Source of the DNA: Paraglomus occultum
Lineage: Eukaryota > Glomeromycota > Glomeromycetes > Paraglomerales > Paraglomeraceae
Assembly (NCBI GenBank): GCA_910592205.1
Contig: CAJVPJ010000001.1
Coordinates: forward strand, 82,026 to 146,025
Direction of reading: 5' to 3'
DNA: 64,000 nt
The notes beneath the pieces were generated by a model that was not told the DNA's origin, ran no database searches, and was given only the letters and a program-made list of their open reading frames with translations. How positions within the stretch are numbered: the first letter of the stretch is position 1; the number at the start of each line of letters is the position of its first letter. A program made the position numbers and the translations under genes. This document shows, one piece after another, positions 1 to 64,000 of the stretch.

Positions 1-256
1 CCAACCATCTTCCTCACAGCGTGAACCAAAAACACAGTATAGTGCAAATCGCCAAATGCTCAATTCAACTGGCCGATCTCCATCATCTGACTCCCGAAGC
101 CGTGGACAATATGTGAAACCATACGACGAATCATCACAGCAACGAGCGCGGAGTGTCAGTCCTCAACCGTCGTCCAGAGGGTTTAGCACGCATAATGAAA
201 ATTGGCATAATGGAATATATAACAGTGCAGGAAATAGAGCAGGAAATTATTTTTAA
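1..256 (+). CDS. 3' end of an unrecognised Ser-rich protein (partial)
   Basis: A reading frame is open from base 2 to a TAA at 254-256, so this is the last exon, or part of it, of a gene that begins before the window. The visible 84 residues are rich in Ser, Arg, Gln and Asn, with patches such as SSDSRSRGQ and RARSVSPQPSSRG, and look disordered. RS/SP pairs of this sort are common in phosphorylated tails of nuclear or signalling proteins, but no domain is visible and no function can be assigned. Confidence 0.45.
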   Translation, partial: QPSSSQREPKTQYSANRQMLNSTGRSPSSDSRSRGQYVKPYDESSQQRARSVSPQPSSRGFSTHNENWHNGIYNSAGNRAGNYF

Positions 257-827
257 TTTGTGTAACAATAGTGGTTATTGTTACAAAAGTATTATGTTAC
301 GTTTTAGTTCGGTTAAGTTATCAATATTTCACCGTCCTTCTTTTAGATTCCTGATTAGATTTGATATTTATTACATTCGCCTTTGTACAAATTAACCATT
401 ATAATAAATTTCTCATCTCTCGACCTTAACATTTTGTGGCTTACAAAAAAATTTTTTTGCTTAAAATAGGATAGTTGTACAGATAATAATAATAATAATA
501 ATAATAATATTGTCGGTATGATTTTTCATTTCCGGTGATTTTTCGTGAATTTGATTTAAATCATTTCATTATTAATTCATGATGTTTATTGTTATTATTA
601 TTGTAACAAATACTGATACTTTGAATGAATTGATTATTCTGCTGATAATAGAGATATGTAGTTACTAGAATCAGAGCAACTATTTAAAATATCTTTGTTG
701 TCCATAATGTCCAACTGATTATTTGTTGATGACTAATGTTACTACGTTTCAACAGCAAATAGTGTAACAAGTATCAATTAGTTGACTTAACTATGAAATT
801 GTTGAATAACTTAGAAAAAAGCATCCA
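257..827. other. AT-rich spacer with an (AAT)n microsatellite
   Basis: Very AT-rich sequence follows the partial gene. A perfect AAT trinucleotide run lies at about 483-509. I see no gene, RNA gene or transposon signature here. Confidence 0.6.
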
Positions 828-1786
828 ACCCAATAAAATTGGGGATACAGGAGCAACAGCCTTTGGCAAAGGCTCTAGAATCAAATTCAACTCTGACTCC
901 GATAAAAATACTTAACGATCCTCGTTAATTAGGATGACGAGGATCGGTGCGGCCTCTGCCGCTCTTCTCGCACCAGCTGTAAACGACGGTGCCACTGACA
1001 ACAGAGCCGACTAACCCATACACTACGTGGGAGCCTATTATAAAAAAATAACGAGTTACATTACCGTCATTTTGATTTTTTCATTTACTATGTTATATTC
1101 CATATGTATTTTATATACTAACCGACTCGAAGCAGCCAACGCTTGCATTGTATAAAGAAACCGGTTTTCTTGTGGACGGCAGTCATGTCAATTCCTCCGT
1201 CACCACAATTGCACTGACTAACGTCAAAAAAGAAACAAAATATAAGCGTTTTGTATCATAATAGCCAAGAACGTTCACAGCAAGTGGCCACGATGCGCTT
1301 GCGTTTCGCTGATCACTATATCCTATTCACCACAAAAGCCAGATAATCTCAACGGCTCTTTTGTCGGTAACGGAGAAGAACGTCCACAGCTATTCAGAAA
1401 TGTAACAGGAACCATAAAGTGTATCCTATGTACCACAGCTAGAGGGATCAAACTCGACAGCTTTATTGGCCAGAGGAACCAACTCAGATCGCTTCGGAGC
1501 TGATATATTTACCAAACTCCGATTTACACCTAGTGGCAGCGTATCCATACACAATATGATGTTTTACTTGAACACAATATCTTGCAAGCTGGATCACGAT
1601 GCGCTTTCAATTCTCCGATTTACACCTAGTGGCAGCGTTCCTTCGGATATAATAACCATTCCACAAATACCCAGTAAGATTCTCACCTGCATCTTATATA
1701 CGCGGGTATACCGCGATTTACGAGAGTCCTCTGCACGACTCTCTCGTATTCGAAGCCCAACGCAGCTCGGCGCCTGCGTCGAATAC
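828..1786. repeat. Hairpin-rich element of unknown type
   Basis: About 1 kb that is more GC-rich than its surroundings and contains a series of perfect-stem hairpins: CCCAAT/ATTGGG near 828-843, AGCCTTT/AAAGGCT at 858-864/868-874, CGATCCTCG/CGAGGATCG at 916-924/938-946, CGCGG/CCGCG at 1701-1705/1711-1715, ACGAGAG/CTCTCGT at 1720-1726/1741-1747 and GTATTCGA/TCGAATAC at 1746-1753/1779-1786, the last with an inner CGCAG/CTGCG stem. A 26-bp direct repeat lies at 1517-1542 and 1613-1638. No supported coding frame crosses it. It may be a non-autonomous repeat or the remnant of one; the type is unknown. Confidence 0.4.
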
Positions 1787-3631
1787 GTTCTGCCGTCCCC
1801 GAATTCGTTTTTCTCTTGATTATGCAGGTTCCTGTCATGCTGCTGGAATAAGATATACTAACAAGGACAATACGATGATTTAGAAACAATCAGATTTAGA
1901 GAAATCACTTTTTTCAAATTATTACCTTCTGCGGTTGAGTTAGTGTGCCTAATAAAGACCTCGAAAAGAGAGAAGCGAGGAAAAAATTTTCTTTCCCCTT
2001 GGTGAGTTTTTCGCGTTACCTGAAATTTAACGGGAAAAGCGGTAGGGATCGGTAACCGCGTTATTCCGTCATCTGATGGTTACTCCCAAAATAGAATATT
2101 CTACGACCGCGCAAACACTATTCGTAAAATATACCTGCAATACTAATTCTTATTACTATAGATCTTTGAATAGCGCGAGATAACTTGCGGTGAAATTTAA
2201 CATGCGTATTGACAATGATTGTAGTTATTACCTTTGAAAGTTTTGTTTTATTTTTTTACATATGATCGATGTATACGCTATTTGTAACTCTTTAAATGAT
2301 CTGTATTCTGCTTTTCATATTAATTTGTGATATCACACTTTTCATATTAATTTGAACATGTGTGGGTTTGTGACTCGTGAAATGCATAGATTGAGTAGTA
2401 CAGTAGATATGCTGATGAGATGGTGGTTTTTTTTCCAGATGACAATTTTATTAATGGATAACGTTTGTCTATCAATATTACAAATCTAACCGGATTTGGA
2501 GACGGAAAAACTCCGTAACGGGAAGGAATAGTCATTTCATTTCCAAAACCGGGTGTTATACCTAAATTTGGAACAGAGACAGTTTTAAGTAAACAACGAA
2601 AAATGTACAATCGGCCGTAATTGGCGTGTAACAGGTAAGCATAAATATGAAAGACTTGTGTAGCGTGGAAATACAAGAACGTGAACTCTTAATGGCATTC
2701 TGTACATATAGGCATCAAAAGAGCCTCGTGGCGTGACTCAGGCAACGTAAAGACTAACAAGTATCAATTTACCATTTACTATTAACAGCACAGTAAATAA
2801 GCAAACTCCAGGCGTCAAAATTGGCTCATCGTATACATATGTACTTTTTGCAATAGTGAGCCTCGAGTTTGAATAATTAATGATAGAATTTTGTATTCTA
2901 CATTGCATTTTATCTTTATAAGATATAAAATTAAAATCTTCTGCTGTATTGTTTTCTAACTCTCCATTGTTTTGTTTTAAGAGCACAATTATAATGATGA
3001 AGTTTGAAGTAAATACTATTTATTTTGTCTTTATGAACAAACCTTTTTCTTCTTTAATTCCCTTGGGCGCCGGCTTTTCACCGCATTTGTATTTACTATC
3101 ATTTTTTATAACGATATATTATGCGCAATTTGTCCAATATTTCTACGTTCAATTAGTTTTATTGTTATTGTTTCATTTCAAATCTTTGAACAAGGGTTTT
3201 TTAAACTGGGAGCTGTATGTATTTAGTACGTTAAAATGAATATGATGAACAAAATAAATAATTAATAAACAAACCATATTTTTAATCAGGCTATAGATTT
3301 AAGTCAAGTTTTAAGTAAGACGTTGCCGTCTAAAGAATTTATAATCTCAAGGAAATAAATTGCTATCAAAAAGAAATATCAGTTTTTTGACAATTAAAGG
3401 CGATCAACTACTGTTATGAGACTTCTTGCAGTATTTTCTATATCTCTTAGCGACAAAGTACTGGTATAACGCAAAGAGATTAATATGCCCGTTAGACGAC
3501 TAATGCAATTACACGATTATTATTCTTGTTTAAGGCTATCAAAGAACAACCATAGTATTGTATAATAGTAACACGTGAGACATCTCGTGACATTTGTCAA
3601 AGCACCCTGAGCTGCTCGATTCATTCCTCAA
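1787..3631. other. Spacer with no recognised gene
   Basis: Open frames exist, for example minus 2347-2676 and 2738-2986 and plus 2949-3239, but none has recognisable domain content or a convincing intron model, and their residue use looks like translated AT-rich spacer. The last few hundred bases before 3632 should hold the RPP40 promoter. Confidence 0.5.
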
Positions 3632-5198
3632 ATGGAGCCGTTTAGATCCAAACTGTATATCTCCCGTTCTTTATTTGCCTCATCTAAATCTCGTCATGAC
3701 AACATCATATTTGGCCATCCATTCAATCATCATGTGGATCTATTCCTGCCGACTGTTGTTTCTTCAGAAAACGTAAATCTATGGAACACTGGCGAGATAT
3801 TTTATTATAAAGTCAATTTGCCATTATCATATTTTATCGACGAATCATTTATTAACAACTATGTTAACAAAGGTTCGTAACTTCGAGTCGTTTCATTCGT
3901 TACTCATGTGATGGTTTTAAACTGAGGGATGCTGAAATGTTGGCTAATTCTTAAGACTGGATGTAGGTCAGGTCATTGCATTAAGCTTGACTGAAGGAAT
4001 AGATATCTCAGACGTGTTCTCTATCGACGGGAATGGTAATGATAATGAGTTGCCTGAGCCTGGATAATTAGGAATCCATTAATATACATATTCGCTTGGA
4101 TTTTGACATGTAGGTATATTGACACTAAATGTAACAAAAGATACGTATGAATCACTTGGACTTGCGGGAAAGGCGGCCAGATTTGGATCTAGAAATCAAA
4201 GATTTGGTAAATGACTTGAATGGGAATTAACAAGCCCTCATACCTGTGATTTAGTTTGGACGTGTGAACTTTACATGAGACTCGTTGCATAACCCAGTCA
4301 TTATTTTACACTAGTTATTGAGCTCCAATTATCGGCCAAGGCAATGAGTCCAGGAAAGAAATTTTACGAAAGGATAAAATGGTGCTTTGAACACACGCTT
4401 GTTGATTCATTTCCATTTGTAATTATGTATATCAATGCGAGTGAGTGTTCATATACCAAGATTCGATTTACACCAAGTTCATTAACTGATTAATATCCGC
4501 ACTCTATATAGCAACTAATAAGCCATCCGAAATGAAGTTTCCGTCTGTATTCCAATTTCAGAAATTCACAGTACAACCTTCATTACAATCAACGTCGCAT
4601 ATATTGATACCAGATATTAGTTTGATAAAGAATCCAACAAATGATTACTGGAAGTACAGAGCGATCGAAGTGTACGATTGGATTGGAATGGCATCATTAC
4701 AAGCGGATAGGTATGTATACAAAAAGCAAGCTTGTATATGCATAGATTTCATATATGCTCACGTTGATGTATACATTCGTAGAATTAACTCTGATGACAA
4801 TGTGGATTCATATGTCTCGCTCTATAAACCTCCTGATCCATATTATTCTGGCAACGGGTCACTCATCAAATGGACAGGCTTGATCTCATCGGCTTCGATA
4901 TTTTCTATCTTGCAAAATACACTGCGAGTATTCTTTGTCATTGATATTTTACATTACTTCTCACTATTCTCAACGTTTAGTAAATTCTTTCGCTTTCTCT
5001 CGTAGTGATCTGGTAAAGTCGATGGACATTCCGTGGGCAGCTTTGACAGTATGTGGGTTTGCAGATTCACCTATCTCATGGATTAAACAAGAGCATGGCT
5101 TTTTAATGAGTGGAGAGAATAATTACACTTTTATTGTCTGGAATGATGGTACCTACGTTCTCTATGAAGCTGTTGGAAGTTGTGATGGTTACTCTTGA
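3632..5198 (+). CDS. RPP40: RNase P/MRP protein subunit p40 (RPP40 homologue), seven exons
   Basis: Nuclear protein subunit of RNase P and RNase MRP, which mature tRNA 5' ends and pre-rRNA. Exons read as 3632-3872, 3967-4035, 4114-4206, 4315-4440, 4512-4710, 4783-about 4926 and 5006-5198, giving about 354 residues against 363 in human p40. The joined product follows human p40 from end to end. An early SRH block and NTGEIFYYKVNLPL match the family's SRH and NTGPYYFVKNLPL; KDTYESLGL matches KDTYEETGL; RAIEVYDWIG matches RALELFDWLG; FADSPISW with EHGF and GEN-YTF match the C-terminal block. Exon phases agree at all junctions except exon 6/7: donor gtattc at 4928 does not keep frame with the tag at 5003-5005, so that junction is unsettled (a GC donor at 4924 would keep frame). 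No upstream partner gene is apparent. Confidence 0.9.
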
Positions 5199-5545
5199 CG
5201 GAAGATTTGTTGATAAGCAGCAACAGGATACTAATGCACAAAGTAATAACTTGACCGTATTTTGGCCGATGAGATTCAAAACGATTCATTCGTAGTCATT
5301 TGTTCGCAGAGCCTTGTTTAGAGCATCACATTGGTTCTAGGAAAATTAATATAAATATACGAAATTTTTTGTATACACGTAAATACTATACATTATAACC
5401 TACAGCAAGCTGAAAATCTGGACGCTATAATTGGCGATTTCAATTCTTGGATCTCGGCATCACTCGGACTGATGACTATTGAAAGGAGATAGCAACCAAA
5501 ACAATAATCTTTTCTCAATGCCCGAGTGATTTCCGTAGATCATAC
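5199..5545. other. Spacer, nothing recognised
   Basis: Short spacer between RPP40 and the dead Tc1 element. It should contain the RPP40 3' UTR and polyadenylation site. I see no other feature. Confidence 0.5.
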
Positions 5546-5549
5546 TTAC

Positions 5550-6420
5550 AGTGGTGTGCAAAAAAAAATGACAACTGTTTAAACCGCCCTGGCTTTACAA
5601 CGAACAAACTAATAGACACGTATAACATGTCATGTTTAAAGCTTGAAAGCGGTAGATTCTATTACTATGAATTAATATGATATTCTTCAACCCTTCTTTC
5701 AATAACCTCTCTACAACGTTGTTCCATTGAATCTACCAAACTGACTAGAAGGCTATCTGGGATGTTATTCCACTCTTCGACGAAAAACTTCTTCATTCAC
5801 TGATATTTTTAGGTTTACGTCTTTCCATGATTAAATCTGGACTGTTAGTGGGCCAGTCAATAACTGTAGGATGAAGAAATTCCTTAGCAATGTGACTAGT
5901 ATGCTAAGGATCGTTGTCTTGCTGTAGTCGCCATTTGCCCTTCTTATCCCCGATATCTCAATGTAATACTTTGCATCCATTATTTGTCTAAAACAATGCC
6001 TTGCTTTTACGCAAAATCCACCCCATGCGAAGATTTTGCGTCGGTCTTTTGGCGTTGCCCGAATTTGTCTCACATTCTCATAGTTAGATATACGCGACCG
6101 CGTTTCGTTTACTCTCGTTGCTACCGCGGTGAAAGATTAATGATATAGTCAGTGTTTCTTCGAATACATTGGCCGATTGCTCGAGAAGCGTCAGGCATTA
6201 TTTTTTTATGGTGACCGTTCCCCCTTATTATTAAATCTATTGCTATCACCCAGACCATGGGGCGGGAACCGCTGTTACTGTTAATATTGTTATTTTATAT
6301 CGTCCAAGCGTTGAGATTACGGTATACAGTTTTGAGCGAAATCTTTATCAGGGAGTGGATTTCAGAAGCATTACGTGTTCCATGCTTCATATCATTTGGC
6401 GCCGATATTCTTGCTTAAAT
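5550..6420 (-). pseudogene. Degenerate Tc1-like transposase
   Basis: Minus-strand remains of a Tc1/mariner DDE transposase. From the N-terminal side, near 6390 to 6310, a helix-turn-helix remnant reads NASEIHSLIKISLKTVYRNL. Frame changes follow to about 6073, where the DDE core shows AWGGFCV and then, near 5950-5830, RLQQDNDP-HTSHIAKEFL and VIDWPTNSPDL, the classic second and third catalytic blocks. The C-terminal EEWNNIPDSLL lies near 5770. The Lys of DPKHTS is replaced by a stop, and other stops and shifts break the frame, so it is dead. At the 3' side, TACAGTGGTGTGCAAAAAA at about 5549-5567 matches a Tc1 terminal repeat next to a TA; I cannot find the matching repeat near 6430. Confidence 0.82.
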
Positions 6421-6429
6421 GGAGCCATT

Positions 6430-7288
6430 TTCGCAACGAAATAAAAACAAAGTTATAATTATAAAGCAGTCAAGTTTTGGGTTTGTTTTACATGACGCGA
6501 TTTTTGGTCCAAAATTGAACGTGAGCTGAAATGATTGTTTACCCTTCATGACCAAAACACTATGTCAATATCGAAGGGGAATAACATTTGGTCAGGCGAG
6601 GAGGTATTCAATTAGTGTCGAATTGGCCAGGAATTTTGAATAACTTCGCGATTTAATGCGTTGAGCAAATCATTCACATTAGATAAAATACTACGAACGA
6701 ACGGTAGTAAAATCTGAGAATGAATCTTAATTAGACGCGTCTAATAATAAGTTTTTCGACTAAGGATTTTATTAGTTGTTCTCCTAACAGTAGTTCTATT
6801 CTTGCGCATCGTTTTGCTGAACGGAAGTGTCTATTGCTTTGGTGGTCGAAATTAAGCCGGATAGGACAGCTTAAGCAGATTGTTCACTTATTCAGTGCAA
6901 TATTTTATTTGTTTAATCAAATTATTTCGCACAGCATTCAAGTGAGAATTTATACCTTGACGATAGGAGGCATAGAGGCGCATATCCCCAGTCAATTTGG
7001 ACACAAATGCTCTTCTGGGTGACAATGGTATTTAAAAAGTGGCCTCTACACATTTATATTATAAACGAAGCAAGAACTTACTTCTTTAGCTTATGTTGAC
7101 TATGTCGACAACTCTCTGCTTACGTAGGTTAGGTATTATATGAAAAACTCTAATATTAATATAGTTAGCATTCTCCGCGAATAAACTTTATTTCATTTAG
7201 TTGAAATCACGAGAGCGGATTACTTCCCGGTTTGATGAGGATAATCTTTAAACCAAGTCGATCTTTTTTTTTTTTTGCATAGTAATAG
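6430..7288. other. Spacer, nothing recognised
   Basis: AT-rich sequence between the Tc1 remains and AIM24. The frame at 6834-7022 has no recognisable content. The AIM24 promoter should lie at the right end, where a T-run at 7263-7277 precedes the start codon. Confidence 0.45.
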
Positions 7289-7303
7289 TTGAATTCAAGA
7301 GAC

Positions 7304-9196
7304 ATGCAGTCAGCAACATTGGGCCTAGTGCGTGTAAGAAACCCATTTCCACGATACTTTTTACGCAGCTATGCGGGATTAGCATATAATGCCAATCCGT
7401 CTGGGACAGAGGATAAAGGAAAGACAGCTTCAAAGAACGATGATGGGTCTAGTACTATATCTTCTCTATCTCCTGGTGAGCTTACTAACTGAACTAGAAT
7501 GTTCGAGTCTTCATCATGTGTTTCATTACTCAAACATTTGATTATAAATGAAGGAATAAATACCGCGGCAAACTGGATACAACACCCGATACCTGATCCT
7601 GCTTTTGAAGTCATATCAGCCGGTACTCCGGGTGCTTTGCTTTACGTGAAGATTCCTCCTAGATCAGAAATATATGCAACTCCGGCGACAGTTATTGCAG
7701 CATCGGGCAAAGTGTGAATTGATTAATTATCCGATTTTTTGTTTGATAATTCGTTGTTGAACAAGTAAACGGATCGATCATCTAACCTCGTAATTTTCGT
7801 CAATTATTTACGTTCTTAAAGGTCCGTACTGAGCGTTCGACAGATGGGAATATTATCATGGCCATGGGAAGAAAACTTGCTGGCGGTTTATTGGTCTATC
7901 ATAAGGTAAACATCATATTCACCAAGCATTGTATGGGCATTCATCTGACTATTTTATATTCATACAGCTGATTACAGACGCTTATTCGGGTGATGCATTA
8001 CTTGCACCCTCTCCATTGTCAGATATTGCAGCAATCCAGATGGATGGGCGTTCAGATTACTATGTACGCAAGGGAGCTTTTTTTGCGAAAGGACCGCGTG
8101 TATCTTTAAAGGTTGAAAGGATAAGAGGAATGGTAAGTAAAAACAATTACAAAGGAATTATTATAGCGTAAAAAAGTAGTATTCACAGAACATCATTCTA
8201 AGATGTATTCGGTATTGGATGTATATCATAGGGAGCTCTGAATAAATTCGCCTATCGCATCTCTGGGCGGGGTACTTTGGTAATTTCCGGCCACGGCTCG
8301 ATCCATCGTCTGGTATTAAATGCCGGTGATGAATATCTGGTGAACCCGAAGTAAGAAGTTCACACACACTATACACATACAGTACATACAAACATACATA
8401 TAGATATAGTTGGTCTGCTGATTTATAACCTAATTGATTTCACTTTGTACCTTTATTCGTATTTAGGCATCTTGTTGCATGGGACGCATTTACTTATCCG
8501 ATAATATCATCTCCATTGGTTGGCCGCTCGGGCCATACAAGGCTAAAATTTCTATCAAATAAAATGGCAAACTTGGTACCCCAGAGAGCATCGACGTTTA
8601 TTGAGAACGTGAAAATGAGCCCATCCGTGAAGTCAACATTGGATAGAATTCGAAGGATGACAGTCAGGACAAGAAAGTGGGCATTGGGTGGGCCAGTATG
8701 TTTACAAGGAGAAGTGTAATATGTATACGTGTATGTATTGGACTTGTCACTGATTACCGTCACTAAGATCCCGTTTCATTGTTTCTCAGGAGTATTTGAA
8801 ATTAAGCGGTCCTGGAGACTTTTATATAGCGAGCCGTGTTGAGCCAGTTCTACTAGGACTGAAATCGTAAGCGATCATTACTTGTACTTTGCCTACTTAT
8901 AAATTGTTTAATGTCTTCAACAGTTCGGATCTAAGATACTCTTTCCTTCCTACCCCAGTCTCACCTCGCCAACTATAGAAGAACTCGAGGCAACGGATGT
9001 ACCGTTCACTCCTCCTGCCAGTAGGATTCAACAGGCCCCTACGCCTCCGACAATTTCATACGCAGAAGTAACAAATGGAACGGTCAATTTCTTCCCTACA
9101 TCTTCGGCCTTATCACCCACCCCTTCCAAGCCTAAGACTAGAATAGGCCGTATAAGTGGACTATTACAACTAAGGAAAATATTTGGTGGTTGGTAG
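7304..9196 (+). CDS. AIM24: AIM24-family mitochondrial protein, eight exons
   Basis: Homologue of yeast Aim24, an inner mitochondrial membrane protein needed for normal cristae and MICOS stability. The N-terminus (RVRNPFPRYFLRSYAG) is Arg-rich and suits a targeting peptide. The body carries the family core: FEVISAGTPGALLYVKIPP, then LLVYHKLITDAYSGDALLAP, SGRGTLVISGHGSIHRLVL with AGDEYLVNPKHLVAWDA, and a late EYLKLSGPGDFYIASR strand. Supported exons: 7498-7711, 7822-7905, 7968-8132, 8232-8350, 8467-8695, 8790-8866 and 8959-9196, all in phase with one another. Exon 1 runs from 7304 (or ATG 7289 upstream in frame) to about 7475, but its splice to exon 2 is one base out of frame with the obvious gtgagc donor, so the exact join is open. 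Convergent with CCT2. Confidence 0.85.
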
Positions 9197-9483
9197 GTGG
9201 CATAAACGTCGAATGAGTGTTGGGTTTGTATTTTTAGACATCGAGCTGTGAAGCCTTGATTTTGGAAATATAATGGCCAGAATTTGGTTACAATTATTGA
9301 CTTTTATTAGCGGCTTATATTGATTCTCTATTCTTGCTGAAATTTCGATTATAAAATTACGAAACCATGTTTTGCGAACATGTTTTGCTAATTGGCTGTG
9401 CGCTTTCTGAAAAATTTTCGCATATAACATAAGTAAAATTATTCACAATGATTATGTTAATACACAAATACGACTCGCTTTTC

Positions 9484-11656
9484 TTACCGTGGTGCGCATC
9501 TAATGATATCATCTACACGTAAAATCATCTCTGCGGCTTCCGAAGCACTGAGAACCACTTGGCGTTTCAACTTGTAGGACTCGGTAACACCTAGTTCTTG
9601 CATGTCACCGATAGATCCATTTATCATATCTAGCAAAACCCATCAAGGTGAGCAGAAGGAACACATGCCAACAATACTCGCGCGCTATCGTTCACATTAT
9701 GAGAAACTTACCAAGACCAGAAGTCGATTTACCCTCATAATGAGCTGCACGCAATCGAGCGACAAGATCAGAACTGTCATAACCGGCGTTATCTGCTAGA
9801 ATTGTAGGAATCTACTAAAAGAGACATTTAATTAGTTTCAACTTCAATTGTCTTGATAAATAGATGATATCATGATGTATTTCTTCGCTAGACCTTTCTT
9901 AAAGCTTTCGCAAATGCTTCAATAGCAACGGCTTTCTTTCCCGCCGTCTTAGCCGCCACCTCATCCACCGCTTTCGACATAAGCGTCTCTGAACATCCAC
10001 CGCCAAGTACAGTACGCGTCTCCCTCACTGTCTGCGTTAGCACACTCAATGCATCATGCAACGATCGTTCTGCTTCATCCAAAAGCTGATTTGTTGCCCC
10101 TCTTATTACAACAGTGCACGCTTCTCCAGCTGCAACTCCAGAGAATTTAATAAGCTTATCTTCTCCAATGATAATCTCTTCAATAACGTCACAATGACCG
10201 AGTTTAACTAACTCGGGATGATCAAAGGTCGATGCGATTTCACCGCCAGTAACCAAAGCCAACCGCTCGACACCATCGAAATCAGCATGTTCAATAGCCA
10301 TAATACCAGCATCGGCGAACAACTGTTCTGGCCAGTTATATATCAACTGGCGATTAACAAAACAATTAATTCCGTGAGCTTTGATCTTTTCAACCTTCTC
10401 CTTCATTTTATCGCGTTCAGCTCTTTCCAATTCAGCGAGTTTACCAGTAGCATCTACCCGAATACGGGCACCAAATATCTTAATTTTGTCTGTATCCATC
10501 GGCGTATTAGCGATAAGTATATTGGCGTTTTCGATTCGCTTTGGTTGATTGACTCCGATTTTCTTATCTAGGATAAAGCCTTCATCGAGATAGGAGTCGG
10601 TTAGTCGACCACCAACTTTTTTAATTATTTGAATGTTCTCTAGGTTCGTGCTGCCTTTTAGTCGAAGAACGGCATTGACGGCTAGTTCGGCAAAGTAATC
10701 TTTATTTTGTGATAAAACTTTGGAGCTTAGAGTTGTTCGCGCAATATTAAAAAGATCTTTTTTGAATGCTTCATTGTCACTCCTATAACAGAGAAATTGT
10801 CAGAACTAATAATCTCAATGTGTACATCATTCTGATTATTAGATACAAACCCATTATCCATGGCAGATCCTTCTAAAGCTTTAAGAGCTGCGTCACTCGC
10901 AATACGATAACCCTCAACAATAGTTTGCGGGTGGATCTTCTGATTCACTAGAATCTCTGCTTCACGTAACAGTTCTGCGGCAAGAACGCATACTGATGTT
11001 GTACCATCACCGACTTCATCATCTTGAACTTTTGAGATATCTGTAATGAATAGAGTCAAGGAAGAATACGTGTTTCTGATTATAACCACTAAAAATTTCC
11101 GGATCAGTCAAATGGATACTGACAAGAATTTTAGCGGCCGCGTTATCGAGTACGATAGACTCTAAAATCGTAGCACCATCGTTCGTAACCATGATTTCGC
11201 CTTTATTCATAGATTGAAGAATCTTGTCCTATTTTACAAAAGTTTAATTGACAATCGGATTAATTCATATAAACAAAGAGAGTCGAAGGTTAATGATCTT
11301 AATTGGATAATTTCTATCCAGACTTTCTGATTAACATGACATCATACCATTCCTTTTGGGCCCAAGGTACTTTTTACCAGATCACCGATTGCAATAGCGC
11401 CAATGAATGAGGACTGTCAAGAAATATGTCAATTACGATGTTGATAAAGCTAAACACACAATTTTTTTCTTATTATTTACCAATCGCGCATTCTCGGCGC
11501 GTTCTTCTGTGGCTTCATCTTGAAAAATTTGTACAGGAGCAAAAGCCTATACAAGTTGTAGACTTTATCGTTAATTTAACGACAAGATCGTCTCAGGAAA
11601 CTCACTAAACCAACATAAAGAATATGTTTGACTGCGAAAGTATGTCTAATTACCAT
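9484..11656 (-). CDS. CCT2: T-complex protein 1 subunit beta (CCT2), eight exons
   Basis: Subunit of the cytosolic TRiC/CCT chaperonin, which folds actin and tubulin. Exons on the minus strand: 11654-11656, 11481-11546, 11348-11413, 11120-11228, 10851-11040, 9894-10782, 9712-9811 and 9484-9629, all in phase. Diagnostic motifs are present: [22 protein letters not shown], the nucleotide-binding [11 protein letters not shown], and the beta-specific [16 protein letters not shown] with [37 protein letters not shown] and [13 protein letters not shown] follow, then a C-terminus ending [11 protein letters not shown]. The first coding exon is the start codon alone (ATG|gtaatt), giving [10 protein letters not shown], which fits the short N-terminus of the family. 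Divergent from the Crinkler gene with 309 bp between start codons. Confidence 0.95.
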
Positions 11657-11965
11657 TTCGAAATGACAACGAGAGCTAGAGAACGAGAATAAGGAATTTT
11701 TATTGATTCGAGATGGAATACCCAATGATTAATTCGCATTCCCAAGATATCCTTCTAAATATGACGTAATCAAAATTTGGCTTTTCTTTACAAGCCACCT
11801 TGTAAAATAAACAATTGTCCACCTCCACGATCCTGAATTCCATTAAACAAAGAACCAAGGTATTTCAGGTGTGTGATTTTTGACGACAATGCTAGCTCTA
11901 CACATTCTTATAATTCACAGACGACGGCTTTGTAGATTAAACTAACCTTCCCTCTCTGTCTAGCC
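11657..11965. promoter_or_regulatory. Shared 5' region of CCT2 and the Crinkler gene
   Basis: 309 bp between two divergent start codons must hold both promoters and 5' UTRs. I see no clear TATA box or operator. A shared region next to a housekeeping chaperonin could give the effector-like gene constitutive expression; that is inference. Confidence 0.4.
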
Positions 11966-14900
11966 ATGACCAACATCACGCTCATCTGTCACGTCCTGGG
12001 CGAGGATCCCGAGAATATATTTAGTTTCAACATCGATAAGGGATTGATGGTCAGCGAACTCAAGGAAACTATCAAGGAGAAGAGAGATAATCTATTTAGC
12101 AAGACTGATGCTGCCCTGATCAAGCTCTGGCGAGTCGACATCCCTTTCGACGTAGAAAATAATAGGTTAACGGTTCTGAAAAGTAAAAACGCCTCTATTG
12201 ACATCGCGGAGGCTCTGAACGGCACAAAGATACAACCGGGCTATGACATTGAGGAATACTTCAACGTGTCGCCGCCCAAAAAACGCATCCATATTATCGT
12301 CGAACCGCCAATTATGTATGTAATCTCGACTGTGCTATTTATCCTCACTGCATGCATCAGCTTTCCATCCATCCACTTTTGTAGCAACTAACATCAACGA
12401 CTTCTCTCTTTTTCTAGTCCTAGACAAAAGCATGGCATGAGCAGGCAACCCTCGCAAGAAGCCGATATTGAGACTGCTAAACGACAGAAGATTCAAGATG
12501 GTTAGGTTTCATTCTAGCCTTTTTTAAAAATGACAAATTAATATAAGTTGAAAATATTTTTTTTTGTTTCTAGACTACAACGAGACAGTTGCGGCTGGCC
12601 AAGCGGCGAGTGGCCCATCGACTGGCTCAATACCCCGGGATCGTATAGAAGGATCAACGCTGGTGCTAAGCAAAGAAAAGTTTCAAGACTTTCCCGTCGA
12701 CGCCTTGAACGACTATTCCTTGCTTCGTACGCAACCCGAATATGCTTACTTCGACCGCACGGGATACATATCGGTTCTCGATTCCATTCGTCATCCTGCG
12801 TTGCTCTTCCTACGACCACGGCGATTTGGAAAATCGCTGACTCTAAGCATGCTGGCCCACTTTCACGGGGTGGAGCACAGGGAAAGATATGCCGAGCTTT
12901 TCTCGGTACGGACAATTGCGTTTTCTGTCCTACACTCGTTTTGCTTATCCCGACCTTTTTCTTGCAGAATCTTGACGTCGATAAGGACGTCCAGGCTGGC
13001 AAGGTCACCCCTGGCCAATACCTTATGTTATCGCTCGATTTCAGTGCCATCAACCGCTCCGCCGACGTGAAGGTTGCGGAATATGATCTCCAACAAATGC
13101 TGAACAACTCCATCAAACAGTTCTATTCAACCTATGCACGCTACCTGGGAAACAGATCGAGCGAGGAGCTCATCGAGAGGCTTGTGAACCCGGAGAGTGC
13201 TACCTCCAGCCTTAAAGAATGTGTTAGAGTGGTCCAGGAGAAACTCCGTGCCGTGCAGAAAGATGATGACAACGCTCCACTTGCTGGCGTCAAAGGGGTG
13301 AGTTTCAAGAGGCGCTACATCCGTTCAATTGTTACTCACGCTGGAACCCTATCGACTCGTAGATCTATCTCTTGGCTGACGAATGCGACGCTTTTGGCAA
13401 CGAGTATCTCAATCCTGAAGATCGTGCTAACTGGAACTATATCCATAAGAATTCATTGCTTAAAGGCTTCTGGGGTAGTGTAAAGAGTAATTTGGGCGAG
13501 TTTCAGATCACCAAGTGTTTCATCACAGGTGTATCGCCACTTTCGATGACCGACCTTACAAGTGGCTTCAATGTCGCAAAGAACATCTCGGACAGTCCAG
13601 CTTTATCCGGTCTTTGTGGTTTCAGTCGTGAAGATGTGATCGCTGCTCTGAAGCTGCCCGAGGTCTGTGGCTTACAGAATGAAGTCGAGGATCGTTTTAA
13701 TACTATGGAGACTTTCTTCAATGGCTATCGTTTCTCTTCGATTGCCCAAGTTCCGCGAGTTTTCAACACCAACACATGCCTTGAGTATTTCCAGGTTAGC
13801 AGATCCTTTTATTGAACGCAATTGCGCTCTTATCACTATTCTTATTGCTGCTGCTTTTCATCGTCCCAGTCTTTGATCGACAAAGAGCCTCCTAAGCGAG
13901 ACAACCCCTCGAACTCGGAAGTCTCTGAGACGACTCTTAAGCTGCTCGCTTCCTCGCATATCGTGCAAGACATTCTTGAAAGGACCGCAAGCGATTCAAT
14001 AACGGACAATAAGTGGCGCACTAAGATTCCGTATTTGTCGTTGAAGGATATGTTTCGATTTGAGGACTTAGTACGGCTCACGCTTGCTCTTGTGTATTTT
14101 TTTGGTCTTTAGCTCACTTGCTTTTTCAAATACTTCATGTTTTTTTTTGCAGATGCGTGTCAGAGATAGCAAACAAGAATGGCTGAGCTACATGCGATAT
14201 ATAGGAGGTCTCACGTATGCTGATGATATGCCCAACAAGCATCTTCAATTTCCAAATTTTATCGCTTTCAAGCGTTTTGGGGCCGCTACCTTAGACCGTT
14301 ATGATCTAAATGAAGATGATATCGTCGATGCAATCGGAAAAATTGCGGCAAATGGAGACGTCTCGGGGCTGTTGAATTGCTACCAGAAGATGATGAGCCG
14401 GCGCGATGTCACTGAAGCGGATTTCAATAATTCAGAAGAAAGACACCGTGATAATATCTTTTATCCACTTCTCAAGAACCCGGTTCTATTGCAAGCCTAT
14501 CCCGAATATATTGTTACCAAGGTAAGCAAATCGAGATCCCTGAACAGAAATGCACGATTTCATTGCCCTCTTGATTAATCAGTTGTTTATGCATTCTCAG
14601 CCGTCAGGTGGAGGAGGACGGGTTGATCTGCTTATTGAGGCACCGAGCACAAACCGCGCTGCGCTCCTCGAATTCAAGGTTATCAGGATTCCTTACGTAA
14701 ACATTAATCCTGCGGGGGCATCGGGTCCCAATCAAACGTCAAATTTCTTAAAAGCATTGGCATTGAGCTACATGTCAGAAGCGGAAACCATCCTTGACCT
14801 CAAGTTTCCTCCGTACGACAAGTATCGTCCTAATCAACGTATAGGCGACTGGATTGAAACGCAGAAGCCACAATTGGTGAATTATTGGGAGAGCACTCAA

Positions 14901-15032
14901 ATCTCTGAGTTACGCCAGCGGCGCGATGTAATTGCCTATCTGGTCTTGATCATTGGTAGTCGAAAAATTCTATTCTGGCAGTTGAATGAAGATGGTAAAT
15001 CTTGGTCAGCACCTCAGCTAGTGACTGCTTAG
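11966..15032 (+). CDS. Crinkler-type protein: Ubl-like header, AAA-like ATPase, PD-(D/E)XK nuclease
   Basis: Exons 11966-12315, 12418-12500, 12574-12905, 12968-13297, 13363-13794, 13870-14070, 14153-14521 and 14601-15032 join in phase to 842 residues. Residues 1-117 form a Crinkler header: start MTNITLICHVLGEDPENIFS, central LWRVDIPF where oomycete proteins have LFLAK, and closing HIIVEPP matching the HVLVxxP end mark. A short Lys/Arg linker with possible nuclear signals (PPKKR, AKRQK) follows. From about 224 comes a P-loop domain (RPRRFGKS Walker A; LLADECDAF Walker B near 368; TGVSPLSM sensor) of the predicted AAA-ATPase family often paired with nucleases. The C-terminus has GGRVDLLIE and LLEFK (Asp 708, Glu 723, Lys 725), a PD-(D/E)XK active site. 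Crinklers of this NTPase-nuclease type are proposed to act on nuclear DNA of a host or competitor. No signal peptide is seen. The gene is clearly richer in G+C than its neighbours. Confidence 0.88.
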
Positions 15033-15292
15033 TTAGGATTTTATTGTAAAAAATAATAATTCAATGGTGCTTTAGACGACGATATCATAGTCTATATAGA
15101 GCGAGTGCGATATAGTGACACGTCGATACATATAAAGGAATTCTTGTTTCCTTCTCTAAGAGAAGTGTGGATGTTTCAACTTACCTTCCGAGGAAAGATT
15201 CATTAATAAAAAAACGCATTTTTTCTCGGATAAAATTTTGCGCGTAAGGAATAGTAAGGCATATAGGATTATCCCTCCCTATAACGACCCTC
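15033..15292. other. Left junction spacer between fungal and TGA=Trp DNA
   Basis: Contains the 3' UTR of the Crinkler gene and the transition to the segment read with TGA as Trp. No inverted repeat, target-site duplication or transposase marks a boundary. Confidence 0.4.
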
Positions 15293-15550
15293 TTATTCTT
15301 CAAGTTTCCTTTTTTTTCTTGGTGCTCGAAATGATTCCGCCAACGTCCGTTTAAGAGCTTTTTCTGACCTTTCCTCTTGGTAAATCTCATAAGTTATCTT
15401 TTCATGGTCCAGATAGTTCTTGATAGTCTGCGTGCTTTTTAGTTTGAAAACGTAAGGAGCGATTTTTTCGCCTTGCTCTTGCTTTAAAAGAGAGCGTAGA
15501 GTACTATAATCTTTAGGCTCCATAGTAGATCTAATATAGATAAGTTGCAT
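15293..15550 (-). CDS. Small Lys-rich hypothetical protein with an NLS-like tail
   Basis: Minus-strand frame of 85 residues from ATG 15550 (a second Met is at residue 10) to TAA at 15293. The sequence is hydrophilic and Lys/Glu-rich and ends PRKKRKLEE, close to the classical monopartite nuclear localisation pattern. It reads away from the TGA-coded gene that begins 114 bp to the right. It contains no TGA, so its code is not shown. Not recognised; it may be a real small gene of the inserted segment or a chance frame. Confidence 0.35.
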   Translation of the reverse strand: MQLIYIRSTMEPKDYSTLRSLLKQEQGEKIAPYVFKLKSTQTIKNYLDHEKITYEIYQEERSEKALKRTLAESFRAPRKKRKLEE

Positions 15551-15663
15551 ATTTCAATTTTATATACACGGCTACTCCTATGTAATACGCAATAAATACA
15601 ATATTATCAAAATTTTACAAAATCAGACAAACTGTGCGTAATATATATATAAAATATATATAT

Positions 15664-17433
15664 ATGGTAGACGACATAATTATGAACGAATACGAAAAAG
15701 CTCTCCATCTCCTGGAAGTGGGATGTGGTTGCGGTTGCTCGACTAAGGTGCCAAAAGAAGAATTTGCTGAACTACGAGAAGATTTTCAAGCGCTAACAAG
15801 ACCCGAACAGGATATTTTCTTAATGGCCCAACTCAAATCCTTGGATGGGGGAGCGATCAATACTAGTCGACGTCTCAAGGACAAAAATCGAGTCAATAAG
15901 AGAACTGTCTACTGCTGAAATCGTAATACCCCTATTTGTCAAAAAACCTACCTCAATATGCTTAGAATTGGCCGCAATTACTTTGAAAATATCAGAAATC
16001 ACTTGCTCAAGAATGGTCTTCTACCACGGGTCCATGGTAATGTAAAAAGAATGCCACAGTGAAAAACCAGGATGGTCATCAATATTGACGTGGCAACCGC
16101 GGTCAAGAATTTTTTGCTAAATTATACTGAAATTCATGGCTTACCCAGCCCGGTTAGAAATGTTAATCGCGTGACCCAATCCATTATCTTTCTACCAGCG
16201 GAAATGAGTTATAAATCTGTTCACCGGGATTTTTTGGCTGGTCTAGAAGAAGAGAGTAAATTACGTGCTCTCAAGTATGATGCCTTTCGCAAATTATGAC
16301 ATCAGCTTACCCCGTACATTCAAATCATGAGTCCCCGAACCGACCTATGCGATACCTGTCAGCAGTTGCGGAATGACTTGCAGTTTAAAGCCCGTAAAGA
16401 GGAAGAGGCCCAAGACTTATTAAAGAAGTATAAAGAGCATCTAGCCAAAGCCAAGTTAGAACGAAACTATTATAACAAAAATACCAAATTGGCAGAAGAA
16501 CACAGAAAACTCATCGATCAGAATTATTCTGTTGCCTCAGTGAAAGGCAAAGTATCATACTGCAGTATTGACGCAGTTACTCACTACAGTTATGACTGAG
16601 CCCAGAATGTCCATGTACCTCATTCAGACCAACAGATCGGCAAGGTGTATTACCTTAGTGCTCGCAAGGTGCATTTGTTTGGCGTCCAAAATGAAGCGGT
16701 CCGGGAGCAACTTAATTATGTGCTGGATGAGAATGAACTCCTTGGAAAAGGTCCCAACGGTACCCTAAGTCTGGTCTTTGACGGAATTAAGCAACTGAAT
16801 AAAGGTGAAAAGCACTTGAAAGTCACTTGCGACAATGCCGGTGGACAAAACAAAAACAATGCCACTATTTGGTTTTACTTGTATTTGGTAATTGCTGGTT
16901 ATTATGAAACTATTGAACTCAACTTTATGGTTCCGGGCCATACCAAATTTAAATGTGATGGTAGTTTCGGACTAATTAAAAGACTTTATCGTAATACTAC
17001 GGTAGATTGTGTCGATCACGTCGCAGACGTAGTGAAAAGGTCCAGTATTGCCGGACTAAATAAAGCTCGACGTTACAATGGCAGAGACGGCTTTCAATAT
17101 TTTGACATCATAAGTGGTTTGGAAATTTACTTTAAAAAGTTGCATGGCCTGCAGAGGTTTCAACATTTCCTCTTTACTAGTGCTAATCCCGGGGTAGTCA
17201 AAGCCCAAGAAGTCGCAAATGGTCCTTTCCAGGAATTCAAGTTACTGAAGACTAGTAAATTCGAGGCTTCAAAAATCATAGAAAAAATCAAGACTTTATC
17301 ATTTCCAGTGCTGGTACCTCCTCCGATGAAGTATGAACGACAAGAATATCTTTATAATTATATTCGCCCCTTTGTCCGAGACGAGTTTAAAGATGTTACT
17401 TGTCCAAGACCAATTTTTACTGGCAATGAATAA
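15664..17433 (+). CDS. Transposase-like protein (DUF7869-type), intact only if TGA encodes Trp
   Basis: One frame runs from ATG 15664 (or GTG 15634) to TAA 17431-17433, 589 residues, interrupted only by TGA at 15916, 16060, 16297 and 16597. Around each TGA the sequence fits Trp, for example FRKL-W-HQL before SPRTDLCDTCQQL. The N-terminus has a Cys cluster (GCGCGC) and KVPKEEFAELREDFQALT; the middle has CQKTYL and LLPRVHGNVKR. After a coiled-coil stretch near residues 235-285 comes the core, with CDNAGGQNKNN, PGHTKFKCDGSFGLIKR, a YF block and FTSANPGV. These are features of a eukaryotic transposable-element-like family I know as DUF7869; the family name is from memory. The conserved Asp residues suggest a nuclease or transposase fold, which is inference. 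No bacterial ribosome-binding site is evident. A ruined relative lies at 27265-27846. Confidence 0.75.
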
Positions 17434-17533
17434 AATATTTAGGATAAAATCAATCGCTTCCATTACTTTGTCATTCGTTAATTTGTCCTTGCTGTCATAA
17501 GTTTAATAAGATTAATCTTTCAACTAATATTGC

Positions 17534-17549
17534 TAGCTTTTTAAAGCTA
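17534..17549 (+). terminator. Small hairpin after the TGA-coded gene
   Basis: TAGCTTT and AAAGCTA form a perfect 7-bp stem with a 2-nt loop, 100 bp after the stop codon of the 15664-17433 gene and 35 bp before the next start. It lacks a following T-run, so it is only a weak terminator candidate. Confidence 0.2.
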
Positions 17550-17583
17550 AAATAATATATATACTTATATTAAAAGCAAGCCT

Positions 17584-18297
17584 ATGGTATCAATGGAAAT
17601 AACAATTTTTAAACAGGAACTAATTAGAGAATTAGGTGAAGTAAATTTCATTCCAAAACCTCCTAATGAAGAAATTTTTAGATCAGTGTTTGATAAAATT
17701 TTAGTTCACTCTTGTAGTTGACCTGAGTTTTGTGAAAAATTCCCCATTAAGGAAGTTTGGCAACACTATCTTGCTGTACAATATCTTTTTTCTCAATATT
17801 ATATTGGTTATAATAAATTTGAGAAATAGAAAGAAGTTGGGTGATTACGATCATTAGTAATTAGTTTAGAGAAAGAGAGAAATTCTTTAAAAGGAAATGT
17901 TGTTAATTTAGAAAAAGTTAATCAAGAATTAGAGCAAGAAGTAAAAGAACTGGAAACTAAAGTAGAAGAATTAGATGATGAGGTACAAATGGAGCGAGAA
18001 GAAGCTGAGAAAGCACTAAATAAAGCTGGAGAATGGAGGAAGAACCAAATGACCGAGGTTGTTTTGAAGCACGATGCAGCAATGGGCAAACTCCTAGATC
18101 GAATAGATTTATTAGAAAATAGTTTAAGTAAAAATGAAGAAATAAACCGAAGAAATTATTTAGAAACTAAAGAGTTGCCAGCCTTGCCAAAACAACAAAA
18201 AGAAAACAGACTGCAAAAGTTCAAGCAATTGGTAAGTAAAGTAAAAGAAAAAACTAAGGAAAAGTTCCAGACTTTTATTATTCAGAAAAGCAAGTAA
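17584..18297 (+). pseudogene. Coiled-coil protein in TGA=Trp code, with one TAG
   Basis: The frame from ATG 17584 to TAA 18295-18297 (237 codons) contains TGA at 17719 (CS-W-PEFCEKF) and 17842 (VG-W-LRS), which fit Trp, and one TAG at 17827 that would truncate the protein in either code. TGG also encodes Trp here (EVWQHY, GEWRKN). The N-terminal 80 residues look globular. From about residue 95 a long coiled coil runs through repeated Leu/Glu/Lys heptads (LEKVNQELEQEVKELETKVE), ending in a very basic tail (KVKEKTKEK). The function is not recognised. It sits 150 bp after the transposase-like gene and 11 bp before the next frame, as in a bacterial operon. The single TAG may be a point mutation after insertion. 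Confidence 0.55.
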
Positions 18298-18308
18298 TAT
18301 TGACATAA

Positions 18309-18958
18309 ATGAGACTAGAATATAGAGTTCTGGAAATAGCAAAGGACGATGATCAAGAATGCAATTTTTGTTTTCTAGATTTTGATGACCCAACCCTCCT
18401 TAATTTTGATACTTCTCCTGCTACTCATCAAATGGTAGTTCGTAACACTCCTGATGGTTATTCAGACATCGTGGCAAATGTAAAAAAGATTATGATAATA
18501 ATTCTCTTCCATGATGCGAGAAATGTGGTAGATTAAAAAGAAATAGAAACAGATGTTTTTGTAGTCGTTTGAAAGCCAAATCAACTAAGCCACTTTCTGA
18601 TAAAGAACTACTTTCACAAGCTTTCAATTCTCGTTTGGAAAAGAAAACTAGGGAGCTAGAAAATGAGCTATCAACTACTAAAGAGGAATTAAAAATTGAA
18701 AGAGAGGAAGTAGCCAAGTTTCAAGAAAAATCCGAAGAATGAAACAAAAGACAAAAGCAAGAGTTATTAGACAAAATTAAGCAACAAGAAGCAGAGATTG
18801 AACGTTTAAAAAAACTAACACCTCAAGAACTGGTTAATGAAATAGAATCTTATAAGGAAGAAGTGGCTCGACTAAAATCTCAATTAGAAAAATTAAATTC
18901 TCAACAGAAAGCTCAAATCGAGGTTAAAAGGTGACCTTGATCGAAAATGAGGAAGTAA
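18309..18958 (+). pseudogene. Zinc-ribbon plus coiled-coil protein in TGA=Trp code, frameshifted
   Basis: ATG 18309 opens a frame with ECNFC and FLDFDDPTLLNFD that runs to about 18485, where an A-run is followed by a change of frame. The second frame continues to TAA 18956-18958 and carries TGA at 18512, 18740, 18932 and 18938, read as LP-W-CEKCGRLKRN, SEE-W-NKRQ and KR-W-P-W-SKMRK. CNFC in the first part and CEKC plus CFC in the second could form a zinc-binding site. A coiled coil rich in Leu, Glu and Lys fills the rest. The -WPWS- C-terminus consists of TGA codons only. No function is recognised. The shift lies in a homopolymer and could be a sequencing error. Confidence 0.55.
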
Positions 18959-19490
18959 ATAATAATTAAAGAAGATACCGATACCAAGTGACGTCAAAAT
19001 GTTCACTTTGTCTGGTTTTGTTGCAGCATGCCCCATATCAGTGTGCATGGACAACTTGTACTAAGCATAGGCCTGAACAGGCGATCGGGGTAATTTTGGA
19101 ACAAGTTTGTTGTGCTGTTTACCGAGTTTACAGGGATGCTTAGAGTTTAGCTTTGCTGTTCAATCAAAAATTTCTATTACTGATTCTCAATTTTAGTTTA
19201 CAATTGTAAAATTTGGGTGACTGACTACTTTATAAACCCCACTATTTATTATATCGCAGAATATCAACTCTCTATTATCACCATAACATATGAACTGTTG
19301 TACAAAACAAAAAAAATACAGTGACTGTATTCGTCTATTAAAGAATGTATAAAAATTATTAAGTAGTGACAAAGAGGAAATACGGCTGTCGGAGTTAAGG
19401 CGGACATAGAAATATTTACAAAAAGATTATTGAATTTTGAGAACAGCCGCCATAAGAGGAGACGTATCTGAAAGGTGTGGTCGAACAGAA
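18959..19490. other. Right junction of the TGA=Trp segment and RAX2 3' UTR
   Basis: A frame ending with TAG near 19143 contains spaced Cys and His (SKCSLC, QCAWTTCTKH) but has no start codon in any sensible position, so I do not call it. The rest is AT-rich and should include the RAX2 3' UTR. No duplication or repeat that would mark an insertion edge is visible. Confidence 0.35.
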
Positions 19491-22400
19491 TTACGAGTCT
19501 TCTGGTGGGATGCTTGATACATAATTACTAGGGAAGGCTCCCTTTACAAGTCGCCCAATGCCTGCAAACATAGATGACATTGTCAGTTATTTGTAAATTT
19601 TCACTCTAAAAACACAATCTTATTTCGGTCGAAAAATTTCTTGATACCTACCATCATCAACAAACCCAATCCACCATGTAGGATCACTCCTGTCGACGAC
19701 ATAAACGGTATCTCCGACTTTGAGCCCCAGTTCACCCGCATTACGTGGCTCGAACTTATATTGAGCATAAAAGACCTGTGCGTCGTCCAAATTACCGACC
19801 AATTCGCTGAATAATCCTCCCGCTCCTCCACCAGCCACAAATTCTTGTTTCCGGTCGCTTTCTCCGTTGGCAGATTTTTCGGTGCCAGAAGACACTCGCA
19901 CTTTTTCTGAACCCGATGAATTCTTGTCGCTTTGTTGAAGTAAATCCTGTGCGAGTTTGATCTTTGACTCGAGATTGAACGTTGCCGTCGTAGTTTCTTC
20001 TGCTTCCTTTTTTAATTTTGATCGACGGTAATAAGCTATTGCCATTAATATCGCAACTATTGCAAATACCATCAATAGTGAGATGGCTGCAGCTATCAGT
20101 ATTACTAACAATACCGCGAGGGGTGCTTTTTTTTGGCGAGAGAAATAAATTAGATATTTTTTGTCAAAAATCATTTCAATCACTATTAATTATTCAGAGT
20201 TTAACTTACTTTTATTAGAGAATGATGGGGGAATATCAAAGAAGATACCCAAAATATTCCCGTTACTTCCTCCACTCTGCGAAGCTTGTAGATAAGGATG
20301 CCAGTTCTGCCCATCGAACAATGCCGTACTAACATTTCCAGCATTATTCAACTGTAAGTCTCCAACAACCATTAGTATTCGGTTCCCGTTTATTATATCA
20401 TTGCCTGGATTGTCCCCGTTAATTGGTAGGAAGGTCAACTGAGATATCCTCGAAGTTGATACTAGTCCAGTGGTGAATGAAGTAAATTTTGATCCATCGT
20501 ATTCATACAAGTATGCAGAGTTTGCGTCAGTATGTCCAGCTATCCAAATGCGTTGAGCAGAGCCGTCTATTGCGAGAGCTGAAGGTGCACCGGATAGAGA
20601 AGTGGATTCTGTAATGGGGCGCCATGTAGATTGACCATAATCGTATTCTGCAAGATAAGTCTTTTCCCCATTTACGGTTAAATTACCAGCTGCATAAAGA
20701 AGGTTTTGGTTTGACTAAAGGAGAAGGGAAAGAATGCAGTATGGGCTAGTTAATAATTGTTACGCATCATATGCTAAATCATTTTGCTACTAATATCCTG
20801 TTCTCTTACCTCGACAAAATCAATTGCAAATACTTCTCCATCAATATTTGTATTACCCAGTGCATTCCATTGATTCTTACTAGCATCAAAACTACAGACG
20901 ACTTTGCATTCGACATCGCCTGCTTTATCAAACACCCCTCCAACCAGTATCTCCTTGTTATTCTGTCTTTGTTTCACAACATTCACACTGACGCCCTCTG
21001 CACCGCTCAATTGAGGTATATCTTCAAATTCATTCGATTTTAAATTATACGCTGCAAAGCCATCGCCTTTCGGAGAGGAGAATACACCACCAATGTAAAG
21101 TATATCGTCTATAATTAGTACCGTTTGAATAGTACCATTTATGTCGCCTGATAGAGACTGAACGGTGCTGTTCTTAACGAAGGCTATGTTCTTTACAGTG
21201 CCAATCGTAAAGTTTCCCCCTATCACGGTTACTGCTTCGCCGTCAGAGTTTTCGTAAAAAGCTCCAGTGTAGACAGAAACTTGGGGGGCACTGCCATTAA
21301 TGCTCGTCGGCACAATTGGCAATGGAGTAATATCACCCTGAGGACTCAATAGACTAGCTCCAAACATTTGGACAGATGATGCGGAAAAAACGTCTCCAGA
21401 AATGTATGTAACTGCATCTCCATTTACTGTAAGTGATATAATATCTTTAATGTTTCCGTTGACAAAATTAGTCTCATTGGCCCAAGAATTCAGTCCCTCA
21501 TCCCATAATTCGAATCCAAATGTCACTTCACCATCCGTCTTTCCAGGATCATATCTCACTTGGTACGGTCCACTGACGAATATTTGATTGTTGTTGCTAA
21601 CATTGGCATAGCCTAACACATTCACAGGACCGTTCAATCCTCCGCTTACTGGCGTCCAAGCCTTCGTAGATAGCTTATATCTCGCTATATTCAACAGTGT
21701 CTGAGGATTAACAGTTCCAGTAAATGAACCACCAACAATAATTTCATCAGAAGAAACGCTGATGATACTATTCACGGGTCCGTTAAGCCCACCGTTGGAA
21801 AGAGAAACAAGTTGAGAACCGTCATATAATACTATATTAGAAAACCTCGCATCAGAGAACGTTCCGCCGATGATCAATTGGGTTTTAGAGAGCAATGCCA
21901 AAGATTCTACTTTTGCCCTGTCTGGAAAAATCCCGTTCAGACTACCCCAAGCATTGACACCTCCATTGACGTTTAACCAATACTGAAACACTCCACTTAA
22001 TGGTGGTGCACTATTTGTTCTCGTAAATGCCACGTATCCAATATCAATTTGGAGCGTGTTTTGACCTGGATTTGGTGGTACCTGTTTATCTAATTCAACC
22101 ACTACTGACGGCTTAAATGTATCGCTTGTAGCAAGTACTTTACCCTGATACAACGTAATGTCTTTAGGTCTTAAATTATTCGTTGTTATATTCAAAACTA
22201 CGCTTGTTCCCGGTAGCACGTTTGTAGTGACCGAGATTGTGGCCGCATTCTCGCAATTGGGCGTACATGGAGGGAGATGGAGCGTTACTAAATAATTACC
22301 CGTTTGAGGAACGTATGGCGTCAAAGTGACAGTGTCGTCGCTGGATGCGTACGATGCTGCGGGAATCGTGGCCTGTAAGGCTGGTTCCCAATCTCCTTGG

Positions 22401-24037
22401 ATAATTACTGGAGTCCAGGTGCCTGTCGTTGAGACGGAAGGAGTGAACGGCGTTGAAATGCAAGAAGGGAAATTTCCATACCCTGTTGCATGAACTACCA
22501 CATCTGTAGAATGAAAAAACACACATTATTGTATCAGAATGGGGGAATGGTAAAGTGTAAAACAGACATTTTCACAGCACCACAATTTCTCTTTGATTAC
22601 ATTACACTTACCGCTCTGATAGAACTGAATTTGATGAAATCCACCGCCGATTCCATTGAACTCGATCACATTCACTTGCAAAGCTGTTGTTGTAATTTGA
22701 GTAACGAATTGGAACGTTTGCGTTGTTGTATTAGACTGTTGTAGTGGACAAGCGTCAATACATGTGACGGTCGCAAGGGTATTGGGATCAATGTAAGATA
22801 GCTCGACTCTTTGATTATCAGCTGTCCATATGCTGATTGGGTGGGCAAAGAATAATATTATGAATAAGTAAAATTGAATACCTCCAAATGCCAATACTAC
22901 CATGATATTCGTCTTATTTTATGTACCTGAAAGTTTTAGTGCCCCTACCCTCAACCATTGTATTCACTATATCAACACTAGTCGGGGCAACTTGTACTGG
23001 AAATTGTATTCTCCACGAGCCGGGTTGATAATCGGCCAATAACCATGTATTTCCTGGCCCATCAGCACCTTTTGGACAAATAATTGCACTGGGGTCATCA
23101 AAACCTGGTCTACGAGATCCATTGCCAACAGTAATCTAGTAATAGAGTAGAGTTATTAGATATATATAATGAACAGTCAAGTGTACGGGTTATCTTGATT
23201 ATATCATTAACCGTATTATTAATACGCTCGCACGCGACATGTATCGCTAAAGACAGGTTATCAAACGATCTCGCCCCAAAACCATACTCTACTTACATTG
23301 GCATGTGCCATGTCCAGTGGCTGAGACGAAGTAACGTCGCCAAAACTTCCATCGGATGTAGCATCAAACTCGCCACCGAAATATACTGTATTGTTATCAC
23401 TATTCAATACGATTGTGTTAACGGGTCCGTTAAAGCCACCAAACGGTAGTGGGCTCCATTGACCATCTTTCCAAATCGCGACGGAGCCTCCATAGTTTGG
23501 TTTATCCTGAGCAGAGACATTGACAGGGGCGGTAAATGAACCTCCAACGTAGAGCGTATTAGTGGATGAGTCACACAGAAGTGAAAGTACAGGGCCATCT
23601 AGACCCGAAGAGAGGTTGGAGAAGGTAGACGTCGTTGGATTGTATAGGGCGATGTAATTTGCTGTAAGGGAAACGCCGGCGTTGTTTGTGATAGTGGTGA
23701 AGTTTCCACCAACATACACGTCTAATTCTCCTCCTCTATTCATTTGGCACATTGCATTGACAGTTTTATTTCCTTCTGTATATCCTAATAATGTAAAACT
23801 GTCTCCTTTTTTCTGTATTATGGACCCACTTGTTCCGTTATTAATTTGTTGCAGACCTCCTTCAGTATAAAAAGATATTTCATTGTATTGTCCTGCTATA
23901 CCTATTTTCTTGAGACTCTCTAAATTCACGTTAGGTAGGTCACTTGGTATACTCGAGTATACCTGCGTGGGTATTGATGAGAGGAAGAAGAGGAGGAGGA
24001 AGAGAAAGGATGTTATAGAGGGTGGTGGGGTATACAT
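19491..24037 (-). CDS. RAX2: RAX2-like cortical polarity protein with a C-terminal SH3 domain, seven exons
   Basis: Rax2 is a large secreted-domain membrane protein that marks cell poles and sites of growth in fungi. Exons: 23297-24037, 22927-23135, 22612-22832, 20810-22503, 20210-20714, 19652-20125 and 19491-19561, all in phase, 1304 residues (yeast Rax2: 1220). A signal peptide (SITSFLFLLLFFLSSIPTQV) is followed by a long ectodomain of beta-propeller-like repeats built on YVGGNFT, VGGSFT, YFGGEFD and GLNGPVN, with many N-glycosylation sites. A transmembrane helix (about 1124-1155, PLAVLLVILIAAAISLLMV and on) ends at YYRRSK. The cytoplasmic part carries a full SH3 domain near 1230-1298: FYAQYKFEPRNAGELGLKVGD, WWIGF and, on the last exon, GAFPSNYV. 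A fused SH3 is unusual for Rax2 as I know it; it could bring polarity or endocytic factors to the pole. Confidence 0.9.
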
Positions 24038-27000
24038 TGTATTAACATGAGTCGGATCGGTAATTAAAAGAATGTATAGGTTCGTTGTAGAGAGTAAAGG
24101 GGAATAAGAAGGGATATGCAAGTGTGTATGCTAATACAGCAGTTATATTACTGTTGTTGTGGTTGCTGTGGTTGCTGTTGCTGTCGTAGTAGTTATTATT
24201 ATTATTATTATTACTTTTACTATTACAATTTACTGCAGTACTTGGTATTTGATACCGTAATATTTGTATCAAGTATTCGGTTATATTATTTGTTATCTTA
24301 TTAGGTTGCAATTCAGCTCACTTCTTCTTGTACTATATTGCAGCAGACGAGTAAAATGCAGAACCAAACTACTCTCTCTAAATATACCACTCTGTCTATG
24401 CTGCTCAATTTTCAGTATGCAGAGAGAAAGAGTAGCAGAGAAGAGAGTGGGATTGATGAAAGAGCAGCTCCTGAATGTTGGTTTTGGGTTTCAATGAATT
24501 TTTTTTTTGTTCGTCGAAGTGTTTGAACTGCAACTGAATGTCGAGACCGAGCACAAATGCCAACACATATTGCAATCTCCGCGTTAGTTACACAATTGAA
24601 CACAATGCAAGGAAATGTGAACGTGTGTGATGCTATTGGATGACTTGAGGCTCATTTGACGGTCTTATTAATCCATATAAATACATATTATATGTTCTTA
24701 TCGTTCTCATCCACTGCCATCTATTTTCATTGCTTCTCACCCATAGTTGTCTATGGAAATCGCCATAGTGCAGTTGATTACGTTAATGCGCATTGTTTAG
24801 GCTTTCAACTACTGAGATCTTGATTGTATCAAAGTATACTTGTACCACCGTGCCAGACCATCACAAGTAAAAATCTGTCACAAATATGGTTTATAAATAC
24901 CCTATCAAAAAGATTAATTTGGGCATTGTAATTAATAGAAATAATCACACACTATGATACATATTGTATATTATATTAATATATTGTACAATATCGATAT
25001 ATGTGTTACTGCGGCGTACCAAAACCATTTCACGTGAGATATGCACAAATCAAAATCGCTGGGCAAGTTTCGGAGACGTTGACAAATCCCGTTCAGATTA
25101 CCAAAATTAATAACTGTCTGCCGGAAGTAGATCCTAGCACCAGTATCGATAGTTAATTATTCATTAGGAATAGATTTTGGACTGTCAAAAAAATAAATTC
25201 GTCATCTATGGTTAGTATTAGTGGCAATAGAGCAAGTTGCAAAAATCCATACTCGATATTCAAAAAGAGAAATAACAATAATGACAATGACAAAACTCAA
25301 TTCGTGATAGGGGCTATACTATAATAATAACAACAATAATAACCCGTCTTTACCGATAGCGATGCAGAACAGGTTTATTTACTCCTTAACTTTCGAATTA
25401 TAACAGCGTATAGTTATGCACACTGTATATGCACTGTCCATGTAACCCACAGAATGAAAATCTTTATCGAATATTCTGAATTGAATTTAATTATGAAAAC
25501 ACAATATCATGATTATGCATTATAACTTTATGTACATTTTACTTGTATCGAAAAATTTTGGATGATAGCTAACAAGTTCAATTCTAGATACATAAGCAAA
25601 CTCGATAAGTCAGGCAAAATATGCAATCAGAAAAGATAACAGTGATGTTACAGACTTGTACGATTGACATTCCTTGAATAGCTTAATAACGGGGGTAAAG
25701 CATTACAGAAATATTTTCGGCTCCACAAACGGTCTTACAAAGTTTTTTTTTCTCCAACATTAATCAGGTAAGCGCAACGCCGACGCAAACCAGTAATAGT
25801 ACCTGCTCAACAAGAAAAGATTTTCAACCGAGCAGGTTCATCCGAACAAGACAGCAAATGAACCCCGACAGACTTTTCACGCAATACTGTAGATTCTTCC
25901 AAGTAAATAATCAGATCTTCACCAGGGAAATTAATTATATTAAGGAGATTTGCTATTTACTACATTTTTCATAAGTAATGTCAGTTGTGAAAAAGTAATC
26001 CCCCGATTTGTTTAGTTTACTTTGTCGACCAGGCAAGTGTTAACCTTTTGGTGATAATTCCTTGGTTACGATTATTAATAGCTGCGTCCAACTAAACCTT
26101 ATCTGCTTTCCCTTTAAAGTTTTAATCAATAGTGAGACTAACCAGCTTCAATAAAGCAAGAAATAATTTGTGCTGTTTATACGGCAAAGTTCAACATTAA
26201 TATTAGTAACTGACTAATTGACTAATATACATTAGAATCACTAATGTTATTATTATGTCGGATGATCGGAATGTATACTAAAACGCAAATAGACTGTGTA
26301 ATGACGTTCTTTCTAGACATTTACGTGGGGCGTTCAATAAGTTGGCTTTATTTCGAAAAGTTGCATACTAATTTTAAAATTGACTAAACCATTCTTTCAA
26401 AATAGTCTCCTCCTACATTTGTGAATTTTTGTGATTCTTTCCACGAACTTTCAAAAGACTTGTGATACTCCTCTTATGAGATACTAAAAACAGCTGTCTG
26501 AAGGCCCTGAATCCTGTTACAATTCTTTTTCGTCAAGTAATTTTATAATTTTAAAATAAAACAGAAAGTGAACATTGACAAAATCTAGACGCATATAATA
26601 ACTTGATTTGTTCGTGCTTCAAAAGTCCTATAACCTTTTTATTTTAGATTTGTCATGGTGTTAGGTGTAGCATCTCATTGCGGGCAATTACTCTTTTCCT
26701 TAAAATTTGTTTTATCTTTAACAAATAGAAGCTAGGATTGATTAAACTAAAGATACTTATTCTTATATATATTTTAATAAGGGTTTATTAAGCATACTAT
26801 GGGTATTTTCAACTCCCTGCATGCAGAATGTGACCAATGACAATCAATGCGTTATTATTATAAGATATAAAGTCAGAAACATTTGCTAATTTTCAAACTT
26901 GCTCCACAAGAACCTTCTGATCCATATGGGTTTGCTACTTGTTTCTCAAAAGAAATTTGCGACCAAAACTAAGGCCAACATGAGATGTTCTAACAGCTTT

Positions 27001-27264
27001 ATAATTCATTATGTATTTGTAAATGATTAAAATGTTCACTTGATCAAAACAGAATTCTGACAGACATTATAAAACGTCTAAGTTCTAGATTCAATAACAA
27101 CAGAAACTGCAGTCAACTTTTTGTATCACAAAAAATGAGGAAAACATGGTCTGATTTAATTTAATTTATGTAAATATCTGTACTAGTACAGACTGTTATC
27201 ATGAAATTATAACATCTATATAGGATTACCTGTATATGATAAATAACGATTATAATGGCCCCAC
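24038..27264. other. Gene-poor AT-rich region with simple repeats
   Basis: Over 3 kb without a supported gene. A CTG/GTT-rich and ATT microsatellite tract lies at about 24150-24220, upstream of RAX2. Remaining frames are short and of biased composition. A mariner-like remnant at 26330-26540 is listed separately. Confidence 0.55.
26330..26540 (-). mobile_element. Possible mariner-family remnant
   Basis: Starting at ggggcgttcaataagt (about 26328), a typical-looking element end, the minus strand carries a broken frame containing SFESSWKESQKFTNVGGDYFER. This resembles the C-terminal part of mariner-like transposases (spaced W/K, then VGGDYFE). No catalytic domain or second end is visible, so this is a short 3' remnant at best. 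Confidence 0.35.
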
Positions 27265-27846
27265 TGAATATGAAAAAGCATACGTTTTTTGGCAATTGTG
27301 GTTCCCAAAAGATTCCAAGAGAAATGTTTGCTGAATTACGTGAAGCGTTTCAAGCTCTCTCTAGATTCGAACAAGTACAAGACATATTTTAATGGCGCAG
27401 TAAATGGTGGAGAAATAACTGTCAGTCGACGTCTTAAAAAGAAAACAAGGGAACGTTTTACTGTTGAGATTACAAAACGCCACTTTGTCAGAAAACATAT
27501 CTCAATACGTTGGGAATTGAAGCATTTTCTCGAAAACTATGTCGAAATGGATTACCAAGTCCCGGTAGAAATGTCAATCGCATTATTCGATCGCTTACAC
27601 TTTTGCCAGCTGAAACGAGTTACAAGTCAGTCTATCATAATTATTGAAAACGACAGCATGTTGAAATTGTTAAAATATGATGCGTTTCGTAAGTTATGAG
27701 ATCAATTAACGTCTAATATGAGTCCAAGAACGACACGTGACAACATTTTCGGTATAAGAAGCGAGAGAGACTTACTAAAGAACATCTAAATTAGAGAGAA
27801 ACTATTACAACAAAAGTACGAAATTGGCAGTCGCTGCGTTTACAGC
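27265..27846 (+). pseudogene. Ruined second copy of the TGA-coded transposase-like gene
   Basis: Pieces in shifting frames match the gene at 15664-17433: REMFAELREAFQALSR, PLCQKTYLNTLGI, GLPSPGRNVNR, LLPAETSYKSV, KYDAFRKL, MSPRT, and RDLLKK with YYNK beyond. TGA stands at the same two positions as in the first copy, FYC-TGA-D (first copy VYC-TGA-N) and FRKL-TGA-DQL at 27697 (first copy at 16297). An internal block of about 45 codons is missing and the core with DNAGGQNKNN is absent. The shared TGAs show that both copies descend from a TGA=Trp version, and the second is much more decayed. Confidence 0.72.
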
Positions 27847-29564
27847 ACTCGACATTACGCACAACCTAAATACAATATTACACTATTTAGAAAGGCTTTG
27901 AAAGCTGTTGAGGCCCAATGTCTATAGATTTTTTTTAATTTGACTATTATAGCCGCTCTTTTATTGCGCGTCATTGAAGCTAATATAGAAAAGAAACAGT
28001 GACATCAACTTATGATGTCGTGCCGTTAATATTATTAATGGAATTGAGGAATGGGCCAAAACCACGCTTTAGTGGCAAGTATTAATTAAGTTTCTTGATT
28101 TACAGTACCATTAATTAGCAATACAATATTAATATTAAGTTTTGTGACTGTGTTCAAATTTCAATAGCAAACAAAGAAAGACTCTCCGACCCACCATATG
28201 CAACGTTATGAAACGATAGTCCCTTTCCCGGATGCAGAGACATCCTTGGTTTCGCGATCTGACGATAAGGAGCGATGGCACATAGACGAAGAACATACAA
28301 ATGAAGCTATGGTCTCGCATACTGTATCTGTACGTTACATTGGATACATGCTTGATTTATCGGTGTCTAGTATAAACTGCTAACAATTTCAGTAGTCTCC
28401 GGCAGAATTTATTATGGAAATATTAGGCATGGAGGAACTAGCAAATGTACGCAATTAATCTGTTCGCGTACCGCTTCATCTTGGATACCAAATAAATGTG
28501 CTTTACACGGACTGACATAATAATATGATTTACTGGTTGATCAGAATGGGGTACGTGAACGTTTTGCGCTCAACCGTAACTGTAATGAGCAATCAGTAAT
28601 CAGCCTTACGTCCTGTTAGAAAATGCCCGTTTACCAATTCTTCCACTAGTTAAAATTTTAGTGGGTAAAATGATCGCGAGATAAGTACCTTATCCACCAT
28701 ACTGACTTCAAATGTATAATGGATTGTCAGGGAATAGGATACGTATTTCAGAGTAAATTAGAATAACTAGTTGAAATACAATTATTTATCTCACCGAAGA
28801 CAAAAAGAATCAGTTTGTTGAAGAGACGTAACAACCCGGAATTCTTCATAGTTCAAAAAGAGACGATACTTGATTTATAAAATCGAATCCACACCCAGAC
28901 TCGTGCATAACGTAATTCCATAGTTTTGCGAATAACGTTCTGGCTAATTAGGATGTGACGTGATATTAAGAGTGAGATTATAATACTGTAGTGTACGTTA
29001 AATTCAATGTTTATTATTACTGTTATCATTAAATCGGTATCTAATTTCTTGCATTGGCTACTCCTTGAACTTGATGACGTCAAAGAAACGTTCTCGCGCA
29101 TTTATGCGAAGTAATTTAAATTTCATCTTTCGGTATGCTATTTTGAAATAGAAGCTGGGTAGCAAATTGACCAATGATTTTGCACGAATGCTCGGTTCAA
29201 CTGGTTTCAATAATTCTTTCCATTATTTTTTTTTCAAGAGAATATCTCACTACGATAAATTGTCAGTAAATCGATATCTTAAATTTTTAGGGCGGGGATG
29301 GGATTTTGCGCAAAGCACGTGTGTGTATGTAGTGTGCAGTTACTTAATCATGAGATTGACATGCATCAAAACTTAGATTGCTTGATCGTTGGTCAATGTC
29401 CATTTCTTATTCTCTCGTTTTCGCTACCAAGCTACTGCAGTACTGGCTTTGTCGGATAAACATTTATCCATAAAAAAAAGCATCATACACGTGCGACATC
29501 AAATAGCCTACAATCACCCCCCCACTCTCCGATCTTTGCACGAGTCCCGTTTTTCCCTTTCTGC
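27847..29564. other. Spacer, nothing recognised
   Basis: AT-rich spacer between the ruined element and ZC3H3. Frames at 28198-28383 and 28853-29101 have no recognisable content. A short C-run at 29517-29523 precedes the ZC3H3 start. Confidence 0.5.
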
Positions 29565-31355
29565 ATGAATAACTGTATTTTTGAGTTTCCCGCAGAATCT
29601 CAAGTATTAGTTAGTGCTCAAGAAATGTCATACTTTATAAAAGGAACAAAGTATCAACTTTCACGACAGCCAAATACGAATGCGATAGGATATCACCGAG
29701 GTCGCCACATGACCTTAGACAATAGAACGGCGGGTCAGGTAATGTAATGTAGTTAAAAGTAACATTTAATTCCACCAGGAGCATATAGCCACAGAACGCT
29801 CAAGTCCTTTATCGGTCATTCGCTTTATTTCCATCTATTCTTCGTTTTACTGCTTATCGTCGACTCTTGCATTATTGTCTTTTCTTTGTTGTACTGCTAT
29901 TGTCGACTTTGTATTGTTACCTTTCTATTATCCGCTGTATTATCCTACCTGGAAATCTCTCTCTGCTATATCTCTCCTTGTTACTTTTCCTTTCTCTGTG
30001 CTTTACAGACACTCACACCAAATCCTTCGCCTCTCACCCTTGAACCACTCTCTCCCACCATCACGACTAAACATCACCATTACCACAAACAGGACCCAGA
30101 CCTAGTCCGGGTGCGGCCAAACAAGATGGTACGTGCCGAACTGCTTAATGGGTCCAGTAAAAACAAAACCTCCCCAGTGTCCCCCACCCTCCCTGCCCCA
30201 CCTAAATCTCAAAAGAAAGAAGAATACTGTATTTTCTATAACAAGTACGGTAAGTGGTAAACGGCAATGGATGCTAGGGAGAATTGGAGTAAATTTATGG
30301 TTTATAGAGGTATAGGAATCCATATAGGAATTCGGAAATTACTCGGTAACCCAGCAGAAAAAGGGTAGAAAGAGAAAGAGGAATGATAGTATTGGACAAT
30401 TTATGGTTATTCACTACTGAAAGCAGAGATATCTACCCCATTGTCAATATAAATCTATCCAACAATCGTCATTGAATCGGTTTATACGAACATCCAAGAT
30501 TGTATTTCTCCAATATCTCTACTAATCCAATCTCTTCCCCCCTCTTGATGACCTTTTTCTCAAAATTGGAGGATTACTTTAATCGAAATAATAATTCCCA
30601 TTATTCATTATCAAACATTTTTTTCTATTTCCTTTTTCCCGTCCCACCCTTTGCCCCACTCTCCCTGCACTCTTCTCTCGCTTTTGCTTCTTCCAAATTC
30701 TGTCTCATCCTCACTAGGTCTATGCAAGTCTGGAATCAAATGCCAATACCGCCACGATAAAGAGCGTATTGCAGTGTGCCGAGATTGGCTCACAACAGGT
30801 ACCTGCTCGAAATCTGCCACCTGTCCCCTCCGCCACAAACCCTCTGCTCATTTAATCCCCCATTGCAAACACTTTGACAAATCAATTTGCACACGTGAGG
30901 ATTGTCCGTATACTCATGTCCATGTTAGTAAAGGAGCGAAGATCTGTGAAGACTTTGTTCAGGGATTTTGTGAGCAAGGGGAGGAGTGCGAAATGAAACA
31001 TTTGTGGGGAAGAAAAGCGCAAGTTGAAATGATTTGGCAACGAAGTGAGGAGGAAAAAAGAGAAATGAATGAGGAGGTGAGACGGAAAGTGCATGAGGGT
31101 GTAGAGAGGAAAAAAAAGAGTAAGAGTAAAAATAAGAAAGCTGGTAAAAAAGAAAAGATTAAGCAAAAAAATGAAAACAAGAGAGGACGAGAAGAAGAAG
31201 GTTTTATTAATCAAAAAGGCAAGAGGGTTAAGATAGACATGATGAGTGTAGATAATGCTAGCGACAGTTCCTCAGATGAGGACGATCATCGGCATACAAC
31301 GTTTAGAGACAAAGATGACCTCTGGAGATACGATTTCATCGGCTTTGATGACTAA
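29565..31355 (+). CDS. ZC3H3: CCCH zinc-finger protein of the ZC3H3 type, three exons
   Basis: ZC3H3-type proteins bind RNA and link mRNA 3' processing to nuclear export. Exons 29565-29738, 30009-30249 and 30718-31355 join in phase to 350 residues. Residues 122-230 contain five closely spaced CCCH fingers: CIFYNKYGLCKSGIKCQYRH, CRDWLTTGTCSKSATCPLRH, CKHFDKSICTREDCPYTH, CEDFVQGFCEQGEECEMKH and the linkers between them, in the same order and spacing as the human protein. A highly basic Lys-rich stretch with nuclear signals (KKSKSKNKKAGKKEK) follows, then an acidic Ser/Asp/Glu tail (DSSSDEDD). The first exon carries YFIKGTKYQLSR, which resembles the short conserved motif found before the fingers. 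The first exon is supported by frame and splice sites only, so 30126 is an alternative start. Confidence 0.85.
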
Positions 31356-31940
31356 TTGGGTTGTGAAGATTGAGACCAGACCAGAAGACACCTTCAACGA
31401 GGAATTTTCAGAACTTTATTGTTAATCTTTAAAGGCAAGAGAATTTGATGAGCTCGTTGGATCAATTGCTGTCATAGTAGTAGAGTAGTATTCATTCACA
31501 AATGCGCTTATATAACGCTTCTTTATATTTCTGCGATTTTTTTTCGGACTTCTTATCTTTTTTTCGTCACGAAGGAGTAGAGTAGACGGTTGGGTTATAG
31601 CGAAAAGAGACAAGGGGGAAAGGATGAAAAGAGAAAAGAAAGAGAAAGAAAAAAGAAGGAAAAAGGGGCGACCGCGAAAAGAGGGAGGAAAATGATAAGA
31701 TCGTGATGTAAAAAAAAAAAAGATGATGAAGCTATTCTGTAAATATAGCTGTAAATATAATTCGGAATGATCTAGAAATTAAATACGTAATAAAAGATAA
31801 CTTAAAAATAACCTTTGTAGCCCGTGAATATAGTAACTGAAACACAATGACGCACATCTTTTTCATTCAATGAATTAATGATTTCTTTATTAAAACGTCA
31901 ATATAAATACAAATCGTTCTTCGTTCATCATTATACATTA
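31356..31940. other. Convergent 3' ends of ZC3H3 and MED14, with a purine tract
   Basis: 585 bp between two convergent stop codons. A nearly pure A/G tract at about 31611-31735, ending in a 12-A run near 31710, is the only notable feature. Purine tracts of this kind often lie in 3' UTRs or recombination-prone spacers; no gene is seen. Confidence 0.5.
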
Positions 31941-34900
31941 CTACGAACTCCACAAATTTACGGTAATTCGTTCATGAGCCTGCCTCATGAATTTAGCTGC
32001 TTCAGATGAATTCATTGTCAGACCCTTTCCTAAAGGAAGGACTTTTCTTGAACTAGAATCAACCGACAGCGCATCAGAGATGTAAACATTATTGTTCGGC
32101 TTGAAGAAAAATTCAACTGATTGGGGAGGTTTCGAGGCGCTGAGGGTGAAGAAAAGTGGTTAAGTAATATTACGTAAGATAGTGCAAACAAAATAAAACG
32201 TATAAGGTACGTAATTAAAATGAATTTATAATTGAACTCACCCATGATATAGAACGTGATAATGATTGGCTGACATATGATTTATATTTATTTTTTTACC
32301 CAGTCGTATGGCATTTCGTTCAATTTCATCAAGTACTGTTGCCAACTCTGCTGTGTTTGTTAATGTCTGTACATAGAGAAATAACAATGTTAAGCACAAT
32401 GATAATACTATCACACTTCATTGTCTCTTAGCCCATATACTTACCGATATCAATTCGTCAATACTATACGTCGAATTAAATCTGGTTTCCAAGTAATATA
32501 AGACTCGTCGATGCGGATGGGGACCATCAACTCGACATCCGGTGATTCCAAGCTGAAGTCTATAATAGCCTGCCGTCTTGCCTGACACCTTCCCCGATAT
32601 TTTCACGTAAAAATCCTTCAGACAAACAATAATTAGAAAACTAAATAAAGCCACACATAGCATAACATGAGAGGAATACATACTTTTGCATACTGAATCT
32701 TAAGCGACTTGAAGTCATACGGGTATACAGAAACTTTGTGTTTTCTATGCCATTCTTTCGAAGATACTGAGCAGACATACAAAGCAATTTAGTATTTGAA
32801 GCGATAACAAACACAGTTCTACGGCGATGGACTATTCAATACCTTGAGATGCTATCTGTGTAATCAGAACAACACGTTTCCAATCCTGAAGGAATCTTTC
32901 AATTGATAGCTCCACCTTGTCATATCGAAACACTAGAGTGGATGTTATTGGGTCGTATTCTATATGTTCTTTAAAAGAAAAGTGACGTTGTGTGTTATAT
33001 TAATGATTTAATGCAAGCCACCATATATTATTAGTATATTCCCAAGAAACATACTCGACCAGATTCGACCAATATCCGGCAGGCTGCTTCTGTGTATCGG
33101 ACACTGAAATAAAACCTAATAAACACCGACAGGATCACAAATGACATCCATTAAGTTTATATTCACGCTTTTCCTTAATATCCATTCAACCCATTATACT
33201 TACTGAACTCTTAGCTGATGCACTAGAATTCAGCCATCCAACTGGCCTAATGTATATATCCCCCATGACCATTAACACCCTATCAGTCGCTTTATCGATT
33301 TTCTTCAATAGTTCCTGGATCTTTATGTGTAATACCGGTACGGAAATCGAATTGGTCATGTTCGCGTCCAGTGTGAGATCCTTTAAATCTTTTACAGAGC
33401 GAGATTCGAATTTTATGGATTTATCATTGAGTCTCCGTTCTAGTTCTATATGGCAGATGCGAACGCTGGTGAGTTGGGTTTATGTTGAAAAGATATAAAA
33501 GTGCATGTGCATTGGCAAGTAAATGGAGAACCGATGAAAATTTGAAGGGAAAAATACGAGAAAGGTTAGATTACTAGATTATGAAATGCTCTCGAGACAA
33601 ATTGTTGATAACTCACCGACATAAAGCTGCCGCTCGGCTGATGCCAAACAAATCCATCTCCAACCTACAAATCGAAGTACCAAATATAACCGTTAATTCA
33701 CACTTCTGTTAAAAAATCTTTTTTCACTGTAAAATATTTAGCATTAATAAGTATCTTCAGGCTCATATTGTAAGCCCAAGCAAGTAAACATACCCTTCAC
33801 AACTTCCTTGTACCCTTACGACTCCCTCATCATCAAACCTCTGCCGCTTCACAGGTCTTCTCTTTTGTATGTCTAATTCATCCTTATCCCCCATCTTCCT
33901 CTTTCCAGTCCCAAGTCTCACATCTCCATTCACGTCTTTGTTACTGTCTCCGCCGGGATCTGCATCTATTTGAGATAACGGAAATGTTGAGGAAGGAAGA
34001 GACGATAACGAAGAAGAAGAAGAAGAAGACGAGGAAGACGAGGAAGATAAGGCAGGTGGCGAAGAATTTTTAAGAAGCTCAAGATCGAGTGGTTGTAGTG
34101 AGCTAAGTTTGTGAGTCAAGCCTTTCACCCACGGTCTGAAAAGAGGGTCAGGAGCATCTTCATGGTGACTAGAGGATATGAAACAGAGTGTAAGGAGACA
34201 TGATAACAAAATGCACGATACTACACAATTTGTAAATAGATAATCGATTTCTTACCTTAATTGCACTATCCAATATTTCATCTTTCCATCAGAGAAACCG
34301 GCTACCAAATAATATTGATCTTTTTGAAATTCGGAAATATCTCCATAGGTATTTTGAGGGAAGCCTAAGAATAAGGGATTCGTCGTGCCAAATCGACTAC
34401 AATCTGTCGGAATATTTTCACAATTAAACGTCTGCATATATGACGGACGTTTCAAACTAAAGTAGTGTAGCGTAAATCAACATACCATCTGGAGACAATC
34501 GTATGTCTCGTTTGACCTCGAGTTCTAAGAATTTTGCTGTTTTTTCTATTTGTTCAACTAATGTCTAATTGATGATTATATGAAGTAACAAGATTTGTAT
34601 TAACCGCTATGGCTTTGGGGAAGGGGTATTTATCATTCATGCGTAAATTCTTACTTTGAACTTCCAATTTATCAGCAGATTAACTATACCCGAGAAATTA
34701 TTAGCGATTGCCTCCTCGTATCGCCGTGTCATAGCTATAAAGCAAGATTTGATGTTTTAACATCCATTGCCATAAAATTGCTAATACAGATCCCATTCCA
34801 CTCTTACCTTTTCCTATCCCCTTACTTGCTTCTTCAAATAACAACAGTCCGGTTCGTATATCAATACTAACATTTACAAATCTTCCTTTTCCAAATCGAA

Positions 34901-37900
34901 TACGTAGAGTAGGCGTTTTGAATAGTTTTTTAGCCGTTATATCTGTTGATGAAGTGTTTTTGGGTTTGTTTGTACGGAAAACTTTTGCATATTATGAAGA
35001 AATAAATGATCGATACAGTTAGATCAATGAAGTATTATTCCAATAATTGATTATGCATAATCCATGTAATAAAACTAAATTAATGTCTATGTACCATCAC
35101 GTCCTTCGACCAATTCAACGTCTCCCTCTGCGAAGGTATTTTTCTCATAAGTGCTTGTCAACGCATCATAGAACCTTCTTATCAACATGTCCGCTTGTGT
35201 GCGTCCAACATGGAGCAATAAATGCTCTATATTTACATTACGTGGATTCTACATAAAAAAAAGTTAGTAACTTTGATGACTCATTCCGTACGCGATGATG
35301 TCCAACCCATATATATCCTGTGCCTACATACAAACTTCCAATTCAGAAACCTCCACGTCGGCTTCTCTTCTCCAAAAAACCCGCACCACCCTACTTGGAA
35401 CCTCTTGTTAGGATAATTCAATCCACGACCACCATTTATAGTCCCTGGTTTTATGAGAGACGTATCATTGGCCCAAGTCGTACGAGAGAGTGACCTATGC
35501 GTCGCTCGAACGAGGGCTTCTTTTGGAGTATCCTGTACGATAGAAATTTCTATAACGTTGTGGGGATTGTGTTGCAGGTTTCGTTTCGAGTGGGCAGTTG
35601 AAGAGAGAGCAGAACGGCCTTGTGGAGCGAATTGAGAAAAGAGAAAAGAGGGGAAAGGAAGGAATAACGGAAAGGAAATTTGAAAGAAAAATGGAGACCA
35701 TGTAATTGGTAAGATGAGGTCGTATAAAATCTTATAGTTGTCAACTACTATGTCACATCAGCAAAACCTAATTCCACACTTACCAATACCACTGATGTAT
35801 CTGGAAGATGTTCCAACATTTGCCGAAGATCCACCCCTATCGTTTTGTTAACACAATACACTCTTTTAGCATCCTTAATAACACGAAGCCCAATTGAAAT
35901 TAAGTCCACTCCGCAACAGAATTACCTCCAATAATGCAATCGAAGCACTGTTCGCTCTTCGTTCATATTCACGGCCAAGTGGTCGTAATATCTTGTTCGC
36001 ATTAGGTGTTTTGACTATAAATCATAATATATAATAATTGCGTGTAAGACAAATAGTAATCTTCAAACGTTTCTCTGTCTATTCTCCTCTCCACGGTTAG
36101 ATTCATATTATTTTACTGGATTTAAAGCATCACCTACCCCATAGTAACAATCTTACCTGCTGCCACATAACGTCCAACTGCAAATCCAACGCCAATCCAT
36201 GCAGATATTCATATAAATGCACTAGCGGGATAAATTTGGCTGTCGGAGAGCTTTCTGTCTGCGAAATGTTTGACGTTTCTCTAGACAACTGGCTTGATTG
36301 CAACTGTCCAGCCTGCCCCTGTCTGCCTCCAACCGCTTCCGCAGAAGGCCCTTCATCACTCTCCCTGCTCTCTCTCCTTACAAATCTACTCGCTGCCAAT
36401 CGTTTCTTAACGTCTGGTAGGGGGTCTTTGGAAGTCTTGGGAGGTTTAGGTGCGACTTGGGAAGTTTTTTCGATAAACATTTGAGGGTATGGGTTAAGAA
36501 GCATTTGAGCCTGCTCCCGAATGTAGCCGAGTTGATGTTCGTGGAATGAGAGATCAGATTCTTGGAAAGGTATGAGAGAGTTAGGCAGAGTTTTGGGGGA
36601 AAGAAAAAGAAATCGCGTAAATAATAAAAAAAATCTTACCACCAAGGAATTTGTCACGGGCGTTTTGGACGAATATTTTTACATCTACAACGTGCCAATG
36701 TGAGTCTTTCTCGGGACCCAAAGTAAGGGAAACCTGTAAGTAGTTCAATTATTACCAATAATAATGAGGATCACGATAAATGCATCCTTAACGGTCATCA
36801 AGTAATGTTTAACGTTCCACCACGCTACCGTTCACATACCTGAAACTCATCAGGCACTACAAAAGTAACTCTCCCATCGTGTACTCGATATGTTTTCATT
36901 GCAGGCGGTACAACTTCTTCTGTCATTAATCGTACTTGTATCGTATTATTTAATTTCTGCAACACTTCTTGTACTTCTGCATCGTCAATTGGTTCAGGTG
37001 CCAAGGTCTCCTATAAGAATGTTGAATAGTAAGAATTGAGTATTAATCATATTCGGATATCAATTCAGCAGAAATAACTAATTGCGTAATGATTTACTTT
37101 TATCCATTTGGGAAAGCGTAGATATGATCCCGACGTTAAAATGTCGATACCTGTTAAAAGATCAAATTGTCGTACACTAGAAAATTGACAAAGTAAGTCA
37201 TTGATGTGTGTGATAGAGTGTAAACAGTAAAAGGAACAAAACAAAAACTTTGGTTGAAACAAAACGGGAACAAATAAATTATATTACTAAATTAATTGAG
37301 ATGATAAAGATATTGTTCATTATATATTCACTTTCATTAATGTCTACGACTCGACTATTTGATTAGTTTGACCGCTTATACAATCGCTGTCTCCGACCTC
37401 ACCTTGTAGCCGGAACAAACATGGCAAATTCTTCTAGAGATCGGCACATTTCGCTGAACACTTTACTCTGGTGTTGTATTGCCTGATGTTGATTCTAAAA
37501 TAATCAGTCCTCAAATGTGAGTATGTGAAGGTAAATTTGTTCTTGTTTACAAGTCACAATTGTCGTCCGAGATTCGAATCTCTTCTTATTTCTACATGAT
37601 ACTTTACCTCAGCCTGCCGTATCTTATCCGCATGTTGAGCAAACTTAACTGCAGCTAACGATCTCAAACACAGTTCCCGCGTCTGACAGGCAAAGCCTAT
37701 TAACGCCTTCCTCTTCTCAGCAGCCAGTAGATCTGCGTTTAACACATCGCTAGGTAACTCTTCCTTACGCACTTTCTTCGCATACGCTTTCCGTATTTCA
37801 GCTTCTTTACCCTCAATCTGCGGTAAGCTATCCCATATAACGTGCACAGTTAGCATACTACCAAATCAGGACAGTTTTATTCCCGTCAGAGATCAGATCT

Positions 37901-38050
37901 TTACGTTTTATTTATTAATTTCCATAAAGCTTCGTGAGTAGCGGCGTTAGTGTTACCGACAACGTTCTTGAGCTTCACCCACTGTATAGGCTTTGACGTA
38001 GGCGGTGGCTTTGTTTCGGGGTGGTTATTAGTCTTTTGTGGTTGTGACAT
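31941..38050 (-). CDS. MED14: Mediator complex subunit 14 (MED14/RGR1), many exons
   Basis: MED14 is the backbone of Mediator, joining head, middle and tail modules and contacting RNA polymerase II. First exons: 37905-38050, 37608-37857, 37403-37494, 37098-37176, 36840-37010, 36641-36733, then about 36157-36570, 35926-36014, 35784-35836 and a block beginning at 35549; later exons run down to TAG 31941-31943. Family features in order: FACQTRELCLRSLAAVKFA, DILTSGSYLRFPKW, PPAMKTYRVHDGRVTFVVPD followed by HWHVVDVKIFVQNA, LYEYLHGLALDLQLDVMWQQ, RTRYYDHLAV with LRLHYWR, VNIEHLLLHVGRTQADML, VNVSIDIRTGLLLFEE and FQKDQYYLVAGF. A poly-Ser and Lys/Arg linker of about 130 residues lies near 33780-34150. 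The C-terminus is HERITVNLWSS. The junction between the exons at 36641 and 36157 is unsettled in phase. Divergent from NPL4. Confidence 0.9.
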
Positions 38051-38322
38051 TATCGTTATACCGTCTATAAGTCTATTAAATCAGGGGAGACAAAAAGAAT
38101 GGTATCGAAGCATTGTTGTTGCTTTCCCACAAGTAGTTTCCTGATATGGAAATTTTTACGTAGCCGATCACACTATTAATATGGTGGCACCTAGCACCAG
38201 TACGACTATCGATTGCATTGCGTCACGCCATCCACGTAAGTTTGAGAAACTATATAAAGGGTCGGTCTCAGTTAACTGTTCTCTCTGTAAATAAATATAA
38301 TTGTTAGACAGAAAAAAGAAAA
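38051..38322. promoter_or_regulatory. Shared 5' region of MED14 and NPL4
   Basis: 272 bp separates the two divergent start codons, so both promoters overlap here. A TATA-like tatataaagg at about 38252-38261 lies 62 bp before the NPL4 ATG. No operator is recognisable. Confidence 0.5.
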
Positions 38323-41136
38323 ATGGTATTGATCTCAATGCGTTTAATAAAGTATGGAAAATGGTTTAATTTCACTAACTGTACAAACTTTTCTTTTCTA
38401 GATAGTCCGCATTAGAAGTGAACAAGGAACATTTCGAATAGAAACTAATCCAGATGATGACATTACAACTATAACGAGCGAGGTTGATTTCGATTATTAC
38501 TATACATGACAACTGTTTATCATTAGCGTTTACATCCATTCATCTACTTGTTTCTGATTTAGATTGTTCGACATTTAAAACTCTCTGATCCGAATAGAAT
38601 ATTGATATCTAACAGCCCCAAACCCGCCACCGCATCACCGATATCAGGACTGATTGGAAAAACGTTTGATCATCTTGAAATTCGGTAAACGCAGTTGCAT
38701 TACGTTGATCTTTAATTCGTTGTGCATTAGCATTCTGATTTCGACTTTTTCAGTCACGGCGATATGCTCTATGTAACTCTTGTCGATCCTGAGGTTGGTT
38801 CGTCATTCTCTGCCGCGTCATCATCACTAGCATCATCGTCGTCGTCATCACAACAGCAACAAAACCAAGAGGAGAAAGAACGACCACCACGCCAGGAACT
38901 AGAATCAAAAACAACATTATTACCGTCGGCGTCAACGTCTATTCCACTCCCTTCAGTAAAACAACATCCTGTGGATGATTTTTTGGAAAAACAAGAGGGC
39001 CTAATTGCCAGAGGGCGAGATCCTAAATTGTATGAGATGGGGATTTTGTGATGTTCTGAAATTTGTTATGGATGGTTGGTTGTAATGTTTGTTGTGTACA
39101 TGTTTGGTACCGTGTTATATTGTAGTTGCAAGCATTCGAATAATGGAATGTGTGATTATTGTATGCCGTTAGAGGTATGTCCATATTGTCTGATTACAAG
39201 CAACGTGAAATTATATTGGAAATTTATATGACTGACAATATCTGATTTTCATGTAAAGCCGTACGACCCAAAGTATCTTGCAGAAAAAGGCATAAAACAC
39301 ATGTCATTCCACTCATATCTTCGCAAGATACGTAAAGAATCCAATAAAAACTCTAGAAACGCGAGGTTTATTCCACCGCTAGAAGAACCTGATTTTCGCG
39401 TCAAGGAAAATTGTTCTGGAGGTCATGCTCCCTGGCCGGAGGGTATTTGCACTTCATGTCAACCAGGTGCTATTACTTTACAACCTCAGGTAGACGAAAA
39501 TAGAGAATTCGATGGAGAACTATTATATGAGTGTAGGAACATGATTAGAAAGGCCGTGGCGATAATTATTAACACGTGGGCATGCATATTTAACTAACTG
39601 TCATTGTATAATTTAGTCATTCCGTATGGTAGACCATGTGGAATTCTCGAGTTCATCGCATATTGAGAATTTCATTAACTACTGGCGCTCAACAGGTTTG
39701 CAACGTTTCGGCTACATGTACGGAAAATACGAACCATATCCCGATGTCCCTCTAGGTATCAAAGCAGTTGTTGAAGTTATTTATGAACCGCCACAGGAAG
39801 GTGAAGTCGATGGCATCAGTTTAGGGCTTCCGTGGAACGATGAAAAGATTATTGATGATGCAGCGGAAGCTTGTGGTTTGACAAAGGTAATGGGGAGAAA
39901 ATGAGACGGATTGTGAAGAGATCATTCAACTTTAATGGTTGAATGCGGTTGATCTCGCCGACAAAAGTTAGACACACATCTTGTTTATTTTTTTTCCATT
40001 AGCCCATTCCATCTAATTTCCTCAACCGACAATTTACTTGTATTTTTTTGTTTAGGTTGGGATGATTTACACAGACCTGACTGACGATGAAACAGGCCAA
40101 GGCAAAGTAATCTGCAAACGCCACATCAATTCCTATTTTCTCTCTTCTCAAGAATGCTGCTTCACTGCCACAATGCAGTCCCGCTACTTTAACCCTTCGC
40201 GATACTCACCAACCGGCAAATTTGGGTCAAAATTCGTCACATGCATTGTATCCGGCAATAAGGACGGCGATGTTGATGTCTCTGCGTATCAAGTATCAAA
40301 TACTTGTGTCGCAATGGTGACAGCAGACCTTGTTGAGGCTAGTGTTGATCCGAGTGTCGTGAGAGTGAAAGAGAGCACAAACCAGAGATACGTGCCTGAA
40401 GTGTTTTACAAGTATAAAAATAATTATGGACTCGAGGTCCAAGAAAGTGCAAAGCCATGCTTTCCTGTCGAATACTTTCTTGTTAATGTAAGTAACTCAA
40501 TTAGTAAGTTTGACTTTTAGGTATTATTTTTTTGCCAAGATTAACTTTATTGATATACAGGTGACTCATGGCTTCCCATTCTCTCCGAATCCGCTTTTCA
40601 CATCCTCGGATGCATTTCCAATTGAAAATCGAGATGAACTTGGGAAACAGGACCTTAAAACTTTGCAACGTCATCTTGCAATAGATCAAGGCGGTAGTCA
40701 ACTGATAACGGCAGTTTCAAATTTCCACGTGCTGGCATATATTAAACAACTTGATCAATTGGACAATGTATGTGCATACGTATATTTGTCATTAACTAAT
40801 ACGACTCTTTATTAATATGTAATGCGCTGTTATACTACTTGATGTTTGTATCGTTAGAACGAATTCAGTCAATTAGTAAAACTGGCAATACATCACAATG
40901 CAGCAGATGCATTTGCACTTGTTGAGATGCCGGGATGGCAAAAGTTGCTTGCTCTTATTGAAAGTAAGTATGACAAATAGCGAGCTATTAAATTTGACGT
41001 TATCTAAAACATCCAAATTTATATTTAATAAGGCGGTCAAGAAGTTCACAAAGGAAAATGGAGTTGTAAACGATGTACTTTTGATAATCCATCATCTGCA
41101 AGTGTCTGTCAGATATGTGAATTTCCCCGGGAATAG
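38323..41136 (+). CDS. NPL4: NPL4, ubiquitin-recognition cofactor of CDC48/p97, eleven exons
   Basis: With Ufd1, Npl4 delivers ubiquitylated clients to the Cdc48 unfoldase in ER-associated and chromatin-associated degradation. Exons 38323-38325, 38402-38482, 38563-38684, 38754-39029, 39126-39174, 39259-39489, 39617-39886, 40056-40487, 40561-40767, 40858-40963 and 41033-41136 join in phase to 626 residues. The order is an N-terminal Ubl domain ([17 protein letters not shown] to HGDMLYV), a linker with Ser and Gln runs, the zinc-finger region ([51 protein letters not shown]), the MPN-like domain ([42 protein letters not shown]) and PFPIENRD-type C-terminal domain. A final NZF finger ([11 protein letters not shown] with CQICEFPRE) is present as in animal NPLOC4, whereas budding yeast Npl4 lacks it. 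The first coding exon is only the ATG. Confidence 0.93.
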
Positions 41137-41594
41137 AAAAAAGAACTATTAAGAGTATAAAGAGTAGTATATAATATGTATGGTATATGGCCTGCTTCGG
41201 TTGATTTGCATATCTATAGTTTCGTTTTTTGTTTTCCATTCGGTTTTCCTTACTATATGGATGCTTGCTAATTTTCAACTTAGATGAAAGTCAAATGCAA
41301 ATTTGCTAGTCTGCAATAATAATCGATTAAACTTTCCTTCATAATTTATTACAAGTTCTGCCTAGACTCGACTATTTTAACCAGCAGAATCACTCGAGGA
41401 TATTTCAATGAATGGGTGGGTGTCTATTTTGATGAATCTGTATCCTCGTAATAACGACTGGTGTCCACTCCATGCTGATTATGGTTGGCAAAGTTGAACC
41501 ATGGATATGCAGCTGAGATTTAGTAAAAATTGGATTAGCTTAACCAATACTGGGCTACCATCATAGGTCTTAATATGTTAACACCATCCCCCCT
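41137..41594. other. Convergent 3' region of NPL4 and the 21 kDa subunit gene
   Basis: 458 bp between convergent stop codons. A C-run near 41587-41593 touches the end of the minus-strand gene. No other feature seen. Confidence 0.5.
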
Positions 41595-42426
41595 TTAAAC
41601 GCGTTTAATCTCTTCTACATTACCAAATTTCAGTGCCGCAAACTTGGAATGCCAACTTGAGGCCTGTTGAGCATATTCGGGTTGCGATGGAGCTCCGTAC
41701 AACGGCTTTCCCTCCCTCACTCTCTGGCGCATTTCTCTTAAATCTTTCTCGTATTCTCTTTGATTTTCTGTCCAGCCCCAAAATCGTACTAAAATAAACC
41801 ATAAAAATTTTTTTGCAAGGGTGATTACATCAAAATGGTGGGGAGAAAATCATACAAATACAAGAAAGATCACATTTAATATGTTTGATATCATAACAAC
41901 TTACATGAGCTGCGTTGATATGCAAACATAAATCCAGCACAAGCTCCGAGAAGCGTAGCATATCTCAGCATCGATGCTACCCCGGCTGGACCGGTATACG
42001 TTGGGTTTATGCGTTCTAGATCAAATATCGAACAAGACGTACAGGATTCATCAGTGTGATTCGAGGATCGAAAACCGGGTTTCTATCGCGCGCTAAAAAA
42101 GATCTTCCTACATTTTTAAGCGTTAACAGTATGCTTAAGACCGATTTTGCCAATATAGACTCTCGTAATCAGAACCATTTTCACTGTCTACACTACTATC
42201 GTTCTACTCGTTCCTATAACAACTCTTCTCAAATATTCAATCTATGTAACATTTCCAACACCCCAACTTTACCAAATCCTAATACAAATGCAGGCCCACT
42301 AGCGGTTACGGCTCCCCATGCGACATAGTCTGACGGTCGAAAATATCTAACGACTCTCGTAAAATGAGGGTCTAGATCTATAGCCTTGTATGCCGTCGTA
42401 TTTTCTCGAGCTGGGACATCTGACAT
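41595..42426 (-). CDS. NADH:ubiquinone oxidoreductase 21 kDa accessory subunit, three exons
   Basis: Accessory subunit of mitochondrial complex I (the fungal 20.9 kDa/NUXM family). Exons 42273-42426, 41905-42015 and 41595-41788 join in phase to 152 residues. The N-terminus carries the family signature AIDLDPHFTRVVRYFRPSDY, followed by a hydrophobic segment (VAWGAVTASGPAFVLGF). A second hydrophobic segment (MLRYATLLGACAGFMFAYQ) is followed by the conserved RFWGWTENQREYEKDLREM and a soluble tail. There is no cleavable presequence, as usual for this subunit. NDUFS4, another complex I subunit, lies 20 kb to the right, but the distance argues against joint control. Confidence 0.85.
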
Positions 42427-43894
42427 TGCAACTTATTGTAGACGTTAAATGTAAATTGGAAGAAATTTGGAGCGCGAAAAGGTCATGTGATAAATATCAC
42501 AATGCGTCATCATTTTTGAGAGTTGTCAGATTACAGTACTGTGTGCTATAATAATAATGTTGACGATACCTAATGCTATTTGGGCACGTCAAATTATGAC
42601 AACGTGCCGGCGCGTTCTTTCACAAACGATGCATTCAAAATGCTGATTGCAAATTCTGATGAGTGAACAATATTCTGGCTATCACAATAGCTTGACAATG
42701 CCAATGTACCCCTTTTTAATAGCTTTTCTACAAAATGTGTCTGTCACTTATCGAAAGTCCTCCTATCTTGGTAGTATGGGCTTTTTCTCTTGGTAATTAC
42801 TACCTTCTGAACTTATTATGGTTATAATGTCTATTCACTCTATATTACCAATGCAAAACCCATTCTCGTGATTACGTAGAAGTTGAGAATCACGGACCAA
42901 AGATTTCAATTTTTAAGACAATGACGATTATGATGCCACCTCCTCAGTTATCCCAGTAGAGCATGACGTTCTTTGGTGCTTTTCCATTCCGAAAGTAAAC
43001 AATGTGCTTACCGTAGTATTCCTATTTGAAGGTAGAATTGCCCATTTATGGTCGTCATTGTTTGATTATAAAAGGCAATTTCAGATATCGGTAATCACAA
43101 TGATGGTTTTTTTTTCACTTGAAAAATGATATTAATATGCAGGGTTAACGAATTTGTGGCGCATGACGAACGAAATAGGTTTCATGCAGCATCCTAAGAC
43201 ATATATAGTATAATATTCCGGAGTCGTTAATAATATTAAGATTGTTGATGGATTCTCAGTATTCGTATATAAATAAACTTCGCAAAGCTATGATATAGGC
43301 TTAATAATGCGTATCTGTATCAGTAGCTCAGAGTTTTAGAGTAAGAGTTTACAAGTAACTCAATTAAGATACAATTACGAAAATGTGAATCGCATTTATA
43401 GCAATTGTCTCGGACTGTAAGTTCCAACGTTGAATTCTCCTGTGGCGTTCCGTATCGTACTCTGTATTTAAAAATAGTAACCCAATTATGTTGTAACATG
43501 TCCAACAAACACCTGCTCATCGGACACGCTGTGGCTGGATGTCCCCTTTTTACTCAACCCCAAACGGTTGATTGTGTATCTCCACTTTTTCATGATAAAT
43601 AGAAGCAAGTTTCGTCAACATGAATTAATTGCATTTGAAAATTTCAAGTATATTTATTGGTTTCATTCTATTCAAATCTGAAATATTTTGAGTTTTACGC
43701 TAGCATTGGTCCTCAATCACTGTAAGCGAGTATGATGTCCATGTTTTGACATAACATTTCGTCCTATTGACAATGTCATCTTATTTACTCAGCTCACACA
43801 CGGCGATAATATATATCTCGCTTTCTTGTCTATACGCATCCTTCAAATAACGTCTTGCGTCAAAACTTTTAACTGGACAGTAATCTAATTGAAG
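42427..43894. other. Spacer, nothing recognised
   Basis: About 1.5 kb of AT-rich sequence. The overlapping frames at 43320-43602 on both strands have no recognisable content. Confidence 0.5.
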
Positions 43895-44269
43895 ATGGCA
43901 GGAGATGATAACCAAGACATTGAACGACAATCAAACAAAAGCAATGCATCAAACAGAAGCAATTCTGCATCAAACATCCAGATGCACTGTGTTGTTGCAT
44001 GTATATTACTCTTTGTTGTTCTCGGACTGGCCAGTTTTTGTTTTGATTTGTACGATTTCATTACTGCTCTCAAAGATAGCAAGGCAACTAAGAGCGAGAA
44101 AATATTAAATGGATTTCTGATTTCTACTACCATCTTATCATTTTGTGGACTATGCGAACTGTTTCGTGAACCTTCGTGTCGCGCATATATGGCGGTTTTT
44201 GTTCAGTCTCTATTTTCTATAATAATAGCAATATTAAATTTAACTGGGAAAAATCCTTTAAAGATTTAA
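43895..44269 (+). CDS. Small membrane protein with three predicted helices, unrecognised
   Basis: Single frame from ATG 43895 to TAA 44267-44269, 124 residues. The N-terminal 30 residues are polar and Asn/Ser/Asp-rich (NQDIERQSNKSNASNRSNS). Three hydrophobic segments follow: CVVACILLFVVLGLASFCF, FLISTTILSFCGLCELF and YMAVFVQSLFSIIIAILNL. The loop between the first two is charged (ALKDSKATKSEK) and the tail is short and basic. The pattern suggests an integral membrane protein with a soluble N-terminus. No family is recognised; a lineage-specific gene is likely. It stands alone in a gene-poor region. Confidence 0.5.
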   Translation: MAGDDNQDIERQSNKSNASNRSNSASNIQMHCVVACILLFVVLGLASFCFDLYDFITALKDSKATKSEKILNGFLISTTILSFCGLCELFREPSCRAYMAVFVQSLFSIIIAILNLTGKNPLKI

Positions 44270-46670
44270 AGTACATTTTTTTTGTTAGAGAAAATTTGGG
44301 TAAAGTGATGTTAGAATGTGTGCGTACGGGGGATCAAGTAAGTTGTATTTACAAAATAGCTTTTATATTACTATAGATGTGGTTTCGTCTAACATTAATA
44401 AACATCGAATATATCATGCATTTGTGTATTTATTAAAACGTCACACGGATGAGCATTACATGCAGACCCGTTCATTCTAGAGCTAATGTACTAACCTTTT
44501 CACATTACATGTACTTTTCAACATTTTTCATCCGTCTGTCATAATTTACCTGCGTGTGCTTTATTCTTATTAAATTCATCCAAACTTGCTAATGGGAATT
44601 CTTGTTAATTTTATATTTATAATAATTAATAAGAAGAACCAGTAGTCGTCCGTTATTATTCATCCGCAGCATAAGCCTTGATTTCTTGGCGTAACCTGTC
44701 CTTGGGAAAGTAGTTACAGCTTGGATTGGAGAAAATTTTGACTATCTGCTTTGTTAGATTATAGCTCTAACATTGGGCTCGCAGTGTCGAGAGCTTTACG
44801 AGCGTCTTGGACGACTACAACCAGATAATTCGTAAGTAGTCAAACTAGACATACTCACTCTGAATTGCAGTGCAACAAGGCACAATCTACAGATTGATAT
44901 ATTATTGTTACATTAAATGCTGCGTAAGTTAAAAAAAAAGGTTGTCCAGGTCAACAAAATAATAAAGACAAAAACTTTGATTGACAACTCTTAACTCTTA
45001 TTCACTCTTCGAGGTAAGACTGTCGAATATTAGGACTTACCGTCGCGTATACGCGTCGAGATAATGTAATGCATCGTATAACTACTTTTTCCTGGTTAAT
45101 CGTTTGAATCTACTGCAACGCTAACGTGTCGTCCCCCGACTCCCGTCCTTTAGCACAACATGTGATATGTTACTTGTATTACTATTGTAAGAAATGCTTC
45201 TGCCGAGATACGGTAGATGTCAATGAAGCTATTTTCAGAAAGATACTGATTACGCTCATTACCGATAATAAAACGAAATACTGGTGTGAGCCATTCGGTT
45301 ATGTATGGGAAAGAAAATATTAATAAAAAACCTTGCTTGCAATTTGTCTACACCGTAAGGCGGATCTTTGAACCTTAAGCGTTTCGTTGTTGCGTGATTT
45401 GTCTCTTTCTCTGAGCTCCGGCTTTTCTAAAAACAATGGAGAAACGTTAACTAACTATGCTACTGTTGTCAATATATTTCTTACTGTTTCGCTGTTACCT
45501 ATGATTTGTTTATCTAACTATCAACCGTCACTTTATGGCAAGAGCCAATTTCCCTTTAACTTATCTACTTGCCAAATTTGTGAGAGAGCCTTGAGTGTCA
45601 TAGATATCTGAACATAAGTACTTTCATAAATCTTTTACCTCGCGTCTTTTCTAAACATTTCCACATACGTTGACCGTATGTTTACACGCCTGACCTCCAA
45701 AAATTAGCAATTATACATAGATGTTCATACATTTTCATCGTGTAACGTAAATACGCGTAACCAATAACATGATTGATATTAAAGGGTTTTACTGTTTTAT
45801 TATTATTTATTATTATATTATTTACCAGAGTGGCTGTATTTCACCCACATTAAACACAGTAGTGCCTAAAAACCAAGTTGAAAGGAATAATGAGAATTTT
45901 GCACTGCTATTGTTGCCGGCTTCGTCGTTGCCTTTACTGCTATCTGTTGCATTTTTACTTTGTTCTGCTTGACAAGCTTTCCGTGCTGTCAGGAAAGTTT
46001 ACTGAGGGGTATAAAGTGATATTGCAAGAAAGAAAAGTCACTATTATGCGTAGTGTGTATTATTCCTTTCAGAAACGGGAAGTTACACGAATAGTTTATG
46101 TTCAGTCGAAGAACCCTCTGCAAAGGAACAACCTCTCATAACGAACATTTTACAAGTCATTTAATAACCAGAAATTTTCTTCAGCGTTCAAACTATATAC
46201 AAATGGTCTCACTGCAAAGGTTACTGCCGCGCATCTGAGACGTCATAAATAATAAACTGTCACAGATAATAGTATGGTTTGCGTCCCTGTCGGAGAATGA
46301 GACAATCATTTATTTTTTTTTGGTACATTAATATCATCACGTTAACATATAAAACTTGAGAGATAATAATAAGGACAACAGTTAATTTGACAACCAGTCA
46401 CTTTATTATAGTAAATTTGCAATATCGCACTGTTTCAAGCTGTGAGAGATCTCTCGTCTGTCAAAATACTTGTGAGTAATAATTCGTTTGTCGAAAGTCT
46501 TTGCACTAAGCAATCATGTTGACAGGTCGAGAGGCATCTGTAGGTCTTCATTCGGCATCAAATTATATTATTTTTATCGAAATACACTATTCTTGTATCG
46601 GCGATGTGGCCAGACGAGAGCACGTTGGCCATGATAGATTTGGATGCTAGTGGTGTAATATTGGCTGATT
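44270..46670. other. Gene-poor spacer
   Basis: 2.4 kb with only short frames (for example 45126-45323, 45387-45611, 45878-46141 on plus) that I cannot link to a family or to each other by splicing. No RNA gene or transposon signature seen. Confidence 0.45.
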
Positions 46671-47120
46671 TTATTTGGCGAAGGGATACTTCACAGGGTC
46701 CAATCTGAACAATTGTCCTTTTCTGTTAATTTTCACTACTTCCTTCGCGTGCACTAACGCGTTGAGATATTCATTACAACGGACACGCGGCATCATAGTC
46801 TGTCGAACAAACTCTTGCATATATCTTCGATTATACAAGGAAGCAAACGTGATGAAAAAGGATGAACAATATGACATATAAGATAGGCGAACGCAGGAAT
46901 CAATTTGACAAGAGTCAAGACTTACAGTCCTTCCGGGTTAGTAACTAGTAGCTTTACCATGAGTTCCATGTTATTACGATGGGGCTTCAGGATAGAAAAA
47001 ACAATTAGATTGTCTGCAAAGGATAAACCATTTGATTAAGTACTATCGATCAAATGGAATAATTACCTGTTGTTCCCTATACTTTAACGGAAGCCCATTC
47101 GTAAGCCTCGTAACAAATTT
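46671..47120 (-). CDS. Possible small spliced gene, unrecognised
   Basis: Two or three minus-strand segments look like exons: 47069-47121 (KFVTRLTNGLPLKYREQQ), about 46926-47013 (NLIVFSILKPHRNNMELMV, LLVTNPEG) and the terminal 46671-46830 (YMQEFVRQTMMPRVRCNEY, VKINRKGQLFRLDP). The join between the last two is in phase (CT + A at a gtaagt donor), and the terminal part resembles a small winged-helix end in its Lys/Arg and Leu pattern. The join between the first two does not keep frame and no start codon is convincing. I do not recognise the family; the model is tentative. Confidence 0.35.
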
Positions 47121-47200
47121 CTACAAATAAAAAGTTGTTTGAACTTCTCCCCAAAAACCAGCCAACATCTGACAGACTATTTTATTAATATCAATTCCAT

Positions 47201-47965
47201 TCATTGAGGCTCTACCTTAATGTTCATAGCTCTGGATTTGCTCGGTTGAATTACTTGCTTAGAGGTTGTTTTAACTTTACTTTGTGATGATTGTGGCGGT
47301 TTTGGTTCTTCTTTCTGAGACGAGTCTTCTTCATCAGATATATCGCGCTCTATTTCCGGCGCTACTTTTGGCTCCGGTTTCAGTTCCGGCTCCGGCTCCA
47401 ATTCCAGTATTGGTTGAGGGTCGGGTTCGCGCTTTGGAGTTTGAGGTGGACGGAGGAAGAGTTTACGCGGCGTTATTGGAACACAACCTAGAATTATCGC
47501 ATCAAGAGATGGATTAAACGAAAAGAAAAAGAACAGCAAATGGCCGGAAAGTAGATTAATACCTGTTTTTTGTGCGACATGTTGGAAAGATTCTGCTGTC
47601 GGTGCCTATGTGCGCGCAAAGTCGGTAACAAGGTAGAACTGAATCATGGAGATAAATATACAATTCCACACGTAATTTCCGACTAAAGAATACAATACCT
47701 CTGGAAATTCCACGCAATGTGCATTCATTTTTATTCCATATAAAAATGCCGAAAACGACTGGTTGAATGTAAGAAGAGTCTCATGAAGCTCTTGCAAATT
47801 CTCGAATTTCGCCTGCAATCCTGCAAAAGCGTCTGCCAGCCCGGCCAACTGTCCTTCTAAAATATCCAACGGGGTTACATTGTTATTTAACGGAACTGAC
47901 GACGCTCTAAACGCTCGTGAGATACTTTTGCGTTGCGGTTGGTCTGGTCGTTTGATTAAAGACAT
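47201..47965 (-). CDS. DAM1: DASH/DAM1 complex subunit DAM1, three exons
   Basis: Dam1 is a core member of the fungal DASH ring, which couples kinetochores to microtubules. Exons 47699-47965, 47563-47605 and 47201-47487 join in phase to 198 residues. Residues 33-100 form the Dam1 domain: LEGQLAGLADAFAGLQAKFE, LQELHETLLTFNQSFSAFLY and GIKMNAHCVEFPEAPTAESF, closely matching the family's FLYGLNMNAFCVDFPE. The N-terminus is basic (KRPDQPQRKSISR). The C-terminal half is acidic with a Pro/Glu repeat (ELEPEPELKPEPK) and Ser clusters that could be Aurora B or other kinase targets; that is inference. Divergent from the SUMO protease gene with 153 bp between starts. Confidence 0.9.
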
Positions 47966-48118
47966 TTTGTTTACACGTTCAAATGTTTCGTGATAAATTA
48001 TGTAACATCACACAAAGGTATGACAAAAGTCACGGGATTATTTAACTTGCACTGGATATGAGAGCTGATTTTATTCTAACTGGGGAGAATAAATTTACTA
48101 AGTACCTACGTGAAGCCA
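47966..48118. promoter_or_regulatory. Shared 5' region of DAM1 and the SUMO protease gene
   Basis: Only 153 bp separates the divergent start codons, so the promoters must overlap and both genes act around mitosis. No clear core element can be named. Confidence 0.45.
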
Positions 48119-50543
48119 ATGCCAACAAAAACAAGAAGAAGTCGAAGTCCGGCTCGAACTTATTTACCCTATAATCATCGTCCGAAAAGAGCAAGAATGG
48201 AAGAAACTCAAGACGTAGGGAAACTCTCCAAGACGATGCCCGGCATTTACTCGTCAAATTTCGATTCATACTCACATTCTGTGCTAAAGGGAAACTCTTC
48301 CACATGGATGGAGGGTACCTTTACGCGGGAAGACTTGGAACGAACGTTTGGCCGAGCCTCGGAAGAGACAAGTAAGCATTAGCACAGTTGAATGCACAGA
48401 TCGGTGTCGTATAATACCAGCTATAATGAATAATGCGACAGCCGTTATCTATAATATGACAATGTGTTGTCTAGAACTTTAAATCACTTTTTATAGCAAT
48501 TGAATTCGTCTGAGTTCAAATATGAGTATATTTGTTACCAAAAGTTAAAGGAAAATTCGTACTGACCGCAGAACTTTATCCCGTTTTGTTTATAGGGTCG
48601 CAGTCAATCGAAAAGCCGCCACCTAGTTGGGGTGAGCTATTGATTCCAGAAAGTCAATGTTTTGTATTTCAATAACACCAACCATTTTCTTTCTCCTCCC
48701 TTTCCCACCACCACCGTTTCAGCCCCAGCAATAAGAGACTTGTGGGCCTCCTCTGTCAATAGGATGCTAAAGCATACAAATGAATTTGCCATGAAAATAA
48801 TAGCGACACGAGACTATTTGCAGCGAATGTTGGATGGAGGGAATGTTCGTCCGGATGGTAAGAAAAAGCAAGAAGCTTATATAATCAGGAGGTCTAACAT
48901 ACTAATGCTTCCCATACAAATCTGATAGAGATGGAATACTTGATGCAACTTCCTCAAAATATACAAAATTATCTTGCACGATTTCGAAAGCTTACAGACG
49001 AGGAGACACGGAGGTTTTCCGTGGATTCATTAAATGGCCTTCAAAGACCGTCTGCCGCGACTACCTTACAAAGAGGTAAACGTTATTATTTTATTTTTTT
49101 TCAAAACTGTTTTTCCATAGTCTGACTCGGTACCAAAAAAAAACGAAATAATTTCAATCTCAGCAGATGAAACTCCGGTCAGGCAGTTGACCAGCATCCC
49201 CCGCTCTGATACGCGGAGAGGGGTTGTGAAAAAGACACAAAATAAACAAACAACCAATCCTCTTACGGAGAACACATCAATGAATTCGACACGTAATCTG
49301 TCTTTTAACGCTGCAAAATTAACCAAATTTGAAGAGAAACTGCAGGCGAAATATGAAAAGTATGTAAATTTTGTTGTTTATTACATTAGGAGTTGTTACT
49401 CACATCACTAATTATAGTTACCGGCGGGCAAAAGAACTCGAAAAAAAGAAAGACCAGGAAGCTAATAAGAAGTTTTTGAAAGATCTGGAGATAGCAAGAA
49501 AGGTAGGCTTTAACATGATTTATTACTTTTTTAAATATATCGCAATTGTCTACTCCGCTTAATATTTGATAATTACCAAAGTATTAATCTATGAATTGCA
49601 TGCTATTAGCCTCGCCCGTTACGGATAATGACGAAAGAGCAGCTGGAGGAGGTAAGCAATTTATTGCGACCTTAAATCATAACATGACAAGTAATAATGA
49701 AGCTGATATGCTGGGGTGTTTTTTTTTATCGTGTAGATCGTTGTTGCCCGATCGTCTGCAGCAGTAAAAGGCGGAATTATTGCGCGAATTGAAAAGTACG
49801 AAATTACGTTGCATGATTTTGATACATTAAGACCTGGTCAGTGGTTAAATGATGAAGTAAGTACTTAACTTTTGTATTGATTTCAAACGTAGCTAGCGAC
49901 ATTCTATAGAATTTGAGAAATCTAATTGCGGACTTAAACTTTCAGGTCATAAATGCCTATCTCCAAATGCTCCTTAACCGCGCAAAGAGAGAAACGCGTC
50001 GAAAAGTGCACATTTTTAACACGTTTTTCTACACAACTTTGGCGACGAAAGGTTATGATGGAGTAAAACGATGGGCAAGAAGGGCTAAAGTATGTGTTGT
50101 TGTATGCTCGAGTCTCGTAACGAATTATAGACGGCTAACATCACTGTTATTCATAGATCGATGTCTTTGAGCAGGACCTTATTCTTATACCAATAAATCA
50201 AGCTTCCCACTGGTTTTTGGCTGCTATCCGATTACCTGACAGGCTGATAGAGATTTATGACAGCATGCCAAGGACAGACGCAACCATGACATTCGACACA
50301 ATAATGTACTATCTGGCGCAGACGCACAAAGACAAAACTGGTCAAAATTTAGACAAATCACAATGGTCGTGGATTGTAGAGACAGCACCAAAACAGGAGA
50401 ACGGATATGATTGCGGTGTTTTCACTTGTCAATTCGTAGAGTGTCTCTCACGCGGAGGAGATCTTGATTTCGAACAGTCAGACATGCAGTATTATCGACA
50501 GAGAATACGATATGAACTTATCAAGGGAAGGTTAATGCGATAA
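48119..50543 (+). CDS. ULP1: ULP1/SENP-type SUMO protease, ten exons
   Basis: Cysteine protease that matures SUMO and removes it from targets, usually at the nuclear rim. Exons 48119-48371, 48596-48631, 48723-48857, 48929-49075, 49167-49359, 49418-49502, 49610-49651, 49737-49856, 49946-50089 and 50157-50543 join in phase to 513 residues. The N-terminal half is low-complexity and basic (TRRSRSPARTY, HRPKRARME) with a coiled coil (AKELEKKKDQEANKKFLK). The C48 catalytic domain spans about residues 298-513: LHDFDTLRPGQWLNDEVINA, FNTFFYTTL, ASHWFLAAI with the catalytic His, IEIYDSM with the Asp, and NGYDCGVFTC with the nucleophile Cys. It ends RQRIRYELIKGRLM. ATG 48119 is chosen because the upstream in-frame GTG is not an accepted start. 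Convergent with RPL7. Confidence 0.92.
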
Positions 50544-51037
50544 CAGATGATTGCTGATTTCAAAGACATTAATCATAACAGAAGTGCTACTTTGAGAATG
50601 ACTTTTGGTTACATTTCATGTTTAAAGTTATGTGTTGAAAAGAGGGTGCTGCCTTGAATTGATTGGGCGCAGGGATATAATTAGCATCTGCGTTAATTTA
50701 GTAGGCTCTCAATTATTATGTATTTACTATGTTAGATAACTGGACATTTGAGTCTTGCTAGACATCGAATGAAATATTGATTTATTACTAGATGAATACT
50801 TAGAGATTAAATGAAATTTAACTCGCTGTAAATAAAGCTGACACTAAACTTTATGTGAGGATTTACTTGTCGGGCTTTGTTTTATAGAGTTGGCATCTCT
50901 CTTCGTGACATTTGCGATAATATCATTACACAGTTTGATCATGCGTAATAATACATGGAAAGTTGCCCTCGACTATGAACATATGTATTTGATTTTCTGC
51001 TCCCATATTTTCAAACAGGTCAATTTATTGTTCGAGT
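50544..51037. other. Convergent 3' region of ULP1 and RPL7
   Basis: 494 bp between convergent stop codons, AT-rich, no other feature seen. Confidence 0.5.
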
Positions 51038-52613
51038 TTAGTTCATTTTACGAATCAATTCATTAATTTTCGCCTCACGATCACCGAAATCTCCACCCTC
51101 AACAAAATGTCGGAATTTCCTAGTTGACCATCCGCCATTAGGGTTTGACAACTTGAAGGGCCAGAGGAAATTATTTGCTTGTTTGAACTATAAGACGGTA
51201 CGCGGGTTGGTTAGTAATCAGTAACATGTAATTCCGGGATTTTAAACGGACACAATATATGGAAATTGCCCGTTAACAACATCCGAGTCTAACTATTTTG
51301 CATCTCACTCGGAAACACTCACATGTGGTCCAACGGTATAAATCTCGTGGATCAAATCTTCAACACAGATAAGACCGAATTTTCCCAAACTCTGTTCAAT
51401 GATTGCATTATCTGTTATAGGAATCCTCTGTCTATTCACTTTGGCATATCCTCTTTTGTAAATCAGTTCACGGACTGACTTCAAATTCGGTTCACCATAT
51501 GCAATGTAGGGTGTGACAAGTTGCAGCATCTGCTTGGTGGCTCTTGTCAAGCGTACAAAAACGCCATTGTTGATCTGAAGAAGACGAAGTAATTGAAGGA
51601 TTTTTCGTGGTTTGGGCGGAATTTTGTTGATACTGGTAGTAACGAAAGTAGAATGCTGTTAGAGCAAAATGCGTCATAATTATTCGAGAAATTGGAGCTT
51701 GCATAATGGGGTGAAAATTACGTTGCGAAACATCAACAAAGTATAAGAGGCTTATAATAATTCTCACTATTGATTCATAATAACGTACCCTTTAATCCTA
51801 ATAACAAAGGCCAATTTTGGTTCAGCAGGAACATAAAAATTGCCTGCAGCTTTGGCTAATCTTCTCAGTCGAATCTTCTCTCTCTCGGTCGAATGATATT
51901 CACGGACATATTTCTCCGCTCTCTTGAAAATTACCCTTCTTTTGTTTTTAGCCTCCTACAACATGGGGTGTGATGAGAAATTACCCGTGTAAGATATTGG
52001 ATTAAAAACTAATCTCCTCTCCAACTAGCAAAAACGCCCATCTGTTTCTATATTATCAGACCCGAAAGATGGTATAAATGGTTATGGTTCTCAACATGAC
52101 AATTATGACTTTTTGGGTATCATCATAAATAAACAGATTCGTATCTTACAAGCAGACCTTCAACACTAAATATTATGAAATTCCTTGCTACATTTTCTCT
52201 TTTGCACATGCAAACCACACACCTTGCGTTTTTTGGCAAGTTCTTCCTTTCGTTTCGCTTCGTCTTCAGCGCGAGCTTTTCTCTTCTTTAGGAGTGTTTC
52301 TGGTACTAGGATCTGTTCTTTGGTGGGAACGGTCCTATTTGAGAAAGAATTTAGGTTATTCAGTAACAGGTTAACCATTATAGTTTCTATCTGACTTTAT
52401 CGCTTCGCATTCTGGTGAACTGCGGTTTTCATGGACCATTTGCTGAATCGGCCTCCATGTAAGTTTTCAATTATCTTTTAGAATTACATCCTACCATTAC
52501 TATTTTTCCCTTTCCCGCTTGCCCGCCCTAAGTCTCCTACTTTAATCCATACGTTATCCAACAAATCCATCTTTTAATTAATCTTTCTGTTTAACTTACG
52601 TTCCGGTCGTCAT
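51038..52613 (-). CDS. RPL7: 60S ribosomal protein L7 (uL30), five exons
   Basis: Large-subunit ribosomal protein. Exons 52600-52613, 52223-52334, 51789-51955, 51323-51632 and 51038-51187 join in phase to 250 residues, the usual length. The N-terminal extension is Lys/Arg-rich ([20 protein letters not shown]) after a first exon coding just five residues. The uL30 fold follows: [83 protein letters not shown] and [20 protein letters not shown]. It ends [20 protein letters not shown] and INELIRKMN. Intron 2 (51956-52222) hosts a box C/D snoRNA. Intron-rich 5' ends and hosting of snoRNAs are typical of ribosomal protein genes. Confidence 0.95.
52042..52136 (-). ncRNA. Box C/D snoRNA in RPL7 intron 2 (snR39/snR39b-like)
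   Basis: On the minus strand a terminal stem CTGTTT (52131-52136) pairs with AAACAG (52042-52047). It encloses a perfect box C, ATGATGA (52120-52126), and a box D, CTGA (52056-52059). Just upstream of box D the guide CCATCTTTCGGGT is complementary to ACCCGAAAGATGG, a nearly invariant stretch of 25S/28S rRNA. By the box D+5 rule the methylated residue is the G of ACCCG, which corresponds to Gm805 of yeast 25S. From memory, yeast snR39 and snR59, which lie in introns of RPL7A and RPL7B, and snR39b act on Am807 and Gm805 in this same stretch. So host gene and target region both match. Length about 95 nt. Boxes C' and D' are not clear. Confidence 0.82.
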
Positions 52614-54596
52614 CTTATGTTCCGTTTCCTGAGACGTGACTGAGGAAATAGGAGGAGGAAGAACAAAAACTTGTGCAATTAATGCATAAATAATTTTCGT
52701 TTCTGATGGCAATTTTAATCACGTGATAATTCGCGTGACAATATTATCTTATTAATCTTAACCAAGTTAAATTTAGAGAACCTTATAAGGCACGTCTAGA
52801 ATATAATGTAAAAAGGACTTTTTTAAATCCACCGCCACTTGCACAGTGTGTTACTGCAGTCAACAATCGTGCGGGGTAAAGTCTACCCCACATTCTTAAA
52901 AGATATAAATATCACCCGCACCTGACCAGTAGTTAACGATAACAAACAGCAACTCCAACGATTATACAATTCAGAAGGAATCGGTTCTGCATCATGTCCA
53001 CCTATGTATCTTTGCGAAAAATGACCATCGCACTCATAGAAATACTTAAAGACTTTTTTAGACGAATTAGAATGTTTAGACAAAAATTTATTTAAGATGG
53101 ATATTGCTTCTCCTAATTCGCCACGGAATTTTTCGCATCCGAGAATTCGAACAAATGGAATTAGAAATTTTTTTAGTTAAATACAACGACCTGTAAACTA
53201 AGATTTATTACTCACGGCTGTGTCGACTGGTAGACAGTAATTCTTGTTCTCAATTTAATAATAGGTGACAGGGACCCTGAAATACATCACCGACTTCATA
53301 TGCAACTAAAGATAATAAACATTAGTTTGTTTACACATACTACTACTTCAATTCCCCCCAAGAACTATTTACACCGATTTATAAACCAACACCGTAAAAT
53401 GGTCGAAAATAATGGCTTATTAACGAAAAGACGGAAAAGAATTTTCTCTATGTTTATTTTCGTTTATTAGATGTAATATTCGTAGATAAGGAAGCCATTC
53501 ACTTGCCCGAGCCCGACAAATATGTACCAGCATTATTTTGAAGTTATCCTTTTTTGGATAGTTTTTTGTCGGGCAAATGAACCGGACCCGCCGGCTTGCT
53601 GCCGGGCGCGGTAGAAGGCAGATTATCTTTATACAGTATATCGCGTGTCGCGTGTTTATCATATTATTATCGTTGTTAGATCAATATCTTTGACAACAAA
53701 TGCTCTTTCTCATTCTGTTACCTTAGCAAAATGTCCGAGCCGCGGCTGAAGTCGGCCAAGTTTTTCGAGTACACTTGTCCGAATTTGTTGGGTGTAGACA
53801 GTTTTTTTACTAAAAGCCGGCCTCTAAATGGTGCTTAGAAATCTGCTTGCCGAGGCATTTATGCAGGCGCCTTAGTATAAATAAGCAGAGGATTAGGCTT
53901 GCGCTTACAACAAAAACGAAAATACAAAGAGATTATCTTGGTAAAAATGCGAGGTTAGCGCACTGCAATCCAGCATTGAGAATTCAACAGCGCAATCACA
54001 TTCTCTGCCAGAAAGCTCAGCCTTTCGTTATGACACATCTCCTCTTGCTGGACTGTCAGTAGATGAAATAAGGATACCTCCCTAGATCCAGACATACTAT
54101 TAATATTAAGCACGCCTTATAAGAGAATGAGGACGTTAGAAGGTAAGCTTGGTTTGCCAAAAAATTACTTTGAATACTGTTGTGTCATATTTTGTTGTGT
54201 ATTGCTTTATATTTAGGTATTAATAAATTAAATTTTGCTTTCAGTTTAAAGGTTGGCGCTCATAAACATTCGTGGAAAAATTTCTTTATTGTTTGATAAT
54301 AATAAGTAATACATGTATAGAATAGATGATAATAATAATACCAAAATAATAGAAATAGCATAATTACTGAAAAGGTCTGTTAACAATGAAAATAGTTAAT
54401 GTTTATATTACTAGTACTCTCCTCCTATGACTATGTGTCTGCTAAATCTGATACAGTAACAGCAGCTGATGAAAGCAACCTATTACTATATAACAATATA
54501 TGGTTGTTTACATTTAGGGGATATCTATTGGCATATGCCACAAACTCAAAGATTAATTGCCCCCATTTACACAAAAAATCACTTATTTTGTATCTG
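52614..54596. other. Spacer with an inverted repeat and GC-rich patches
   Basis: Upstream region of RPL7 and downstream region of the Sel1 gene. It contains an inverted repeat at 53503-53576 (listed separately), a GC-rich patch at about 53577-53612 and a second at 53735-53765 with the palindromic core GCCGCGGC. Frames such as 52883-53083 and 53420-53662 on minus are not recognisable genes. Confidence 0.5.
53503..53576. repeat. Inverted repeat, possible MITE end or cruciform
   Basis: TTGCCCGA (53503-53510) and CCCGACAAA (53512-53520) both find complements in the single right arm TTTGTCGGGCAA (53565-53576), so two alternative hairpins are possible, with an inner TATCC/GGATA stem between. The loop is about 45-60 nt. 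Whether it recurs elsewhere cannot be seen. Confidence 0.4.
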
Positions 54597-57368
54597 CTAT
54601 GTGTCAATATTATTGCTCAATATTATGCTTACCATCTCAATTTTTTCTCTTATTTTTTTCTTTACTTCTAGCCCATCTTCAAACAAAATATACACCTTGC
54701 TTTGTGCCTTAGTATATCCCTGCTCAGCTGCTCTTTCATATAATTCAAGTGCCTTTTGAATGTTTGCTTCTACTCCAATGCCATTTTCATAATACCGGGC
54801 AAGAAAATATTGTGCATAAACATTTCTTTCTTTGACCCTTGCTTGACAGAAGTCAATTACATAATTAATGCCAAAATTTACTCCAGCCACTTTGCTATAA
54901 TGATTACCATTTTTAACTTGCACTGACATATGTGCTTGTTTTATTGCATTCTCATATAATTCATCTGCTTTTTGTTCATCCTTTTCTGCATAATGTACAG
55001 CAAGATTATATTGAGCTTTGGCATGACCTTGTTCAGCAGCTTTATAATATAATTCAACTGCTTTTTGTTCATTTTTTTCCACTCCAGTTCCATTGGCATA
55101 ACATATAGCAAGATTATATTGTGCACTGACATGGCCTTGTTCAGCAGCTTTTTGATGTAATTCAACTGCCTTTTGTTCATCTTTTTCTACCCCAGTCCCA
55201 TTGATATAACACAAAGCAAGATTATATTGAGCATGGACAATTCCTTGTTCAGCAGCCTTTTGATACAATTCAACTGCTTTTTGATCATTTTTTTCTACTC
55301 CAATTCCATTATTATAACATGCACCAAGAGCAAACTGAGCATTGGCATGCCCTTGTTCAGCTGCTTGTTGGTACAATTCAACTGTTCTTTGTTCATTTTT
55401 TTCTACCCCAGTTTCATAAGCATAATACAAAGCAAGATTAAATTGAGCACTGGCATCTCCTTGTTCAGCAGCTTTTTTATATAATGTAACTGCTTTTTGT
55501 TCATCTTTTTCTACTCCAGTTCCATTTTTATAACATATGGCTAAATTATATTGAGCCTTGGCATCACCCTGATCAGCAGCTTTTTGATATAATGTAAATG
55601 CTTTTTGTTCATCTTTTTCTACCCCAATCCCATTGTCATAACATGCAGCAAGATTAAACTGAATGCTGGCATCTCCTTGTTCAGCAACAAGAGCAAACAA
55701 AGCACTGGCATCTCCTTGTTCAGCTGCTTTTTGATACAACTCAATTGCTTTTTGTTCATCTTCTTCTACCCCAATTCCATTATCATAACATACAGCAAGA
55801 GCAAGTAGTAGTAGAGCATCTGCATCTCCTTGATCAGTAGCCCTTTCATACCATTCAACTGCTTTTTGTTCATTTTTTTCTACTCCAATTCCATTGGCAT
55901 AACATGTGGCAAGATTATATTGAGCTTTGGCATGACCTTGTTTAGCAGCTTTATAATATAATTCAACTGCTTTTTGTTCATATTTTTCCACTCCTGTTCC
56001 ATTGGCATAACATATAGCAAGATTATATTGAGCATTGGCATCTCCTTGTGCAGCAGCTTTTTGATACCATTCAACTGCTTTTTGTTCATCTTTTTCTACA
56101 CCAGCTCCATAGTTATAACATACAGCAAGATTAAATTGAGCAGTGGCATGTCCCTGTTCTGCAGCTTGTTGATACAACTCAACTGCTTTTTGTTCATCTT
56201 TGTCTACACCAGTTCCATTATCATAACATACAGCAAGATTATATTGAGCATTGGCATCTCCTTGTTCAACAGCTTTTTGATACCATTCAACTGCTTTTTG
56301 TTCATTTTTTTCTATCCCAATTCCATTGTCATAACATGCAGCAAGAGCAAACTGAGCACTGGCATCTCCTTGTTCAGCTGCCTGTTGGTACAGTTCAACT
56401 GCTTTTTGTTCATCTATTTGTACCCCAATTCCATTATTATAACATGCAGCAAGAGCAAATTGAGCACTGACATCTCCTTGTTCAGCTGCTTGTTGGTACA
56501 ATTCAACTGCTTTTTGGTACAACTCAATTGCTTTTTGTCCATTTTTAGTTCCATTGTTATAACATACAGCTAAATTAAAGTGAGCATTGGCATGACTTTG
56601 TTCAGCAGCTTTTTGATACCATTTAACTGCGTCCTGTTCATTTTTTTCTACACCAGTTCCATTGTCATAACATACAGCAAGATTATACTGAGCATGGATG
56701 TGTCCTAGTTTAGCAGCTTTTTTATATAGTTCAACTGCTTTTTGCTCATCTTTTTCTACCCCAATTCCATTGTCATAACATACAGCTAAATTATATTGAG
56801 CATCAGCATGTCCCTGTTTGCATCCAGCAGCTTTTTGATACCATTCAACTGCTTTTTGTTCATCTTTTTCTACCCCGATTCCATTGTCATAACATGCAGC
56901 AAGAGCAAACTGAGCACTGGCATCTCCTTGTTCAGCTGCTTGTTGATACAATTCAACTGCTTTTTGATATAATTCAATTGCTTTTTGTTCATTTTTTTCT
57001 ACCCCAATTCCATTGTCATAACACACAGCAAGAGCATTGGCATCTCCTTGTGTAGCAGCCTTTTGATACCATTCAACTGCTTTTTGTTCATTTTTTTCTA
57101 CCCCAATTCCATTGTCATAGCATGCAGCAAGAGCAAATTGAGCACCGGCATGTCCTTGTTCAGCAGCTTTTTGATACAATTCGACTGCTTTTGGTTCATC
57201 TTTTTCTACTCCAATTCCATAGACATAACGTGCAGCAAGATTAAACTGAGCGATGGCATCTCCTTGTTTAGCTTTTTTCCTTCTAATACTAGGTATAAGC
57301 ACACGAGTACCACGTATAGTAAAAAAATGTTTCAGTATTGAAACGGCACTATTAAACTTTACCAACAT
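54597..57368 (-). CDS. Intronless Sel1-repeat protein of about 24 units
   Basis: Single frame of 923 residues from ATG 57368. After a short basic N-terminus (IRGTRVLIPSIRRKKAKQGD) it consists of about 24 tandem Sel1-like repeats of 36 residues, pattern GDAxAQxNLAxCYxNGxGVE-KDEQKAVELYQKAAEQ, with the usual Ala, Gly, Tyr and Leu positions. Sel1 repeats stack as helical pairs into a solenoid for protein binding. Two units are fused after loss of part of a repeat (KAIELYQKAVELYQQ appears twice), one lacks its first helix (GDANALAVCYDNG) and one is duplicated in part (ASALFALVAEQ), signs of unequal recombination. Repeats near the C-terminus are diverged. No kinase domain is attached, unlike many Sel1 proteins of arbuscular mycorrhizal fungi, where the family is very large. 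The binding partner is unknown. Confidence 0.9.
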   Translation of the reverse strand: MLVKFNSAVSILKHFFTIRGTRVLIPSIRRKKAKQGDAIAQFNLAARYVYGIGVEKDEPKAVELYQKAAEQGHAGAQFALAACYDNGIGVEKNEQKAVEWYQKAATQGDANALAVCYDNGIGVEKNEQKAIELYQKAVELYQQAAEQGDASAQFALAACYDNGIGVEKDEQKAVEWYQKAAGCKQGHADAQYNLAVCYDNGIGVEKDEQKAVELYKKAAKLGHIHAQYNLAVCYDNGTGVEKNEQDAVKWYQKAAEQSHANAHFNLAVCYNNGTKNGQKAIELYQKAVELYQQAAEQGDVSAQFALAACYNNGIGVQIDEQKAVELYQQAAEQGDASAQFALAACYDNGIGIEKNEQKAVEWYQKAVEQGDANAQYNLAVCYDNGTGVDKDEQKAVELYQQAAEQGHATAQFNLAVCYNYGAGVEKDEQKAVEWYQKAAAQGDANAQYNLAICYANGTGVEKYEQKAVELYYKAAKQGHAKAQYNLATCYANGIGVEKNEQKAVEWYERATDQGDADALLLLALAVCYDNGIGVEEDEQKAIELYQKAAEQGDASALFALVAEQGDASIQFNLAACYDNGIGVEKDEQKAFTLYQKAADQGDAKAQYNLAICYKNGTGVEKDEQKAVTLYKKAAEQGDASAQFNLALYYAYETGVEKNEQRTVELYQQAAEQGHANAQFALGACYNNGIGVEKNDQKAVELYQKAAEQGIVHAQYNLALCYINGTGVEKDEQKAVELHQKAAEQGHVSAQYNLAICYANGTGVEKNEQKAVELYYKAAEQGHAKAQYNLAVHYAEKDEQKADELYENAIKQAHMSVQVKNGNHYSKVAGVNFGINYVIDFCQARVKERNVYAQYFLARYYENGIGVEANIQKALELYERAAEQGYTKAQSKVYILFEDGLEVKKKIREKIEMVSIILSNNIDT

Positions 57369-57857
57369 CAGATCTAATACTAATGCGTTTAATTTACTGC
57401 TAATAAGAGTTCTAACCTTAACGAGAAAACGTTAGTGTAACGTTTGCGTTCTGTCACAAAATGTCAGCCTCAATAATAATTACACAGCCACAGTTTCGCC
57501 TGCTACTATAAATGTTTAATTACATCTTTAAATGTCGCGTTGTATATCGTCAATATCATCTTAATAATATTAATAATAGTTATTAAACCGAATTCTTTTT
57601 ACTTTATTATTATTGAATGGCTAACGCAATCCCTTTGCAATATCTGTTAAGTCTTTAACCACCAATGATAATATCTCGCGTACGTAATTTGCGTGTTTTA
57701 GTCTCTGCTAAAGAGACATACTACAAATCCTACGCGTCGTTATTGTCATTATGAATTAGTAAATTATATTTAAATTAATAAGTTCTATGTTAAAAGGTCT
57801 AAACTGCGCCCATACGTCAATGTCAAATCATATATTCAAGTTTCTTCTCAACCATCA
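57369..57857. other. Spacer upstream of the Sel1 gene
   Basis: 489 bp, AT-rich, holding the Sel1 gene promoter and the 3' UTR of the NADAR gene. No other feature seen. Confidence 0.5.
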
Positions 57858-58590
57858 TCATCTTCCTACTCCATCCTCATTCCCACCCCTTCGTGCCTCC
57901 CTGATAAACGACCTGACTCTCATCAATACCTTCCCCAAATGGTTATTTCCCTGGCCATTTCCGCCATCACCCCAGAATTTATCAAACCGTGTGTGTTCAA
58001 CGAGAATTTTGTCGCCAGTAGCCAACAAATGGTCTGCGAGTATCTTGTGTTGAGTAAATTTCTGTTTCACTACCCATTCCATAATTTCTAATTTCGTCTC
58101 ATGCCACCTGGGATCTACGAATTCTGGATGTCGACGAGATAGATTCAACGCGTCGCGCGCTGAACGACAATGACGAATTTTTTCCGCAACGTCGGGTCGA
58201 GTTTCTCGGAACTTCATTGCTTGGAAGAGGTGCTGAGAATGTCCGTTATACATGCATGCATATAGGTAATGTAATCTCATGATAAATAATAGTAACCATT
58301 ACGACATTGAGTATTACAAGCCAGAAATTAATGTGTACCTCACTCGTAGGCCACGTGCGTTGATCTTGACATGTCATCGCTTTGCTCGCCGACGATATTG
58401 GAAGATTTGCCAATATTGGAAATCCTTCTGCAAAATTAGATAACTCAAAATAAGCTTCTCCTCGATTATAAAACCAAATTTCATTCGGTGGACGTTCTCG
58501 TTCTTCCGATGACACAAAGAAAAATAAAAATACCGTTATATTTACCCATAAAGTAAGACATATCATAACTGCACACAGATAACCTACCAT
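57858..58590 (-). CDS. NADAR (YbiA-like) N-glycosidase domain protein
   Basis: NADAR proteins act on NAD/ADP-ribose derivatives, removing ADP-ribose from guanine in DNA or cleaving riboflavin intermediates. Two exons are visible: 58339-58590 and 57858-58232. The domain is nearly complete. IWFYNRGEAYFELSNF opens it, WPTSE|HLFQAMKF spans the splice junction with its key Glu and Lys, and then come PDVAEKIRHCRSARDALNL, WHETKLEIMEWVVKQKF, LLATGDKILVEHTRFDKFWG and LGKVLMRVRSFIR. The start codon is uncertain: ATG 58590 would place a hydrophobic segment (ICLTLWVNITVFLFFFV) before the domain, but that part could be intron. Between LSNF and WPTSE an Ala/Ser-rich stretch replaces the usual short loop, so another small intron is possible. 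Divergent from EIF3L. Confidence 0.82.
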
Positions 58591-58962
58591 TATATAAACA
58601 CTCTCTCAATTCGTGGTTGGTATCCGATTCAGTCCCAATGCTTGATTCCATCTTCGGTCAAACAAGCACAAGTCGATGATTTAAAAATGGGCAAGTCCAA
58701 ATTACAAATTTTTATATCATTGCTCGTGTTACAGAACTGAGAGCATTCGCACTCTGGTTGAATTTCGTTTGATTGATACGGACGAGACAGTTTGGGTCTT
58801 GCAACAGGTAGAATTCTTGGTCTTATTTCTTGTTCATACTCTGTCCATGAACAAGTGGCCAATAATAAAATAATAATAATGTATTGATTTATAATCACGT
58901 GAATGAGATTTAAAAACTTTTTTTTTTTGGGTACTAGATCGATAACATTAATACTTGTAAAT
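58591..58962. promoter_or_regulatory. Shared 5' region of the NADAR gene and EIF3L
   Basis: 372 bp between divergent starts. A minus-strand frame (58629 to about 58900) coding a Cys-rich stretch (CECSQFC, STCACL) after a hydrophobic segment lies here, but it has no ATG and would overlap the EIF3L start, so it is not called as a gene. A T-run lies at 58919-58928, 35 bp before the EIF3L ATG. Confidence 0.4.
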
Positions 58963-61343
58963 ATGTTTGAAGCATACGAAGAAGACGTTGACTTGGAAAT
59001 TGATCTGGTGGTAGCCAACAATCCTTACGCTGCTGTTAACGATGACATGCTTGACGAGGGTAATCTTTAAAACTTCATACATTAATAACAAGTCCAGAAA
59101 CCGTGGTTAATTGTAAAAAAAAATCTGTCATTTTCTATTAGCAATGCATCAGCAACAGCAGTATGCGCAAGAAGTTGAAATTCCTGATGTCGTGAGAAAT
59201 TTCATAGTGTATTTCCATCGTAATATATTGGAGAATAACGTGTACGAATTACATGGAATTTATGAAAATTCCTTTAATCGATTGACTGAACACTATTATC
59301 CGAAATCTCCTTGGCCCGAGGCTGATTATATTGTTCCATTAGTCGATAACGGTGAGAATTTTGGTTTGCTCGCGTTCATTCACTTGTTGCTCTCTTGATT
59401 CTAATTTAATAATTGCAGACCAGGTTTTCCTGACCCTCTATCGTGAATTGTATTTTCGACACATTTACTCCAAATTGACTCCCACGATCGAACATCGGTT
59501 TGCATCGTACGAGAATTATTGCGATTTATTTAATTATATATTGAGTAAGTGTTTGCGGCCTCGAATTTATCGTGGTGATCCGAGAGAGCAAGGTACTAAC
59601 TAGGTCCATCCTTTGTATTTACAGATTCTGACGGACCAGTCGGACTAGAACTACCAAATCAATGGTTATGGGATATAATTGACGAGTTTATTTATCAATT
59701 TCAGTCATTTTGCAACTACAGAAACAGACTTAGGACTAAAACCGAAGAAGAAATAGCTTTGCTGAGGGACAATATTCAGGTTAACAAGCATTCGTATGGG
59801 TGCTATACAAGTAATGCATATTATTTTCACGCTCTAACTTTAATTGCCATTGTAGGTGTGGAGCTGTTATAGTGTATTGAATGTCTTGTATTCACTCATA
59901 ACAAAATCAAGGATAATGGAACAACTGGTCGCCAGTAAAAATGGAGGCGATATGACGTGCGTATTTTTGTTATCTTATTAACGGCCGGATCGTATTTCTC
60001 GCATAATAATTTTGCTAATTATTTACATAGTGAAGCAGCTGGCGAATATGGTTCTCGTCCTTTATACAAGATGCTTGGATATTTTAGCATCATTGGACTA
60101 TTACGTGTTCATTGTCTGCTGGGCGATTACACTTTGGCACTAAAGATGATGGATAACATTGAATTGAACAAGAAGGTAAGCTGTGTCTGCACGTTCTCTA
60201 TCAATGTGGTTGTTCAATCGCTACATGTTTGTACAATTTTCTATTCTAGGCACTTTTTGCGAGAGTAACAGCTTGTCACGTAACAACTTACTACTACGTT
60301 GGATTCGCATATATGATGATGAGACGATATGCAGATGCAATAAGAGCATTCTCACACATACTTGTTTTTATCACACGGACAAAGATGTATCACACACGCT
60401 CCTATCAATTCGACCAGATAAACAAAAAAGGGGATCAGATGTATGCATTACTGGCAATATGTATTGCACTATGTCCTACTCGGTTGGATGATAATGTTCA
60501 CACGTTGCTTCGAGAAAAATATGGTGACCAACTGTCAAAGATGCAGAAAGGGTAAGCAAGCATAAACACGTCATTGGTGAGAAAGAAAGAGACGGCTTAA
60601 CAAGATAACGTATTCATTATTGTTTTTTAGGGAAGAAGCATTGCCAGTGTTCGAAGACCTGTTTCTTTACGCGTGTCCTAAATTCATTTCTCCAAACGGT
60701 CCTAATTTTGAAGACCCGTCCAGCTGGCTGTTGACAATAGTATGTAGCATAGTTTCTGCTTATTATATTAAGCTATGAGAGTCTTAACATTTTCATCTTG
60801 TGCAGGAACCGCCCCATCATCACGCGAGGATATTCCAAGATGAAGTGAAGAATCAAATACACATGGCTACTATTCGATCGTTCTTAAAATTATATACCAC
60901 AATGGGCATCGATAAGCTTGCCAAATTTTTGGAAATGGAACCAGAGGAATTACGCACACAGCTACTTATATTCAAACAAAAATCACGGCAACAGAAATGG
61001 GTTAGCGGTACTTTACTCGAAGGAGAGTATGTGACTACTTCTGATTTGGATTTTTGTCTTAAAGAGGTAAGTATGTGAATGTTCCCACGAACGGACAATG
61101 AGTTGATGGTCATACATCAATTGGTAGTAACGTTTATCTGGATGGCTTTGTAGGATATGGTACACATTGCGGAATCCAAGGTTGGCAGACGTCATGGAGA
61201 TTGGTTCTTGAGAAATATTAACAAGTGTCAGGTATTGAATCACAAAGTAATCTTTTGAGAGAACTGTTTGCGTTATAATAATGTCTCATGAATTGTTATT
61301 TGCTATCAAGGACATTCTGGCTAGTCTTGAGGCGCGCAGTTGA
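58963..61343 (+). CDS. EIF3L: Translation initiation factor eIF3 subunit L, eleven exons
   Basis: Non-core subunit of eIF3, which assembles the 43S preinitiation complex. Exons 58963-59059, 59142-59351, 59419-59544, 59625-59779, 59856-59956, 60031-60175, 60250-60551, 60631-60739, 60806-61066, 61154-61231 and 61311-61343 join in phase to 538 residues (human 564). Recognisable stretches: [111 protein letters not shown]-like [20 protein letters not shown], and FEDPSSWLL. The C-terminal PCI domain includes [20 protein letters not shown] and WFLRNINKC. Budding yeast has no eIF3L, so its presence fits early-diverging and filamentous fungi. Stop codon is TGA, showing the standard code here. Confidence 0.94.
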
Positions 61344-62103
61344 GGTTGAGTTACCTGCTCAAGAATAAGTTTGGCCATATAATATATGGGCACCAGATTT
61401 GTAGAAAAACTTTTTAGAATGAATTATTAATATCTATACCAAAACGTTACGTCATAAACAAATGAATTTTGTTCCACATTGTATCTCAGTTGCCTCGTCG
61501 AAGTTTCCGTTTTAATTAATATACTGTTCAATTAAAACTTTTTATTAGTTATAAATCTGTTCCTTTCCCCAATTGTCGGAAGTGTATGTGAATTATACGG
61601 GCTCGGCTGTGTGAGCAAGAAGCATTTATGACGGAGACATTGACGAGAATACAAATATTTAGATACAACATTATCTTTAGTAACTCTGATTCCACTAGGG
61701 ATAATCGTAAATTTGATACAGAGGATTTTTTTAATAATAATAATTCGCTTGTCCTGAAATGATATACGTATTGACAAACGTTGAGAACGTCAATATTAAA
61801 GGTTGGAGGAATGTTTGTCATACAATTTTTGTCCGCATTCGTTAGAATGTCAAATTACATAAGGAAGTGCTGGCATCGCCTCATAATTGTCTATGAATTT
61901 CAATCCATACACATAATCTAGCGCGCGTCAACCATAAAATTCGCAATTAAAAACTTTGTAACTTAATGCAATTGAAAAAAACAAACCATGTTTGGATAAA
62001 CATTACTAAAATGGAGGATAATACAGAATAACGATTTGATCGCCGTTTCAATATATATAAATAAATTGACGTCACATTTTTGTTGCATTCGTAGAAGTAA
62101 GTA
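61344..62103. other. Spacer, nothing recognised
   Basis: 760 bp, AT-rich, between EIF3L and NDUFS4. Overlapping minus-strand frames at 61532-61821 have no recognisable content. The NDUFS4 promoter should lie at the right end. Confidence 0.5.
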
Positions 62104-62885
62104 ATGGCTGTCCGCCTCGCTCGCCAACGAGGTTTACTATCCTCTCTCATTTGTCCACCCAGTCTTTCGACTGCTGCATCACTACGTAGCTATAGTACCG
62201 ACCTTCCGGAGAAAGAAGAATCTAAGGAAGAGAAAAGTCAATCCCTTACCGAGACTGAGTCTAAAGAGGTAGTTGCAGCTGATGTTGTTTCTGGAACACC
62301 CGGTGAGGAGAAATGATTATTGTGGTATGTGCACTTTAATTTTTTCGATCCACGCTAATTATGTTATTTTCATAGAACGTTTAAAATTTAGAACTGTAAG
62401 GATTTTCAAACCGACGAGGACAGCGATGCAGTCCGGTACCCATAATACCAAACAATGGAGAATTGATTTTGATATTCTGGAAGGCGGTGGAAGATGGGAG
62501 AACCCTTTGATGGGATGGATGAGCAGGTAAATAGTGGCATACAAGACTGGCAATAGAATGGATCTATAGTTAATTATCGTTATAATCTCAATGACTTTTA
62601 TTTGTCTTAGTGCTGATCCCGTGCAAGCGATTCAAATGAAATTTGCAACCAAGGAAGATGCAATTTTCTTTGCCGAGAAACAAGGTTTCTATAAAACAAA
62701 TGAACTCATATCTGCTATTTATTATGGGAGTGTTTTCTGGCTTATTAACTATCTACCTAATTCTTCAATTGTCAGGATGGGATTATTATGTACAAGAACA
62801 ACCCAAAGAGAAATTTGTAAAGAAAATGTATGCCGATAACTACAAATATTCTCCAGGAAAATTACGAATAATAAAGACGAAATAA
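62104..62885 (+). CDS. NDUFS4: Complex I 18 kDa subunit NDUFS4, four exons
   Basis: Accessory subunit of mitochondrial NADH dehydrogenase that stabilises the electron-input module. Exons 62104-62302, 62376-62526, 62611-62684 and 62776-62885 join in phase to 177 residues (human 175). The N-terminus is an Arg/Ser-rich presequence ([23 protein letters not shown]). Then come the family blocks [75 protein letters not shown], and a final Tyr-rich tail with [13 protein letters not shown]. All splice sites are GT-AG. Convergent with the AlkB gene, 87 bp between stops. Confidence 0.94.
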
Positions 62886-62972
62886 TATACAACTCGGTCA
62901 GAATGGCATCGACTCACGTCAAACTTGGCTTATCATCTGATCGTGCAGCTTTGAGTCATTTGCACTCGCCGC

Positions 62973-63872
62973 TCATTCTAACTGCCTAAATGTAAGACTA
63001 ATCCTCCCTCCAAGCACTTTCCTTTCTTTTGGAATGCCGTGCTTCCAAAACTTTTGGGTCTCACCTTTCATAACAATCAGTGACCCGGCTTCTAGTATCA
63101 CTTTCTTCACCTGACTTTTTTCATTCTTTTTTCTGAAAACCAATGTTCGTTCTGCACCAACAGAGACACATGCAATGCTGCCATTGGGAATCAATCCTCT
63201 TTCATCATCTGCATGCTCTCCAATCGAATCGTTCCCATCTCTATACCAATTTAATAACACAAAGTTAAATTTTTCATGAAGTAAAAGTTCCAAACTATCT
63301 TTTACTTGTTTGATCGGTAAGGGGTATGTTGGCGCGTCGGCACCAGCGATGGTACCCGAATAACGATACTCTTTAGAAGGATGCGAACTGAAACTGCAAG
63401 TGAGGCGAGCCGCGTGAGCTTGTCGGCCAAATATTTTGAATGTCGGACGTTGCCAATATGGAAGCGACGTTAGAGTGGAGTAGAGAGAAGTGCAACTAGT
63501 GGGAGATAGGAATGACGAATAATAAAAAACTTCAGCATCAGTCATTGAGAGTTTGTGAGGAGAGCGCAAGTGAGATGCGGAGGCTTGTTGAAGATGCGGC
63601 GGGTTCTTATCCATTTGATCGCTTGTAACTGCGGCCATTTTATGATCGTCTTGTTTATCTTTTGTCGTCTCTCGAAATGGTCTGTTTGAAGCGAGAAATT
63701 TGTCCAGCGTTGAATTCATAGCTATTCGAGGTTTCTGTCTTTGATTCATCGAGCTGCTATCAATTGTTTCTTCAACATCTATAATCCTCTTTCTTTTAGC
63801 CATTTTCATGTTCGAAAAGTAACTGGTAGAAAACTTAATTTTGTTTGTTGTCGTACAGTAGATTGTCGACAT
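62973..63872 (-). CDS. ALKBH2: AlkB-family DNA repair dioxygenase (ALKBH2-like), intronless
   Basis: Fe(II)/2-oxoglutarate dioxygenase that removes alkyl groups from DNA bases. Single frame of up to 299 residues; ATG 63872, 63809 or 63803 are possible starts, the last giving MAKRKRIIDVEE with a nuclear-type basic patch. The N-terminal 110 residues are low-complexity. The catalytic domain has YWQRPTFKIFGR, FNFVLLNWYRDGNDSIGEHA, the iron ligands His and Asp in EHADDER, SIACVSVGAERTLVFR, the distal His in WKHGIPK, and the 2-oxoglutarate-binding Arg residues in RISLTFR. FNFVLLNWYRDG and DDERGL fit ALKBH2 better than ALKBH3. It has no intron, in contrast to nearly all other conserved genes here. 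Alternative call: a more general ALKBH2/3 fungal homologue. Confidence 0.9.
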   Translation of the reverse strand: MSTIYCTTTNKIKFSTSYFSNMKMAKRKRIIDVEETIDSSSMNQRQKPRIAMNSTLDKFLASNRPFRETTKDKQDDHKMAAVTSDQMDKNPPHLQQASASHLRSPHKLSMTDAEVFYYSSFLSPTSCTSLYSTLTSLPYWQRPTFKIFGRQAHAARLTCSFSSHPSKEYRYSGTIAGADAPTYPLPIKQVKDSLELLLHEKFNFVLLNWYRDGNDSIGEHADDERGLIPNGSIACVSVGAERTLVFRKKNEKSQVKKVILEAGSLIVMKGETQKFWKHGIPKERKVLGGRISLTFRQLE

Positions 63873-64000
63873 ACAATGTGTAACAGAGAAGATGCGTGTA
63901 TTAGTATCTAATAGTAATAATGGTACCGTATAGCACTGGTTCTAGTACCCCCCTGGTATAGTACCCCCCTTGATTAGTACCGGGTCTTATACTAGTCCCT
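63873..64000. repeat. Window end with short direct repeats
   Basis: TAGTACCCCCC occurs at 63943-63953 and 63959-63969, with further TAGTACC and CTAGT variants to the end of the window. This looks like the beginning of a tandem or transposon-derived repeat that continues beyond the window. Confidence 0.35.

Follow-up and report, generated by a model that had tools for sequence, protein, structure and literature searches.

The window analysed here, a stretch of 64,000 nucleotides of Paraglomus occultum, contains, between exons of the fungal genes Cpn60_TCP1 and RAX2, a segment of frames in which TGA is read as Trp (Table 1). Under translation table 4, the frame at 15586-17433 has 4 TGA and neither TAA nor TAG, that at 17551-17829 has 1 TGA and a TAG at its end, that at 17830-18297 has 1 TGA, and that at 18446-18958 has 5, the TGA at 18452 lying off frame, ahead of the frame shift. 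The segment total is 10 in-frame TGA versus 1 TAG and 1 frame shift, the same counts as those reported in the initial annotation. TGA accounts for 123 of the 380 stops (0.324) in the remaining frames of the same DNA; at this base rate, at least 10 TGA among 11 would arise by chance with p ~1e-4 (hand calculation). As to the extent of the segment, a fourth small frame on the minus strand, ORF D, also belongs to it, and the segment ends on the right exactly at 19034, with a terminal repeat. A left terminal repeat of the window copy was not found, the best alignment scoring 14 versus 13 in the reversed control.

Table 1 Features of the segment and its surroundings (positions in the window)
Feature	Position	Strand	Remarks
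Fungal Cpn60_TCP1 chaperonin exon, left flank	9891-10799	-	
Crinkler-like gene, standard code, apparently spliced	11966..15032	+	directly left of ORF D; sub-threshold Pfam AAA-ATPase_like match alone
ORF D, ~85 aa	15293..15550	-	no Trp codon; ends PRKKRKLEE
DUF7869 (PF25273) gene, predicted DDE-fold transposase-like	15664..17433	+	589 aa under TGA=Trp
ORF B, coiled-coil protein under TGA=Trp	17584..18297	+	TAG interruption at 17827-17829
ORF C, Cys-rich N-terminus and coiled coil under TGA=Trp	18309..18958	+	frame shift between 18446 and 18480
Right terminal inverted repeat GTTCACTTTGTCTGGTTTTGTTGCAGCATGCCCC	19001..19034	+	element end 19034, then ATAT
Fungal RAX2 exons, right flank	20193-22525	-	
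Second DUF7869 copy, decayed	27297..28593	.	frame shifts and inverted 3' part

The largest frame encodes a DUF7869 protein with TGA at residues 85, 133, 212 and 312 and TGG at residue 403. Its AlphaFold model (pLDDT 80.9, pTM 0.61) matches integrase cores, and we predict DUF7869 to be a DDE/RNase H-fold transposase-like protein with putative catalytic function. A sequence search of the PDB returned no relative, nor did tblastn of DUF7869 against plasmids, tblastn of ORF C against phages, or scans of genome-contig and viral-contig collections. Annotated relatives of DUF7869 are present in Gigaspora and Rhizophagus, and another (52%) was found in a Candidatus Moeniiplasma MAG; in the DUF7869 tree, a Ca. 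Moeniiplasma protein adjoins the family of the window transposon. The TAG that interrupts ORF B recurs in another copy, L041. The N-terminus of ORF C, judged by eye, is zinc-ribbon-like; among its 59 homologues at E<=0.001, one is named TolA-binding protein by its source, and the others are unnamed, hypothetical or numbered.

The reading of these frames as TGA=Trp genes is borne out across the family. In 21 DUF7869 loci of this assembly, compared at five Trp columns independently of any choice of intact copies, TGA occupies 52 of the 95 cells in these columns against 20 of the 9,796 remaining cells, while TAA or TAG occupies 3 of 95 and 57 of 9,796, respectively. In the eight loci devoid of TAA and TAG, 24 TGA fall on Trp columns and a single one falls outside them. 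A chance of 5e-10 computed for 19/19 TGA was discarded as circular, the copies having been chosen for the absence of TAA/TAG. At the YDWAQN site, 73 exact matches divide into 28 with TGG and 45 with TGA. Among the 11 least broken copies, the median dN/dS, computed under code 4, is close to 0.10 which, together with the retention of TGA at Trp sites, indicates selection under code 4. More broadly, the 97 DUF7869 rows, for which 74 out of 709 candidates were scored, comprise 31 with TGA-only stops, 9 stop-free, 6 with TAA only and 51 mixed, so that about half of the rows are decayed. Fungal WD40 genes use the standard code with no TGA=Trp, and codon usage apart from TGA did not separate bacterium from fungus; the Crinkler row of that comparison, built on exon pieces read in a wrong frame, was set aside. 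In other AM fungi, gene models skip the same TGA-rich Trp columns of DUF7869, and one such model, P0014, sits on a 1.19-Mb Geosiphon contig.

The segment is one copy of a multi-copy transposon family with terminal inverted repeats, and not the one-off insertion of endosymbiont DNA that had been proposed for it. Genome-wide, 188+188 termini of the 34-bp inverted repeat were found (control 0), and they are almost invariant among the matches listed. Inverted repeats bound L038, L041 and L042 at both ends and the window copy at its right end only. In the three complete elements read, the 4-bp target duplications are exact in two, while those of the third agree at three of the four bases. One repeat joined to many different flanks and exact 4-bp duplications are what the assembly chimera previously offered as the alternative fails to explain. 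An origin of the segment in chimeric assembly or bacterial contamination would fit with the presence of a bacterial contig, C16, in the same assembly, with the flanks of L041 and L042, which over 2 kb showed short frames only and no annotated fungal gene, and with MRE contamination of Glomeromycotina assemblies as described in a published report (PMC10507103). Nevertheless, the window copy is flanked on both sides by fungal genes, a Lon-domain gene adjoins L035, and the same TGA-rich columns are skipped in the models of other AM fungi, Geosiphon included, so that we give this explanation hardly any credence.

The nearly uniform termini would also be in keeping with an element that multiplies in the nucleus, moved in trans by the transposase of a standard-code relative or of a rare TGG-only copy, its code-4 genes being fossils. 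The relatives annotated in Gigaspora and Rhizophagus and the TGG found at the YDWAQN site in 28 of 73 matches point the same way. Against this, no long DUF7869 row free of TGA was present among the 74 of 709 candidates scored, and fossil genes are at odds with a dN/dS near 0.1 and with TGA kept at Trp sites; we judge trans-mobilisation improbable.

Two of the complete elements contain, within their repeats, standard-code AAA/Crinkler-like or kinase frames beside the code-4 genes, and therefore represent single elements in two codes. In L041, a standard-code frame lies between terminal repeats with matching target duplications, which suggests that this composite moved in one piece. This bears on the neighbours of the window copy: the flanking Cpn60_TCP1 and RAX2 are fungal, but the Crinkler-like gene directly left of ORF D, named as a Crinkler gene in the initial annotation, may be cargo and not an unrelated neighbour. 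Cargo status is possible because complete family members also hold standard-code genes, and unproven because the left repeat was not found. ORF D, being free of Trp codons, is readable in both codes. Its PRKKRKLEE tail is presumably nuclear-localisation-like, and a nuclear-type tail is present in 7 of 10 readable element copies.

These features must be weighed against one-way leakage, where the element would be endobacterial only, its nuclear copies being independent, dead-on-arrival insertions, none of which return, and the standard-code genes being nuclear acquisitions, through either nested insertion or recombination. The closest pair among the 21 sampled copies has a pS of 0.285 (the lowest of 207 pairs), as expected of separate arrivals from a diverse pool, and many copies carry TAA or TAG (57 non-Trp and 3 Trp cells). 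Leakage accounts poorly, however, for the frame inside the repeats of L041 with its matching duplications, for the recurrent tail of D, and for contig C771, on which element pieces occur in two sets with equal scores, separated by 8,291 bp. We regard leakage as unlikely, albeit a serious contender.

The bacterial side is represented by C16, a Mollicutes-like contig with code-4 genes, a tRNA(UCA) and a kinase gene. It encodes a homologue of D (67% over 58 aa, E 1.5e-25). A search of the assembly for DnaA found none, but this does not mean that an endobacterial contig is absent, since C16 is bacterial. DUF7869 had no match on C16 (74 of 709 candidates scored; 13.9 of 79.4 kb read), and no element termini on it were among the matches listed (13.9 of 79.4 kb read). 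Together with the Moeniiplasma neighbour in the DUF7869 tree, the tRNA(UCA) and D homologue of C16 make the earlier link to a mollicute endobacterium of this very fungus a strong one.

In fungal mitochondria, UGA is often a Trp codon, and genes that came from a plasmid or mobile element of the mitochondria of this fungus would likewise be in code 4. C16 was itself considered as probably mitochondrial, a reading rejected since the contig holds bacterial code-4 genes. As DUF7869 groups with a Moeniiplasma protein in the tree and the homologue of D is on a bacterial contig, a mitochondrial origin appears scarcely tenable. Decoding of UGA as Trp in the fungal cytosol on element messengers, by readthrough or a special tRNA, would account for conservation in the nucleus. 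However, the only UCA-anticodon tRNA found is that of C16, and the WD40 genes are devoid of TGA=Trp; we consider cytosolic decoding very improbable. ARAGORN recognised no tRNA in the three other matches to the UCA pattern, and a more stringent pattern matched nothing. With a crude CCA pattern, 4 of 5 matches were examined and the sole tRNA-Trp was on C16, a nuclear tRNA-Trp not being recovered.

Together, these results make it probable that the segment belongs to a composite transposon that derives from an endobacterium and became established in the fungal nucleus, where its transposase is unreadable by the nuclear code. DUF7869 would cut at the repeats and insert the element into A/T-rich 4-bp sites. 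DUF7869 and the other code-4 genes would be maintained in the mollicute endobacterium, the sole compartment where a UGA tRNA and code-4 genes were found here. Element DNA would have entered the nucleus repeatedly, and there the cargo in standard code could be read, as could protein D, which is free of Trp and bears the tail. Nuclear copies, encoding no intact transposase by the standard code, would decay unless moved in trans. A more tentative proposal is that of a live two-genome shuttle, with mobility genes expressed solely in the endobacterium and cargo and the tailed D expressed in the fungal nucleus. If so, the shuttle would circulate between symbiont and host, as a vehicle for the exchange of kinase, Crinkler and other genes between AM fungi and mollicutes.

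We know of no earlier transposon with parts in two genetic codes. The composite, if confirmed, would be the first, the code itself marking where each gene is read, and would offer a specific vehicle, open to testing, for the gene traffic already known to occur between AM fungi and their mollicute endobacteria. It also illustrates how gene prediction can mask such genes, by placing introns around TGA codons.

Among known systems, the closest kind is that of DNA transposons with terminal inverted repeats and a DDE (RNase H-like) transposase, the predicted fold recalling retroviral integrases and Mos1/mariner. Unlike these, DUF7869 has no PDB sequence relative and its gene is in code 4, and the element adds code-4 accessory genes and standard-code cargo. 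The Sola superfamily also has 4-bp target duplications, a length that the element shares. Nuclear inserts of endosymbiont or organelle DNA similarly place foreign-code genes in a nuclear chromosome, where copies decay, but they differ from the element in its terminal repeats, target duplications, many copies and host-code genes. MULEs generate target duplications of 8-9 bp; the 4-bp duplications place the element outside MULEs by this measure, and its transposase gene is in a different genetic code. In carrying or adjoining host genes such as kinases, it is nonetheless like Pack-MULEs, and one report describes Mutator-like elements near kinase genes in Rhizophagus (PMC8647823). Finally, Mollicutes-related endobacteria are described in another report as having host-derived genes, including kinases of fungal type (PMC10507103); the kinase gene on C16 parallels this, and the present data add a candidate vehicle and a view of the nuclear side.

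The initial annotation had described ten in-frame TGA codons, a single other stop and a single frame shift between fungal genes, and these hold over the four window frames D, DUF7869, B and C, the other stop being a TAG. Two genes, Cpn60_TCP1 and a Crinkler-like one, lie to the left of the segment, and RAX2 lies to the right. The assembly as a whole measures 32.3 Mb in 1,408 contigs; per-kb GC in the window is mostly 32-48%, around 38%, which fits the 37% given for Paraglomeraceae in the part of PMC11134847 consulted. Elsewhere in the window, a 944-aa frame (54600-57431, minus strand) matches 21 Sel1 repeat stretches.

Coordinates of element genes, complete elements and genes of the bacterial contig C16
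Feature	Location	Strand	Remarks
D	window 15293-15550	minus	
DUF7869	window 15664-17433		
B	window 17584-18297		
C	window 18309-18958		
Second DUF7869 copy	window 27297-28593		decayed; frame shifts, 3' part inverted
Complete element	C43		5193 bp; flanks ATAT/ATAT
Complete element	C148		5713 bp; flanks AAAT/AAAT
Complete element	C174		8236 bp; flanks ATCT/ATGT
E, F	L042 6204-7754	minus	code-4 proteins
Kinase and AIG1 GTPase genes, TGA codons	C16, L051 9082-9900 and L054 1771-2652	minus	code 4
D homologue and PemK/MazF-like frame	C16, L054 2846-3755 (G000:C16:51246 onward)		PF02452 (PemK/MazF-like frame)

The segment belongs to a repeat family with the anatomy of a transposon. When the DUF7869 protein was searched against its own genome by tblastn, at least 97 rows were returned from the best 74 of 709 candidates, 31 of them with TGA as the only stop, 9 with no stop, 6 with TAA only and 51 mixed. 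The 20 best DUF7869 loci with surroundings of up to 10 kb, together with 2 stretches picked by termini, were compared, and they have in common a terminal sequence, present in the window at 19001-19034. Its 26-mer occurs 188 times per strand in the genome with up to 3 mismatches, and the reversed control 0 times. At least 10 contigs begin 37-52 bp ahead of a terminus, as expected if the repeat broke the short-read assembly. On contig C771 (termini at 2037 and 10328), two sets of element pieces, alike by score, lie 8,291 bp apart; they would go back either to a recent duplication or to the way the contig was assembled.

DUF7869 and accessory genes of this family use code 4, and DUF7869 has been under selection. 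In a codon alignment of 21 loci against the window DUF7869 protein (22 were given; L041, a locus without the gene, was left out), the 95 cells of five Trp columns hold 52 TGA, 34 TGG, 3 TAG and 6 other codons, and the 9,796 non-Trp cells hold 20 TGA and 57 TAA/TAG. The 8 loci free of TAA/TAG carry 24 TGA in Trp columns and 1 elsewhere. For the 55 pairs that the 11 least broken copies form, pairwise dN/dS under code 4 has a median of 0.10, excluding the ten saturated pairs with the window copy. TGA:TGG is 14:6 in four copies of DUF7869, 14:8 in B and C (one TGA of window C being off frame) and 11:1 in E and F of locus L042. E ends in a C-terminal stretch that is hydrophobic by eye, and its homologue P0140 has a HIT domain; F is Cys-rich. 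Further code-4 genes include a 344-aa membrane-type protein with 6 TGA in locus L023. The code of the fungal genome is the standard one: TGA falls within 2 of 149 WD40 matches, both times alongside TAG and TAA codons, as when a match runs through an intron.

Content is composite, and a single element holds genes in two codes. The repeats of L041 enclose a frame in the standard code that bears an AAA domain (AAA_22, E 1.5e-10) and that we take to be Crinkler-like from that family's domain architecture. Those of L042 enclose a kinase domain (Pkinase 5e-8); in its conserved part every Trp codon is TGG. In loci L021 and L023 the DUF7869 gene is preceded, at a distance of about 0.3 kb, by kinase frames (510 and 594 aa). 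These frames, selected as open under table 11, contain 22 Trp codons, all of them TGG. Searching the genome for kinases with stops read through gave 21 matches, the strongest five without a stop.

Other AM fungi seem to have the same Trp columns, by the indirect sign that gene finders seem to have spliced around the TGA. Known from proteins alone, 23 annotated sequences from Ambispora, Geosiphon, Gigaspora and others cover residue 85 of the window DUF7869 3 times (12.3 for its surroundings), residue 312 twice (14.5) and residue 403 4 times (11.3), whereas residues 133 and 212, mostly TGG in this genome, are covered 12 times (12.9) and 11 times (15.1). For five fungal proteins at a greater distance, the counts are 4 at residue 212 and 5 at residue 312. 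The annotated proteins P0051 of Geosiphon and P0071 of Funneliformis combine kinase domains with a match to DUF7869, and their sequences suggest the same kinase neighbourhood in these fungi.

A code-4 bacterium is present in the same assembly. Contig C16 was reached by a search for UCA-anticodon tRNAs, and 13.9 of its 79.4 kb were read. This stretch (GC 32.7%; TGA:TGG 20:10) encodes tRNA(UCA), other tRNAs, tmRNA, UvrC, an HU-type protein and a methyltransferase, and from its code, its tRNA and the literature we infer that it is Mollicutes-related.

C16 also encodes a homologue of D, which matches the window copy at 67% and the L022R copy at 72%, each over 58 aa (best E 1.4e-29, against the L042L copy). 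It is the one match on C16 among the best 150 of 291 candidates; of the 60 next-best matches, 34 are no more than 700 bp away from one of at least 202 listed termini, 33 of these pointing inward, with 0.5 expected at random. A PemK/MazF-like frame begins 46 bp downstream of the C16 homologue, and upstream of such a toxin is the usual place of the antitoxin; D may descend from an antitoxin-like partner of a PemK/MazF-like protein. D ends in PRKKRK in 7 of 10 element copies with a readable end (fragments L023+ and L031+ excluded), a putative nuclear localisation signal in our reading, given its resemblance to the classical type; the C16 homologue has no such end. Counted from the first Met, D lacks Trp except in the disrupted copies L030 and L035, and is therefore readable in both codes.

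We propose that the transposase would be made inside the bacterium, that element DNA would enter the nucleus repeatedly and that D would act there. Since the sampled copies are mutually old (lowest pS 0.285), many arrivals from a diverse pool would fit their age better than one nuclear burst, although recent copies may have collapsed in the assembly. The literature searched, with subscription journals mostly outside its scope, contains no mention of DUF7869, and in the portions seen of work on endobacterial gene transfer, Moeniiplasma, Crinkler/transposons, Sola, Paraglomus genomes and UGA/tryptophan/transposons we recognised no report of such an element. Host-derived kinases have been published for such endobacteria, according to the part of PMC10507103 consulted, and the code-4 kinase gene of C16 is in line with them.
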